DNA of 43,770 nt, taken from a virus. Of the stretch, positions 1 to 43,770 are shown piece after piece. The position numbers and the translations under genes are program-made. Under the pieces are notes generated by a model, which made no database searches, was not told the DNA's origin, and saw only the letters and a program-made list of their open reading frames with translations. The stretch spans positions 1 through 43,770 of IMG/VR virus record IMGVR_UViG_3300047388_000325; one strand, 5' to 3'. How positions within the stretch are numbered: the stretch's first letter is position 1; each line of letters opens with the position of its first letter.

Positions 1-168
1 GTGCGTACCGACATGGTCGTTCTCGTGCGAGCACTTGGCAGCACGCGGCACGAAGTCGGGGAGCTGCGGACGCAGGTCGAGCAGCTGCGCATCGACGTCG
101 ACCAGTTGATGCGAGGGTCAGGTGGCGGTACGGAAGAGCGGGCCGCGGGCCGGCAAGGCGATCCATAA
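1..168 (+). CDS. Small coiled-coil protein, 3' part (gene crosses the contig join)
   Basis: This is the end of a 71-residue gene that starts at 43596 and continues through the circular join; the frame entering at base 1 is open to TAA at 166-168. The middle of the protein (about residues 30-53) shows a leucine/valine heptad pattern (ELRTQVEQLRIDVDQL), so a short coiled coil is likely. It lies just upstream of the terminase genes and overlaps the next gene in another frame. I do not recognise the family. A role in packaging or as a late-operon leader gene is inference from position only. Confidence 0.5.
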   Translation: MRTDMVVLVRALGSTRHEVGELRTQVEQLRIDVDQLMRGSGGGTEERAAGRQGDP

Positions 169-448
169 GCCGCACAAAGAGATCAACGTCGCGACATTAG
201 CCCGCGGCTACACCGAGCTGGCGGTCAGGACGCTCGGCGGCATCGCACAGAACGGCACAAGCGAAAGCGCGCGGGTGGCCGCCTGCATGGTCCTGCTTGA
301 CCGCGGCTGGGGCAAGGCCGCGCCAGCCCGCCCCGCCGACGCCAGCCAAATGCCCATGATCGTCGAGATCGTTTACCGGCAGCGCGAGCCGCGCCCCGTG
401 CTGGAGCTAACTTCGAATGGATCAGCCTCGCCTGCAGCTCCCTCATAA
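122..448 (+). CDS. Putative terminase small subunit-like protein
   Basis: A 108-residue basic protein starting with GTG after a GAGGG-type ribosome site. Residues about 24-66 have the pattern of short DNA-packaging-associated proteins found before large terminases in proteobacterial prophages: LARGYTELAVRTLGGI followed by ARVAACMVLLDRGWGK. Its 3' end overlaps the TerL start by 32 bases, as expected for a small/large terminase pair. A classical helix-turn-helix is not obvious. The terminase assignment rests mainly on this pattern and on position. The small protein upstream is the alternative candidate. Confidence 0.6.
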   Translation: MAVRKSGPRAGKAIHKPHKEINVATLARGYTELAVRTLGGIAQNGTSESARVAACMVLLDRGWGKAAPARPADASQMPMIVEIVYRQREPRPVLELTSNGSASPAAPS

Positions 449-1805
449 CTGGACGGAACGACCGTACCAGGAGCCGCTGTGGGATTACCTCATGAGCGGC
501 GGCAAGCGCGCGATGGCGGTGTGGCACCGGCGTGCGGGCAAGGACGAGGTCGCGATGCACTTCTGCGCAGTCGCGATGCATCGTGGCAAGGGCAAGGGAA
601 TTAACGCGTGGCACTGCCTGCCCGAGTACGCTCAGGGGCGTAAGGCAATCTGGTCGGCAGTCAACCCCCACACCGGAAAGCGCCGCATCGACGAGGCGTT
701 TCCTCCGGAGCTGCGTGAGACGACGAATGACAACGAGATGTTCATTCGCTTCCACGGCAACGGAAGTACGTGGCAGATCATCGGCTCAGACAAATATGAC
801 TCCACGGTCGGCGCGAGTCCGGCGCTGATCACCTACTCCGAGTACGCGCTCTCCAACCCGTCGGCGTGGGCCTACCACCGGCCGATGCTGCAGGAGAACA
901 ACGGCACCGCGATTTTCATCACGACACCGCGCGGCAGAAATCACGCCTACGACCTGGCGCAGTACGCCGCCAAGACCAAGGGCTGGTTTTATCAATCCCT
1001 CACCGCGCGCGACACCGGCGTTCTGAACGAACAGCAACTAACCGAAGCGCTGGAGGAGTATCAGGCGCTTTATGGTTTGGATGTCGGCAGGGCGCAGTTC
1101 GAGAGCGAGTATCTGGTGTCTTGGAACGCGGCCGTGCTCGGCGCCTTCTACGCGCACGAGATGACGGCGGTGCGCAACGAGGGCCGCGTCACCGATCAGT
1201 TCCAGGTGCCGCCTGGCCAAGAGGTGCATCGCGCCTGGGACCTGGGCGTCACCGACGATACCTCGATCTGGTGGTTCACGCCGGCCGGCAACGGTCAGCT
1301 GCTGATCCTCGATTGCTACTGCGCCTCTGGCGTTGGGCTCGAGCACTATCGCGATGTGATCGAGCAGCGCCAGCAGGAGCATGGCTGGCGTCACGGCGTC
1401 GACTACGTCCCGCATGACGCCAAGATCAAAGAATGGGGCTCTGGCCGCACCCGCGTCGAGACCATGCAGAGCATGGGCCTGCGCCCCGTGCTGGTGCGGC
1501 ACGCCACTGTCGAGGACGGCATCAACGCGGCGCGCCAAACGCTGCCGCTCTGTGTCTTCCACCCGCGCTGTGAGCTGAGCGGCCTCAATGCGCTCGAGCT
1601 CTATCGCCGCGAATGGAACGACGAGAAAAAATGCTTCCGCCAGAGCGCGCTGCACGACTGGACGTCACACGCCTGCGATGCCTTCCGCTATCTGGCGATG
1701 GCCTGGCGTCCGAGACTGCGCCTCACGCCGAAGCCGAGCCGAGAGCCCACAGGCTTGATCATTCCGCCGCCGCGTGAGCCGCGCGCTGGGGAGATGTGGC
1801 TATGA
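417..1805 (+). CDS. terL: Terminase large subunit (packaging ATPase and nuclease)
   Basis: This 462-residue motor cuts concatemeric DNA and pumps it into the prohead. A Walker A-like motif, WHRRAGKDE, lies at residues 36-44 with Lys42. A weak Walker B with the YSEYA stretch lies near 136-144, and a coupling motif ITTPRGR at 168-174. The RNase H-like nuclease half has candidate metal-binding Asp275 (AWDLG), Asp334 (PHDAK) and Asp421 (HACDAFRY). The length is typical. The start overlaps the upstream gene and the stop overlaps the portal start as ATGA, so the packaging genes are translationally coupled. Confidence 0.95.
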   Translation: MDQPRLQLPHNWTERPYQEPLWDYLMSGGKRAMAVWHRRAGKDEVAMHFCAVAMHRGKGKGINAWHCLPEYAQGRKAIWSAVNPHTGKRRIDEAFPPELRETTNDNEMFIRFHGNGSTWQIIGSDKYDSTVGASPALITYSEYALSNPSAWAYHRPMLQENNGTAIFITTPRGRNHAYDLAQYAAKTKGWFYQSLTARDTGVLNEQQLTEALEEYQALYGLDVGRAQFESEYLVSWNAAVLGAFYAHEMTAVRNEGRVTDQFQVPPGQEVHRAWDLGVTDDTSIWWFTPAGNGQLLILDCYCASGVGLEHYRDVIEQRQQEHGWRHGVDYVPHDAKIKEWGSGRTRVETMQSMGLRPVLVRHATVEDGINAARQTLPLCVFHPRCELSGLNALELYRREWNDEKKCFRQSALHDWTSHACDAFRYLAMAWRPRLRLTPKPSREPTGLIIPPPREPRAGEMWL

Positions 1806-4126
1806 CCGACAAGCCCGTCGCCGACGACATTCGCCACGATGATGCGGAATATAACCCGCAGCTCGAGCCGACGAAATCGTTGGCCTGGCTCAACCTGCTC
1901 AAGGAAAGCGAAGACGCGTTCGAAAAATGGAACGACCACTGCGACCGCATCGACAAGCAGTATGCGAACCTCGAGCGCCTCGCCCAGATGGGGCGTGACA
2001 AAGAATTTCAGATGTTCTGGGCGAATATGGAGGTCGTTAAGCCCGCGATCTACGCGCAGGCGCCGATCCCGGTGGTGGTCCCGAAATTCAAAGATCGCCG
2101 GCCGGTCGTACAGCAGGCGAGCGAGGTACTCGAGCGTTGCGCCACCGTGGCGTTCGATCTCGCCTACATCAACGAAACGATGCTGCAGGTGCGCGACGAC
2201 CTGGCGCTCATCAGCCGCGGTGTGGTGTGGTGCCGCTACGAGAGCGGCAAGGATACCAAGAGCTACTACGCCAGCGAGCGGGTCTGCTTCGACGTCAAGC
2301 AGCGCCGCGACTTTTTGCACAGCATCTCGCGCTCGTGGCCCGAGGTGACGTGGGTCGCAGCCGCGAGCTACCTGACGCGTGCAGAAGCCCGCGAGCGGTT
2401 CTACCAGTACTCTGGCGACGCCTATCAGACCGCCGAATACAAGGTCGACCGCGACGCCAAAGAGGTCGGCGGCGCCGACAACCGCGAGCGCGCGTGTTTC
2501 TGGGAAATCTGGGACCGGCCCTCGAGGCGCGTGGTGTGGGTCTCGGAAGGCTGCGAAGACATCCTCGACGAGGACGACCCGCACCTCGACCTGCAGGGCT
2601 ACTTTCCCTGCCCGAAGCCGGCCTACGGCAGCTGTCAGCGCGGCTCGCTGATTCCAGTGCCCGACGTGCTGCAGTACAAGGACCAGCTCGAGGAGATTAA
2701 CAAGCTCACCGGCAAAATCCACGCGCTCTCCGACGTGCTCGAGGCCAAGGGGTTTTACCCATCTGGTGACGCTGAGAAGACCGAGGCGGTCGAGGCCGCG
2801 ATCAAGATGAAAACGCCTGGTCGCGTGCTGGTGCCGATTGCCAACTGGGCGACATTTGGCGGCACCAAGGAGATCATTGTCTGGCTGCCGATCGACATGA
2901 TCGCTGAGGTGATCAAGACGTGCATGGACCTGCGCACCCAGGTCATCAACGACATTTACCAGATCGTTGGATTAAGCGACATCATGCGGGGCTCGACCGA
3001 CCCGCGCGAGACTTACGGCGCGCAGTCGCTCAAATCTTCGTATGGCTCGAGCCGTGTGCGCGACAAGCAGAACGAGCTGGCGCGGATCGCGCGCGACCTC
3101 GTCTGCATCACCGGTGATATCATCTGTGAAAAATTCAAAGACGCTACCATCGTCGAAATGTCACAGACGCAATTGCCGACGAAGCAGATGCAGCAGCGGG
3201 CCGTAGGGCTGATCCAACAGCAGATCGCCCAACAGACGCAAGCGCTCCAGCAGGCGCGGAATACGCCGCAAGCCCAGCAGCTCGCGCAAAGCAATCCCGA
3301 CCAGGCCAATCAAATGCTGGCGCAGGCCCAGAAGCAAATTCAGAGCGGGCAGGACACCATCACCAAGATCGGTCAGCGCCCCAACATCGATCAGGTGCTC
3401 ACGTTCCTGCACGACTATCGCTTGCGCTCATTTGTTTTGGACATCGAGACCGACAGCACCATCATCGTGGACGAGCAGGCCGAGAAGGCAAGCCGCGCCG
3501 AGTTCATGGGGATGCTCGCGCAATTGATCCCGCAACTCGTCCAAATGCTGACGGCGATCCCGCAGACCGGCGACTTCTGCGGCCAGGTGCTCAAATTCGC
3601 CACCGCGCCATATCGCGCCGGCCGCTCGCTCGATGGAGCCATCGACGACCTGATCCAGATGATGGCGGCGAAGGCCGACGAGCCGCGCGGCGACGACCCC
3701 ACCACCGCCACCAACAAGACCGCCATCCAGATCGAGCAGATGAAGCAGCAGCGCCAGGCCGAGAAGGACAAGGCCGATACCGCGCTCAAGCAGCAAGAGC
3801 TGCAGATGCGCGACAACTGGGAGAAGCTCAAGCTCGCGAACAGTCAGCGGCTCGAGGGCATGAAGTTGCAAGGCAAGCAAGGCGATAACGCCGCCAAAGC
3901 CTTCCAGGCCGACCAGCAGGCCGCGCACGAACAGGAGCAGCACCAGGCCGATATGATGGAGCGCGCTGCCGACTTCCGTATCAATCAGCAAGAAGCGGGC
4001 ATGCGGCAACAGGAGTCGCAGGCGCGGCAGAGCGACATGCAGGCACGGCAGCGTGAAAGAATGGCAGCGCAGCAGTTCCGCCAAACGCAGGCAGCGCAAC
4101 GTACAGCCCCGCCTGAAATTATCTGA
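1802..4126 (+). CDS. Portal protein
   Basis: This 774-residue protein should form the dodecameric DNA channel at the capsid vertex. It directly follows TerL, has the size of podovirus (P22-type) portals, and carries the usual aromatic-rich N-terminal region and a long Gln/Ala-rich helical C-terminus (from about residue 430, strongest from 630). I chose ATG 1802 over GTG 1796. ATG 1802 gives an ATGA overlap with terL and sits about 7 bases after GGGGAGA, whereas the GTG is too close to that site. The Gln-rich tail resembles the coiled-coil barrel of P22-like portals, which is inference. Confidence 0.9.
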   Translation: MTDKPVADDIRHDDAEYNPQLEPTKSLAWLNLLKESEDAFEKWNDHCDRIDKQYANLERLAQMGRDKEFQMFWANMEVVKPAIYAQAPIPVVVPKFKDRRPVVQQASEVLERCATVAFDLAYINETMLQVRDDLALISRGVVWCRYESGKDTKSYYASERVCFDVKQRRDFLHSISRSWPEVTWVAAASYLTRAEARERFYQYSGDAYQTAEYKVDRDAKEVGGADNRERACFWEIWDRPSRRVVWVSEGCEDILDEDDPHLDLQGYFPCPKPAYGSCQRGSLIPVPDVLQYKDQLEEINKLTGKIHALSDVLEAKGFYPSGDAEKTEAVEAAIKMKTPGRVLVPIANWATFGGTKEIIVWLPIDMIAEVIKTCMDLRTQVINDIYQIVGLSDIMRGSTDPRETYGAQSLKSSYGSSRVRDKQNELARIARDLVCITGDIICEKFKDATIVEMSQTQLPTKQMQQRAVGLIQQQIAQQTQALQQARNTPQAQQLAQSNPDQANQMLAQAQKQIQSGQDTITKIGQRPNIDQVLTFLHDYRLRSFVLDIETDSTIIVDEQAEKASRAEFMGMLAQLIPQLVQMLTAIPQTGDFCGQVLKFATAPYRAGRSLDGAIDDLIQMMAAKADEPRGDDPTTATNKTAIQIEQMKQQRQAEKDKADTALKQQELQMRDNWEKLKLANSQRLEGMKLQGKQGDNAAKAFQADQQAAHEQEQHQADMMERAADFRINQQEAGMRQQESQARQSDMQARQRERMAAQQFRQTQAAQRTAPPEII

Positions 4127-4144
4127 ACACAGGAGGAGTAAACC

Positions 4145-5059
4145 ATGGCCCAGAGCGCGATAACTTGCACGCCCCCGAACCCGACGCCGCCGACGAACTT
4201 TAGCTGCACCGGAGCAACGCCGCCTAATCCCCCAAATTACACGAAGAACTCCTATCTCAACCCGTTCAACATGTCGGCGGTCAACAGTCCGGTGATCTAC
4301 ACGGATGGGCGACCGGTGCAGACCATCCCCGGTGTCGGGGTGAACCAGAGCCCGCCGCCGTATTTCGATGACGGCACTGGCGGGGCGCGCGGGACGTTTG
4401 CCACCAACACCGCGGCGCTGGCGTCGGGCACCGGCGCGACGTCCGGCGGCACCGAGAACAGCTATCCTGGCACCGATACGGCGCCGTTTGACACGCCGAA
4501 TATGATCGGTGCGGTTCCGGCCTCGACCAGCGTGGCGCACGAGGGCGCCGGCACCGAGACCCAGACCTGGGGGCCGAGCACGGGTGCGAACCTGACAGGG
4601 TACAATGCCGCGGTTTTGGTGCCTGGGATGCTCGCGACCTACATCCCCAACAGCCCTGGCACGGCATGGGCGGAAGGCGCCGCTGGCGGTCCGCCGGTGA
4701 TGGTGAGCGATCTCGGCGCCTACTCGTGGATCACGACCGGCGGCCCCAACGGGCAGCACGCCTCGAGCCTGTCGCCGGTGACCAACCCGACCATCAGCGC
4801 GACGCCGGCGACGGCGCTAAGCCCGTCGACAATCGCGTCGGGCACCAACACATTCGCGCTGACGGTGACCGGCGTCGGCTTCACCAAGCAGTCGGTGGTC
4901 TACATCAATGGCATCCCGCAGACGACCGTGTTTGTGTCGTCCACAAGCCTGACGGTGGCAGCGGCGCTCAAGAAGGCCACTGCCGGCACGCTGCCGGTGA
5001 CGGTAGTGACTGGCGGCGTGGTGGTCACCACCAATGCTCCTAACATGACGTATACGTGA
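4145..5059 (+). CDS. Virion-associated protein with C-terminal IPT/TIG Ig-like domain
   Basis: A 304-residue protein with a strong AGGAGG site at 4131-4136. Residues 1-210 are rich in Pro, Gly, Thr and Asn and are not recognised. Residues about 213-304 form an IPT/TIG-type immunoglobulin fold: a Pro/Ser-rich entry, FALTVTGVGFTKQSVVYING in the B-C strand region, then alternating Val/Thr strands. Position between portal and scaffold suggests a head decoration or vertex protein. It is the first of three consecutive genes with this fold. Confidence 0.6.
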   Translation: MAQSAITCTPPNPTPPTNFSCTGATPPNPPNYTKNSYLNPFNMSAVNSPVIYTDGRPVQTIPGVGVNQSPPPYFDDGTGGARGTFATNTAALASGTGATSGGTENSYPGTDTAPFDTPNMIGAVPASTSVAHEGAGTETQTWGPSTGANLTGYNAAVLVPGMLATYIPNSPGTAWAEGAAGGPPVMVSDLGAYSWITTGGPNGQHASSLSPVTNPTISATPATALSPSTIASGTNTFALTVTGVGFTKQSVVYINGIPQTTVFVSSTSLTVAAALKKATAGTLPVTVVTGGVVVTTNAPNMTYT

Positions 5060-5069
5060 AAGGGCCAGC

Positions 5070-5390
5070 ATGGTCGCCGAAAGCATCAACGAGCCGCGGG
5101 GATCGGGCGCGAACCCCTACCAGGTCACGCCATCGCTCACCAGTATTTCACCAGCATCGACGCCAGCCGGTGGGGCGCCCCTGCGATTGACTGCGACGGG
5201 AACCAACTTTCTGAAGCAGAGCGTCATCAGCGTCAACGGCGTCAAATACCCGACGACGTTTGCCTCCGGAAGTTCGATCAACGCGATGGTAAAGCCTGGT
5301 TCAACGGCGGGGACGTGGCCGGTCTGCGTGCTCACTCCCGTGACCGCGGCAACGATTTCGACGCAGACCGTCCCGTGGACATTCACCTGA
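5070..5390 (+). CDS. Single-domain IPT/TIG Ig-like protein
   Basis: A 106-residue protein consisting almost entirely of one IPT/TIG-like domain (TSISPASTPAGG, LTATGTNFLKQSVISVNGV). The start at 5070 follows GAAAGGG closely. Its N-terminus (MVAESINEPRGSG) resembles that of the next gene (MVQSINEPQTPG), so the two probably arose by duplication. A capsid decoration or surface-adhesion role is inferred from fold and position; no function is proven. Confidence 0.65.
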   Translation: MVAESINEPRGSGANPYQVTPSLTSISPASTPAGGAPLRLTATGTNFLKQSVISVNGVKYPTTFASGSSINAMVKPGSTAGTWPVCVLTPVTAATISTQTVPWTFT

Positions 5391-5413
5391 TAGCGGACCT
5401 AGAGGAGGCAACT

Positions 5414-6103
5414 ATGGTGCAATCAATCAACGAGCCGCAAACGCCTGGCTTCGACCAGATTGCCGGCGCGGTCAAACCGACCATCACGGCGATCACGCCT
5501 GACACCTGCGCGATCGGCGACGCTGACTTCACGCTCGACATCACCGGCACCGAGTTCGGTCCGGACACCATCATCTACTTCGCCGGCCACGACGAGCCCA
5601 CCGAGTTCGATGGTGCCGACACGGTGTCGACTGGGGTCAAGCCGTCGTTGTGGGGTTCGCCGGCCACTGTGAAGGTCTACGTGCATAACGGCACGCTGCA
5701 CAGTGATCCGGTGGACTTCACCTTTACCGAAGCCGCTGGCGGCACGCGCTCCGGCAAGAAGCAAGCCGCAGTCGTTTTGCACGAGCTCGAGCCCGATCAT
5801 GCACCGGTTGGCACTGGCGCCGACTTTCACTTGCGGGTCATTGGCGAGGGCTTCGACGAGACTTGCAAGATCGTCTTTGACGACGAGGAACTGCCGACAC
5901 GGTGTGAGACCGACAAGACCCTGGTGGCGTGGGCGCCGACCGCCAAGATGCCTGGTGAGGTCGACGTCGAGGTCAGCCGCGGCGACGACATGAGCGAGGT
6001 TTTGACGTTCGAGTTTGTCGCCAAGAACGCCACCCGCCGCGGCAAGACCGAGCGCAAGGCAGCAAAGGACACGCCGGCGCACAAGCGCGCCAAGAAGGGG
6101 TAG
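5414..6103 (+). CDS. Protein with two IPT/TIG Ig-like domains and a basic tail
   Basis: A 229-residue protein starting at ATG 5414, five bases after GAGGAGG. Two Ig-like repeats are visible: about residues 18-95 (ITAITPDTCAIGDADFTLDITGTEF) and about 113-200 (HELEPDHAPVGTGADFHLRVIGEGF). Both have the G-x-x-F/G-E-F turn typical of IPT/TIG. The last 25 residues are very Lys/Arg-rich, which could bind DNA or an acidic capsid surface. It shares the SINEP N-terminal motif with the preceding gene. Confidence 0.65.
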   Translation: MVQSINEPQTPGFDQIAGAVKPTITAITPDTCAIGDADFTLDITGTEFGPDTIIYFAGHDEPTEFDGADTVSTGVKPSLWGSPATVKVYVHNGTLHSDPVDFTFTEAAGGTRSGKKQAAVVLHELEPDHAPVGTGADFHLRVIGEGFDETCKIVFDDEELPTRCETDKTLVAWAPTAKMPGEVDVEVSRGDDMSEVLTFEFVAKNATRRGKTERKAAKDTPAHKRAKKG

Positions 6104-6107
6104 CGCA

Positions 6108-6470
6108 ATGGTTGGCAACGGGACGACGGCGCACCTCAACACAGGTGACGAAGACTATGAGTATCGCGTCCAGCACCTGATCATGGGGGCCAACTACGCG
6201 GCCGGCCCGATCGCAGCCCTGAACAAGGCGGGCGAGGCCCTGCACGAGGCCGCGACGGTGTTCGAGGGCACGGCCCTGGCCTTGACCAAGATCGGCAGCG
6301 ACACCGCGCGCGCCCTGAGCGACACGGTCGTTATAAAACGGCACCTGAAGGCGATCACCGAACGCGAGCAAGTTCTGCGGCGCGAGCTGGATGCGATCAA
6401 GGCCCAGTTGCGCAAGCGTGCTCCCCGCAAGGGCAAACCAAAGACCCGCAAGGCACGGAAGCCCAAATGA
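6108..6470 (+). CDS. Small helical head-module protein with basic C-terminus
   Basis: A 120-residue protein starting at ATG 6108. Residues 25-70 form an Ala-rich amphipathic helix region, 80-105 look like a coiled coil (ITEREQVLRRELDAIKAQLRK), and the end is a run of Lys/Arg/Pro. Its stop overlaps the next start (ATGA). I do not recognise a family. It sits between decoration and scaffold genes, so a head-assembly role is possible. Confidence 0.5.
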   Translation: MVGNGTTAHLNTGDEDYEYRVQHLIMGANYAAGPIAALNKAGEALHEAATVFEGTALALTKIGSDTARALSDTVVIKRHLKAITEREQVLRRELDAIKAQLRKRAPRKGKPKTRKARKPK

Positions 6471-6781
6471 CTTTGGTCGAGATCGAGCCAGGACGTTTTC
6501 GCTTCCTGCGGCCGTCGCTGCCGCCGGCTCGCTCCGACCTGCCTTGCCCGCACATCATCTCCGACATCATGCCCGAGACCGAGCAGGTCGATGGCAAGTG
6601 GTACACCTCCAAGCGCGCGTTCCGCGCCGTCGGCCGTGCGCTGGGGCTGACCGAAGTGGGCGACCAAAAATTCAAGCCGAAACAGCGCGCCAGCGCCGAT
6701 CCGAACGTCAAAAAGGCGCGGCGCGAAGCACTGCAGCGGGCCCTTGCCCGCAGCGATGCTAAACCGACTAGGAGACGCTAA
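6467..6781 (+). CDS. Conserved-looking head-module protein, unknown function
   Basis: A 104-residue basic protein overlapping the upstream stop by ATGA. The centre reads CPHIISDIMPETEQVDGKWY then TSKRAFRAVGRALGLTEVG. I associate this pattern with short phage proteins encoded between portal and scaffold, but I cannot name a function. The C-terminal third is Lys/Arg-rich and disordered-looking. No zinc-finger pair is present; only one Cys is seen. Confidence 0.5.
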   Translation: MTLVEIEPGRFRFLRPSLPPARSDLPCPHIISDIMPETEQVDGKWYTSKRAFRAVGRALGLTEVGDQKFKPKQRASADPNVKKARREALQRALARSDAKPTRRR

Positions 6782-6782
6782 A

Positions 6783-8060
6783 ATGTCCGACACCAATGTC
6801 GCAACCGCCGCAGCGCCGGCTGCCGCGCCCTCCGAAGCGGTCATCGATCAGAGCCCAGTGGCGCGACCGAACCCAGTCGGGTCGCAGGCACCGCAGAAGC
6901 CAGTCGGTGACATCGAGGGCTCACCGCACCGCACCGAGAGCCGGCGCGACACGATCTCGCGGGCGTTCCAGCGCGCCAACGAGCGGGCAGGGATGGGCCA
7001 CAACAACCCCCCTGAGCCGATGGCGAAGGAGCGCACGCCGCCACCACGTACGCAGCGCGCCGAGCCAAAGACTGAGAAAACTGGAGCGCCTGCGGCGGAT
7101 GAGAAGTTCGATCTGAAAAAGCGGCCAGCGGACCAGCAGCCTCGCGACCAGGGCCGTTTTGCGCCCCGAGAGCGACCTCCTGGTGAGCGCGGGCAGCAAC
7201 AGCGGCAGCCAAGCGCGGCAGGCCAGACCCCGCCCGCACAACAATTGCCGAGCCATGCGCCCTACCATCAACCGCCTTCGCAGCGCGGATGGTCACAGGC
7301 AGCGCGCAACGACTGGGCCACGACACCCGAGAGCGTACGCGCCGACGTGCATCGCATGCACAAGGAGTTCATGGGCGCCCAGCAGTCGGCGCAGGCCGAC
7401 CGCCAGGAGATGGACACGCTGCGCCCTTATCAACAGCTCGCGAAGCAGGGCAACACCACGATCGCGAAAGCGCTCGAGAACTATCTCGGCATCGAGCGGA
7501 TGCTGACCGAAGATCCGATCGCGGGACTGAGCAAGATCGTCGATAATCTCAACCGGCAGACCAGCGATGGTCGGAGGCTCACGCTGCGCGACATCGCGCA
7601 CTACCTGGCCACACAATCACCCGAAGGTCACCAATTGTTGCAGGCACGCAACCAGCAGCAGGTGCAGCAGCACCAGATGGGGCAATTGTACCAGAGCGTC
7701 AATCAGCTTGCGCGCCAGCAGGAACAGCTGATATACGGGCTGCGCTACAACAACACGCGTGGAGCGGTCGACCGGTTCGCCGAGACCCACCCGCGGATTG
7801 ATGAGCTAGGCGACGACATCAAGCGAGAGTTGGGCTTCGGCTTCAAGTTGAACGAAGCCTACAGACGGGCCGCGTTGTTACGACCGGCCGCACAAGCGGA
7901 TCAGACCCGCACCACATCGGCTCAGACCCGAAGCGTTGACCGATCTATTTCTGGCGCACCCGCAGGTCCTACGAACGGATCTGGGCGACGCCCGAAAGCA
8001 TCGGCCTCAGTTCGTGAAGCTGTCGCGAACGCGCAGAAGCGCGTGAACGGCTCGATCTGA
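6783..8060 (+). CDS. Putative capsid scaffolding protein
   Basis: This 425-residue protein precedes the major capsid gene, the usual place for a scaffold. The first 190 residues are low-complexity (Pro, Gln, Arg, Ala) and the middle (about 195-345) is predicted helical and Gln-rich. The end has the short basic tail GRRPKASASVREAVANAQKR, similar to the capsid-binding tails of podovirus scaffolds. The start at 6783 lies just after the upstream stop. Confidence 0.7.
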   Translation: MSDTNVATAAAPAAAPSEAVIDQSPVARPNPVGSQAPQKPVGDIEGSPHRTESRRDTISRAFQRANERAGMGHNNPPEPMAKERTPPPRTQRAEPKTEKTGAPAADEKFDLKKRPADQQPRDQGRFAPRERPPGERGQQQRQPSAAGQTPPAQQLPSHAPYHQPPSQRGWSQAARNDWATTPESVRADVHRMHKEFMGAQQSAQADRQEMDTLRPYQQLAKQGNTTIAKALENYLGIERMLTEDPIAGLSKIVDNLNRQTSDGRRLTLRDIAHYLATQSPEGHQLLQARNQQQVQQHQMGQLYQSVNQLARQQEQLIYGLRYNNTRGAVDRFAETHPRIDELGDDIKRELGFGFKLNEAYRRAALLRPAAQADQTRTTSAQTRSVDRSISGAPAGPTNGSGRRPKASASVREAVANAQKRVNGSI

Positions 8061-8091
8061 ACCCTTTGGGCCCGTCTGGCTGAGCGTTGCA

Positions 8092-8109
8092 CGCCGCCAT
8101 GACGCGGCG
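8092..8109 (+). promoter_or_regulatory. Hairpin at the capsid gene ribosome site
   Basis: CGCCGC (8092-8097) pairs perfectly with GCGGCG (8104-8109) around the six-base loop CATGAC. The right arm runs into the GGGAG ribosome site of the capsid gene at 8121, so folding would affect access to it. Whether it lowers or positions capsid translation is not decidable from sequence. Confidence 0.4.
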
Positions 8110-8120
8110 GGAGCAATGCT

Positions 8121-9143
8121 ATGCCGAATATCAACACCAACGTCGCCTACCAACAGATCCTCTCCATGGCGCTCGAGGACCGCTCGAGCTCCTACCAGGA
8201 CCTCGTGAGCAACAACAACGCACTGCTCGCGGTGATGCGCAGAAAAGGCCAGTGGCAAACCTACTCTGGACCGCGCATCCGACAAACCCTGCAGATCGGT
8301 AAGCAATCCGCGCAGTGGTATTCCGGCTACGATCAGCTGGTCAATCCTGCCATCGACCTGTTCAACGATGCCTACTACGACCCGAAAATGGTCGTCGTGC
8401 CGGTGATACTTTCAATGCAGGAAATCCTCAACAACGAAGGTGAGTCTCAGCTGCTCGACGTCTATGACACCTACATCACCGCCGCCGAGAACGCGCTCGA
8501 GGACACGATGGACGCGGCCATCTACTCCGACGGCACCGCCAACGGCGGCAAGCAGGTGACCGGACTCGCAACCGCGATCCCGATCGTCAACACCAGCGGC
8601 ACCTACGGCGGCATCGACCGCGGCTCCGCCATCATCTGGCGCACCCAGACGTTCGACGCACAGACGTACAACACCGTCATCGGCACGCAGGTCAACGCGA
8701 CCACCGTGCGGCCATTCCTGAACGCGATCATGACGCGGCAAAGCCGTGGCCGCGACTACGCCGATCTCTTGATCATGTCGCCGGAACACTACGCGGCCTA
8801 CGACGCAGCGACTGTGCTGATCCAGCGCCAGACCAACGAGACGAGCCTGGGCAAGCTCGGCTTCAGCGCACTGGAATACATCGGTGGCGGCAAGCGAGCC
8901 GAGATCGTGCTCGACGGCGGCATCGGCTCGAACATGCCGGCGAACACCACCTTCGGCATCAACACCGACAGTTTGCGGCTGCGCTACCACCCCAACCGCA
9001 ACTTCGACAAGCTGTTCGACGGCGACGGCCAGATGCCGATTGATAAGGACGCGGTGGCGCAATTCATAGGTTGGATGGGAGAACTGACCATGACAAATCC
9101 ACTGTTTAATTGGCGGTTCTACGACAGCAATCCAGCGGCTTGA
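8121..9143 (+). CDS. Major capsid protein
   Basis: A 340-residue protein, right size and position for a HK97-fold major capsid protein. It follows the scaffold gene and begins with a ribosome site about 9 bases upstream. Features typical of capsid families are seen: an N-terminal region leading to YDPKMVVVPVILSMQEILNN, a long helix at about 108-135, and conserved-looking strands near the C-terminus (GRDYADLLIMSPEHYAAYD; IGWMGELTMTNPLFN). No N-terminal protease or delta domain is seen, so a separate scaffold is expected. Confidence 0.85.
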   Translation: MPNINTNVAYQQILSMALEDRSSSYQDLVSNNNALLAVMRRKGQWQTYSGPRIRQTLQIGKQSAQWYSGYDQLVNPAIDLFNDAYYDPKMVVVPVILSMQEILNNEGESQLLDVYDTYITAAENALEDTMDAAIYSDGTANGGKQVTGLATAIPIVNTSGTYGGIDRGSAIIWRTQTFDAQTYNTVIGTQVNATTVRPFLNAIMTRQSRGRDYADLLIMSPEHYAAYDAATVLIQRQTNETSLGKLGFSALEYIGGGKRAEIVLDGGIGSNMPANTTFGINTDSLRLRYHPNRNFDKLFDGDGQMPIDKDAVAQFIGWMGELTMTNPLFNWRFYDSNPAA

Positions 9144-9182
9144 CCTAGCATCTGTCTAAAACCCCAACGTAAGGAGAGCACG

Positions 9183-9230
9183 ATGGCAAAAAAGCCGAAG
9201 CCCAGCCGGAAAGGCGGCAAGGGCTGCTAA
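9183..9230 (+). CDS. 15-residue basic peptide after the capsid gene
   Basis: ATG at 9183 lies 4 to 5 bases after a strong TAAGGAGAG site and encodes MAKKPKPSRKGGKGC before TAA. The spacer around it is otherwise non-coding. Six of 15 residues are Lys or Arg and the last is Cys. The quality of the ribosome site argues that it is translated. I know of no assigned function for such a peptide. Confidence 0.45.
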   Translation: MAKKPKPSRKGGKGC

Positions 9231-9242
9231 CCAGCAGCAGGT

Positions 9243-9275
9243 AGCGGGCGCGGTCCTGGTACAGCCGCGTCCGCT
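9243..9275 (+). terminator. Strong hairpin between capsid and downstream head genes
   Basis: AGCGGGCGCGG (9243-9253) pairs with CCGCGTCCGCT (9265-9275) over 11 positions with one G-T wobble and an 11-base loop. No T-run follows, so it is not a standard intrinsic terminator. It may protect the 3' end of the abundant capsid message or cause partial termination. Confidence 0.4.
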
Positions 9276-9306
9276 CTCCGATTACTCCTTCAAAGAGAGA
9301 GCATCT

Positions 9307-10047
9307 ATGGCACTCAACAAACGCCCGACCGGAACCGACGACGACCTAGTGGCAATCTTCAAGCACATCGCTGTCCCCAACGAGGGGAAGTCGAAAGCAG
9401 CAGGCCGCCTGATCTGTGACGACGTCGAGATCTGCGAAATTCGCACTCCAGGGCGAACCGACATCAAGCACTTTCCAGCCACCGAGTTTTCCCACTGGAA
9501 AGATGACCAGTTCACCGGCGCACAGCTGAAGGTGACTTACGCCGAGCGTTTTCCGCGCCAGTACCTGCAGTTCAAGCAGCAGGCGGCGCAAACCAAGAGC
9601 GGAACGCTACTCGAACGCGTGCCGTTCCTGTCCGAAGGTCGCCGCGCCGAGCTGCGCGCGCTGAACGTGTACACGGTCGAGCAGCTCGCGCACATCGACG
9701 GCCAGGAGCTCAAGAATTTGGGGCCAGGCGGTCGCGACTGGAAAAACCAGGCGATCGACTTCATCGAAGAGGCCAAGGCGCTGGTGCCCAACATCGCAAT
9801 GCAGACCGAGCTCGAGGCGCTGCGCGCTCGCACGCAGGCGCTCGAGGCCGACAACGAAGTGCTGAAAGCCAAGCGCGACGACGGCGACGGCTCGCAGTTC
9901 GATGAAATGTCGAACCTGCAAATCAAGGACTTCATCTTCAAGGAGACCGGCACGCGCCCGATCGGCAATCCGTCGCGCAAGACGCTGCTGCAATTGGCCA
10001 ACACGATCGCCAGTAAGCAACCCACTCCGGACCTGATGCCAGCATGA
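9307..10047 (+). CDS. Head-module structural protein with helical and LEM/HeH-like C-terminus
   Basis: A 246-residue protein. The N-terminal 95 residues look like a compact beta domain (DDVEICEIRTPGRTDIKHFPATEF). Residues 118-155 follow a helix-hairpin-helix-like pattern (VEQLAHIDGQELKNLGPGG). A coiled coil runs about 160-190, and the last 50 residues resemble a short HeH/LEM-like DNA-binding module (IKDFIFKETGTRPIGNPSRK). It overlaps the adaptor gene by ATGA. Proteins of this layout follow capsid genes in proteobacterial podophages; function unknown to me. Confidence 0.55.
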   Translation: MALNKRPTGTDDDLVAIFKHIAVPNEGKSKAAGRLICDDVEICEIRTPGRTDIKHFPATEFSHWKDDQFTGAQLKVTYAERFPRQYLQFKQQAAQTKSGTLLERVPFLSEGRRAELRALNVYTVEQLAHIDGQELKNLGPGGRDWKNQAIDFIEEAKALVPNIAMQTELEALRARTQALEADNEVLKAKRDDGDGSQFDEMSNLQIKDFIFKETGTRPIGNPSRKTLLQLANTIASKQPTPDLMPA

Positions 10048-10799
10048 CGGTTTTGTCGGTCGTCAAAGATGTCTGCGCCTTCGTCGGCGTGCATGTGCCG
10101 ACCTCATTGTTCGGCAGTGTCACCGACGCGCGCACGCAACTTGAGCTGCGTGGCGTGGTCAACGAGATGGCGCAACGCATTGCCGGCGATAGCCGTGAAT
10201 GGCAGCGGCTGATTGCGCGGCAGGTCTTTACTGGTGACGGTATTATCACGCCGCCGTCGCAGGTTATCGCCGGCACTGAAGCGTTCCCCATGCCGGCCAA
10301 CTACAAGCGCATGCTGGTGGACGGCAACGTCTGGCGATCGACCAGCGCCATCCAACCGATGCTGTTCATCTCCAGTGCCGACGAGTGGCTGCAGCGGCGC
10401 GCGCGCGGCTACATGCATGCCTGGGGCGAGTGGATGCTTCAAGGCGGCGACATGCACATCTGGCCGATCATGGACGTCGGCGTCACCGCGACCTTCAACT
10501 ATATCGACAAGAACTGCGTCACGCTCACCAGCGGCGGCTTCGGCGATACCTTCATGGCGGACACCGACAGTTTCCGTCTCGACGAACGCCTGCTCAAGCT
10601 CGGCATGATCTGGCAGTGGAAGGCGCTCAAGGGCTCGCCGTATGCGGAGGATATGGCGACGTTCATGGACGCGCTCACCCGCGCGTCGGGGGCGGACAAG
10701 CCCGCGCCGATCCTGATCGACCGGCTGCCCAGTTCGGTGATGACGGCTTACCCCTACCCGACACCGTCGTCGTCGAATTGGAGCTGGCCGTTGTCATGA
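10044..10799 (+). CDS. Head-tail adaptor protein (P22 gp4-like position)
   Basis: A 251-residue protein expected to sit below the portal and seal the packaged head. The N-terminal half is helical (residues 1-55). It is followed by the FPMPANYKRMLVDGNVWRS stretch and a repeated Trp/Phe-rich beta part, as in podovirus adaptor/connector proteins that precede the gp10-like gene. The ATGA start overlap couples it to the preceding gene. Assignment is from order and general pattern. Confidence 0.6.
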   Translation: MTVLSVVKDVCAFVGVHVPTSLFGSVTDARTQLELRGVVNEMAQRIAGDSREWQRLIARQVFTGDGIITPPSQVIAGTEAFPMPANYKRMLVDGNVWRSTSAIQPMLFISSADEWLQRRARGYMHAWGEWMLQGGDMHIWPIMDVGVTATFNYIDKNCVTLTSGGFGDTFMADTDSFRLDERLLKLGMIWQWKALKGSPYAEDMATFMDALTRASGADKPAPILIDRLPSSVMTAYPYPTPSSSNWSWPLS

Positions 10800-10809
10800 G
10801 CAATCCCTA

Positions 10810-12492
10810 ATGCCCTACGCCCTGCACCGCAGAATTCCGGTACCGCAGCAGTACGAGCAATCGCTGCGGACGACGACATTCCCTGCGCCGACGCGCGGCA
10901 TCGTGCAGAGCGAGAACGAGTCCTACATGCAGCCTGGCGGCGCCAACATTCAGGACAATTGGGCGCCGACCATGCGCGGCGTCAAGCTGCGCGGCGGCAC
11001 CGTGCGCTATTGCGACCTGCATGCGCTTGACGCAACGGTACCGCCAGTGCCCTCCGCATTGCGCCAGCCGGTCATCAGCGCGTTCAACTACGTGAGCGGC
11101 ACCGCAGAAAAGATGTTCGCGGCGCAGACGACCAAGCTCTTTGATGTGACGCTGACGACGCCGGTGCTGGTGAAAAGCGGACAGACCAGCGGCAACTACG
11201 CCGCCGCGCAAATGTCCAATGCAGCCGGCGACTGGCTGATCGCCTGCAACGAGAGTGGCGACCACCCGCTGCGCTTCAATGGCACCAGCTGGGTTACCCT
11301 CGACGGGGTCAATCCGACGCCTGGTGATGGTGCCTCGCAGATCACCGGTCCTGCTGGCGTGCCGCCGCCGCTGTTGTCCTACGTCTGGAAATACCGCAAT
11401 CGGTTGTTCTTCATCCAGAAGCGCTCGATGAGCGCCTGGTATCTCGACATCAACAGCGTCGGCGGCGCTTTGCTGGAAATCCCGTTGTCGGGAGCCGCCG
11501 GCAAAGGCGGCACGTTGCTGTTTGGGGCGGTCTACTCGACCGACGCCGGCGACGGCAACGACGACAAATGCGTGTTTGTCACGACCTTGGGCGAGGTCTT
11601 GGTCTTCACCGGCACCAACCCAGGCGACAGCGCCAACTGGCGGCAGGAAGGGCGCTGGGCGCTCGGCAGGCCAATGGGGATGAACGCGCACATCCAGATC
11701 GGCGGCGATCTTATGGTGCTGACGATCGAGGGCATTGTACCGCTCTCGGTGGCGCTCGCGCGCGATATCTCGCAGACAGAGCTCGCGATGCTCACGCGCA
11801 CCATCAAGCCGATGTGGCGGGAGAATGTGGCTAAGAGGACCGCTTACCCGTGGACGATCGCGCGATGGGATGAGTACGGGGCGCTGTTCGTAACATGGCC
11901 TGGCGGCAATCCAGGCGACCGCATGTGTGCGGTTTCCAATCTGGCGACCGGAGCCTGGTGCCGGTTCATTGGCTACGACGCGCTGTGCTTCCTGCGCCGC
12001 GGCGCCGACCTGTTCTACGGCACCCAGGACGGCATCATCATGCAGGGTGAGCGCACCGGCTACGATGACGGCAATCACGCAAGGAAGCCCTATCTCGCCA
12101 CGCTGGTCGGCGGCTGGGAGATGTTTGGTGCGCCCGCCGCCAACTTCACCTGGCATCAGGCCCGCGCCAATTTCCACTCCGCGGCCGGCGAGCCGTTCCA
12201 GCCCCAGCTCGCAGCCGCCGTGAACTACAACATCGTGCTGCCATCGCCGCCCCAGGCCGGTCCAGACACCGGTCCACTGGACGTGTGGGATCAAGGATTG
12301 TGGGACGACGCGCGCTGGGATCAGCCACCGCCGTTAGCACCGCCGGTGCGCTCGACCTTGTGGGTCAGCATCGGCGAGACCGGCTATGCCCATGCGCCGA
12401 TCGTGCAGGTGACGGTTGCACAAGCCGTGCGCCCGCAGGTCGAGTTGATCAGTATCGGGGCCACTTACGAGCCCGCAGGCGTCAACGTCTAG
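10810..12492 (+). CDS. Packaged-DNA stabilisation / tail nozzle protein (P22 gp10-like)
   Basis: A 560-residue beta-rich protein that should form the tail hub or nozzle. The N-terminus (FPAPTRGIVQSENESYM, GGANIQDNWAPTMRGVKLRGG) and repeated blade-like strands with YVWKYRNRLFFIQ fit the phage stabilisation protein family with a beta-propeller core. It directly follows the adaptor. The C-terminal 100 residues contain a Trp/Asp-rich segment (DVWDQGLWDDARWDQ) of unknown role. The ribosome site is weak. Confidence 0.75.
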   Translation: MPYALHRRIPVPQQYEQSLRTTTFPAPTRGIVQSENESYMQPGGANIQDNWAPTMRGVKLRGGTVRYCDLHALDATVPPVPSALRQPVISAFNYVSGTAEKMFAAQTTKLFDVTLTTPVLVKSGQTSGNYAAAQMSNAAGDWLIACNESGDHPLRFNGTSWVTLDGVNPTPGDGASQITGPAGVPPPLLSYVWKYRNRLFFIQKRSMSAWYLDINSVGGALLEIPLSGAAGKGGTLLFGAVYSTDAGDGNDDKCVFVTTLGEVLVFTGTNPGDSANWRQEGRWALGRPMGMNAHIQIGGDLMVLTIEGIVPLSVALARDISQTELAMLTRTIKPMWRENVAKRTAYPWTIARWDEYGALFVTWPGGNPGDRMCAVSNLATGAWCRFIGYDALCFLRRGADLFYGTQDGIIMQGERTGYDDGNHARKPYLATLVGGWEMFGAPAANFTWHQARANFHSAAGEPFQPQLAAAVNYNIVLPSPPQAGPDTGPLDVWDQGLWDDARWDQPPPLAPPVRSTLWVSIGETGYAHAPIVQVTVAQAVRPQVELISIGATYEPAGVNV

Positions 12493-12501
12493 GAGGGTGC
12501 G

Positions 12502-13554
12502 ATGCCGGTAGATCCGCAAATGCGCGACGCCATTGTGCGAGCCTTGATGGCTCGGCAGGCCGGTGCGCCCGCTGCTCCCGCCCCCTATACTGGCGCGCCG
12601 ATGCCGGCGCGTCGCTATCCTGGGGCGCAGTTTTACCCGCCTTATGGTGGCGATGATGGCGGCGCCGGCGATGTTGGTGGTGTCGGCGGTGGTGTCGGCG
12701 GTGGCACTGTCGGTGGCGGTGTCGGCGGTGGCGGCGCTGGCAGTCTCGGCGGCGGATCGCCCGAGCAAGGGCCGGCCAATCCCACGGTTTCTGTGGAAGG
12801 ACCGGTGCCGTTGTCGGAACCGGAAATCGACACGCCCAACAGCGTCGTCAACGATAATTTCGGCAACTGGGGTACGAACCCAGGCGGCGTTCCGTTTTCC
12901 GATCAGATGGGTACTCAATTCGGTCCCACTGGCGCACCGCCTGGGCCGCAAAGTCAGATCGACGATCCCTTATCCGCATACGCAAGCGCGCCCACACCGC
13001 AAGGGATCATCGATGAGGGCTTCAACACCGTCGGTGCGCAAGAGCCTGGCATTACGAGCGGCCCGCCAGGATGGGGGGCAGGCGTCGGTCTGACCACGAC
13101 CCCAGAGGATATCTCGCCTTCGAGTTTCGCCGGCGGGCTCACAAGTGCCGCCTTTGGTCCGAATGCCGTCGGCCCGACGTACAGCGCCAACGAGGTCTCT
13201 CCGCTCGACAGCCCCAACGCCCCCCCAGGCGGCGGTGTCGTCGGCGGCAACCCCTACGGTGGCAACCCTTATGGGGGAGGGTTCGGCTTCGGCGGCGCTA
13301 ACGAGGCCAGCGCAATCGCCGACTCCAATGCGGCGTTCTCCGCCGCAGACGAGGCTGCTGCTGCCGCCGCCGCACAGGGGGGCTATGGCTACGGCGCCCA
13401 AGGGTTTGGCTTTGGTGACCCCGACGCCACTGGTTTCGGTTCGGGCTTTGGCGCGCCGGACGACAGCACCGCATTCGGCGACGATCTTGGCGACGACGCC
13501 GGTGATGACGATGGCGACGACGACGGCGGCGATGGTGGCGACGACGACAGTTAG
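12502..13554 (+). CDS. Gly/Ala-rich low-complexity virion protein with poly-Asp tail
   Basis: A 350-residue protein with a strong AGGAGGG site. After a short helical N-terminus (PQMRDAIVRALMARQ) it is almost entirely low complexity: a GGV/GGG run at about residues 50-92, Pro/Gly/Asn-rich middle, and an extreme Asp/Gly tail over the last 25 residues. It lies among tail and ejection genes. An internal or ejected virion protein is plausible; the acidic tail could bind divalent ions or a basic partner. No family recognised. Confidence 0.6.
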   Translation: MPVDPQMRDAIVRALMARQAGAPAAPAPYTGAPMPARRYPGAQFYPPYGGDDGGAGDVGGVGGGVGGGTVGGGVGGGGAGSLGGGSPEQGPANPTVSVEGPVPLSEPEIDTPNSVVNDNFGNWGTNPGGVPFSDQMGTQFGPTGAPPGPQSQIDDPLSAYASAPTPQGIIDEGFNTVGAQEPGITSGPPGWGAGVGLTTTPEDISPSSFAGGLTSAAFGPNAVGPTYSANEVSPLDSPNAPPGGGVVGGNPYGGNPYGGGFGFGGANEASAIADSNAAFSAADEAAAAAAAQGGYGYGAQGFGFGDPDATGFGSGFGAPDDSTAFGDDLGDDAGDDDGDDDGGDGGDDDS

Positions 13555-13603
13555 GCGATCAATGCTGCGCTATGTGCTCGATCAACACTAAGGAGGCCGC
13601 GTG

Positions 13604-13921
13604 ATGCCCTATAACGACGGTACCCAGCAAGACGCGATCACACAGGCGCTGCTCCAGATCACTGACCCACCGCCAGGCGGCATCCATCAACCTCCTGGCG
13701 GGATGCCGCCAGCGATGGCGCAACAGCCAACCGGCGGCGGTCAGCCGCCACCTGGTGGCATGATGGCGCCGCAAGCACCCGTGGGCGGCATGGCGGGGGC
13801 GATGCCTGGCATGCAGCCGGCGGCCTTCGGCACTGCACTGCCACCTGGCGGGCCGATGGGACCAATCGGCGGGCCGTACTCGTCCGCCGCCAGGCTGCCA
13901 GGAATTACGCCGCAGTTTTAG
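13604..13921 (+). CDS. Small Pro/Gly/Met-rich virion-module protein
   Basis: A 106-residue protein beginning at ATG 13604, seven bases after AGGAGG; GTG 13601 is in frame but too close to the site. After a short helix (QDAITQALLQIT) it is made of PPGG, GGMPP and PGG-type repeats, with 12 or more Met residues. It resembles short disordered proteins in the tail regions of rhizobial podophages. Function unknown. Confidence 0.5.
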   Translation: MPYNDGTQQDAITQALLQITDPPPGGIHQPPGGMPPAMAQQPTGGGQPPPGGMMAPQAPVGGMAGAMPGMQPAAFGTALPPGGPMGPIGGPYSSAARLPGITPQF

Positions 13922-13930
13922 GGGCGAGCG

Positions 13931-14431
13931 ATGCCGCTGAAATACCTATTCGGGCAGGACCAATTGGTCGCAGATTGGGTCGCGCAGACAAAACTCGCGT
14001 CTGGGTTTTCTCCGCGCGCTGGCTTCACCGACAAGAAACTGCGGGCCATCGGCATCGCCAACGCCGCCGACGAACTCATCGCCGGCCTGGTTTATTTCGA
14101 TCACAAGCCGGAAGCCGGCACTATTGAGTTTAGCGTGGAGGCAAAGCCCAAGCAGCATTGGCTGACCAAGTCCACGCTGGCTCTGATGTTTCAATATCCG
14201 TTTCAGGTTTGCGGATGCCAGATGCTGATCACAAAAACATCTGCGCACAGCACGCACGTCCTGCGAATGCTCGCAGCCATGAACTTCACGCACATCCTGG
14301 TGCCCAGGGCTGGCGGGCGCGATCATGACGGCGTGATCTCCACGTTGACGTATGAGGACTGGGTGGCTGGGAAATTCTGTCAGAAGTTTGGACATCACAT
14401 TGTCGATGTACAAACAGAAAAGGCGGCATAG
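13931..14431 (+). CDS. GNAT-like acetyltransferase fold protein in the tail module
   Basis: A 166-residue protein. A helix-strand pattern with GIANAADELIAGLVYFD, FSVEAKPKQHWLTKSTLALMFQYPF and then TSAHSTHVLRMLAAMNF matches the order of a GNAT fold (strand, beta bulge, CoA-loop helix, final helix). The usual Q/RxxGxG/A motif is not clear, so enzymatic activity is doubtful. Similar GNAT-like proteins occur beside ejection genes in podophages. A structural or internal virion role is possible. Confidence 0.55.
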   Translation: MPLKYLFGQDQLVADWVAQTKLASGFSPRAGFTDKKLRAIGIANAADELIAGLVYFDHKPEAGTIEFSVEAKPKQHWLTKSTLALMFQYPFQVCGCQMLITKTSAHSTHVLRMLAAMNFTHILVPRAGGRDHDGVISTLTYEDWVAGKFCQKFGHHIVDVQTEKAA

Positions 14432-14433
14432 TC

Positions 14434-15879
14434 ATGGGCTCATGTTGCGGGGGCGATGCACCGACGCCGCCTAACCCAATCGCCACGGCGGCGGCACAGA
14501 CCGGCACCAACGTCTCGACGGCGGTGGCAAACGCCGAGCTCAGCCATGTTAACCAGGTCACGCCAACCGGCAGCTTGGACTATAGCCAGAGAGGCACTTT
14601 CTCCTGGACCGACCCAACCACCGGATCGACCTATCAAATCCCACAATACACGGCGACCCAGACGCCAACGGACGCCCAAAAGGCGATCCAGCTTCAAAAT
14701 GAAGGAGCACAGAAAAATCTCGCGACGCTGGCCAACACCCAGAGCGGCAGTATCGGCGGGATACTCAATAACCCCTTCGATATCAACTCGTCGCAGGTGC
14801 CGGCGGCGGGTGACACCTCGCGTATTACCAACCTACCCGATGCAGCAACGACATTCGGTGGCGCCGGCACACAACAGGGCACGTTCGATGACACCGGCGA
14901 CATCACGCGGAGCTTTGGCCCGAGCGATAATTTTTCCGCCGATCGCGCGCGGGTCGAGGATGCGCTCTTTGGGCGGCTGAGCCCGCAGCTCGACCGCGAC
15001 CGCTCGCGGCTGGAGCAGCAGCTGGCCGACCAGGGCATTCGTTACGGCTCGCCGGCCTACCAGCAGGCGATGAGCGACTTCAACCGGCAGTCCACCGATG
15101 CGCGGCTGGCCGTGACGGCACAAGGCGGCCAAGAACAGCAGCGCATGTTTCAGATGGCCCAGGGCCAAGCCCAATTCCAAAATGCAGCGGAACAGCAAGC
15201 CTACCAAGAGGCGCAAGGGCGCGGCACGTTTGCCAACGCTGCGGAAGCCGCGAATTACCAGCAAGCACTCGGCCGCAGCACCTTCGCCAATGCTGGGCAG
15301 CAGCAGAACGCCCAGAACGCACAGGCGGCGCTAAACGCCGAGAACGCGCGGCGCGCCAATTATCTGCAAGAGCAATTCGCCGGTCGCCAGGAACCCATCA
15401 ACGAGATCGGGGCGCTGTTGTCGGGCTCGCAGGTGTCCAAGCCAAACTTCATCACTCCGCCGCAGACCTCGATCCCGACCACCGACGTCGCTGGACTGAT
15501 CAACACCAACTTCAACCAACAATTCCAGAACTACAACAGCCAGCAGCAGGCGACCTCGCAGCTGCTCGGCGGGCTGTTGGGATTGGGCAGCAACGTCGGA
15601 GCGGCGTATTTGAACCCGAAGACGTCCGATCGTCGCGTCAAAGAGAACATTAGCAAGATGGGTACGGTGTTCGCCGCCGGCGACGTCGACAGTGACGAGC
15701 GCAAGAAATTGCCGATCTACGAGTACTCCTACAAGGACGATCCGGCGAGCACGCGGCACGTTGGCCCGATGGCGCAGGATGTCGAGAAGGTTGATCCAGG
15801 CGCGGTCGGCACCGACCGCCGCGGCATCAAATACATCTATCCGCGCCGTGTCATGGGCTCGATCATGAGGGCATCCTGA
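14434..15879 (+). CDS. Internal/ejection-type protein with C-terminal S74 chaperone domain
   Basis: A 481-residue protein. The N-terminus starts with MGSCCGG; the middle (about 165-300) is a long Gln/Ala/Asn-rich helical stretch with a repeated FANA(A/G) motif. The C-terminal 80 residues (SDRRVKENISKMG, YEYSYKDDPASTRHVGPMAQDVEK) form an intramolecular-chaperone peptidase S74 domain, which trimerises and normally cuts itself off through a Ser/Lys pair. Ser and Lys are present in SDRRVK. The context suggests an ejection protein or a trimeric tail component. Confidence 0.65.
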   Translation: MGSCCGGDAPTPPNPIATAAAQTGTNVSTAVANAELSHVNQVTPTGSLDYSQRGTFSWTDPTTGSTYQIPQYTATQTPTDAQKAIQLQNEGAQKNLATLANTQSGSIGGILNNPFDINSSQVPAAGDTSRITNLPDAATTFGGAGTQQGTFDDTGDITRSFGPSDNFSADRARVEDALFGRLSPQLDRDRSRLEQQLADQGIRYGSPAYQQAMSDFNRQSTDARLAVTAQGGQEQQRMFQMAQGQAQFQNAAEQQAYQEAQGRGTFANAAEAANYQQALGRSTFANAGQQQNAQNAQAALNAENARRANYLQEQFAGRQEPINEIGALLSGSQVSKPNFITPPQTSIPTTDVAGLINTNFNQQFQNYNSQQQATSQLLGGLLGLGSNVGAAYLNPKTSDRRVKENISKMGTVFAAGDVDSDERKKLPIYEYSYKDDPASTRHVGPMAQDVEKVDPGAVGTDRRGIKYIYPRRVMGSIMRAS

Positions 15880-18029
15880 TGCCAGACCAATATGCCGCCA
15901 ATCCGTTGTCGTATGCATTCTGGGCCGACCAACCCGCCGGCAGCCCTGGCGGTTACGACGCGCTGCAGGCGCGCCGCAAGATCGCTGAAACTCTGCTGGG
16001 CAAGCGTTCGCCATTCCCCAAAACCCTGGGGGAAGGTCTGACCTATGCGGGCGAGCGCATCGCCGATGTCGCAATGAACCGCGACCTGATGAACCGCGAG
16101 GCGGCCGACGAGGCGCGCCAGGAGGCAGAGAAGAACCTATTCATACAGGGCGCGCGCAGGGCGTCCGGCCTCGCGGAGGCTGATACAGGGATGCCGACCG
16201 ACCAAACGGCGGCCGCTCCCAACCCGGTGCGCGATCAGATCGCGGCAGTTATGACGCCGCCGCCGCAAGCGCCCGCAGATCAGGGGCGCATTCCGCTGCC
16301 GCCGCCACGCCCGGTGTATGACCGCAACCGGCAAATCGCCGAGCTTCAAGCCAATCCTGCTTTGCAGAACCGTATCCTGACGATTGCCAAGGGCGAGGTC
16401 GGGGACAACCCGCAAGAACAGCAGATTATTGCCGAAACAATCATGAACCGCGCTGCCGCGCGCGACCAGCCGCTGGCGCAGGTGACACGTCAATACACCG
16501 GCCCTGGATCTGGCGGCTATTATCCGGCATCCACGTTCGGGAGAGGGGCGGCCCCGCTCGATAGCCTGTCGCCGGTTTTACGCGGGTCCGATGCCGGTGG
16601 GCAGACCTTGGGGTTTTCGCCGACCGGCAATGCCTCCGCCGGTGTCGCTTCCCGCGGCGTAGCCTCCGGCCGCTACAGCGCTGCCGGCCAGCCTCCTGGC
16701 AGCGCCGAAACCTATGTACAGCAAGAGCGTCCCGATCAGCTTGCCCGCCTTGCCGCGACGCGGCTGGAGGGCGGCGGTGGCGGCAGTCCCCCGACCATGA
16801 CCGACATCCCATCGGCACCAGGTGCAGGCGCTGACACCGCCGGTGCGGCCGCACAAGCAGCCGCCGGCGGCATGGCAACCGACATCCCATCAGCACCACC
16901 GCCGACGGTGGTTGCGCAGGCGGGCGCACAACCGCCAACCCCGCAAACGCCCACCCCGCCAGCATCAAGATATGGCACTCCACTGGGGCCGTTTGATCCG
17001 CGGGCGCCGGAGCCAGCACCGCCATCGGCGGGCGGCATTCAGCAGCAGATAGCGAACTCCGTGTTGAGGCCGGCGCCAATCATACGGCCGGCGGGAGAGC
17101 AAGAGATCCAGGCTCTGGCGATTGCGAAAAGCAGCAGAGATCCGCAAACGCGAGACCGGTTTAATACGCTTGCGGGCATGTATGCGGCGCAACGCCAAGC
17201 GGCGTTCGATCGGGAGAAGACGGTATGGGACGCCGATGCCAGGAGGATCGAAGCCGAGCAACTGCAAAAGAGTGCGGCCGGCATCGCCCAGCAAAGTCCA
17301 ATGGTTCAACAGGAATTAGCAGACAAGCGGCGCGCGGCCGCGCAGACGGAGGCCGACCAAAGACTTGGCGGCACCAATGCGGAGGCGACCGCTCACCTGA
17401 CGCCGCTGTACAAGGAAGTCAGGCCGCTGCTGACAGCAGGTAAAACAATCGAGCAAGCCAGGGCCGCGGCGAAAGACATGATCGCGGGTGCTGGCGCCAC
17501 CAATCTGCAAACGATGGCGACCTACATCGGTTCGCTGCCAGGAGGTGTCCCGTTTGCGAACATGGCGGACCGGTACGCAACGGCCGGCCAATTGTTCGAA
17601 GCTTACATGCGGCAGATCCTAGCCCCCATGCGCGCCGTCGTGGCTGGGAACAACCAGCAATCCAACGTCGAGCTTGAAAATATACTCAAGGCAGTTGGCG
17701 CCGACCGCAACCTGCAGCGAGGAACTATCAACGCCCTGCTCGATCACGCCACGAACATGAACTTTGAGGGCCTCCACAATTTTCAGCGGGAGAAGTCTTC
17801 GTTTGCCATTGGCGACCCCGCCAAAGACGAGGCTGTGCGAAACCGGCGGACGACGCTCGACACGCGCTTCCCGACCGAGCTTGAGAACAACCTGCCAGAT
17901 CGGGCCATAGAGTTGTTCAAGCGAAATTACGACAAGGACAAGCAAGGTGCGATGGATCTCCTCGATGAGGAGATGCACGCGCCAGGATTGGCTGCGAAGG
18001 TCATCCGGAAATACAAGATCGGACAGTGA
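15879..18029 (+). CDS. Large internal virion/ejection protein with a SleB-like hydrolase region
   Basis: A 716-residue protein whose start overlaps the previous stop (TGATG). Residues about 155-290 (ILTIAKGEVGDNPQEQQIIAETIMNRAAAR, then Pro/Gly-rich loops and SAETYVQQER) resemble cell-wall hydrolase SleB or phage lytic-transglycosylase modules, so the protein may open peptidoglycan during DNA entry. A Pro/Gly/Ala-rich linker runs about 295-385. The C-terminal half (390-716) is predicted helical, typical of ejected podovirus proteins. The active-site assignment is uncertain. Confidence 0.55.
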   Translation: MPDQYAANPLSYAFWADQPAGSPGGYDALQARRKIAETLLGKRSPFPKTLGEGLTYAGERIADVAMNRDLMNREAADEARQEAEKNLFIQGARRASGLAEADTGMPTDQTAAAPNPVRDQIAAVMTPPPQAPADQGRIPLPPPRPVYDRNRQIAELQANPALQNRILTIAKGEVGDNPQEQQIIAETIMNRAAARDQPLAQVTRQYTGPGSGGYYPASTFGRGAAPLDSLSPVLRGSDAGGQTLGFSPTGNASAGVASRGVASGRYSAAGQPPGSAETYVQQERPDQLARLAATRLEGGGGGSPPTMTDIPSAPGAGADTAGAAAQAAAGGMATDIPSAPPPTVVAQAGAQPPTPQTPTPPASRYGTPLGPFDPRAPEPAPPSAGGIQQQIANSVLRPAPIIRPAGEQEIQALAIAKSSRDPQTRDRFNTLAGMYAAQRQAAFDREKTVWDADARRIEAEQLQKSAAGIAQQSPMVQQELADKRRAAAQTEADQRLGGTNAEATAHLTPLYKEVRPLLTAGKTIEQARAAAKDMIAGAGATNLQTMATYIGSLPGGVPFANMADRYATAGQLFEAYMRQILAPMRAVVAGNNQQSNVELENILKAVGADRNLQRGTINALLDHATNMNFEGLHNFQREKSSFAIGDPAKDEAVRNRRTTLDTRFPTELENNLPDRAIELFKRNYDKDKQGAMDLLDEEMHAPGLAAKVIRKYKIGQ

Positions 18030-18032
18030 GCC

Positions 18033-19397
18033 ATGGCCGACAAACCCGAGCTCGAGAGATATTTCGACTACCGTCCGGTACCGAAAAACAACACGCTGCC
18101 GACACCGCCAGAGCCGCCATACCATTGGCAGACGCTGCCACTGACCACCCGTAATCGTAGCGTCGAGTATGATCCCCACTCCGGCATGCTGGCGCCAGCG
18201 TTCGAGACTGCCATGCCGGCCATCGACGCCTTCACGGGTCGTGGCCCACCGCTTCGGAGCAGCGACATTGCCGACACGGCAATAGAAGCGGCTGGCATGC
18301 TTCCGACGAGCGTGCGAGCTTTTACTGCGCGCGTTACCAGACCGCCGCGCGACCAGGACCTGTTCCGGCGCGGCAACGCGACAATCGATCGCCTCTCCGG
18401 ACTCAACCATCCACCGTATCCGACCGGCTATCAGAACGAGGGCGGACTGCTCGGGCATTTTGCCGACACCGCGCAAGAGAATTTTCCGTTGGGGGCGACG
18501 CCCAAAACGTCGCCGGAGACTTTTACGGCGCTCGAGCGGCTCCGCAACAAGCCAGGCGGCCCTCCCAAACCCGATCCAGTCGCAGACGCGAACGACGCGA
18601 TGACCCAGGCAAGAATGGATACCGATCCTGCGCTCGGCAGGATGTTTGCCCAAATGAAACAGCTGTCGGCTGAATATGGCGAGCGGGCCAGTGGCCCGCC
18701 CTTGACGCTCGGTGAGTTGATCAGGATGCGCGAGAACCTTCCGCATCATGAACCTGGCGCGCCAGAGGCACGTGCGGAAATCGACAACGCCATCTACCAA
18801 CGGAACGACTTCGGCGTTGGGGATGCCTACCGCAACGCCCGCGGCAACCTTGACGCGGCAGACGCCTCTATCACGGCCGCTGGGACGCCGAACCCCGGTG
18901 CCGTCAGGCGCACAATGCTCAACACTGCCAACGCGCTTGAGCAAGGCGGGCCCCTGACTCCAAGTCTCACGGGAATTGGGGCTGCGTTGGTATCGCACGC
19001 GGCCGGCATGCCAGGCTGGCTCACCGCTGTATTGGGAGCAGGGGGAGTTGGCACAGGAGCCAAGGTTCCTGGCATCGGCCAGGCGCTCGGCGGTGTCGTG
19101 AGATCGCTGGCCGGCAAGCCGATCCCGCAAGGCGAGTTCGGCCCTGCCGCGGTGGCGGCGCGCACGAATTCGCCGATGTTCCGTGAGGTAGAAGGAAGCA
19201 TCGTCCCGTATTCACCGCCTGGCGGCGGGCTGCTGTCGCCGAGAGCACAGCTGGCGCAGGCACTCATGCTGCAGGACGCAGCAAACCGCGCACATGCGCG
19301 TCCTGCGGGTCCCGAGGGTCCTTACGACTGGGTGCGTGGCGCCCCGCCCGCCCCCCCGCAACAGGTCGACTATAACGATCCAGAGAATTCCTTGTGA
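18033..19397 (+). CDS. Ejection-type virion protein with hydrophobic segment
   Basis: A 454-residue protein following the large ejection protein by three bases. Residues 190-290 are helical and charged. Residues about 315-350 (GIGAALVSHAAGMPGWLTAVLGAGGVG) are Gly/Ala-rich and hydrophobic and could insert in a membrane. The C-terminus is Pro-rich. Position between a hydrolase-like ejection protein and the tail fibre supports a DNA-delivery role; no family recognised. Confidence 0.5.
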   Translation: MADKPELERYFDYRPVPKNNTLPTPPEPPYHWQTLPLTTRNRSVEYDPHSGMLAPAFETAMPAIDAFTGRGPPLRSSDIADTAIEAAGMLPTSVRAFTARVTRPPRDQDLFRRGNATIDRLSGLNHPPYPTGYQNEGGLLGHFADTAQENFPLGATPKTSPETFTALERLRNKPGGPPKPDPVADANDAMTQARMDTDPALGRMFAQMKQLSAEYGERASGPPLTLGELIRMRENLPHHEPGAPEARAEIDNAIYQRNDFGVGDAYRNARGNLDAADASITAAGTPNPGAVRRTMLNTANALEQGGPLTPSLTGIGAALVSHAAGMPGWLTAVLGAGGVGTGAKVPGIGQALGGVVRSLAGKPIPQGEFGPAAVAARTNSPMFREVEGSIVPYSPPGGGLLSPRAQLAQALMLQDAANRAHARPAGPEGPYDWVRGAPPAPPQQVDYNDPENSL

Positions 19398-19409
19398 TGG
19401 AGATGATCA

Positions 19410-21269
19410 ATGCCGCGTGACGGCTCAGGTGTATACTCGCGTCCCGCTGGGATTGACGCGGTCACCGACACGACCATCGAGAGCGCGAAGTACAATCTCA
19501 ACGTCCAGGACGTCGAGGCGGATCTCAACACGCCGCGGCCGATCTCGTCGGGTGGCACCGGTGCCAGCAATGCTGCCGATGCCATGGTGGCGCTTGGCGG
19601 CGAGATTGCAAACCAGCTCGTCACCAACTACGACACGTTTGTTTTTCAGCCAGGCTCTTTTGCGTCGGCACCAGGCGCGACCAGCGAACCGTTCCCAGGC
19701 GGATACGCGAGTGGAATTTGTTATGCCAAGGTCGGCCCAGCGTTGTTTTTAGAGGCCAGGCAGACCGATGTTGCGGCTCCGTCCCCGGTCAAGGTGAGAG
19801 CAAAAAGCGGTGCTGGCATTTGGGGGCCATGGACACTCGATAATCAGCCCGCGACAGATCTTGCCAATACCAAGGTCGCCAAGCTCGGCGACACCATGAC
19901 CGGCGACCTGACGATCAGCAAAGGCTCGCCAATTCTTGCCCTTAACGCAACGGCCGCAACCGCCAGCCAGATCACTGGGGAAAAAACCGGACTGCCGCGC
20001 TGGGTGGCATTGTTCGGCGACACGACTGTCGAAGGAGCTGGGAACACCGGGACAGATTTCCAGTTGCAGCGGTTCGACAATGCCGGTGCTCTGATCGACA
20101 CCGTTCTATACGCGGTGCGCGCCACCGGTCATGTGGGGGGCAACGGCTTTACGCCGATCGACGCCAATGACTTCACGGACAAGGCCTACGTCGATGCAGG
20201 CGTGAACGCTAAGGTGGCGAAGGCCGGCGACACCATGACGGGCAATCTGGTGATTGCGGTGCCGAGCCCAGGCTGGCCGACTGTCCAGATCCGTGGGGCG
20301 GCGAGCACGGCGGCGACCGTCGACTTTTTCCGCAATACCGCGCAACGCTGGTCGATCCAGGGGTTGCACCAAAGCAGCGAAACCGGGTCCGGCAACGCCG
20401 GCTCAGATTTTATGCTGCATTCGTTCGACGATGGCGGCAGCTATCTAGGCACGCAATTCACCATCGTCCGTGCCAGCGGCAACGTCGGTATCGGCACGGC
20501 GACACCGGGCACCAAACTGGATGTGAACGGCAGCATGCGTGCGAGTGCGGCGGCCGTCGCGGCAACGCTGCAGGCGACCGCCGGTCCTTTGTATGTCGAC
20601 GCCGCGGCCGGACAGAACGCGACGGTGTATTTGCGCGATACCGGCGGCGCGGCCGAAAAGGGTTATTTACTCTGGGACCGTGCCAGCAACGTCGTGAAAA
20701 TGTCGATCGCCTCTGGCGGCGAGGTCTCGATCGATGCCAACAACAAGGTGCGGACCGGTTACGGCACGTATGGTCGGGCTGGACAAGCCGGACTCGGCGA
20801 CGCCAACGCCCACAATTTCTACTGGACCGGCAGCGTCAACCAGATGTGGCTCGACGCCACCAATCTCGGCACGGTCGCCGTCACCTGCGACTACCGCATC
20901 AAGAAGGACGTCGTCCCGCTCGACAGCATGTGGACGGCGGTGAAGGCGCTCAAGCCGATCAGCTATACGCAGGCCGAGTTCACGCCGCCGGCCAACAAGG
21001 TGGCGCGTGCGAAAGAAGAAGCCGCACTGCGCGAGGCCAATCCAAAAGCGGAGATACCAATATATCCGCCGACGTTCGTCGCCGACGACATCGAGCGCTG
21101 GGGCTTCATCGCGCACGAGCTGCAGGAGACGCTGCTGCCGACGGCGGCGACGGGCGAGAAGGACAGCCCCAACGAGGTGCAATCGCCCAACCTGATGGCG
21201 ATCTGCGCGGCGCTCACAAAAGCATTGCAAGAGGCGATGGCTCGGATTGAGGCGCTGGAAGCAGCATGA
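19410..21269 (+). CDS. Tail fibre / receptor-binding protein with S74 chaperone domain
   Basis: A 619-residue protein. The N-terminal 50 residues (YSRPAGIDAVTDTTIESAKYN) look like a virion-attachment segment, followed by PISSGGTGASNA. Two fibre repeats with KVAKLGDTMTGDLTI and KVAKAGDTMTGNLVI lie near residues 152 and 269. Then comes a beta-rich shaft with NVGIGTATPGTKLDVNG and a C-terminal S74 domain starting at CDYRIKKDVVPLDSM, with GFIAHELQE and a final trimeric helix (MARIEALEAA). It should form trimers and bind the host surface. Confidence 0.85.
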   Translation: MPRDGSGVYSRPAGIDAVTDTTIESAKYNLNVQDVEADLNTPRPISSGGTGASNAADAMVALGGEIANQLVTNYDTFVFQPGSFASAPGATSEPFPGGYASGICYAKVGPALFLEARQTDVAAPSPVKVRAKSGAGIWGPWTLDNQPATDLANTKVAKLGDTMTGDLTISKGSPILALNATAATASQITGEKTGLPRWVALFGDTTVEGAGNTGTDFQLQRFDNAGALIDTVLYAVRATGHVGGNGFTPIDANDFTDKAYVDAGVNAKVAKAGDTMTGNLVIAVPSPGWPTVQIRGAASTAATVDFFRNTAQRWSIQGLHQSSETGSGNAGSDFMLHSFDDGGSYLGTQFTIVRASGNVGIGTATPGTKLDVNGSMRASAAAVAATLQATAGPLYVDAAAGQNATVYLRDTGGAAEKGYLLWDRASNVVKMSIASGGEVSIDANNKVRTGYGTYGRAGQAGLGDANAHNFYWTGSVNQMWLDATNLGTVAVTCDYRIKKDVVPLDSMWTAVKALKPISYTQAEFTPPANKVARAKEEAALREANPKAEIPIYPPTFVADDIERWGFIAHELQETLLPTAATGEKDSPNEVQSPNLMAICAALTKALQEAMARIEALEAA

Positions 21270-21484
21270 CGTGTGACGCCATGAGCGATGCCGATGGGGT
21301 CAGGCTGTTGATGCAGCGCGCCTTCGAACAGGCGTTCGCCACGCAAATCGGCAACCTCTATCGGGTCTATGTCACCAACGCGCCGAGCGTCGAGACCCAG
21401 CGCAAGAACACCGCGCGCGGCATCGAAAGTGCGGTGGCGGCCTACCGGCTTGCCGTAGAAGCGGTGGCGAATTGGAAGGGTTAG
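21266..21484 (+). CDS. Small protein after the tail fibre
   Basis: A 72-residue mostly helical protein with an ATGA overlap with the fibre gene; an internal Met at 21281 is an alternative start. Family not recognised. It is the last gene of the late operon, before a possible terminator. A fibre-assembly helper is one possibility. Confidence 0.45.
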   Translation: MTCDAMSDADGVRLLMQRAFEQAFATQIGNLYRVYVTNAPSVETQRKNTARGIESAVAAYRLAVEAVANWKG

Positions 21485-21504
21485 AGATCCTCCCCAAACT
21501 TGAT

Positions 21505-21530
21505 CCCGCACGCGCGCGGGGTTCCTTTCT
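21505..21530 (+). terminator. Possible late-operon terminator
   Basis: CCCGC (21505-21509) and GCGGG (21516-21520) form a short GC stem around ACGCGC, followed by GTTCCTTTCT. It separates the rightward late operon from the leftward repressor gene ending at 21530, where transcription converges. The T-run is weak. Confidence 0.4.
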
Positions 21531-21772
21531 CATCGTGGCGCGATCAGGCCAATGCGTGCCGCCCAGATCGGGCGCACGTCGGTAATGGGAAGCTCGTTTC
21601 TTGTCACCAGATGATACCAGCCGCGCTTCCACGCCTTCTCGATGCGCCGCATGTAGACCCTGCCGTCGCTGCTGGCGACAACACACATCTGACCAATCAG
21701 ATTGGGGTTCATTTGGCGCTTGGCGTCGTCGAAATACGCCAGCCAGTTCGGGTAGTCTGGATTGTTGTGCAT
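21530..21772 (-). CDS. C-terminal LexA/CI-like half of the repressor, downstream of an amber codon
   Basis: An 80-residue segment, in the same frame as the HTH gene upstream and separated from it only by TAG at 21821-21823 and 16 sense codons. The pattern WLAYFDDAKRQMNPNLIGQMCVVASSDGRVYMRRI ... ELPITDVRPIWAARI matches the C-terminal dimerisation half of S24-like phage repressors of rhizobia. The GxSM motif with the catalytic Ser of cleavable repressors is not seen (HNNPDY in its place). It may be made by stop-codon readthrough, by restart at this Met, or not at all. Confidence 0.6.
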   Translation of the reverse strand: MHNNPDYPNWLAYFDDAKRQMNPNLIGQMCVVASSDGRVYMRRIEKAWKRGWYHLVTRNELPITDVRPIWAARIGLIAPR

Positions 21773-21820
21773 CTCGAGCGCCGCATTCCAGGATACGGGC
21801 CAGCCTGGAGGTATCTTGAC

Positions 21821-22135
21821 CTACTGGATTTTGTCCGCCGCAAAGAAATGCACGAGATCCCCAGGCTCAACGTACCCGATCACGGGGATGGTTGGCTGGG
21901 TGTCATTAGCCGGTGGGTCGCCAGGAATTCCCATCAAAAGGTACTCTGATCTGACCCCGAACTTGTGTGCGTAGCGCTGTGCCTCCTCTGGGGAATAATC
22001 ACGTCCGCCCTTTTCTTGTGCATGCTCGTGGGCGTTATAAGTTGCCACGGGTACGTCCAGAGCTATGGCAGCCTGCCGAGCCGATTTGAAGTAACCTTCT
22101 CGTGCCTGCTTGAGGCGCTCGCCGCGAGTCGTCAT
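21821..22135 (-). CDS. CI-like repressor, N-terminal HTH half ending at an in-frame amber codon
   Basis: A 104-residue protein transcribed away from the Cro-like gene. Residues 4-40 (RGERLKQAREGYFKSARQAAIALDVPVATYNAHEH) form an XRE-type helix-turn-helix. YSPEEAQRYAHKFGVRSEYLLMG completes the DNA-binding domain, and PVIGYVEPGD is the usual linker into a LexA-like half. It ends at TAG while the rest of the family continues; without the TAG the frame would run to 21530 and give about 201 residues. It should maintain lysogeny and probably binds the CTACA-N3-TGTAG sites, which is inference. Confidence 0.75.
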   Translation of the reverse strand: MTTRGERLKQAREGYFKSARQAAIALDVPVATYNAHEHAQEKGGRDYSPEEAQRYAHKFGVRSEYLLMGIPGDPPANDTQPTIPVIGYVEPGDLVHFFAADKIQ

Positions 22136-22143
22136 CGCTTATC

Positions 22144-22304
22144 CTACATTACCGATGTCGGAATTGCCATATGTTTTGTCTACATAACGGGTCGCCGCAC
22201 CCCCCTACCAGAAAACTTGCTACATAACGAGTAGATATTCACAAATATTTTGCGGCACAAAGCGTCTACAAAGTGGAGTTGACTATGGCTCCTACACATT
22301 GTAG
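22144..22304. promoter_or_regulatory. Immunity operator region
   Basis: The space between the divergent repressor and Cro-like genes contains CTACA half-sites at 22144, 22180, 22220 (CTACATAACGAGTAG) and 22266 (CTACAAAGTGGAG, one mismatch), plus the perfect palindrome CTACACATTGTAG at 22292-22304. They are spaced 26-46 bases apart in the same orientation. This is the densest group of such sites in the genome and the expected place for a repressor operator. Confidence 0.6.
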
Positions 22305-22307
22305 AAA
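22279..22307 (+). promoter_or_regulatory. Promoter of the Cro-like gene, overlapping an operator
   Basis: TTGACT (22279-22284), a 17-base spacer and TAGAAA (22302-22307) form a sigma70-type promoter. The spacer end and -10 contain the palindrome CTACACATTGTAG, so a bound repressor would block it. Transcription would start close to 22314, next to ATG 22315, implying a leaderless message. Confidence 0.55.
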
Positions 22308-22314
22308 CGTAGCC

Positions 22315-22575
22315 ATGTCCATCACCACCTATGCAAGCATCATCACCCGCTGGCCCAGCTTCGGCACCTTTGCCAAGGATGTTGGCATCCCGCGCAAGCA
22401 CGCCCACGCGATGTACGCGCGCGACTCCATCCCGCCCTACTACTGGCTGGCCGTGGTCAAGGCCGCCGACGAACGCGGGTACAATGGGATCACTTACGAG
22501 CTGCTGGTGAAGCTCGCCTCAAAGGCGACGCTGCGCGTGCGCCGGCCGACCGTTCAACGCAAACAGCGGGCGTAA
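22315..22575 (+). CDS. Cro-like DNA-binding protein
   Basis: An 86-residue protein divergent from the repressor. WPSFGTFAKDVGIPRKHAHAMYARDSIPPYYWLAVVKAA follows the helix-turn-helix pattern of small Cro-like proteins next to repressors in rhizobial prophages. I prefer ATG 22315 because the promoter would start there. ATG 22285, which has a GGAG site, would add ten residues and place the promoter inside the gene. Expected role: repress the repressor promoter and favour lytic growth. Confidence 0.6.
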   Translation: MSITTYASIITRWPSFGTFAKDVGIPRKHAHAMYARDSIPPYYWLAVVKAADERGYNGITYELLVKLASKATLRVRRPTVQRKQRA

Positions 22576-22582
22576 AACCATG

Positions 22583-22846
22583 TCAGTCGAGGCCGGCTGC
22601 TTGCAAAACCTCGTGCAGCATCTCGTAGAGGTCGCGCGCCTCTTCGAGGCCGATAGAGATGCGCTTGCGCACCATCAGAACCTGCTCAACCGGAGCCCCT
22701 GGCGCGTACTCATACGGCTCCTGCTGGGCAAAACTAAAGATGATCGTGTCGTTGTACTGCGTCAACTGCGTGCACTTCTCGTAGTGTTCCCGCTCGGACG
22801 TATTGAAGTCGACAACTTTCAGCGCAGGTGCATTGGTCTGATCCAT
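22583..22846 (-). CDS. Small protein resembling DUF3467-type proteins
   Basis: An 87-residue protein on the minus strand, starting at 22846 about 8 bases after AAGGAAG. DTIIFSFAQQEPYEYAPG ... VRKRISIGLEEARDLYEMLHEVL resembles the strand-then-helix layout of DUF3467-like proteins. The opposite strand is also open over 22580-22924, but that reading has no clear ribosome site and looks like a shadow. Function unknown. Confidence 0.5.
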   Translation of the reverse strand: MDQTNAPALKVVDFNTSEREHYEKCTQLTQYNDTIIFSFAQQEPYEYAPGAPVEQVLMVRKRISIGLEEARDLYEMLHEVLQAAGLD

Positions 22847-22942
22847 GATCTGCTTCCTTGCCCAGGAAAAGCTGGTGCAGTGGTTGTAGACAGCCACACG
22901 TGTTGGTCGGTGACTAGATGTTAGTGGGTTGCACCATAGCGG

Positions 22943-23025
22943 ATACGTTGCGTAGGCGGAACGGATTTCGACGAAAACTAAACCTAATTTTCAGGAGCTG
23001 GAACCGACCCTTCTACGTTGCGTAG
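22943..23025. promoter_or_regulatory. Pair of CGTTGCGTAG elements in a divergent intergenic region
   Basis: The 213-base gap between the minus-strand gene ending upstream at 22846 and gcrA at 23060 has ATACGTTGCGTAG at 22943-22955 and CTACGTTGCGTAG at 23013-23025. Both share the 10-mer CGTTGCGTAG; the second is a perfect palindrome around TTG. The geometry matches the CTACA-N3-TGTAG operators but with the inner base changed symmetrically. They may be operators for a second regulator. Confidence 0.4.
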
Positions 23026-23059
23026 CGGCCCCACGCGACCGCGCACCAAAGGACACCGC

Positions 23060-23530
23060 ATGGCGTGGCCACAAGAGTGGAACCAACAGTTACTCGCAAG
23101 CCTCACGGAGTTCGCCAGGCAGGGACTGACCGCCAGCGAGATCGCCGCGGAGACCGGCCGCACCCGCAACGCCGTCATCGGTAAAATCCATCGCCATAAG
23201 ATTCCTTGGAATTCCCAGGGGGGTCGGCTCGTCGCCAAGCGCAAGCGCAACCGCAAGCCATCCCCCAGCCGCGCATCACCCGCCGTTATGGACGCGCGCC
23301 TGCACGAGAAGATCGTGCGGCGGGAAGTGCCACCGCTACCGCCGCCGGCGCCGATCATCGAACCCCAGATCGGCACTGTGACGTTCGCCGACCTAGCGCC
23401 GCATCATTGCCGATGGCCATTCGGTGATCCAAGGACTCCGGAGTTCCGCTACTGCGGGCTGACCCAGATTGACGGCAAGCCCTATTGCCCCGCGCACGCC
23501 CGCGTGGCCTGGGAACGGTGGCGGCCATGA
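23060..23530 (+). CDS. gcrA: GcrA-like cell-cycle transcription factor
   Basis: A 156-residue protein. Residues 4-48 (WNQQLLASLTEFARQGLTASEIAAETGRTRNAVIGKIHR) match the N-terminal DNA-binding domain of GcrA. The C-terminal part has the expected cysteine-rich module CRWPFGDP ... FRYCG ... PYCPAHA (Cys117, Cys132, Cys143, His146). In alphaproteobacteria GcrA binds sigma70 and activates promoters carrying methylated GANTC. A phage copy could redirect host transcription. The gene is co-transcribed with the nuclease and replication genes (ATGA overlap). Confidence 0.85.
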   Translation: MAWPQEWNQQLLASLTEFARQGLTASEIAAETGRTRNAVIGKIHRHKIPWNSQGGRLVAKRKRNRKPSPSRASPAVMDARLHEKIVRREVPPLPPPAPIIEPQIGTVTFADLAPHHCRWPFGDPRTPEFRYCGLTQIDGKPYCPAHARVAWERWRP

Positions 23531-23946
23531 GACGCGAGCGGCCTGAGGACAAAATTCAGCGCGGCGTGATCGCCCACCTGCACGCGCGCGGTGTGCCCAA
23601 CATCTTCTTCTTCCACGTCCCCAACGGCGGCAAACGCTCAAAGATCGAAGCCGCGATCCTGCAGGGTCTCGGCGTGCGCGCCGGCGTCCCCGACCTGTTC
23701 ATCATCAAGGGCGCCCGCGTGTTCGCGATGGAGCTCAAGGCCCCTGGCCGTTTGCTCAGGTCCGCGCAGCGCGAGGCGTTGGCGGCGCTCGAGCGTGCCG
23801 GCGCAATCACTGCAGTCTGTGACAGCATCGATATGGCGGTCGCCGTGCTCGAGGATTGGGGCGTGCTCCGCGGTAAGGCCTCGCTGCGCACGATCGGCGA
23901 CCTCGCCACCCGCATGGACGAGCGCCGCAAAATTCAACAATCGTGA
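23527..23946 (+). CDS. VRR-NUC domain nuclease
   Basis: A 139-residue protein overlapping gcrA by ATGA. HVPNGGKRSKIEAAILQGLGV at residues 30-50, then GVPDLFII (Asp56), MELKAP (Glu69, Lys71) and SAQREAL (Gln81) match the VRR-NUC family of PD-(D/E)XK nucleases. These occur beside phage replication genes and may resolve branched DNA. The length is that of stand-alone phage forms. Confidence 0.85.
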   Translation: MRRERPEDKIQRGVIAHLHARGVPNIFFFHVPNGGKRSKIEAAILQGLGVRAGVPDLFIIKGARVFAMELKAPGRLLRSAQREALAALERAGAITAVCDSIDMAVAVLEDWGVLRGKASLRTIGDLATRMDERRKIQQS

Positions 23947-23954
23947 GGGATGGG

Positions 23955-25037
23955 ATGAACCGGCCCTGGCTCAAATTCTACCCCCGCGATTGGAGGGCCG
24001 ATCCGCGGCTGCGCATGTGCTCGCTCGCGGCGCGGGGGTTATGGGCTGACATGATTGGCTACATGCACGAGGCAGTGCCCTATGGTCACCTTCTTATAGA
24101 CGGTAAGCAGCCGAGCACGGCAGACCTTGCGGCTCTTGTAGGGCGTCCGCTGAACGAGACGCGCAAGGCCATCGAAGAACTCGGCACCCACGGGGTCTAC
24201 AGCCTGGGCGACGAGGGTACCATTTTCTCGCGGCGTATGGTTCGCGATTGCGATAGGTCAGAGGAGGGAAGATCGGAGATAGAAGCTAGATGGGGGAAGC
24301 CAACAGGAGCCACCAGAGCGCAGCGGCTATCTGCGGCACGAGCTAAAGGAAAGCACACCGAGGACGAATGGAACTCATTATGCGAGGTATTTGAATATAA
24401 GTGCCTGCGATGTGGAGGTGAGGATATTGTAAAGGATCACATTAAGCCAGTTTACCAGGGCGGCAGTGATGCGGCCGACAACCTCCAGCCGTTATGTCGA
24501 ACGTGTAACGCGGCGAAGGGTCCAGATTGCACAGATTTGCGTGAAAGCGTCTTGGTGGGGTGGCGTTTACTTTATCAAAAACGCCTAGGTGAACGCCTAG
24601 GTCGTGAACCAAAAACGTCTACTCAGATGCCAGATACCAGAAGCCAGAAAGAAGAAAGAAAGAACGCGCGCGAGCGCGCTTCGCCCGATTTCGACGACTT
24701 TTGGCAAAGGTTTCCAAACAAAGTTGGAAGGCAGGCTGCACTGAAAGCCTTTGAAAAGACGGTGAAATCTGGAGTAGTCACCCTTGAATTCCTGCTTTCT
24801 GCACTCGACCGCTACTGCAACAAAACCGACGACCGGCCGTGGTGTAATCCGGCAACTTGGCTCAATCAACACCGGTGGAATGATCAACCAGCGCAGGTAA
24901 TTCCCAATGGAAAGCTCACAGTTCACCAAGCTGCGGCCAACCTCACGGCCCGAGTCCGAGCCCTCGACGAACCTGCCCCGAGCGACCTATGCGACCGAGC
25001 GGGCGGAGGTGTTGTTCGGCGGATACCGCCGAGGTGA
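23955..25037 (+). CDS. Phage replication protein with embedded HNH endonuclease
   Basis: A 360-residue protein. Residues 1-100 are a winged-helix replication-initiator/DUF1376-like domain (WLKFYPRDWRADPRLRMCSLAARGLWADM). Residues about 116-192 are an HNH endonuclease with Cys150/Cys153, DHIKP (Asp161-His162), Asn176 and Cys181/Cys184. Residues about 245-312 (FDDFWQRFPNKVGRQAALKAF, WCNPATWLNQHRWND) resemble the C-terminal part of helicase-loading O-type proteins. The HNH stretch is visibly richer in A/T and in codons rare elsewhere here (AGA, TTA, ATA), so it was probably inserted later. ATG 23955 follows AGGG; GTG 23943 is possible. Confidence 0.75.
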   Translation: MNRPWLKFYPRDWRADPRLRMCSLAARGLWADMIGYMHEAVPYGHLLIDGKQPSTADLAALVGRPLNETRKAIEELGTHGVYSLGDEGTIFSRRMVRDCDRSEEGRSEIEARWGKPTGATRAQRLSAARAKGKHTEDEWNSLCEVFEYKCLRCGGEDIVKDHIKPVYQGGSDAADNLQPLCRTCNAAKGPDCTDLRESVLVGWRLLYQKRLGERLGREPKTSTQMPDTRSQKEERKNARERASPDFDDFWQRFPNKVGRQAALKAFEKTVKSGVVTLEFLLSALDRYCNKTDDRPWCNPATWLNQHRWNDQPAQVIPNGKLTVHQAAANLTARVRALDEPAPSDLCDRAGGGVVRRIPPR

Positions 25038-25437
25038 CGCCAACGATCCTGAGCGATACGTGGCCGCGATTGCCGCGGTGCTTGCCTGCTACGAACCTGA
25101 CCTAATCCGCGAAGCAACGGACCCTCGCACCGGCATTTCGGCCGCGGAAAAGTTCATGTCGTTCATGCCGAATTCTGGGGAATTGAAAGCCTTCTGCGAC
25201 GCACTCGCTCAGCGCCGGCGCCGGATGGGCGAATATGCCGCGATGCCGCGGTCTGATTTCCGGCGGCTGGAGGCCCCGCCAAGGGGTCCAGGAGCCCGTG
25301 CCAACGTGTTTTGCTCGGCCAGCAATGGCCGCTACCAAGTTCTCTGTGAACGCGCTGAGAACCCCGCCAGCAACGCTCTGGACTTTCGCTACGACGTCGA
25401 GCGCGGTGGGATTTGGGTGAACCAAAACTGGTTGTAA
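24907..25437 (+). CDS. Replication-associated protein, partner of the O-like gene
   Basis: A 176-residue protein whose start overlaps the replication gene by 131 bases. ERAEVLFGGYRRGDANDPERYVAAIAAVLACYEPDLIREATDPRTG and KFMSFMPNSGELKAFCDAL form a helical domain that I associate with proteins encoded after replication initiators in rhizobial prophages. A helicase-loader (P-like) role is inferred. The C-terminal 60 residues are not recognised. Confidence 0.6.
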   Translation: MESSQFTKLRPTSRPESEPSTNLPRATYATERAEVLFGGYRRGDANDPERYVAAIAAVLACYEPDLIREATDPRTGISAAEKFMSFMPNSGELKAFCDALAQRRRRMGEYAAMPRSDFRRLEAPPRGPGARANVFCSASNGRYQVLCERAENPASNALDFRYDVERGGIWVNQNWL

Positions 25438-25440
25438 TTA

Positions 25441-25620
25441 ATGACCTACACCCTCCTGATCTTCACCTGGCTCGGCGCCGTCCACAGCGTGACCCACATC
25501 GACGGCTACAGCTCGCTGCAGGCCTGCCAGTCGGTGTCGACCCAGATCGCCGTGCCACTGCCCTTCCGGATGCTGGCGGTCTGCATCAGCGGGCCGGACC
25601 GCAGGTCGTTGTTCCCTTAA
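25441..25620 (+). CDS. Small protein with hydrophobic N-terminus
   Basis: A 59-residue gene starting four bases after the previous stop. It begins with a hydrophobic stretch (YTLLIFTWLGAVHSV) that could be a signal or membrane anchor, followed by GYSSLQACQSVSTQI, a pattern seen in short rhizobial proteins with a conserved Cys. Function unknown. Confidence 0.5.
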   Translation: MTYTLLIFTWLGAVHSVTHIDGYSSLQACQSVSTQIAVPLPFRMLAVCISGPDRRSLFP

Positions 25621-25622
25621 TA

Positions 25623-25636
25623 GTTTCACGTGAAAC
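25623..25636. promoter_or_regulatory. parS: parS-like palindrome (ParB-binding site)
   Basis: GTTTCACGTGAAAC is a perfect 14-bp palindrome identical to the core of the bacterial chromosomal parS site (16-bp consensus TGTTTCACGTGAAACA); only the two outermost bases differ. No parA or parB gene is visible in the genome, so any binding would use the host ParB. It lies four bases before a promoter that overlaps a CTACA-N3-TGTAG operator. Confidence 0.65.
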
Positions 25637-25639
25637 CGC

Positions 25640-25668
25640 TCGACAATCCGGACTACATTATGTAGATA
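25640..25668 (+). promoter_or_regulatory. Promoter with overlapping operator upstream of the 25.67-kb operon
   Basis: TCGACA (25640-25645), a 17-base spacer and TAGATA (25663-25668). The palindrome CTACATTATGTAG (25653-25665) covers the spacer end and the -10 start, the same arrangement as at the Cro-like gene. Transcription would begin almost exactly at ATG 25675, implying a leaderless message. Confidence 0.5.
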
Positions 25669-25674
25669 TATGGG

Positions 25675-25899
25675 ATGGACCAGAAGCAGAAGCAAGCCGA
25701 GCGCGAGCTGTTGGAACTCATAGCGCATTGTCGTGCAACCATTGGCGCGTTCGACAACCTGATGAGGTCGCTGGACGCGACCGAGCTCGACCCGTCGGAA
25801 CTCGATGATCTGGTCACCGGTCTAGGTGCGGTGGTTGAACTCGAGCAGGCGGCGCGGCGGGGTCTCGAGAAGCTCAGAAAGCCCAAGGACGAGCCATGA
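25675..25899 (+). CDS. Small helical protein
   Basis: A 74-residue, mainly helical acidic protein (ERELLELIAHCRATIGAFDNLMRSL). It lacks a ribosome site, which fits leaderless translation from the promoter directly upstream. It overlaps the next gene by ATGA. No family recognised. Confidence 0.5.
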   Translation: MDQKQKQAERELLELIAHCRATIGAFDNLMRSLDATELDPSELDDLVTGLGAVVELEQAARRGLEKLRKPKDEP

Positions 25900-26108
25900 G
25901 CATCAAACCCGTATCTGACGAAGAGGCTGAGAGTTGCGATTACGTCATCTGCATGCGGGCCGGAACGCCGTCGATCTTCACTGACGACAAGACCGGCGTC
26001 TGCGCCCATTGCGGGCACGCCATCTTCTTCCGCCCCCACATGCCGAAGCGCCCGCCCAAAATCTGTATACAGTGCATGGTCGACATTGAGCGGGCGGGCC
26101 ATAGTTGA
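25896..26108 (+). CDS. Small zinc-ribbon protein
   Basis: A 70-residue protein with two CxxC pairs, CAHC at about residues 47-50 and CIQC near 61-64 around RPPKI, which should bind one zinc ion as a treble-clef or ribbon. It follows the previous gene with an ATGA overlap. Function unknown; such proteins often bind nucleic acids. Confidence 0.55.
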   Translation: MSIKPVSDEEAESCDYVICMRAGTPSIFTDDKTGVCAHCGHAIFFRPHMPKRPPKICIQCMVDIERAGHS

Positions 26109-26142
26109 TGCCGACGATCCCGCTATCGTGGAGGTTGTGGCT

Positions 26143-26346
26143 ATGACCACTGAGAAAATCAAAGACTGGATCGGCTGGGAAGAGGCGATCGCCCTCGTCA
26201 TGCAACGCACCGGCAAAACCCGCCGGCAAGCGAAGGTAGCGCTGGCGCAAAAGTGCCGTTCGGGAGAGTTGCGGGCGTCGGTGGTAAAGCCAGGAACCGA
26301 CGAGCACGTCAGCATCCCACCCGAAGCCTTCCCCCCAATCCACTAA
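26143..26346 (+). CDS. Small HTH-like protein
   Basis: A 67-residue protein starting at ATG 26143, about 8 bases after GGAGG. WIGWEEAIALVMQRTGKTRRQAKVALAQKCRSGELRA resembles a helix-turn-helix or SAM-like module used by phage and plasmid accessory proteins. Function unknown. Confidence 0.5.
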   Translation: MTTEKIKDWIGWEEAIALVMQRTGKTRRQAKVALAQKCRSGELRASVVKPGTDEHVSIPPEAFPPIH

Positions 26347-26357
26347 CGAGCACTTCG

Positions 26358-26804
26358 ATGGATACGTACGCCGACGGCACGCGCAGCATCACGTCAGTGC
26401 TCAGACCGAAGGGCGACGGCTGGCGCGAGATCCCGTGCGACCAGCGTGCCAGCCTGGGCTATCCGTCGCGCACGTTCTTTCACGCGAAGTCCAGCCTGGC
26501 GGTGATCAGCGCCGTCGAGGTTGCCGACGACGGCAAGGTCGACAAGGGCCCCGAGTACCACATCTCGATCAGCAAGCAGACGGTGCTCGGTCCGGCGCGC
26601 TGCGACACCAACGCGGCCAAGTGGGTACTCGCGCAGTTCGGCCTCGATGGCGCCGAGGAAGACAACCATGTGCCGCATGGGGTGGTGCGCAACTTCTGGC
26701 GTCCGGTTGCCGCGCCGCTGGTTGGCCTCGAATGCGACTGCAAGGCCGAGGAGCCGGCTATCCGCGAAGATAAGGGAGATTTCCTCTGGCGACCGTCGTC
26801 ATGA
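26358..26804 (+). CDS. Hypothetical protein
   Basis: A 148-residue protein, last of the rightward replication operon; its stop lies three bases from the stop of the converging minus-strand gene. It mixes strands and Trp residues (GDGWREIPCDQRASLGYPSRTFF; ISAVEVADDGKVDKGPEYHI). No family recognised. Confidence 0.45.
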   Translation: MDTYADGTRSITSVLRPKGDGWREIPCDQRASLGYPSRTFFHAKSSLAVISAVEVADDGKVDKGPEYHISISKQTVLGPARCDTNAAKWVLAQFGLDGAEEDNHVPHGVVRNFWRPVAAPLVGLECDCKAEEPAIREDKGDFLWRPSS

Positions 26805-26807
26805 CCC

Positions 26808-27272
26808 TCACCGCAATGGCCGCATCGAGGTGAACGGGATCATGATAATCGGCTCGATGTCGTTGCACGACTTCACCAGTCGTTTGCAGCCGGCGATCCG
26901 CATCGGTCTTGGATCGATCTCGCTCAGCGGTATCCAGACCACGCAATCGTCAAATTTGACCACAAAGATCGCGGGCACACCGAGACCGACACTCGCAAGC
27001 GACAATGCCAGCCACTTTCGGACATTGAGAAATACGACCTTGAAGGCATCGCTCGCATGGTGCCGTGTTTTGAGTTCAAGCACGCCGACCATGCGATCAT
27101 GGCGTAGCGCGTACCAGTCGATCGGCGCCAGCGCTCCGAACGAGTACAGCTTGCATTTCCACGCCGCGCTGATCTGGTCAGCCACCTCGCGCTCAGCGCG
27201 TTGGTCTTCCGGCTTGTGAAAGATCGACGAGCCGTCGAGATGAACGACGTTGGTGCGGTCGTAATAGCTCAT
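26808..27272 (-). CDS. PD-(D/E)XK nuclease-like protein
   Basis: A 154-residue protein, last in the leftward accessory operon. EREVADQISAAWKC at 27-40, then IDWYA (Asp52) and VGVLELKTR (Glu66, Lys68) fit the E...D...ExK core of PD-(D/E)XK enzymes, followed by FLNVRKWLAL as a substrate helix. Length and layout resemble small phage nucleases that cut branched or foreign DNA. Target unknown. Confidence 0.6.
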   Translation of the reverse strand: MSYYDRTNVVHLDGSSIFHKPEDQRAEREVADQISAAWKCKLYSFGALAPIDWYALRHDRMVGVLELKTRHHASDAFKVVFLNVRKWLALSLASVGLGVPAIFVVKFDDCVVWIPLSEIDPRPMRIAGCKRLVKSCNDIEPIIMIPFTSMRPLR

Positions 27273-27281
27273 AGGGTCTGG

Positions 27282-27485
27282 CTATGACCAATTTGCAATG
27301 TTGTCGAAGCGACCGGTCAGGGCGCCAATCGCCGCCATCAAGCCGATGATCACAAAAATCACCGTCAGGATGTTTTGCGGAATATGGATGCCCAGCAGGC
27401 CCAAGACCCAGATCACGACAAAATAGGCCAGCACGACGAAGGCGATCGCCAGCAAGATCGACAGGATGCGAATGAACAGGCTCAT
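27282..27485 (-). CDS. Small two-helix membrane protein
   Basis: A 67-residue hydrophobic protein with two probable transmembrane helices, about residues 4-32 and 37-56, and a short polar tail. Its start overlaps the upstream zinc-ribbon gene (ATGA). The two-helix topology is compatible with a holin, but nothing else supports lysis and no endolysin is adjacent. Confidence 0.5.
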   Translation of the reverse strand: MSLFIRILSILLAIAFVVLAYFVVIWVLGLLGIHIPQNILTVIFVIIGLMAAIGALTGRFDNIANWS

Positions 27486-27838
27486 CGTTTGCGTCCCTTT
27501 CGTTTTGCGGACTTTGCGGATTTGATCTTGCTGCTGATTTTCTGGATTTTGAGGGCCGTGCGGACCGCGTAGACCATTGCGGACGCACTTTGCATAGGCG
27601 TCGCATCTGCGGATATGGGGTTTTGTGTCGGCACTTGGCCGGTGCCCTGACAGTGTCCGCACTGGTAGCGCTGCGCTGCCAATGGATCGTCGAGCGTGTA
27701 GGCCACCAACTCGCGGGCACCGTGGCAGCATGGGCACTCGTCGTAGCCTGGTGAGAACCCCTCCCGACGAGGTTGGACCATCCGGAGCGTCGGGAGGGGC
27801 CTCGACACGGGCGTGGGATCGTGCCGAGCGGATTTCAT
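27482..27838 (-). CDS. Protein with DnaJ-type zinc ribbon
   Basis: A 118-residue protein with CPCCHGARE near residues 35-43 and QCGHCQGTGQ near 59-68. Both are CxxC(x)G pairs as in the zinc domains of DnaJ-like proteins. The C-terminus is basic. ATGA overlaps on both sides place it firmly in the leftward operon. Role unknown. Confidence 0.55.
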   Translation of the reverse strand: MKSARHDPTPVSRPLPTLRMVQPRREGFSPGYDECPCCHGARELVAYTLDDPLAAQRYQCGHCQGTGQVPTQNPISADATPMQSASAMVYAVRTALKIQKISSKIKSAKSAKRKGRKR

Positions 27839-28050
27839 GGTGTGGCGCCAGCGCGAGCGGCCGCGGCGCGTTCGTCGAGCTCGTGGTTGAGTTCATCGAC
27901 CTCGTGGTTAAGCTCATGCACTGCGGCGATGGCGCAGAGGTGCTCCTCGAGCTGAGCGACCGCCGTGTGCGCCTGCGACCAGCAGGGGTGGGTCTGCGCC
28001 ACGAAGCGGATCTGGCGGGCGAGATCGCGCAGGTCGGGTTTGTGGGTCAT
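27835..28050 (-). CDS. Small coiled-coil protein
   Basis: A 71-residue protein beginning at ATG 28050; a GTG at 28071 overlapping the SPRY gene stop is an alternative. The C-terminal half has a heptad pattern (VHELNHEVDELNHELDER), so it should form a coiled coil. Function unknown. Confidence 0.45.
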   Translation of the reverse strand: MTHKPDLRDLARQIRFVAQTHPCWSQAHTAVAQLEEHLCAIAAVHELNHEVDELNHELDERAAAARAGATP

Positions 28051-28058
28051 CGGTGCGC

Positions 28059-28829
28059 TCACGCTGGCCACCCCGCCGTGAAGCCGGCCGGCGCTGCACC
28101 AGAAAAACCAGATGGTCCAAAGTTCGCCGTCAATACGTTGCCGGCAGCTTGAACCGCGCCACCAAAGGTCAGGAACGGAACCATCGTTCCGGCTGGAATT
28201 GTTATCCCACCGACATTGGTTGCCGGATTGGCGGTGCCGCTATTGTTCCAATTCCCGACTGGCGCTTTACGGAACCAGATTTTCCGGTTGTCGACATCAA
28301 CCGCCATGCCGTAAACCACGCCGAGCACCCCGACCCCCAACGAGGCGCCCGCGCTACTCCCGTTCGTGTAGATGTTTCCAGTGGACAAATACATCAGGTC
28401 GCCGACCACCCCGCTGCCGCCGCCCATGCCGGCATAGGTCGAGGCTGGGGTGCCGATGCCTACGCCGGAGTCACCGCCAATGGTCGTGAACGTCGTCAGC
28501 GTCACCTCGAAATAATACTTGCCGGAAGTTTTTCCCGATGCAGCGGCAACGTGCGCGCCGTGATCTGTCGTGGTTCCGGTATTGGTGGCAACCAGATTGC
28601 CGCCCGATAGCGTGACGGCACTTGCGGTCGCGCCGTCCCACACCGCCATCACCACCGGCGCTACGACCCCGATGGTCTCGTACGCCACCGGCAGACCGTA
28701 GGCTGCCACCTTGGTGACGCGCATACCGATCCCATTAGGGGCCTCCGTCACCGGCGTGCCGCGCAGCGATGCGCCCGTATCCACGACGGGAAGCCCGCCG
28801 CTCGCCACCGTGATTACTGGGAGGCCCAT
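28059..28829 (-). CDS. SPRY-domain protein
   Basis: A 256-residue protein. Residues 1-60 have a GLPV motif three times (GLPVITVASGGLPVVD, YGLPVAYE). Residues about 68-250 form a SPRY/B30.2-like beta-sandwich: SGKYYFEVTL, GVGIGTPASTYAG, YGMAVDVDNRKIWFRK and MVPFLTFG occur in the expected order. SPRY domains bind proteins or sugars, and phage versions are often tied to tails. Here it is on the opposite strand to all tail genes, so it may be an exchangeable adhesion or host-interaction protein. Confidence 0.7.
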   Translation of the reverse strand: MGLPVITVASGGLPVVDTGASLRGTPVTEAPNGIGMRVTKVAAYGLPVAYETIGVVAPVVMAVWDGATASAVTLSGGNLVATNTGTTTDHGAHVAAASGKTSGKYYFEVTLTTFTTIGGDSGVGIGTPASTYAGMGGGSGVVGDLMYLSTGNIYTNGSSAGASLGVGVLGVVYGMAVDVDNRKIWFRKAPVGNWNNSGTANPATNVGGITIPAGTMVPFLTFGGAVQAAGNVLTANFGPSGFSGAAPAGFTAGWPA

Positions 28830-29063
28830 TTAAGCGCCCCCTTGTGCTGGCGGAGCCGCCCACTTGTCTTCCACCTCCGTCGCCGGCATCGCCTCCGCCG
28901 TGTTCCGATAGGCGACCCCCTTATAGCGCGCGATCTGCCAGTACTTGCCGTCCCAGCACAGCAAGTCGCCGAGGTGCGGGTCGAACGGGATGGGCGAGCC
29001 GTCGACCTCGACGATGATGGCTGGGAACGCGTCGTTGTCGCCGATATCCTTTGGCTTACCCAT
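28830..29063 (-). CDS. Small protein upstream of the SPRY gene
   Basis: A 77-residue acidic protein with a good GGGAGAAAAC site before ATG 29063. It contains GDLLCWDGKYWQIARYKG and abuts the SPRY gene with no gap. A partner or chaperone of the SPRY protein is possible. No family recognised. Confidence 0.5.
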   Translation of the reverse strand: MGKPKDIGDNDAFPAIIVEVDGSPIPFDPHLGDLLCWDGKYWQIARYKGVAYRNTAEAMPATEVEDKWAAPPAQGGA

Positions 29064-29072
29064 GTTTTCTCC

Positions 29073-29561
29073 CTACAAGGCCTGCCGCTTTTCCCACAGC
29101 GCGCGGGGGACGCCACCGGCGCCGACAGGATCACGGATGTTGCGCAACTTGACGCTGCTTTGCGCCCAACTGCCACGCGCCGGCAACTCCCTGATTTTGG
29201 CATATCCGGCAGCCACGAGACTGACACCGGTCTCGCCGGATTGATTGTAGGTGACGATGCGCCGGTATCCCATCGCTTGGGCAATGCGCCAGCACGCCCC
29301 GTACAGCGCGCTATTGGCATTGGGGCAGCCGTCGGTCGCCGTGCGGTTGACCTCGATGGTGGACCCGTCGTCAAAGGCCCGCGCCACCGGCCGCCCGCAC
29401 AGTGCAACACCGCGCAGATCGCCGTCTTGATCGACGACGCCAATGGCCCACTTGCCGCCGCGTGGGGGACTGTGGTGCCGATGGTGAAGCTCGGTAAACG
29501 CGCAAGCGTCCCGCCATGACATCGGGATAATCGCCAACCTCGTCGCCCCTTGCGGCTTCAT
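29073..29561 (-). CDS. XF1762 family protein
   Basis: A 162-residue protein. FTELHHRHHSPPRGGKWAIGVVDQDGDLRGVALCGRPVARAFDDGSTIEVNR and ALYGACWRIAQAMGYRRIVTY match the conserved core of the XF1762 family, small GNAT-like proteins common in phages and plasmids. The reaction is unknown. It starts directly at the stop of the tiny membrane gene upstream. Confidence 0.75.
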   Translation of the reverse strand: MKPQGATRLAIIPMSWRDACAFTELHHRHHSPPRGGKWAIGVVDQDGDLRGVALCGRPVARAFDDGSTIEVNRTATDGCPNANSALYGACWRIAQAMGYRRIVTYNQSGETGVSLVAAGYAKIRELPARGSWAQSSVKLRNIRDPVGAGGVPRALWEKRQAL

Positions 29562-29666
29562 CTACAACGCTCCCGTCAGCACCAGCACCATCAGCACCAC
29601 CAGCACGGCTGCGATCATCAGGCAGCGCCACAGCGCCGTATACTGCGCGTGGGTCATCCTCATCAT
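29562..29666 (-). CDS. 34-residue single-span membrane peptide
   Basis: The frame starts at 29666, overlapping the stop of the ADP-ribosyltransferase-like gene (ATGA), and ends with TAG touching the XF1762 start. Residues 16-34 (LMIAAVLVVLMVLVLTGAL) form one transmembrane helix. Exact nesting between neighbours supports translation. Function unknown. Confidence 0.45.
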   Translation of the reverse strand: MMRMTHAQYTALWRCLMIAAVLVVLMVLVLTGAL

Positions 29667-30976
29667 TGTTCCCGGTAACTCATATCCGCCAGCGAGCCCA
29701 TGGTCGGTACGGCACCAGCGAGGCCGTACTTCGCCAGGATGTGCACCTTGTCCTCAGTGCCTGGGAACATGACGTAGTTCGAGCTGAGCGGATCTTTCTT
29801 CAACTGCGCCACCCTTGCCGCGACGTCTTTGGCGATGTCAGGATTTCCCTGCTGCAGCCGCCGAAGATTATTTTCTTCGAAGGCAATCTTAGCAGCCTGC
29901 AGCCGCGACCCCTCGTCGAGGTAGCGGATACCGGGGATGCCGGCCTCTTGCATGCGCAACGAGGCATCGCGCCGGTCGTAAGAGATGAACCCGTTGTTAA
30001 TCGCGGTGCGCGGATCAGCCGGTTTGAAGTGTTCAAAGCCGCTAGGGCCCATCACGTCTTTGAGCCGAGCTTGCACATCGGGAGTCTGCTGCGCCAGCGG
30101 CGCATCCCAATTGAGCATCTCGTCCGGATGCGCCGCGATCTTGACCTCATAGGTCCGCGGGCCGACCTGAGCGCCGCTCAACAGCCGGTCTTGCGCGGAC
30201 TTCAATTGATCGACGGCCTTGACGTTGGCTGGGTTGGCGCCGGTCTCGAGAAACTTGCCGATGGCGTTGGCGGCCTGCTCGCGATCGAACCCGTACCCCT
30301 GCAGGTACTGGAAGGCCCGATGCGCCACCGGATCGTTCCCGAGCGATCGATCCAAAAACTTGTTGTAATACTGCCCGCCCTGTCCCGACACCGCTGGGTT
30401 CTCGGCAAAGTAGCCGCCTTCGCCGTACGTCTGCGCGCCCTCGCCGGTGCGCCCCCTTGCGGGGCTGAAATCAAACTTCTCGAAATCATGCGGCGAGGAG
30501 TGGTAGGCGCGGATGCCCTCTGTTGGCTGGATGATCCTCGATCCCGCTCCCGAGCCCAGCGTGACACCGCCAGCACCAACACTGCGTTTCACCCCCAACG
30601 GGTCGAACACCATGCCAGCGCCGGTCTGGATGGCCCAGTTCCGCTTGGCATCCTGCAGCGAATTGTCCCAGAACTGCGCTTCCTCCGACCCTTCCGGATA
30701 GGGGTTTGGCGGCGGCGACACCGCCATCGCCGGCATCCCAGCATAGTAGGCCACCGCATCGCCGTATTTCTTGCCGACCGTCTGGGCGATCTCGCCAGCC
30801 GTCGCCATGCCGTACAGCGACCCCATGTTCGGTGGTGCACCGCTTTGCTGCGGCGGAGCCCGCTCCTGCAGCGCTTGCGCTGCTATCGCTGCCCGCTGCC
30901 AGGGATCGAGCGGCACATCGTAGCTGTCGCCCGCCTCATCGGGCCGCGGCAGCCGTGCCAGGTCGCCCATTGCCAT
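29663..30976 (-). CDS. ADP-ribosyltransferase-like polyvalent protein
   Basis: A 437-residue protein. Residues about 155-200 (RAYHSSPHDFEKFDFS, GEGAQTYGEGGYFAENPAV) and the C-terminal end (AGIPGIRYLDEGSR about 345-358; NYVMFPGTEDKVHILAKYG about 400-418) match a phage/polyvalent-protein ADP-ribosyltransferase domain. His159 and Tyr189 are candidates for the H-Y-E type NAD site. The first 150 residues, including a hydrophobic stretch at 75-90, resemble ejection proteins, so it may be delivered with the DNA or made in the cell. Activity and target are inference. Confidence 0.6.
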   Translation of the reverse strand: MAMGDLARLPRPDEAGDSYDVPLDPWQRAAIAAQALQERAPPQQSGAPPNMGSLYGMATAGEIAQTVGKKYGDAVAYYAGMPAMAVSPPPNPYPEGSEEAQFWDNSLQDAKRNWAIQTGAGMVFDPLGVKRSVGAGGVTLGSGAGSRIIQPTEGIRAYHSSPHDFEKFDFSPARGRTGEGAQTYGEGGYFAENPAVSGQGGQYYNKFLDRSLGNDPVAHRAFQYLQGYGFDREQAANAIGKFLETGANPANVKAVDQLKSAQDRLLSGAQVGPRTYEVKIAAHPDEMLNWDAPLAQQTPDVQARLKDVMGPSGFEHFKPADPRTAINNGFISYDRRDASLRMQEAGIPGIRYLDEGSRLQAAKIAFEENNLRRLQQGNPDIAKDVAARVAQLKKDPLSSNYVMFPGTEDKVHILAKYGLAGAVPTMGSLADMSYREQ

Positions 30977-31038
30977 CAGAATTACCCCAGCTTCACTGGC
31001 CTTTCGCCGGAAAAACCCGACCTATATTTTCTCGGCCA

Positions 31039-31260
31039 TCACACACTTACCGGTTCCCAGTCGGTTGCCAGTAAGTCGGTTTGCGAGCACAGCCACGGCA
31101 CCAGGTCGCCTTGGGCCGTGAACATGAACACGTAGGGCAGCGTCATCTTGCTGTGGGCATCAGGGACCTGCAGCTCGATGTGCATGCCCTTGCCCCAGCC
31201 GCTGCGCCGGACCTTTATTCCGTCGTGCAGCTGTTTGACGGCCCAGCCGATGGTGTTCAT
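31039..31260 (-). CDS. tad2: Tad2-like anti-Thoeris protein (DUF2829)
   Basis: A 73-residue protein with a strong GGGAGG site before ATG 31260. WAVKQLHDGIKVRRSGWGKGM, then LPYVFMFTAQGDLVPW and SQTDLLATDW, match the DUF2829 family very well. A characterised member, Tad2, sequesters the cyclic ADP-ribose signal of the Thoeris defence system. It is the first gene of the leftward operon, 30 bases downstream of the palindrome CTACACTCTGTAG, so it is probably repressor-controlled. Confidence 0.8.
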   Translation of the reverse strand: MNTIGWAVKQLHDGIKVRRSGWGKGMHIELQVPDAHSKMTLPYVFMFTAQGDLVPWLCSQTDLLATDWEPVSV

Positions 31261-31289
31261 ATCTCGCCTCCCTGCCACTCCATGCCTTG

Positions 31290-31302
31290 CTACACTCTGT
31301 AG
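31290..31302. promoter_or_regulatory. CTACA-N3-TGTAG operator before the leftward operon
   Basis: CTACACTCTGTAG, a perfect palindrome with spacer CTC, lies 30 bases before the Tad2-like start. It matches the sites at the immunity region and at 25.65 and 37.8 kb. A clear -35 is not visible at the usual distance. Confidence 0.55.
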
Positions 31303-32060
31303 CAATTGGCGACCGCTGTCACGCCCCCATCAGACGGCCTCCGGCCTTACGCCCCTTGCCATGGGAGGTATTGGGGCCCCTGGCAGACACAGCTTCCGAC
31401 AAGACCTCTTCTCTTTGACTCCCCCCAGTGCTGGCCGTCTGAGGGTCTCCGCCCCGTATGGCCGCCCGTTGACCCCTAGATCGTACCCCTCAGAGGTCGG
31501 GGCTGGTGTGCCCAGAATTTCTGCCGCCGGTTGGTTATGGGTGGTGCTGGGGCCCCTGAGCGATGCGATGTGCAGAAACACCCCCTTGGTGCGGATAACT
31601 TCACCCCCCCCTACCCCCCCCTGCAAAGCATTCTTTTCAGGTCACAATGACCCCCTTCCTAGGACCAATGTCATAGGTACCGGCTACTGTGATAGCACAG
31701 TGGGTAGGGTTACCGTGTTATCAGGGATAGGACAGGGATCCGTTATACAGATGTTGTACAGGGTCATAACGGGAACACACAGCGCTATATACCGACGGAT
31801 ATGGCGTTGATCACCGCACCTATCCTTCGAGGTGTAGTCAGCTGATAGCTGGGGGGACGGCAAGCTCGGGAGCCGCGCGCGAGTAGAGTTAGGATTATTT
31901 GGTTTGTCAAGTAGTCAAACGACATAAGCTAGATCAATGGCTTAGTATGCGTTTAAGACCGTTATACACCGCCGATTCGGCGGTTGCACCGCAGCAAATC
32001 AGTGGCAGAAAGCGGCCGCAAACTATTTTTTGGACAAGTGGCAGCTGACGATGTTGGCGG
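31303..32060. other. Structured non-coding region, possible replication origin
   Basis: About 750 bases between the leftward and rightward operons with no convincing gene. TCAGACGGCC (31330-31339) pairs with GGCCGTCTGA (31433-31442), enclosing about 110 bases. C8-TA-C8 occupies 31604-31621. ACTGTG/CACAGT flank ATAG at 31686-31701, and CCGTTAT/ATAACGG at 31740-31772 form a cruciform-like repeat. Two near-matches to a DnaA box (TTATACAGA at 31743, TTATACACC at 31962) and an A/T-rich stretch at 31880-31970 follow. This would suit an origin or regulatory RNA; neither is proven. Confidence 0.4.
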
Positions 32061-32090
32061 TTGACAATGTTCACGATGTCTGCGTATTGT
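32061..32090 (+). promoter_or_regulatory. Strong promoter for the rightward small-gene region
   Basis: TTGACA (32061-32066), an 18-base spacer and TATTGT (32085-32090). It is the best sigma70 match seen in the window and faces the gene cluster beginning near 32.2 kb. No CTACA operator overlaps it, so it may act in the lysogen. Confidence 0.55.
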
Positions 32091-32187
32091 GGACATGTTG
32101 ATCCGCAGGCAGCCCCTAACTTGAACTGGCGACGCGGATTTCGGGACCGGATTGTCACCTGCGTCCAAAGCAGGAGGGATAGCCGCA

Positions 32188-32220
32188 ATGCCGCGCCAAT
32201 GCGGTGGCCCGACGGACTGA
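32188..32220 (+). CDS. Ten-residue leader peptide
   Basis: ATG 32188 lies nine bases after AGGAGGG and encodes MPRQCGGPTD before TGA. The start codon is followed at once by the stem CCGC-GCCAAT-GCGG (32191-32204). Good ribosome site plus hairpin suggest a leader peptide or translational coupling element for the operon. Confidence 0.3.
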   Translation: MPRQCGGPTD

Positions 32221-32239
32221 ACGCCACGCGCCAATGCGT
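32191..32239 (+). repeat. Two stem-loops with identical GCCAAT loop
   Basis: CCGC-GCCAAT-GCGG (32191-32204) and ACGC-GCCAAT-GCGT (32226-32239) share the six-base loop, while the outer stem base pair changes in a compensated way. They sit 100-150 bases into the transcript of the 32.06-kb promoter. Confidence 0.4.
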
Positions 32240-32416
32240 GTCCCGTCGCCGAAACAGCCGCCCCAGATGATGGCGATATTCGACGCCTTCGAGGCGTCGG
32301 CAGGCAATGCGGGCAAGTGGGAAGACGAGCGAAAGCCTCAACAGCTGGAGCAAAACCCACCCCAACATTCGTTCCTGCCGACACCTGGAAGGCTAACCAA
32401 CGGAGAACGCAGATGA
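32234..32416 (+). CDS. Possible small protein at the head of the rightward operon
   Basis: A 60-residue frame (ATG 32234; a GTG at 32204 would extend it) whose stop overlaps the next gene start as ATGA. It contains MMAIFDAFEASAGNAGKWEDER. No ribosome site is seen, so it may depend on the leader peptide upstream, or it may not be a gene. Confidence 0.35.
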   Translation: MRVPSPKQPPQMMAIFDAFEASAGNAGKWEDERKPQQLEQNPPQHSFLPTPGRLTNGERR

Positions 32417-32631
32417 CCACATTCACAAAGGTACAGCGCGGTATCTGGAAGCTTGAAGGCGCTACGCACTACGCAGTTGTCCAACATGCGGCCGACTTCG
32501 CAGACCAACGCTGGCAAGTAGGCTGGCACGTCCGCATTCGCGACAGTCATACCGGCCTCGTGTCGCGCACTGGCGGCTGTTTCAAAACCCGCAAAGAAGC
32601 AGAAGCCAAGGCGCGCACACTCATCGACTGA
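32413..32631 (+). CDS. Small hypothetical protein
   Basis: A 72-residue protein with a GGAG site 8 bases before ATG. The strand-rich segment HYAVVQHAADFADQRWQVGWHVRIRD followed by a C-terminal helix (TRKEAEAKARTLID) suggests an AP2/dsRBD-like small fold, but this is only a pattern. Function unknown. Confidence 0.5.
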   Translation: MTTFTKVQRGIWKLEGATHYAVVQHAADFADQRWQVGWHVRIRDSHTGLVSRTGGCFKTRKEAEAKARTLID

Positions 32632-32672
32632 CGGCACGTCTGATTTCACCGCAACCCTGAAAGGCAAAGGCA

Positions 32673-32885
32673 ATGACACAAGCTCAACTCCCAGTCGGAA
32701 CCTACGTCATCGATATCAGCGATAGCGGCCGCTATGACCGCGCCGTGCATCGCGTCACTGGCCATTCGTTCGATCGTACAATCGTTGAATATGTCGGCAG
32801 CGTGCGCAATGGGCGGATCGAGTACACCCGCGACAACCGCACAGTCACTCATCGCGACACTGCAAAGCTTCGCAAATACGACTGA
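32673..32885 (+). CDS. Small hypothetical protein behind a CTGAAAGG site
   Basis: A 70-residue beta-rich protein (PVGTYVIDISDSGRYDRAVHRV). CTGAAAGG at 32657-32664 stands 8 bases before ATG, the first of nine such sites in this region. It is preceded by CCGCAAC, close to the conserved CCGCAAA. No family recognised. Confidence 0.5.
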   Translation: MTQAQLPVGTYVIDISDSGRYDRAVHRVTGHSFDRTIVEYVGSVRNGRIEYTRDNRTVTHRDTAKLRKYD

Positions 32886-32911
32886 ACCCGCAAACCTGAA
32901 AGGCAACCGCA

Positions 32912-33034
32912 ATGCGCAAAACGACCATAGGCTTCGCCGTCACCTATGAACGTAGGACGAAACGGGGCCCGCCCCGTCGCATGGTTAGGCCATGCCTGAT
33001 GATGTCCCGCAAACCTGAAAGGCCACGACAATGA
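32912..33034 (+). CDS. 40-residue basic peptide
   Basis: The gene starts 8 bases after CTGAAAGG (32896-32903), and its stop overlaps the next ATG. It is Arg/Lys/Pro-rich, and its last codons read through the next gene's CCCGCAAACCTGAAAGG element. The shared leader argues for translation; the composition is unusual, so confidence is moderate. Confidence 0.4.
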   Translation: MRKTTIGFAVTYERRTKRGPPRRMVRPCLMMSRKPERPRQ

Positions 33035-33258
33035 AGCTCTTTGATCAACCCCTGACCGTCACTCTCACAACGGCGCAATGGCTGGACGTGCAAGTGGCAC
33101 TGTCCGACGCATGGTCGCACAATGAGAGCCACGGTTTCCCGCATATCGCGCACGAGAATATCGCGCTGAAACGCTTGCTCGCAGCACAGACGCGCACGGC
33201 CATCGATGCGGCCGCAAATGAAATTGACGACCTGCGCGCAGCACGACGCGCGGCATAG
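33031..33258 (+). CDS. Small helical protein
   Basis: A 75-residue protein with CTGAAAGG at 33015-33022, 8 bases upstream. It begins with two strands (FDQPLTVTLTTAQW) and continues as a long helix ending AANEIDDLRAARRAA. Function unknown. Confidence 0.5.
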   Translation: MKLFDQPLTVTLTTAQWLDVQVALSDAWSHNESHGFPHIAHENIALKRLLAAQTRTAIDAAANEIDDLRAARRAA

Positions 33259-33267
33259 TTCACAATC

Positions 33268-33303
33268 GGGCACGCCGCAAACGTGCCCATGACCCCTGAA
33301 AGG
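33268..33303 (+). promoter_or_regulatory. CCGCAAA-loop hairpin plus CTGAAAGG site
   Basis: GGGCACG (33268-33274), loop CCGCAAA (33275-33281), CGTGCCC (33282-33288): a perfect 7-bp stem. CTGAAAGG at 33296-33303 follows, 7 bases before the start at 33311. Confidence 0.6.
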
Positions 33304-33310
33304 CAAGACC

Positions 33311-33511
33311 ATGATCACGCCTACGACATACGACAAGCGGCAATGGGCCGTTCTGGCGAAGGAAGCGTTCCGCCGTCACTGCTACTCGATTGCACTGCTC
33401 TTCAGCGCGATGGCCAAACTGCCAGCTGGCACGTCAATTGACGTCCGCCGGTATGACGAGCTGCAAAACATTTATCGCCATTGGTTAGTATTTGGCGAAC
33501 TGGGAGGTTGA
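33311..33511 (+). CDS. Small hypothetical protein
   Basis: A 66-residue helical protein (DKRQWAVLAKEAFRRHCYSIALLFSAMAKL) behind the hairpin/CTGAAAGG leader. No family recognised. It is followed by a 120-base spacer with three hairpins. Confidence 0.5.
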   Translation: MITPTTYDKRQWAVLAKEAFRRHCYSIALLFSAMAKLPAGTSIDVRRYDELQNIYRHWLVFGELGG

Positions 33512-33514
33512 TGA

Positions 33515-33550
33515 CACTAAGGGCCATGCCATGCGCATGGCCTCATAGTG
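33515..33550 (+). repeat. Long hairpin in the 33.5-kb spacer
   Basis: GGCCATGC (33522-33529) pairs perfectly with GCATGGCC (33535-33542) around CATGC. Outside a small internal loop, CACTA (33515-33519) pairs with TAGTG (33546-33550). It directly follows a stop codon and could stabilise the 3' end of the upstream message. Confidence 0.4.
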
Positions 33551-33564
33551 GCACCATGCCGCTA

Positions 33565-33623
33565 GATGTTGCCGCAAACAGCATCGCACGCGCCGCCGCA
33601 AACGGCGCTTCAGCCCTGAAAGG
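33565..33623 (+). promoter_or_regulatory. Two consecutive CCGCAAA-loop hairpins plus CTGAAAGG site
   Basis: GATGTTG-CCGCAAA-CAGCATC (33565-33585, one G-T wobble) and GCGCCG-CCGCAAA-CGGCGC (33590-33608) lie in tandem. CTGAAAGG follows at 33616-33623, 8 bases before the Gp88-like gene. Confidence 0.6.
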
Positions 33624-33631
33624 TTATCCCT

Positions 33632-34423
33632 ATGTCAATCATCTATGATCTATCCAAGCTTGCGCCCGATACGCGCGAGTTGATCGAACGCAGCTCTAAA
33701 TTCCGCAAATGGTTCTCGCAAAAGCCTGACGCGATGCTGCGTCTGGATGGGAGCACAAAGGTAGTGAAGGGCAACAAGTATGGGTTCAAGACTGCCATTC
33801 TGTACCTTGCGCCAGCGTCAATATCCGGAAGCAACATCTGCCCTATGGCATTGCTGGCCAGCTGCGCGGACGCGTGCCTCAATACCGCAGGACGCGGTGC
33901 AATGACTGGCATCCAGATATCGCGACTGCGTAAGACACTCTTTTGGCTTCAGTTCCGCGATGAGGCTATTGCCATGATCAAAGCCGAAATCGCGATGTTC
34001 GAGGCGCGCGCGGTAAAGCAGGGTTGGACGTTGCTCGTTCGCTTGAACGGGACGTCCGACTTGCGCTGGGAAAACTATGGCATCGTGCAAGCTTTCCCGC
34101 GCGTTCAATTCTACGACTACACAAAGCTTGCCAACCGCAAAAACGTGCCCGCGAATTACGATCTCACGTTTAGCTATTCGGGGGTCGCTGCTTATCAGTC
34201 GCAAGTCGCGATTGCGCTGGCGAACGGCATGCGCATGGCCGTTGTGTACGGCAAGCGACGCACGGTTGAAACCATCCTCGCGAATGGCGATGGGTTCATG
34301 GGCCTCGATCTAGTCGACGGTGACGATACCGATATTCGCCACCTTGACCCCATGGGCGCGGCTGTCGCGCTGTATGCCAAAGGGCGCGCCAAGCAAGATC
34401 ACTCAGGCTTTGTTGTTCACTAG
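33632..34423 (+). CDS. Gp88-like phage protein
   Basis: A 263-residue protein. NKYGFKTAILYLAPASISGSNICPMALLASCADACLNTAGRG (about residues 48-90), then LLVRLNGTSDLRWENY, FYDYTKLANR and NYDLTFSYSG match the Gene product 88 (Gp88) family, found in many phages and plasmids. The cysteine cluster near residue 70-83 could bind metal. Biochemical role is not established. It is the largest gene in the cassette region and has two tandem hairpins in its leader. Confidence 0.7.
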   Translation: MSIIYDLSKLAPDTRELIERSSKFRKWFSQKPDAMLRLDGSTKVVKGNKYGFKTAILYLAPASISGSNICPMALLASCADACLNTAGRGAMTGIQISRLRKTLFWLQFRDEAIAMIKAEIAMFEARAVKQGWTLLVRLNGTSDLRWENYGIVQAFPRVQFYDYTKLANRKNVPANYDLTFSYSGVAAYQSQVAIALANGMRMAVVYGKRRTVETILANGDGFMGLDLVDGDDTDIRHLDPMGAAVALYAKGRAKQDHSGFVVH

Positions 34424-34429
34424 CAACGA

Positions 34430-34481
34430 TGCGGCACGCCGCAAACGTGCCGCACGTTTCATATCAACTCTACTCGAAAGG
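34430..34481 (+). promoter_or_regulatory. CCGCAAA-loop hairpin plus TCGAAAGG site
   Basis: TGCGGCACG (34430-34438), loop CCGCAAA (34439-34445), CGTGCCGCA (34446-34454): a perfect 9-bp stem. TCGAAAGG at 34474-34481 lies 7 bases before the GTG start at 34489. Confidence 0.6.
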
Positions 34482-34488
34482 GACACCA

Positions 34489-34677
34489 GTGACTGAAATC
34501 ATCCTGGCCGACATGGGCGAGTGGCTCGATTTCGTCCGCGAGAATATCGACGCCATCCGCGATGCATACGGCTCTGTCTCGAATGCCTACCAGCACGCGG
34601 TGCAAGGCGGATTGATGCTCGGGGGCGGCGCCGCGCCGTTGTTCGTCATCCGGTTTGCAGAGGAGAAGGCACCATGA
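34489..34677 (+). CDS. Small hypothetical protein with GTG start
   Basis: A 62-residue protein; the GTG is chosen because it lies 7 bases after TCGAAAGG. The N-terminal helix (EWLDFVRENIDAIRDAYG) is followed by a Gly-rich turn (GGLMLGGGAAPL). It overlaps the next gene by ATGA. Function unknown. Confidence 0.45.
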   Translation: MTEIILADMGEWLDFVRENIDAIRDAYGSVSNAYQHAVQGGLMLGGGAAPLFVIRFAEEKAP

Positions 34678-34841
34678 CCACGCGCCGTTGCGTCTACTCG
34701 CGCTTTGCCTCGCGCATGCTGGCGCGAATGGGTCTGGACTACATGCGAATGATGGGCGATTTCGACAACAGCGACCGCCCTCGCATCCAACGCATAGACG
34801 GCGTTTGGTGCGTCACAACGCTGCGTCTGTTTGCAAACTAG
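34674..34841 (+). CDS. Small basic protein
   Basis: A 55-residue basic protein in an ATGA overlap with the preceding gene; it ends just before a GGAGG site for the next gene. No family recognised. Confidence 0.45.
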   Translation: MTTRRCVYSRFASRMLARMGLDYMRMMGDFDNSDRPRIQRIDGVWCVTTLRLFAN

Positions 34842-34853
34842 GAGGACACCGCA

Positions 34854-35060
34854 ATGAACATCGACCGCACACTGGCCGCGCTCGCGCGCCAGATGAACTA
34901 CCTAGCCCAAGCCGCCATGGGCGACCTATCGAAAGATGAGGCCGAGCTATTCCACACGGCTTGCGACAACATCAATCAACTGATGGAACTGATCGACCGC
35001 CGCGAGAATGGGCCACCTGACCCGCCAGGATGGGAAGGCGGCTTTGCGGAAAATCACTGA
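34854..35060 (+). CDS. Small helical protein
   Basis: A 68-residue protein with a classical AGGAGG site. Mostly helical (LAALARQMNYLAQAAMGDLSKDEAELFHTACDNI) with a Pro-rich tail. Its stop overlaps the next start (TGATG). Function unknown. Confidence 0.45.
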   Translation: MNIDRTLAALARQMNYLAQAAMGDLSKDEAELFHTACDNINQLMELIDRRENGPPDPPGWEGGFAENH

Positions 35061-35164
35061 TGAATCGCAACCAAAGAGCCGAGTTCGCCGTACTGGCGCT
35101 GCTTTACTTGGGTGAGAGCGTGATCGTGCTCGGCATCGCGCTCGCGCTCTTGGCCTTGTGGTAG
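35060..35164 (+). CDS. 34-residue single-span membrane peptide
   Basis: It starts at ATG 35060, overlapping the upstream stop. Residues 9-34 (FAVLALLYLGESVIVLGIALALLALW) form one membrane helix. Translational coupling supports it. Function unknown. Confidence 0.4.
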   Translation: MNRNQRAEFAVLALLYLGESVIVLGIALALLALW

Positions 35165-35186
35165 CGGCCACGCTAAGTAATATAAT
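35156..35186 (+). promoter_or_regulatory. Possible promoter before the oxygenase gene
   Basis: TATAAT at 35181-35186 is a perfect -10; TTGTGG at 35156-35161 is a weak -35 at 19 bases. The gene begins 29 bases further on. Confidence 0.3.
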
Positions 35187-35215
35187 TCGACACTTCGTGA
35201 ACTCGAGGGCAAGCC

Positions 35216-35914
35216 GTGACGACAACGATTGACGCGCCTGACGCGCCAGCAGCGGAGCATAAGCGGATTGTCCGCATGCTGGCGCCAGGTGTTACCGTCA
35301 TTGACGGGCTACTCGACCAGCAGCAGCAGGCATCTGTGCAGAACTATCTGCGCCACAGCCGATGGACATTTGGCTGGAAGTCTTCGCCAAAAACCGACAC
35401 CTATGCATTCTGGCATATGCACTTCGCCGGCCACCGCAGTGGTGCGAACGACAAGCCCTACGAATGTGCCGGCGAGCTGGAAAAGACCTCGCCGGTTTTA
35501 TTCCGGTTCTGGCAATGGCTGCGGCGCATGGAATTCTACCACGGCCACGAGCTGCTGCGCTGCTACGCGAACGGGTCCTGCTTTGGCGGGGAGGGCACAA
35601 TTCACACTGATGCCAAGGCTGACGGGCACTTCACGGCGATTTACTACCCGCATCAAGCATGGGACCCGAATTGGGGCGGCGAAACTGTGATCTTTAATGA
35701 TGCCCGCGACGACATCATCGCGACCATCTATCCGCGCCCCAATCGGCTATTGGTTTTTCCTGGCAACATGCCCCATGTTGCGCGCGGCGTGAGCCGGACG
35801 TGTCCGGAACTGCGGATTACATTGATGTTCAAAACTCGGATCGCCAAACATGATCGAGTCGGAGCTGACACAGTTCCTGATCGTGCAAGCGAAGGCGGAC
35901 CAGACGCGCCATAG
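35216..35914 (+). CDS. 2-oxoglutarate/Fe(II)-dependent dioxygenase
   Basis: A 232-residue protein starting with GTG after GAGGG. The iron-binding facial triad is visible as HTD (His130, Asp132) and His187 in FPGNMPHVARG. Arg200 in PELRITLMF is a candidate 2-oxoglutarate anchor. Strands around GHFTAIYYPHQAW and GGETVIFND complete the double-stranded beta-helix. The family oxidises proteins, nucleic acids or small molecules; the substrate here is unknown. It overlaps the next gene by 65 bases. Confidence 0.8.
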   Translation: MTTTIDAPDAPAAEHKRIVRMLAPGVTVIDGLLDQQQQASVQNYLRHSRWTFGWKSSPKTDTYAFWHMHFAGHRSGANDKPYECAGELEKTSPVLFRFWQWLRRMEFYHGHELLRCYANGSCFGGEGTIHTDAKADGHFTAIYYPHQAWDPNWGGETVIFNDARDDIIATIYPRPNRLLVFPGNMPHVARGVSRTCPELRITLMFKTRIAKHDRVGADTVPDRASEGGPDAP

Positions 35915-36341
35915 CGGGCGTAGTTTGTTTGACCATCTCGTGGGCACGCATGACTTATTACAGGCATGGGGCAACAGCGAAGATGTTTGTAATGCTGGAC
36001 TATTCCACAGCATCTACGGCACGCGGCGGTTCCGGCATCAGTCCTGGCCGCTAACGGATCGCGCTACAATCCAGAAGCTGATCGGCCACCAAGCTGAATA
36101 TCCGGCATTTCTGTTCTGCACGACTGACCGGCCAAGATCTCTTTTCGAGGAAATAAAATCTCCAGCCGAGTGGCTTGTGGTGGCAGAGGACCAGCCAGTG
36201 CGGCGCATCCTGCGCGAGATCGAGGCGGCCAACCTGCTCGAGCAGGGCAGCAAGGGGCGGTGGCTTGCCAAGCTGCGCGCCAGCGATATCAGCGACGCGG
36301 CTAAGGCGGCGATCGACGCGCACGCGGCTGCCCTTCGTTGA
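35850..36341 (+). CDS. HD-like protein (DUF6817-type)
   Basis: A 163-residue protein. RHSGRSLFDHLVGTHDLLQAWGNSEDVCNAGLFHSIYGT has the His spacing of HD-superfamily metal proteins, with HS in place of the usual HD in FHSIYG, and resembles the family I know as DUF6817. Some HD proteins are di-iron oxygenases. The 65-base overlap with the 2OG oxygenase suggests a linked function. The C-terminal half is helical and charged. Confidence 0.55.
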   Translation: MIESELTQFLIVQAKADQTRHSGRSLFDHLVGTHDLLQAWGNSEDVCNAGLFHSIYGTRRFRHQSWPLTDRATIQKLIGHQAEYPAFLFCTTDRPRSLFEEIKSPAEWLVVAEDQPVRRILREIEAANLLEQGSKGRWLAKLRASDISDAAKAAIDAHAAALR

Positions 36342-36348
36342 AACGGTA

Positions 36349-36445
36349 GGGGCGCAGCCGACGCGGCGAAAATTCCGGCTGCGCCCCATGCGTCCCGTGC
36401 GAGGACGCTCCCTTTGTGCGGATGCTGTAGAGGGGGTCCCGCACA
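36349..36445 (+). other. Three consecutive hairpins after the HD-like gene
   Basis: GGGGCGCAGCCG/CGGCTGCGCCCC (36349-36387, perfect 12 bp, 15-base loop), GCGTCC/GGACGC (36390-36408) and TGTGCGG/CCGCACA (36415-36445) follow each other within 100 bases. None ends in a T-run. It could be a small RNA, an RNA-stability element or a rho-dependent pause region. Confidence 0.4.
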
Positions 36446-36471
36446 AACTGCGGTCCACATAATGCACCTTT

Positions 36472-36484
36472 CTACACAATGTGG
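36472..36484. promoter_or_regulatory. Operator-like site CTACA-CAA-TGTGG
   Basis: One mismatch from the CTACA-N3-TGTAG palindrome, in the spacer before the gene at 36538. Its promoter is not clear. Confidence 0.4.
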
Positions 36485-36495
36485 CAAGACCCAAC

Positions 36496-36529
36496 CGCGC
36501 CCGCCGCAAACGGGCGCGCAACCGAAAGG
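36496..36529 (+). promoter_or_regulatory. CCGCAAA-loop hairpin plus CCGAAAGG site
   Basis: CGCGCCCG (36496-36503), loop CCGCAAA (36504-36510), CGGGCGCG (36511-36518): a perfect 8-bp stem. CCGAAAGG at 36522-36529 is 8 bases before ATG 36538. Confidence 0.6.
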
Positions 36530-36537
36530 AATCGAGC

Positions 36538-36741
36538 ATGCGAATACCATCGTTGATTGCTATCGCCGCCATCGCGGCTGGCATCATAGGTCTCGTTCAC
36601 GGCATGGTTATGGGCCTCAACAGGCCGCCCACCGCCGTCGCAACGTCTGGCGAAAAAACCCCGCAGCAGCGCATTGACGAGGTCTTTGATGAGCTGGGCT
36701 TTCAGCGGTTGCCGTTGCCGCCAGGGGTGCCGCGGCGGTAA
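36538..36741 (+). CDS. Small protein with N-terminal membrane anchor
   Basis: A 67-residue protein whose residues 5-25 (SLIAIAAIAAGIIGLVHGMVM) form a signal anchor. The rest is polar with a Pro-rich end. The start is fixed by the CCGAAAGG site. Function unknown. Confidence 0.5.
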   Translation: MRIPSLIAIAAIAAGIIGLVHGMVMGLNRPPTAVATSGEKTPQQRIDEVFDELGFQRLPLPPGVPRR

Positions 36742-36781
36742 CATAGCGTAGACTGACACGCAAAACCGAAAGGACTGACTA

Positions 36782-37105
36782 ATGGCCGTAATCGAAGCGA
36801 CTGAGACAATTCTGCGCGAGATACAGCGTCAGCTAAAGGATGCGCTCGACGGCGCACAACGCGACCGCGAATTGGCGCACCGTGCCGTAACGCGGATTGA
36901 CCGCTTTGAGGCACGGTTTGACAGCATCGCCGCCGATATTCGGACCCAGATGGCTGGCGTTGCTGCCGACATGGCGAACATTCGCTCTGACATCGCGGCT
37001 ATCGATATCAAGCTGGCCGCGTTGCCGGTGATCGAGCAGGCAATTCGACAACTCGACGAAAGGATATCCCGTGACTTGGATGCCGGTGGCTTGGGTATCC
37101 CATGA
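36782..37105 (+). CDS. Coiled-coil protein
   Basis: A 107-residue protein, helical from end to end, with heptads at about 5-30 and 60-98 (IRSDIAAIDIKLAALPVIEQAIRQLDERI). CCGAAAGG at 36766-36773 is 8 bases upstream. It overlaps the next coiled-coil gene by ATGA; the two may form a complex with the membrane protein that follows. Confidence 0.5.
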   Translation: MAVIEATETILREIQRQLKDALDGAQRDRELAHRAVTRIDRFEARFDSIAADIRTQMAGVAADMANIRSDIAAIDIKLAALPVIEQAIRQLDERISRDLDAGGLGIP

Positions 37106-37329
37106 CTGAAATCACCCTGGAATTCATCGCCAAGCAGTTGGAGCGCGTGATCTCCGAGCAAGGCGCATTACGCGATGAGATGCTAGTGCTCGGCGCGCGC
37201 ATGACCAAGGTCGAGGCCGGCGTGGCCGTGATCGCGGCCGAGGTCCACGCGCTCGCAAACCAGCTTGCGCGCATCGGTCTCCGTGTCGAGATGTTGGAGG
37301 ACCGCATGGACAAGCTGGAGGAGGCTTAA
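37102..37329 (+). CDS. Coiled-coil protein
   Basis: A 75-residue helical protein with a long heptad pattern (VIAAEVHALANQLARIGLRVEMLEDRMDKLEEA). ATGA overlap upstream and no gap to the following membrane protein suggest coordinated synthesis. Similar in character to the coiled-coil gene at the contig join. Function unknown. Confidence 0.5.
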   Translation: MTEITLEFIAKQLERVISEQGALRDEMLVLGARMTKVEAGVAVIAAEVHALANQLARIGLRVEMLEDRMDKLEEA

Positions 37330-37476
37330 ATGAAAAAGCTGCTGGGCTGGCTGCTGATGATCATCCTGCTGATCGTGTGTTTGCCGTTCTACTACTGGAT
37401 GTGGCCGGCGGCGCTGGCGATTGCGATATTCTTCGCGTTCATGTTCGCCCTCCAACTTATCAAAGGCGAATTATAA
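37330..37476 (+). CDS. 48-residue two-helix membrane protein
   Basis: It starts directly after the previous TAA. Two hydrophobic helices, about residues 4-20 and 23-43, are separated by a WMWP turn; the ends are Lys-rich. A holin or membrane anchor for the preceding coiled-coil proteins is possible. No endolysin lies beside it. Confidence 0.45.
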   Translation: MKKLLGWLLMIILLIVCLPFYYWMWPAALAIAIFFAFMFALQLIKGEL

Positions 37477-37483
37477 AAAAGGT

Positions 37484-37542
37484 GGGGCGGCCCCCGCAAA
37501 GGACCGCCCCGCGTCAATGCCAGCGCATCTGAGCCCGAAAGG
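37484..37542 (+). promoter_or_regulatory. CCGCAAA-loop hairpin plus CCGAAAGG site
   Basis: GGGGCGGCCC (37484-37493), loop CCGCAAA (37494-37500), GGACCGCCCC (37501-37510), with one C/A mismatch in the stem. CCGAAAGG is at 37535-37542, 23 bases before ATG 37566. A closer GAGG (37555-37558) probably serves as ribosome site here. Confidence 0.55.
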
Positions 37543-37565
37543 CTTAACAACCCAGAGGCAACACA

Positions 37566-37781
37566 ATGACGACCAGGAAGTCTAGCATGCAAATCCGCGC
37601 ATTGGAACTGATGCGCAAGGGATTGATCACCCACGCCGAAGCCGCCGCGCAGATCGATACCTCACGCCAAGCCATCCGCCAGATGGCCACGCGGGCCGGC
37701 ATCGATGCGATCATGACGCGCTATCGTCACATCCAGCGGCTGTTCCATAAGGCAATGGCCGACAAAAAAGAGGCCGGCTAG
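37566..37781 (+). CDS. HTH DNA-binding protein
   Basis: A 71-residue protein. RALELMRKGLITHAEAAAQIDTSRQAIRQMATRAGID is a clear helix-turn-helix of the resolvase/MarR-like short type. It lies just before two operators and the recombination operon promoter, so it may regulate that operon. Target not known. Confidence 0.55.
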   Translation: MTTRKSSMQIRALELMRKGLITHAEAAAQIDTSRQAIRQMATRAGIDAIMTRYRHIQRLFHKAMADKKEAG

Positions 37782-37820
37782 CTACAAATTGTAGTTGCCC
37801 AGTCTGTCTACAACATGTAG
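37782..37820. promoter_or_regulatory. Double operator before the recombination operon
   Basis: Two perfect palindromes, CTACAAATTGTAG (37782-37794) and CTACAACATGTAG (37808-37820), with centres 26 bases apart. The second overlaps the -10 of the promoter at 37795-37823. Confidence 0.65.
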
Positions 37821-37823
37821 AAA
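37795..37823 (+). promoter_or_regulatory. Promoter of the recombination operon
   Basis: TTGCCC (37795-37800), a 17-base spacer and TAGAAA (37818-37823). The -10 and spacer overlap the operator at 37808-37820, as at the Cro-like gene. The first gene starts at 37859 behind AGGAGA. Confidence 0.5.
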
Positions 37824-37858
37824 TATTCTCTTGGTCCCCTCACCAGGAGAATGTCCCT

Positions 37859-38173
37859 ATGACCTTGCTGGAGCAGCTGCAGGCCTCCGCCGAAAAAGTC
37901 ACCGCTGAAAAGCTGGAAGCCGTCGAGAGCGAACAATTCGAGTTCGCCTCTACCGACGGCGACGAGGGCACCGTCGTCAGCTTGGCGGCCGGCGTTGATG
38001 ACGACCTCGTTCCGATCGTCACACTGTGCCTTGAGCCTGGCATCGGCAAGCAGACTCGCTTTCTCGACATGCATCCAGCCGGCGCGCGCGCGCTGTGCGC
38101 TCGCATTCTCGCATTCACCGCAAAAATCGAGGAGATCACAAATGTTAAGCCCAACCCAACTGGCAGCCCGTGA
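37859..38173 (+). CDS. Small protein preceding the exonuclease
   Basis: A 104-residue acidic protein with an AGGAGA site. It has a helical N-terminus (LLEQLQASAEKVTAEKLEAV), a beta-rich middle and a C-terminal helix. It overlaps the exonuclease start by 32 bases. An accessory role in recombination is inferred from position only. Confidence 0.5.
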   Translation: MTLLEQLQASAEKVTAEKLEAVESEQFEFASTDGDEGTVVSLAAGVDDDLVPIVTLCLEPGIGKQTRFLDMHPAGARALCARILAFTAKIEEITNVKPNPTGSP

Positions 38174-38933
38174 GGGCCGCCTGACTGCCTCGCGCGTTTA
38201 CTGTCTGATGACTGGCGACGAGCAAGCTGTACTCAATCTATGGCGCGAGATGGTCGGCGATCCCGACTACGTGCCCGAAGACTTGTCCGGCGTGTGGGCG
38301 GTGCAACTCGGCTCCACCACCGAAGGACTGAACCTGGAGTGGTTCGAGCGCCGGTACGGCACGACGGTCACCCGCCGCGGCGAGGTGGTGGTCGGCGAAC
38401 ACGAGTGGATGGCGGCAACGCTCGACGGCTGGGACATCGTCAACAATTGCCCGATCGAGTGCAAGCACACCGGCGGCTTCGAAAAGTTCGAGGTGATCGT
38501 CAGTCGCTATCAACCGCAAATGCAGTGGCAGATGTTGGTCACCGGCGCGCGGGAGTGTGCGCTGTCGGTGATCATGGGCGCCAGCGAGCCCACGATCGAG
38601 TGGGTGCCGTTCGATGCCGGCTACGCCGCTGAGCTGATGCGGCGCGCGGTTGCGTTCATGCAGTGCGTGCGAGAGTTGACGCCACCTGTGCAAACATTTT
38701 CGGCGCCGGTCGCAGCGCCGGTGAAACCGGTCATGATCTACGACATGAGCGGCAACAACGTCTGGGGCTCGGAAGCCGCGGTCTGGCTCGAGCACCGCGT
38801 CAGCGCCAAGAAGGCGACGAGCGCCGAGAAAGAACTGAAAAGCCTGGTGCCGGCTGATGCCGCGCGCTGTCACGGAGCTGGCGTCACAATCAACCGCGAC
38901 CGTGCCGGTCGCTTGTCACTTCGGGAGGGTTGA
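38142..38933 (+). CDS. YqaJ-type viral recombinase/exonuclease
   Basis: A 263-residue lambda-exonuclease-fold protein that should resect double-strand ends for RecT. Visible motifs: REGRLTASRVYCLMTGD at 10-26, TEGLNLEWFERRYG near 59-72, MAATLDGW (Asp near 94), IECKH (Glu/Lys near 104-106) and the glutamine helix YQPQMQWQM near 122-130. ATG 38142 follows GAGGAG. It lies directly upstream of recT, the normal pairing. Confidence 0.85.
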   Translation: MLSPTQLAAREGRLTASRVYCLMTGDEQAVLNLWREMVGDPDYVPEDLSGVWAVQLGSTTEGLNLEWFERRYGTTVTRRGEVVVGEHEWMAATLDGWDIVNNCPIECKHTGGFEKFEVIVSRYQPQMQWQMLVTGARECALSVIMGASEPTIEWVPFDAGYAAELMRRAVAFMQCVRELTPPVQTFSAPVAAPVKPVMIYDMSGNNVWGSEAAVWLEHRVSAKKATSAEKELKSLVPADAARCHGAGVTINRDRAGRLSLREG

Positions 38934-38935
38934 AC

Positions 38936-40102
38936 ATGAGTGTTACCCACAATGTGCCTGCCCCCTACGTGCCGCCGGTACCGGTCGCGCAAGGTCTGGT
39001 GCCGGCCACGCTCGCGGAGGCGATGCAGCTCGCCAACATGATGGCCAGCTCCAAGCTGGTGCCGGCTGCGCTGCGCGACAGTCCAGCCGACTGCCTGATG
39101 GTGATCCAGCAGGCGGTGCGCTGGCAGATGGACCCGTTCGCGGTGGCGCAGGAATGCTCCGTCATCCAAGGCAAACTGATGTACGGCGGCAAGCTCGTCG
39201 CCGCTGTCGTCAACTCGCGCGGCGGGCTCGAGGAGCGGCTGAGCTTTGATTACGCAGGCACTGGCGAGACCCGCACGATCACGGTTAGCGGCAAGGTCCG
39301 CGGCGAGAAGGCGGCTCGCAGCGTATCGGTGATCCTGCGCGATGCCAGGACCAACGCCGCGGTCTGGAAGACCCAGCCAGACCAGCAGCTCATGTATCAC
39401 GGCTCGCGCGTGTGGGCGAGGAGGCATGTCCCCGAGCTGATGCTCGGCGTCTGGTCGCCGGAAGAGTTTCCGGCCGAGGCCGCCAACTCAAACCAGCCGG
39501 CGCCGGTGAGCGAGACCTCGCCGATTGCGCCGGTGACGATCGAGAAGCCACCGGAGCACGATCCGGTGACCGGCGAGGTGGGGCCGCGCGCCCTGCCGCT
39601 GCCGGCGGGCGACATGACCGAATGGCAGCGCACCATCGCCTGGGGCGCCAGCTTCATCGCAGCGCTCAATGGGGCGCAAACGCTGGTCGAACTGGACCGT
39701 TGGCTGCACGCCAACTATGGCGGGCTGGAGCGGGTCAAGAACAGTGCGCCCAAGGTCTACGACCGCATCCTGCCCAACATCGAGAACGCGCGCAAAAAGC
39801 TGATCCTCAAAGAGACCGCCGCTAAGCCGCCGAAGATGGCGGAGCCGGACGGCGACATCCCGCCGTTTCTGGACCGGCTCAAGCAACTCGTGACGCCACA
39901 AGACGAACCGGAGGCGTATCTGGAATACATCTCCGACATCCTTGGGGCATGCACGACGTCGGCGGATCTCATTGCGGTGTGGGAGGGCAAATTCCTCCCC
40001 ACCATGGGCGACATGTTCCCCCGTGACGCAGCCATTGCTGGTGACGTGTTCGATCGCACGCTCGAGGCACTGCGCAAGCAGGAGCTGGAGGCGGTGTCGT
40101 GA
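38936..40102 (+). CDS. recT: RecT-family single-strand annealing protein
   Basis: A 388-residue protein. LAEAMQLANMMASSKLVPAALRDSPADCLMVIQQAVRWQMDPFAVAQEC, then GKLMYGGKLVAAVVNSRGGLEERLSFDY and MYHGSRVWARRHVPELMLGVW, match the RecT core (residues 1-175). The rest is an extended, less conserved tail with helices, longer than in typical RecT (about 270-300). It pairs with the exonuclease for annealing-based recombination. ATG 38936 follows GGGAGG. Confidence 0.85.
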   Translation: MSVTHNVPAPYVPPVPVAQGLVPATLAEAMQLANMMASSKLVPAALRDSPADCLMVIQQAVRWQMDPFAVAQECSVIQGKLMYGGKLVAAVVNSRGGLEERLSFDYAGTGETRTITVSGKVRGEKAARSVSVILRDARTNAAVWKTQPDQQLMYHGSRVWARRHVPELMLGVWSPEEFPAEAANSNQPAPVSETSPIAPVTIEKPPEHDPVTGEVGPRALPLPAGDMTEWQRTIAWGASFIAALNGAQTLVELDRWLHANYGGLERVKNSAPKVYDRILPNIENARKKLILKETAAKPPKMAEPDGDIPPFLDRLKQLVTPQDEPEAYLEYISDILGACTTSADLIAVWEGKFLPTMGDMFPRDAAIAGDVFDRTLEALRKQELEAVS

Positions 40103-40350
40103 GGGGGAGGCCGGCGACGAAAAGGACGCTGGCGGAAATCTACGACACGCCGGTGTTGTGGTTGAACGAGGATGAGATCAAGCGCCTGGATCTGAAAAGC
40201 CAGATCTGGGTGCGCCGTCTGCAAGCAATGCGCCGGCGGCACAATGCATGCCGCCGGCATGAGAGGATTTTGATTAGCTCGAAAAACGGCTGGCTCAGCG
40301 GCAAGTGTAAGTTGTGCGGAATGGACATGAGCTGGCAGGGCAGCCGATGA
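40099..40350 (+). CDS. Small basic protein with CxxC motif
   Basis: An 83-residue protein with GTG start overlapping the recT stop and a GGAGG site. It is Arg-rich, with CKLCGMDMSW near the C-terminus, half of a zinc-binding pattern (a CRRH earlier could complete it). Its stop touches the first pentamer array. Function unknown. Confidence 0.5.
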   Translation: MRGRPATKRTLAEIYDTPVLWLNEDEIKRLDLKSQIWVRRLQAMRRRHNACRRHERILISSKNGWLSGKCKLCGMDMSWQGSR

Positions 40351-40425
40351 GCTTGGCGCGGCAAGGCGCGGCAGGGCGTGGCTCGGCGAGGCATGGCTGG
40401 GCGTGGCAGGGCTAGGCAAGGCAGG
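40351..40425 (+). repeat. GCNNG pentamer array 1 (15 units)
   Basis: Fifteen consecutive five-base units of form GCNNG start at the base after a TGA stop and end shortly before the next ribosome site. The GC and G positions are invariant, while the two middle bases take at least nine different values. Confidence 0.85.
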
Positions 40426-40450
40426 GATTAAAAAAGAAGGACCATCGAAA

Positions 40451-41032
40451 ATGCGAATTCACATCGAGCTAACCGGAAAGACGCCTCTCATGATGCATAA
40501 CGAGAGGCTGTCCGATCCCGATAACGAATTCACAAAACAGATCAAGGAAATCACCGACAAGGGCACCAACCAGACTGAGGCCGACAAGGTCCTGCTCTCA
40601 AAATTGGAATGGCGCGGCGGCATCTATGCGAACAACAATGGTGAGGTCGTCATCCCAAGCCCAAACATGATCCGCTGCTTGAGGGAGGCGGCGGCGGTTA
40701 CCAAGGAGGGGCGAAAGATTGCTCGCGGCCTTAATCCTTATGAACTGATGATGCCGCTGATGACGGGATGCTCACGGCGCGTCGACGACTTGTCCAAGGA
40801 CGCAGCTTTTGCTGACAAGCGCCAAGTCAAAGTTGGACGTGGCCGGATCAAGCGGACGCGCCCGATCTTCCCACGATGGGCGGTTGCTGGAGATTTCGAG
40901 TTGCTCGAAGACGTGCTGAGCTTTGCGGCGCTTACAAACATCGTCGATCTTGCTGGACGCGCGGTCGGGTTGTGTGACGCTCGCATTCTTGGATATGGAC
41001 GGTTTGAGGCAAAAATTACGAAAGGAAAATAG
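40451..41032 (+). CDS. Phage protein linked to recombination genes, unknown function
   Basis: A 193-residue protein. IELTGKTPLMMHNERLSDPDNEFTKQIKEITDK and LEWRGGIYANNNGEVVIPSPNMIRCL form a conserved-looking N-terminal part that I have seen in phage proteins near RecT-type genes. The fold may be RAMP/Cas7-like, which is speculative. It is flanked by pentamer arrays on both sides. ATG 40451 follows AAGGA. Confidence 0.55.
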   Translation: MRIHIELTGKTPLMMHNERLSDPDNEFTKQIKEITDKGTNQTEADKVLLSKLEWRGGIYANNNGEVVIPSPNMIRCLREAAAVTKEGRKIARGLNPYELMMPLMTGCSRRVDDLSKDAAFADKRQVKVGRGRIKRTRPIFPRWAVAGDFELLEDVLSFAALTNIVDLAGRAVGLCDARILGYGRFEAKITKGK

Positions 41033-41092
41033 GCTTGGCGAGGCGAGGCCTGGCTAGGCTTGGCGAGGCGAGGCATGGCAGGGCATGGCAGG
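41033..41092 (+). repeat. GCNNG pentamer array 2 (12 units)
   Basis: Twelve GCNNG units beginning at the base after a TAG stop. The middle bases are TT, GA, GA, CT, TA, TT, GA, GA, AT, AG, AT, AG. It is followed by AATTTTC and the ribosome site of the next gene. Confidence 0.85.
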
Positions 41093-41118
41093 GAATTTTC
41101 ACAAAGGTGGAGTCGATC

Positions 41119-41595
41119 ATGTTCAAATCGCAGCGGCCGGATGGCCGGTCATACCGCGATGTTGTGATCGCGGCACTCAAAGAACAGCCAACCGAAACGA
41201 TCGTCACGTACAAAGAACTCAGCTCAATTCTTGAACTCGACCCAAAGCTGGAACACACGAAGATTATCGCGGCCGTCAATGCGGCAGTGAAGCCGCTTCT
41301 GAAGCTCCACCAACGCGGCATCCAAAGTGTCCGCAACGTCGGCTATCGCATTCTGCCCGCGCGCGAGCATGTGCTGGTCGCCAACAAGCACCAGAGCAAA
41401 GCCGAGCGGGCAATGACGCGGGCGCTGTCCTTCTACGAAGGGACAAATCTTTCGGAGCTAAGCGAGACCGAGCGCCGGCTGCATCATGGCCAATACATTC
41501 TCGCACAGGCCATTGTGGCATCACATCGTCACCTCGATAAACGGATCACGCAAATCGAGAAACTTCTCGGCGGGAGCATGACGGTTCAGAGCTAG
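41119..41595 (+). CDS. Winged-helix-like phage protein
   Basis: A 158-residue protein. SYRDVVIAALKEQPTETIVTYKELSSIL followed by IIAAVNAAVKPLLKLHQRGIQSVRNVGYRIL fits a winged-helix DNA-binding domain (residues 10-77). The second half is helical with LSELSETERRLHHGQYILAQAI. ATG 41119 follows GGTGGAG. Possible regulator; target unknown. Confidence 0.5.
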   Translation: MFKSQRPDGRSYRDVVIAALKEQPTETIVTYKELSSILELDPKLEHTKIIAAVNAAVKPLLKLHQRGIQSVRNVGYRILPAREHVLVANKHQSKAERAMTRALSFYEGTNLSELSETERRLHHGQYILAQAIVASHRHLDKRITQIEKLLGGSMTVQS

Positions 41596-41695
41596 GCTGG
41601 GCTCGGCTGGGCGAGGCGCGGCGGGGCAGGGCAGGGCAGGGCTAGGCGCGGCGGGGCATGGCAAGGCTCGGCGTGGCCAGGCGAGGCGAGGCAGG
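41596..41695 (+). repeat. GCNNG pentamer array 3 (20 units)
   Basis: Twenty GCNNG units start at the base after a TAG stop (the stop itself completes a GCTAG unit) and end five bases before the next ATG. The array therefore fills the whole gap between genes. Confidence 0.85.
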
Positions 41696-41699
41696 GAAA

Positions 41700-42047
41700 A
41701 TGACGAGGCTCACACGCATCGTCGGTGTACCAGACAGCTCGAGTGTCGTGAGGGGGATGGCGCATTTCGCCGGCACCGGTCCGCCCGACACGATCTGTCG
41801 CGACTGTGTATTTTGGAACTACATGTTGAAAGACCATTGGTCGCTTGGGCAGAAACCAGCGGCGGCCTGCCACATGCACAAGAAGCTCTCGCAGCAGCGC
41901 GGCAAGGTTCCACCGGTGCCGGCGGGGACGCCGAGCTGCAAGTATTTTCGAGCCGCGCCCGAAGCGGGGTTAGTAGGAGTTAGTCATGTCCGAACCGGAA
42001 CGGGGCCCGACCAAAAAGGCTGTGGAAATCCTGGGGTTGCCGGTTAG
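41700..42047 (+). CDS. Small cysteine-rich (zinc-binding) protein
   Basis: A 115-residue protein with CRDCVFW at about 33-39, CHMHKKL near 57-63 and GTPSCKYF near 75-82. This gives a C-C-C-H-C set that could bind zinc, similar to short rhizobial proteins with a CxxCxFW motif. Its end overlaps the excisionase-like gene by 62 bases. Its start is reached directly from array 3, and GCAGGG is the only possible ribosome site. Confidence 0.5.
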   Translation: MTRLTRIVGVPDSSSVVRGMAHFAGTGPPDTICRDCVFWNYMLKDHWSLGQKPAAACHMHKKLSQQRGKVPPVPAGTPSCKYFRAAPEAGLVGVSHVRTGTGPDQKGCGNPGVAG

Positions 42048-42327
42048 TACCATCGTAAAATTAGCGCAACGTGGCGTTCTTCCTGGCGCCGCGCGGCTCG
42101 GCGGGCGCTGGTCGTTCAACCTCGAAAAGCTGCGCGCCTACGTGCGGCAACAGGAGCGGGAGATATGGCAAAAAAGGCACCGGCCGGCTGTTACTGGCGT
42201 GACAACACTCTCTGGGCGCAGGTCATGGTCAAAGGCCAGCGTATCCAGTGGTCCCTTAACACAGACAATCCAAGACTTGCGCGCCAGCGTCGCGAAGCCG
42301 GCAAAGAACGCGCGCTCGCCGAGCTGA
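41986..42327 (+). CDS. xis: Excisionase-like HTH protein
   Basis: A 113-residue protein with AGGAG six bases before ATG. KKAVEILGLPVSTIVKLAQRGVLPGAARLGGRWSFNLEKLRAYVRQ is a MerR/AlpA-type winged helix as in excisionases. The last 54 residues lie in a different frame of the integrase gene (163-base overlap) and are probably unstructured. It should direct excision at attP/attL/attR. Confidence 0.65.
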   Translation: MSEPERGPTKKAVEILGLPVSTIVKLAQRGVLPGAARLGGRWSFNLEKLRAYVRQQEREIWQKRHRPAVTGVTTLSGRRSWSKASVSSGPLTQTIQDLRASVAKPAKNARSPS

Positions 42328-43238
42328 TCCATGGTGACGCCGTGCACACGCTCGACGAGTTGATCAAAGCCTGGGGAGCACATTTCAAGGCGCAGAGTTC
42401 AGAGACGACATTCACGCGCTACATGGTATCGCTCGGCCAGCTCGCGCCGTTCCTGGAAGGGCGCAGCCTTCTCGATATCAACGCGCGGCTGATCGGCGAC
42501 ATTGTTGCCGAGCGGCAGAAGGTGGTGACCAACGCCACCATCCGGCGCGATCTCGGCGCGCTGTCGTCGGTCCTCAATTACGCTGTCGAGCGCGGCTGGT
42601 GCCCTGGCAATCCGATACTGCCGCGCCTGCGTGGCCTCAAGGAACGCCGCGACCCGATCGTGCTGCCGAGCGACAAGGACATCGAGCTGGTGATCTCGCG
42701 CGGCCTGGAGTGCGATCGCCGCCCCGGTGCGACGGCCGTCTCGATGTGGCCCCAACTCATTCGCGCCGCCTGGGTGACCGGTGCGCGGCAGGCCGAGCTG
42801 GTCACGGCCAAGCTCTCCCAGCTCGATCACCGGCGCCAGGAGCTGACCCTGGTCGGCAAGGGCAACAAGATGCGCGTGATCGACCTGCGGCCGTTCGACG
42901 GCTATCAACAGGCGTTCGCCAACCTGCCGAGCTACGTCGGGTGCGACCTCCTGTTCTGGCACGACCGGGGCGAGCCCTACCGCAATGCCTCGTCCAATTT
43001 CGCCAACAACCTGGTGGGCAGCACCCTCAAGTTCGCACGCCTTGCCGGCGTGACGTTCACCCCCTTCCGCTTCCACGATCTGCGGCACAAGCACGCCGTC
43101 GACTGGCTGCAGTCGGGCCGCGACCTCTACGACCTGCAGAAGCGGCTCGGCCACTCCACCATCGCGGTAACCGAGGGCTACCTGAAATACGTCACCACCG
43201 CGGTCGAGCGCGCCGCCAAGTACGGGAGGGGCAAATGA
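42165..43238 (+). CDS. int: Tyrosine-family integrase
   Basis: A 357-residue recombinase. An N-terminal arm-binding domain is followed by a SAM-like core-binding domain (about 60-150) and a catalytic domain with Arg208 (TGARQAEL), Lys232 or Lys235 (GKGNK), His304 and Arg307 (FHDLRHKHA), His330 (RLGHSTI) and nucleophile Tyr339 (EGYLKY). All key residues are present. It starts after GGAGCGGGAG and lies directly beside attP, so it should catalyse integration into a tRNA-Ser gene. Confidence 0.9.
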   Translation: MAKKAPAGCYWRDNTLWAQVMVKGQRIQWSLNTDNPRLARQRREAGKERALAELIHGDAVHTLDELIKAWGAHFKAQSSETTFTRYMVSLGQLAPFLEGRSLLDINARLIGDIVAERQKVVTNATIRRDLGALSSVLNYAVERGWCPGNPILPRLRGLKERRDPIVLPSDKDIELVISRGLECDRRPGATAVSMWPQLIRAAWVTGARQAELVTAKLSQLDHRRQELTLVGKGNKMRVIDLRPFDGYQQAFANLPSYVGCDLLFWHDRGEPYRNASSNFANNLVGSTLKFARLAGVTFTPFRFHDLRHKHAVDWLQSGRDLYDLQKRLGHSTIAVTEGYLKYVTTAVERAAKYGRGK

Positions 43239-43265
43239 GAACAAACCGGCAATCGCCCCAATTTG

Positions 43266-43296
43266 CTGTAGTAAAAATTGTAGTCACTTGTGGTAA
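43266..43296 (+). promoter_or_regulatory. Left arm-type integrase sites
   Basis: Three direct repeats of YTGTRGTMA: CTGTAGTAA (43266-43274), TTGTAGTCA (43278-43286) and TTGTGGTAA (43288-43296), spaced 12 and 10 bases. Two more copies lie on the other side of the att core. Such repeats are what the integrase N-terminal domain usually binds. Confidence 0.55.
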
Positions 43297-43332
43297 CTTT
43301 TCTACATTCCCAGCATTTTCGGCGTTTTGGCG

Positions 43333-43359
43333 TTGACGCGGAAATGCCCATTCTATAAG
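43333..43359 (+). promoter_or_regulatory. Possible promoter for the reconstituted tRNA-Ser
   Basis: TTGACG (43333-43338) and TATAAG (43354-43359), 15 bases apart, end 13 bases before the tRNA 5' end at 43373. After integration this sequence would be upstream of the rebuilt tRNA gene. It may be phage-borne or part of a longer identity with the host. Confidence 0.4.
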
Positions 43360-43372
43360 GGTTTTGTGCAAC

Positions 43373-43414
43373 GGAGACGTGGCCGAGAGGTTTAAGGCGG
43401 CGGTTTGCTAAACC
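43373..43414 (+). other. attP: attP core: 5' half of a tRNA-Ser(GCU) gene
   Basis: The 42 bases read as acceptor 5' strand, D-arm and anticodon loop TTGCTAA of tRNA-Ser with anticodon GCU, then stop matching within the 3' anticodon stem (ACC then AGC instead of GC). TTTGCT (43404-43409) and AGCAAA (43415-43420) flank AAACC as candidate core integrase arms. It is next to the integrase gene and between two sets of arm-type repeats. It is not a complete tRNA gene. Confidence 0.7.
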
Positions 43415-43498
43415 AGCAAATTCGGCACCGGCCAGATCTCCAGAAACCCCCATTCCATATAGGTTACCGACGCTTTTGCCGGCTCGGCCGAGCGGGCA

Positions 43499-43519
43499 TT
43501 GTGGTAAAAATTGTGGTAA
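43499..43519 (+). promoter_or_regulatory. Right arm-type integrase sites
   Basis: TTGTGGTAA twice (43499-43507 and 43511-43519), 12 bases apart, in the same orientation as the left-arm repeats. With those they flank the tRNA-derived core. Confidence 0.5.
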
Positions 43520-43531
43520 CCGCTCCACGAC

Positions 43532-43558
43532 TTGACGTTCGCGGCCTCTGCATTTAAG
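43532..43558 (+). promoter_or_regulatory. Possible late promoter
   Basis: TTGACG (43532-43537) and TTTAAG (43553-43558), 15 bases apart, the same layout as the presumed tRNA promoter. It precedes the first gene of the packaging/structural operon at 43596. Confidence 0.3.
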
Positions 43559-43595
43559 CGCCATCGTGGGTTGGACCCTTTAGGCGACGGACCCG

Positions 43596-43770
43596 ATGGC
43601 CAACGCGAAGATGATCAGCTTGATCGACGCGGAGCTTCGGGTCGTGCGTACCGACATGGTCGTTCTCGTGCGAGCACTTGGCAGCACGCGGCACGAAGTC
43701 GGGGAGCTGCGGACGCAGGTCGAGCAGCTGCGCATCGACGTCGACCAGTTGATGCGAGGGTCAGGTGGCG
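43596..43770 (+). CDS. Small coiled-coil protein, 5' part (continues at base 1)
   Basis: ATG 43596 opens a frame that runs through the duplicated end and finishes at base 168, giving 71 residues when the circle is closed. The first residues are MANAKMISLIDAELRVVRTDM. It is the first gene after attP and before the terminase genes. Bases 43644-43770 are the same molecule segment as 1-127. Confidence 0.5.
   Translation, partial: MANAKMISLIDAELRVVRTDMVVLVRALGSTRHEVGELRTQVEQLRIDVDQLMRGSGG
43644..43770. repeat. 127-base terminal repeat of the contig
   Basis: These bases are identical to 1-127. An exact 127-base overlap within a gene is what a de Bruijn assembly leaves at the ends of a circular molecule. 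It indicates a complete, circular or circularly permuted genome, not a biological terminal repeat. Confidence 0.8.

Follow-up and report, generated by a model that had tools for sequence, protein, structure and literature searches.

The DNA analysed here (the window) is the whole of virus record IMGVR_UViG_3300047388_000325, 43,770 bases with a GC content of 62%. Its left half carries terminase, portal, head and tail genes, RecE/RecT-like genes and an integrase lie further on (Table 1), and judged by this gene content the record is a temperate tailed phage. It also encodes a GcrA-family protein (PF07750, 7e-29), a family that we take to be a pointer to Alphaproteobacteria and that suggests an alphaproteobacterial host. 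The original prediction had spoken of rhizobial phages, which is narrower than this protein indicates. A search for the host genome, with the portal as query against genome contigs, found no relative.

The region of small rightward genes beside the RecE/RecT-like genes contains six hairpins, H1-H6, that share the loop CCGCAAA. All are intergenic and oriented on the transcript strand, and their structure, their invariant loop and their placement relative to Shine-Dalgarno (SD) motifs and start codons are direct observations. H1-H5 have perfect stems of 6-9 bp, each closed on the loop by G-C. The original prediction had described six fully paired hairpins of this size, with a common loop mostly closed by G-C and each placed before a gene start. 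The common loop and its usual closing pair are borne out, and full pairing holds for H1-H5, while H6, closed by C-G, contains a C.A mismatch. As to placement, the 3' ends of H1, H3, H4 and H5 lie 19-34 nt ahead of a start codon, H2 stands in tandem with H3, and the 3' end of H6 is 55 nt from the next start. H1, H4 and H6 begin 6-10 nt past a stop codon.

H6 is a probable member of the family, and a terminator read from the minus strand may describe it better: RNAfold gives it an 8-nt loop, and on the minus strand it forms a 12-pair terminator-like hairpin followed by the T-rich tail ACCTTTTTTA. Its sequence is identical in the window and in the two related phages described below, so it contributes no covariation.

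Table 1. Hairpins, leaders and landmark genes of the window. Hairpin arms are written 5' arm/3' arm around the loop CCGCAAA unless another loop is given; box and SD offsets are relative to the start codon.
Feature	Position	Strand	Structure or sequence	SD	Start	Remarks
H1	33268..33288	+	7 bp, gggcacg/cgtgccc; loop 33275-33281	GAAAGG 33298-33303	ATG 33311	also in G001 and G002
H2	33565..33585	+	7 bp, gatgttg/cagcatc; one U.G			tandem with H3; compensatory stem changes in G001 and G002
H3	33590..33608	+	6 bp, gcgccg/cggcgc	33618-33623	ATG 33632	GP88-family gene
H4	34430..34454	+	9 bp, tgcggcacg/cgtgccgca	34476-34481	GTG 34489	
H5	36496..36518	+	8 bp, cgcgcccg/cgggcgcg	36524-36529	ATG 36538	
H6	37484..37510	+	imperfect; 7 bp, C.A mismatch, 2 C-G pairs; CCGCAAA at 37494-37500			loop closed by C-G
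Plain leader	32649..32664	+	CCGCAACCCTGAAAGG	-14	ATG 32673	box -24
Plain leader	32888..32903	+	CCGCAAACCTGAAAGG	-14	ATG 32912	box -24
Plain leader	33007..33022	+	CCGCAAACCTGAAAGG	-14	ATG 33031	box -24
Plain leader	36758..36773	+	ACGCAAAACCGAAAGG	-14	ATG 36782	box -24; CCGCAAA in G001 and G002
Plain leader, leftward gene	27496..27519	-	CCGCAAAGTCCGCAAAACGAAAGG		ATG at 27485	motif in the gene's own orientation
Two tandem hairpins, other loops	32962..32995	+	acgggg/ccccgt, loop CCCG; gcatggt/gccatgc, loop TAG			precede plain leader 33007
RecE/RecT-like genes	37995-40102					adjoin hairpin region
Integrase	42165-43238					

The hairpins and their loop are far above chance. CCGCAAA occurs at 30 sites on the two strands of the window, against 9.5 ± 3.1 in shuffles, and stems of at least 6 bp flank five of the 30, where the background is 0.4% per position (P = 1.3e-7). 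It is the commonest 7-nt loop with such stems in the window; its reverse complement aside, no other 7-nt loop on a stem of at least 6 bp occurs more than twice in any of the three genomes compared next.

Two IMG/VR phages, G001 and G002, are 80-95% identical to the window over most shared blocks, typically about 88%, and are mosaic but otherwise collinear; we refer to these three related uncultured phages as the trio. H1, H2, H3, H5 and H6 sit at matching places in both relatives and H4 in G001, whereas G002 lacks H4 along with its gene. The loop is unaltered in every copy. Around it, the H2 orthologues compensate across the three phages, with arms gatgttg/cagcatc, gatgctg/cagcatc and gacgttg/caacgtc; H4 in G001 has one change from C-G to U.G, and H5 in both relatives has lost its outer pairs and kept the five next to the loop. 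Covariation, likewise directly observed, scores 0.707 over the 12 distinct hairpins of the three phages, compared with 0.219 ± 0.046 in shuffled controls, a comparison inflated by relatedness, and with at most 0.18 in slid controls, which share that inflation. Most of the signal lies between different hairpins and some of it between the H2 orthologues. Read on the transcript strand, the non-canonical pairs of H2, H4 and H5 are G.U wobbles; read on the opposite strand they would be A.C mismatches, which we take to favour pairing at the RNA level. The description of a constant loop carried by variable stems that preserve pairing, in the leaders of rightward genes, stands.

The proposed search with a covariance model located counterparts at matching sites in both G001 and G002. 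In a single scan it also recovered five of the six hairpins of the window, all but H2, whose 25-base match shares one base with that of H3, so that probably just one of the pair was retained. Across about 1.27 Mb outside the trio (1.36 Mb searched) the model found no significant copy, the best having E = 0.6. CCGCAAA hairpins were absent from 26 distant relatives found via portal or GP88 genes, and among relatives gathered by portal, GP88, RecT and accessory genes they occur in G001 and G002 only; the further close relatives G003 and G042 are fragments without the hairpin region. Scans of wider collections reach close or exact matches only. In viral contigs, CCGCAAACCTGAAAGG has 24 exact matches, with CCGCAAA hairpins solely in L017, which is G002, and among the matches listed for GCCGCAAAC-gap-CYGAAAGG few have stems, at a chance-like level; the best stem-bearing one of those listed, L239, sits at the end of a coding gene and was set aside. 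The 49 matches to CCGCAAACCTGAAAGGC in genome contigs include no CCGCAAA hairpin. On this sampling, the hairpin family seems confined to a single lineage of phages.

The loop word is also found in leaders that have no hairpin. When every GAAAGG ahead of an open reading frame in the trio was listed, most such accessory genes had CCGCAA(A) upstream, hairpin or not. Leaders with YGAAAGG number ten, nine and eight in the window, G001 and G002, and nine, six and six of them have CGCAA within 45 nt, where 0.7-0.8 would be expected in each; these motif definitions were set after inspection and checked against the 26 distant relatives, which have 0-3 YGAAAGG leaders each and the box in none. All four plain rightward leaders of the window have the box at -24 and the SD at -14, and the SD is at -13/-14 in eight of the nine rightward leaders examined. 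Hairpin leaders keep this SD position with the box at -36 (H1 and H3), -50 (H4) or -34 (H5); H6 deviates, with its SD at -29 and box at -72. Against a uniform geometry, the distance from hairpin to start differs for H4 and H6, and the box is altered or missing in some plain leaders, among them that of the G001 orthologue of the gene starting at 33031. The box is predicted to be unpaired, at 0.79 compared with 0.50 for random CGCAA sites, a value slightly favoured towards openness by choosing the best box where a leader has two. Because the same word stands beside the SD of neighbouring genes that lack a hairpin, the hairpin would be one way to present the box and not the whole signal. The original prediction, which took the hairpins as the signal, had thus identified a real element and an incomplete one.

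In the best-supported reading, this lineage has its own translation leader made of two parts, the hairpins being one of its forms, and the CCGCAAA word is probably a shared signal governing translation of the accessory genes. One part of this leader would be a uniform Shine-Dalgarno motif, YGAAAGG, starting at -13/-14, preceded by the second part, the CCGCAA(A) box. The unpaired box of plain leaders would abut the SD motif at -24; in hairpin leaders, where it lies at about -36 or further, it would be kept single-stranded as a loop, on a stem whose sequence is free and whose pairing is retained. CCGCAAA in the leader RNA would be recognised by a factor acting in trans, most likely an RNA-binding protein of phage or host origin. 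In plain leaders this factor would lie next to the SD, in hairpin leaders immediately 5' of the 30S footprint, and it would coordinate translation of the whole gene set. We infer the binding of the box by a factor, the protein nature of that factor and translation as the regulated level, and we give the complete proposal, a two-part initiation leader through which such a factor jointly sets accessory-gene translation, not quite an even chance. The trio, the one source of this two-part reading, consists of related phages, so few independent events stand behind it, and searches with Pfam and PHROGs recognised no candidate binder.

It is possible, if doubtful, that the control extends to a phage-wide post-transcriptional regulon, in which a single RNA-binding factor, or else a ligand, be it RNA or a small molecule, reads CCGCAAA beside the SD or as a loop and switches the accessory genes of this temperate phage together. 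Such a regulon would add a new class to the known RNA operators, its leader fixed while the genes behind it are exchanged, and would suggest how a temperate phage could hold exchangeable small genes under one control. The trio separates the two parts cleanly, with the invariant word either free beside the SD or in the loop of a covarying hairpin, and this separability makes what reads CCGCAAA directly testable.

The same leaders mark the places where the trio genomes differ by gene swaps: the leader stays constant and the gene behind it is exchanged. G001 is without the open reading frame directly behind H1, at 33311; G002 has a different one behind the same H2-H3-SD, joined at the start codon and replacing the GP88 gene; the window and G001 begin to diverge at the SD after H4; and homology returns just before H6 in all three phages. 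This constancy fits a common control signal and also a recombination socket, and the swap pattern does not decide between the two, since joints at gene borders are expected in any case. As sockets at the DNA level, the leaders would be short shared sequences where RecE/RecT-type recombination swaps small gene cassettes, and the adjoining RecE/RecT-like genes are consistent with such a role. The stems differ between copies, however, which leaves the shared homology short, and the transcript-strand G.U pairs and fixed SD geometry indicate RNA, so that we consider sockets an improbable account.

Conserved RNA pairing would also suit elements of mRNA processing or stability, the hairpins capping the 5' ends or protecting the 3' ends of processed cassette mRNAs and CCGCAAA being recognised by a nuclease or by a protector, and their intergenic position, close behind a stop codon at H1, H4 and H6, agrees with this. 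We nonetheless think it rather unlikely, as it leaves unexplained both the invariant 7-nt loop and the constant spacing between the unpaired word and the SD that follows it in plain leaders. That unpaired box close upstream of the SD could instead serve as an enhancer or standby site that needs no factor, a CGCAAA stretch, sometimes opened by a hairpin, that aids 30S loading, for example via protein S1; but generic openness does not call for seven invariant loop bases amid freely changing stems, and the chance we allow this is small. Repeated fixed-loop RNA hairpins in the non-structural region of a phage further recall nut/boxB-like antitermination sites, one of the roles originally suggested, and H6 resembles an intrinsic terminator on the minus strand. 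Both readings are very improbable. Near the hairpins the window has no boxA-like site, and one cassette region contains many copies, which tells against antitermination; as for termination, U-tracts are absent at H1-H3 and H5, that of H4 is weak with TTT only (CGTTTCATAT), and that of H6 is on the minus strand only. Terminator-like sites in the region number 6, compared with 7.4 in shuffles, and sigma-70 promoters there are likewise not enriched.

Several narrower candidates were rejected. Kissing loops were considered, but CCGCAAA is self-complementary in GC only, and beyond reverse complements no hairpin with a TTTGCGG loop was seen in the coding orientation. Near 32996, CTGATGA..GAAA resembles a hammerhead but lacks stem II, and Rfam does not match it. 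The loop also recalls the anticodon loop of tRNA-Cys, with 7 nt and GCA followed by A-A, presumably a mere resemblance.

That phage accessory genes can carry repeated leaders has been known since 2011, and the closest known analogue is SAS/ESAS of the cluster K mycobacteriophages, an SD-containing repeat at the starts of non-structural genes with an extra inverted repeat upstream of about half of them and a function described as unknown (PMC3203893, PMC12699233). By analogy the leaders described here may work alike, without being members. Like SAS, the YGAAAGG leaders of the trio are many repeats with an SD core immediately upstream of non-structural starts, and like SAS/ESAS they are associated with different genes. 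The word differs, being CCGCAA(A)..CYGAAAGG in place of the SAS consensus GGGATAGGAGCCC. ESAS has conserved 17-bp arms around a variable spacer, and its authors give little support to mRNA hairpins (PMC3203893), whereas here the arms vary with compensation, the loop is fixed and RNA pairing is supported. A looser analogue, again a heptamer in gene leaders, is the intergenic TAACTGA repeat of Beggiatoaceae, which lies just upstream of start codons and was proposed as the site of a post-transcriptional regulator (PMC4679880). Those heptamers are directly repeated in tandem, have little predicted structure and seldom accompany a canonical SD, and the word here comes in single copies, in loops or beside an SD.

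The loop of guanidine-II riboswitches is ACGR. Guanidine-II (mini-ykkC) riboswitches (for example PMC5486947) place two small hairpins with the same loop before a gene, as in H2-H3, and they differ from the present family in that the loop here is CCGCAAA, single hairpins also occur and Rfam gives no match. Rfam, which includes mini-ykkC/guanidine-II, matches nothing in the window at gathering thresholds, and below threshold its two unrelated matches within 32300-38000 (E 2.1 and 2.7) both lie away from the hairpins. Operators bound by MS2-type coat proteins are phage hairpins recognised by a protein. The T4-type translational operators, also protein-bound, are likewise short phage-leader hairpins with a recognisable loop (reviewed in PMC3014915). 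Both types have few sites and a known protein, whereas the present family spreads its five or six sites across several genes and has no recognised binder. A literature search found no report on CCGCAAA. Hairpins of other kinds occur in the same region, and the two tandem ones with loops CCCG and TAG also show compensatory stem changes in G002.

The Shine-Dalgarno sequence AGGAG of the gene starting at ATG 37859 lies within the 3' arm of a 13-bp hairpin in the window, and comparison with the two related, largely collinear phages G001 and G002 shows that this hairpin is kept in both. It is a possible switch, masking the Shine-Dalgarno sequence upstream of the RecE/RecT-like genes. A tandem pair of hairpins with other loops occurs at 32962-32995, upstream of the plain leader (a CCGCAA(A) box and Shine-Dalgarno sequence without the CCGCAAA hairpin) at 33007, and both of its stems have compensatory changes in G002.

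The CTACAnnnTGTAG palindromes, which recur in G001 and G002 at 3 or 4 corresponding positions, are likely repressor operators. In another viral contig, L147 (G041), 12 GTTTAAAC palindromes are spread over the whole 19 kb (24 counting both strands, versus 0.8 expected), and these may be stoperator-like operator sites. A palindromic stretch around GTCCCGATCGGGATA, ~80-90 nt upstream of the GP88-family gene and common to the distant relatives L030 and L033-L036, is a possible operator.

Repeats were also found in other genomes. An array in L156 alternates the constant 10-mers GAGCGAGCCA and GAGAGCACCA with variable 8-nt spacers at a 36-nt period, and is apparently noncoding, since stops are present in all six frames. 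The GGTAATCCGCCGACT repeat, with seven copies, in two relatives, has a period of five codons and thus possibly codes for protein. The GcrA-family protein encoded in the window hints at an alphaproteobacterial host.

Positions of the possible regulatory, repeat and gene features
Feature	Genome	Position	Remark
13-bp hairpin atattctcttggt[CCCCTC]accaggagaatgt	window	37823-37854	next gene ATG at 37859
13-bp palindrome CTACAnnnTGTAG	window	22292, 25653, 31290, 37782, 37808	five copies
~1-kb array	L156 (G020, IMGVR_UViG_3300037119_002078)	~6540-7640	
15-bp repeat GGTAATCCGCCGACT	L141/L142 (G006)	23454-23554	
15-bp repeat GGTAATCCGCCGACT	L163 (G026)		
GcrA-family cell-cycle regulator gene (PF07750)	window	23018-23530	phage-borne
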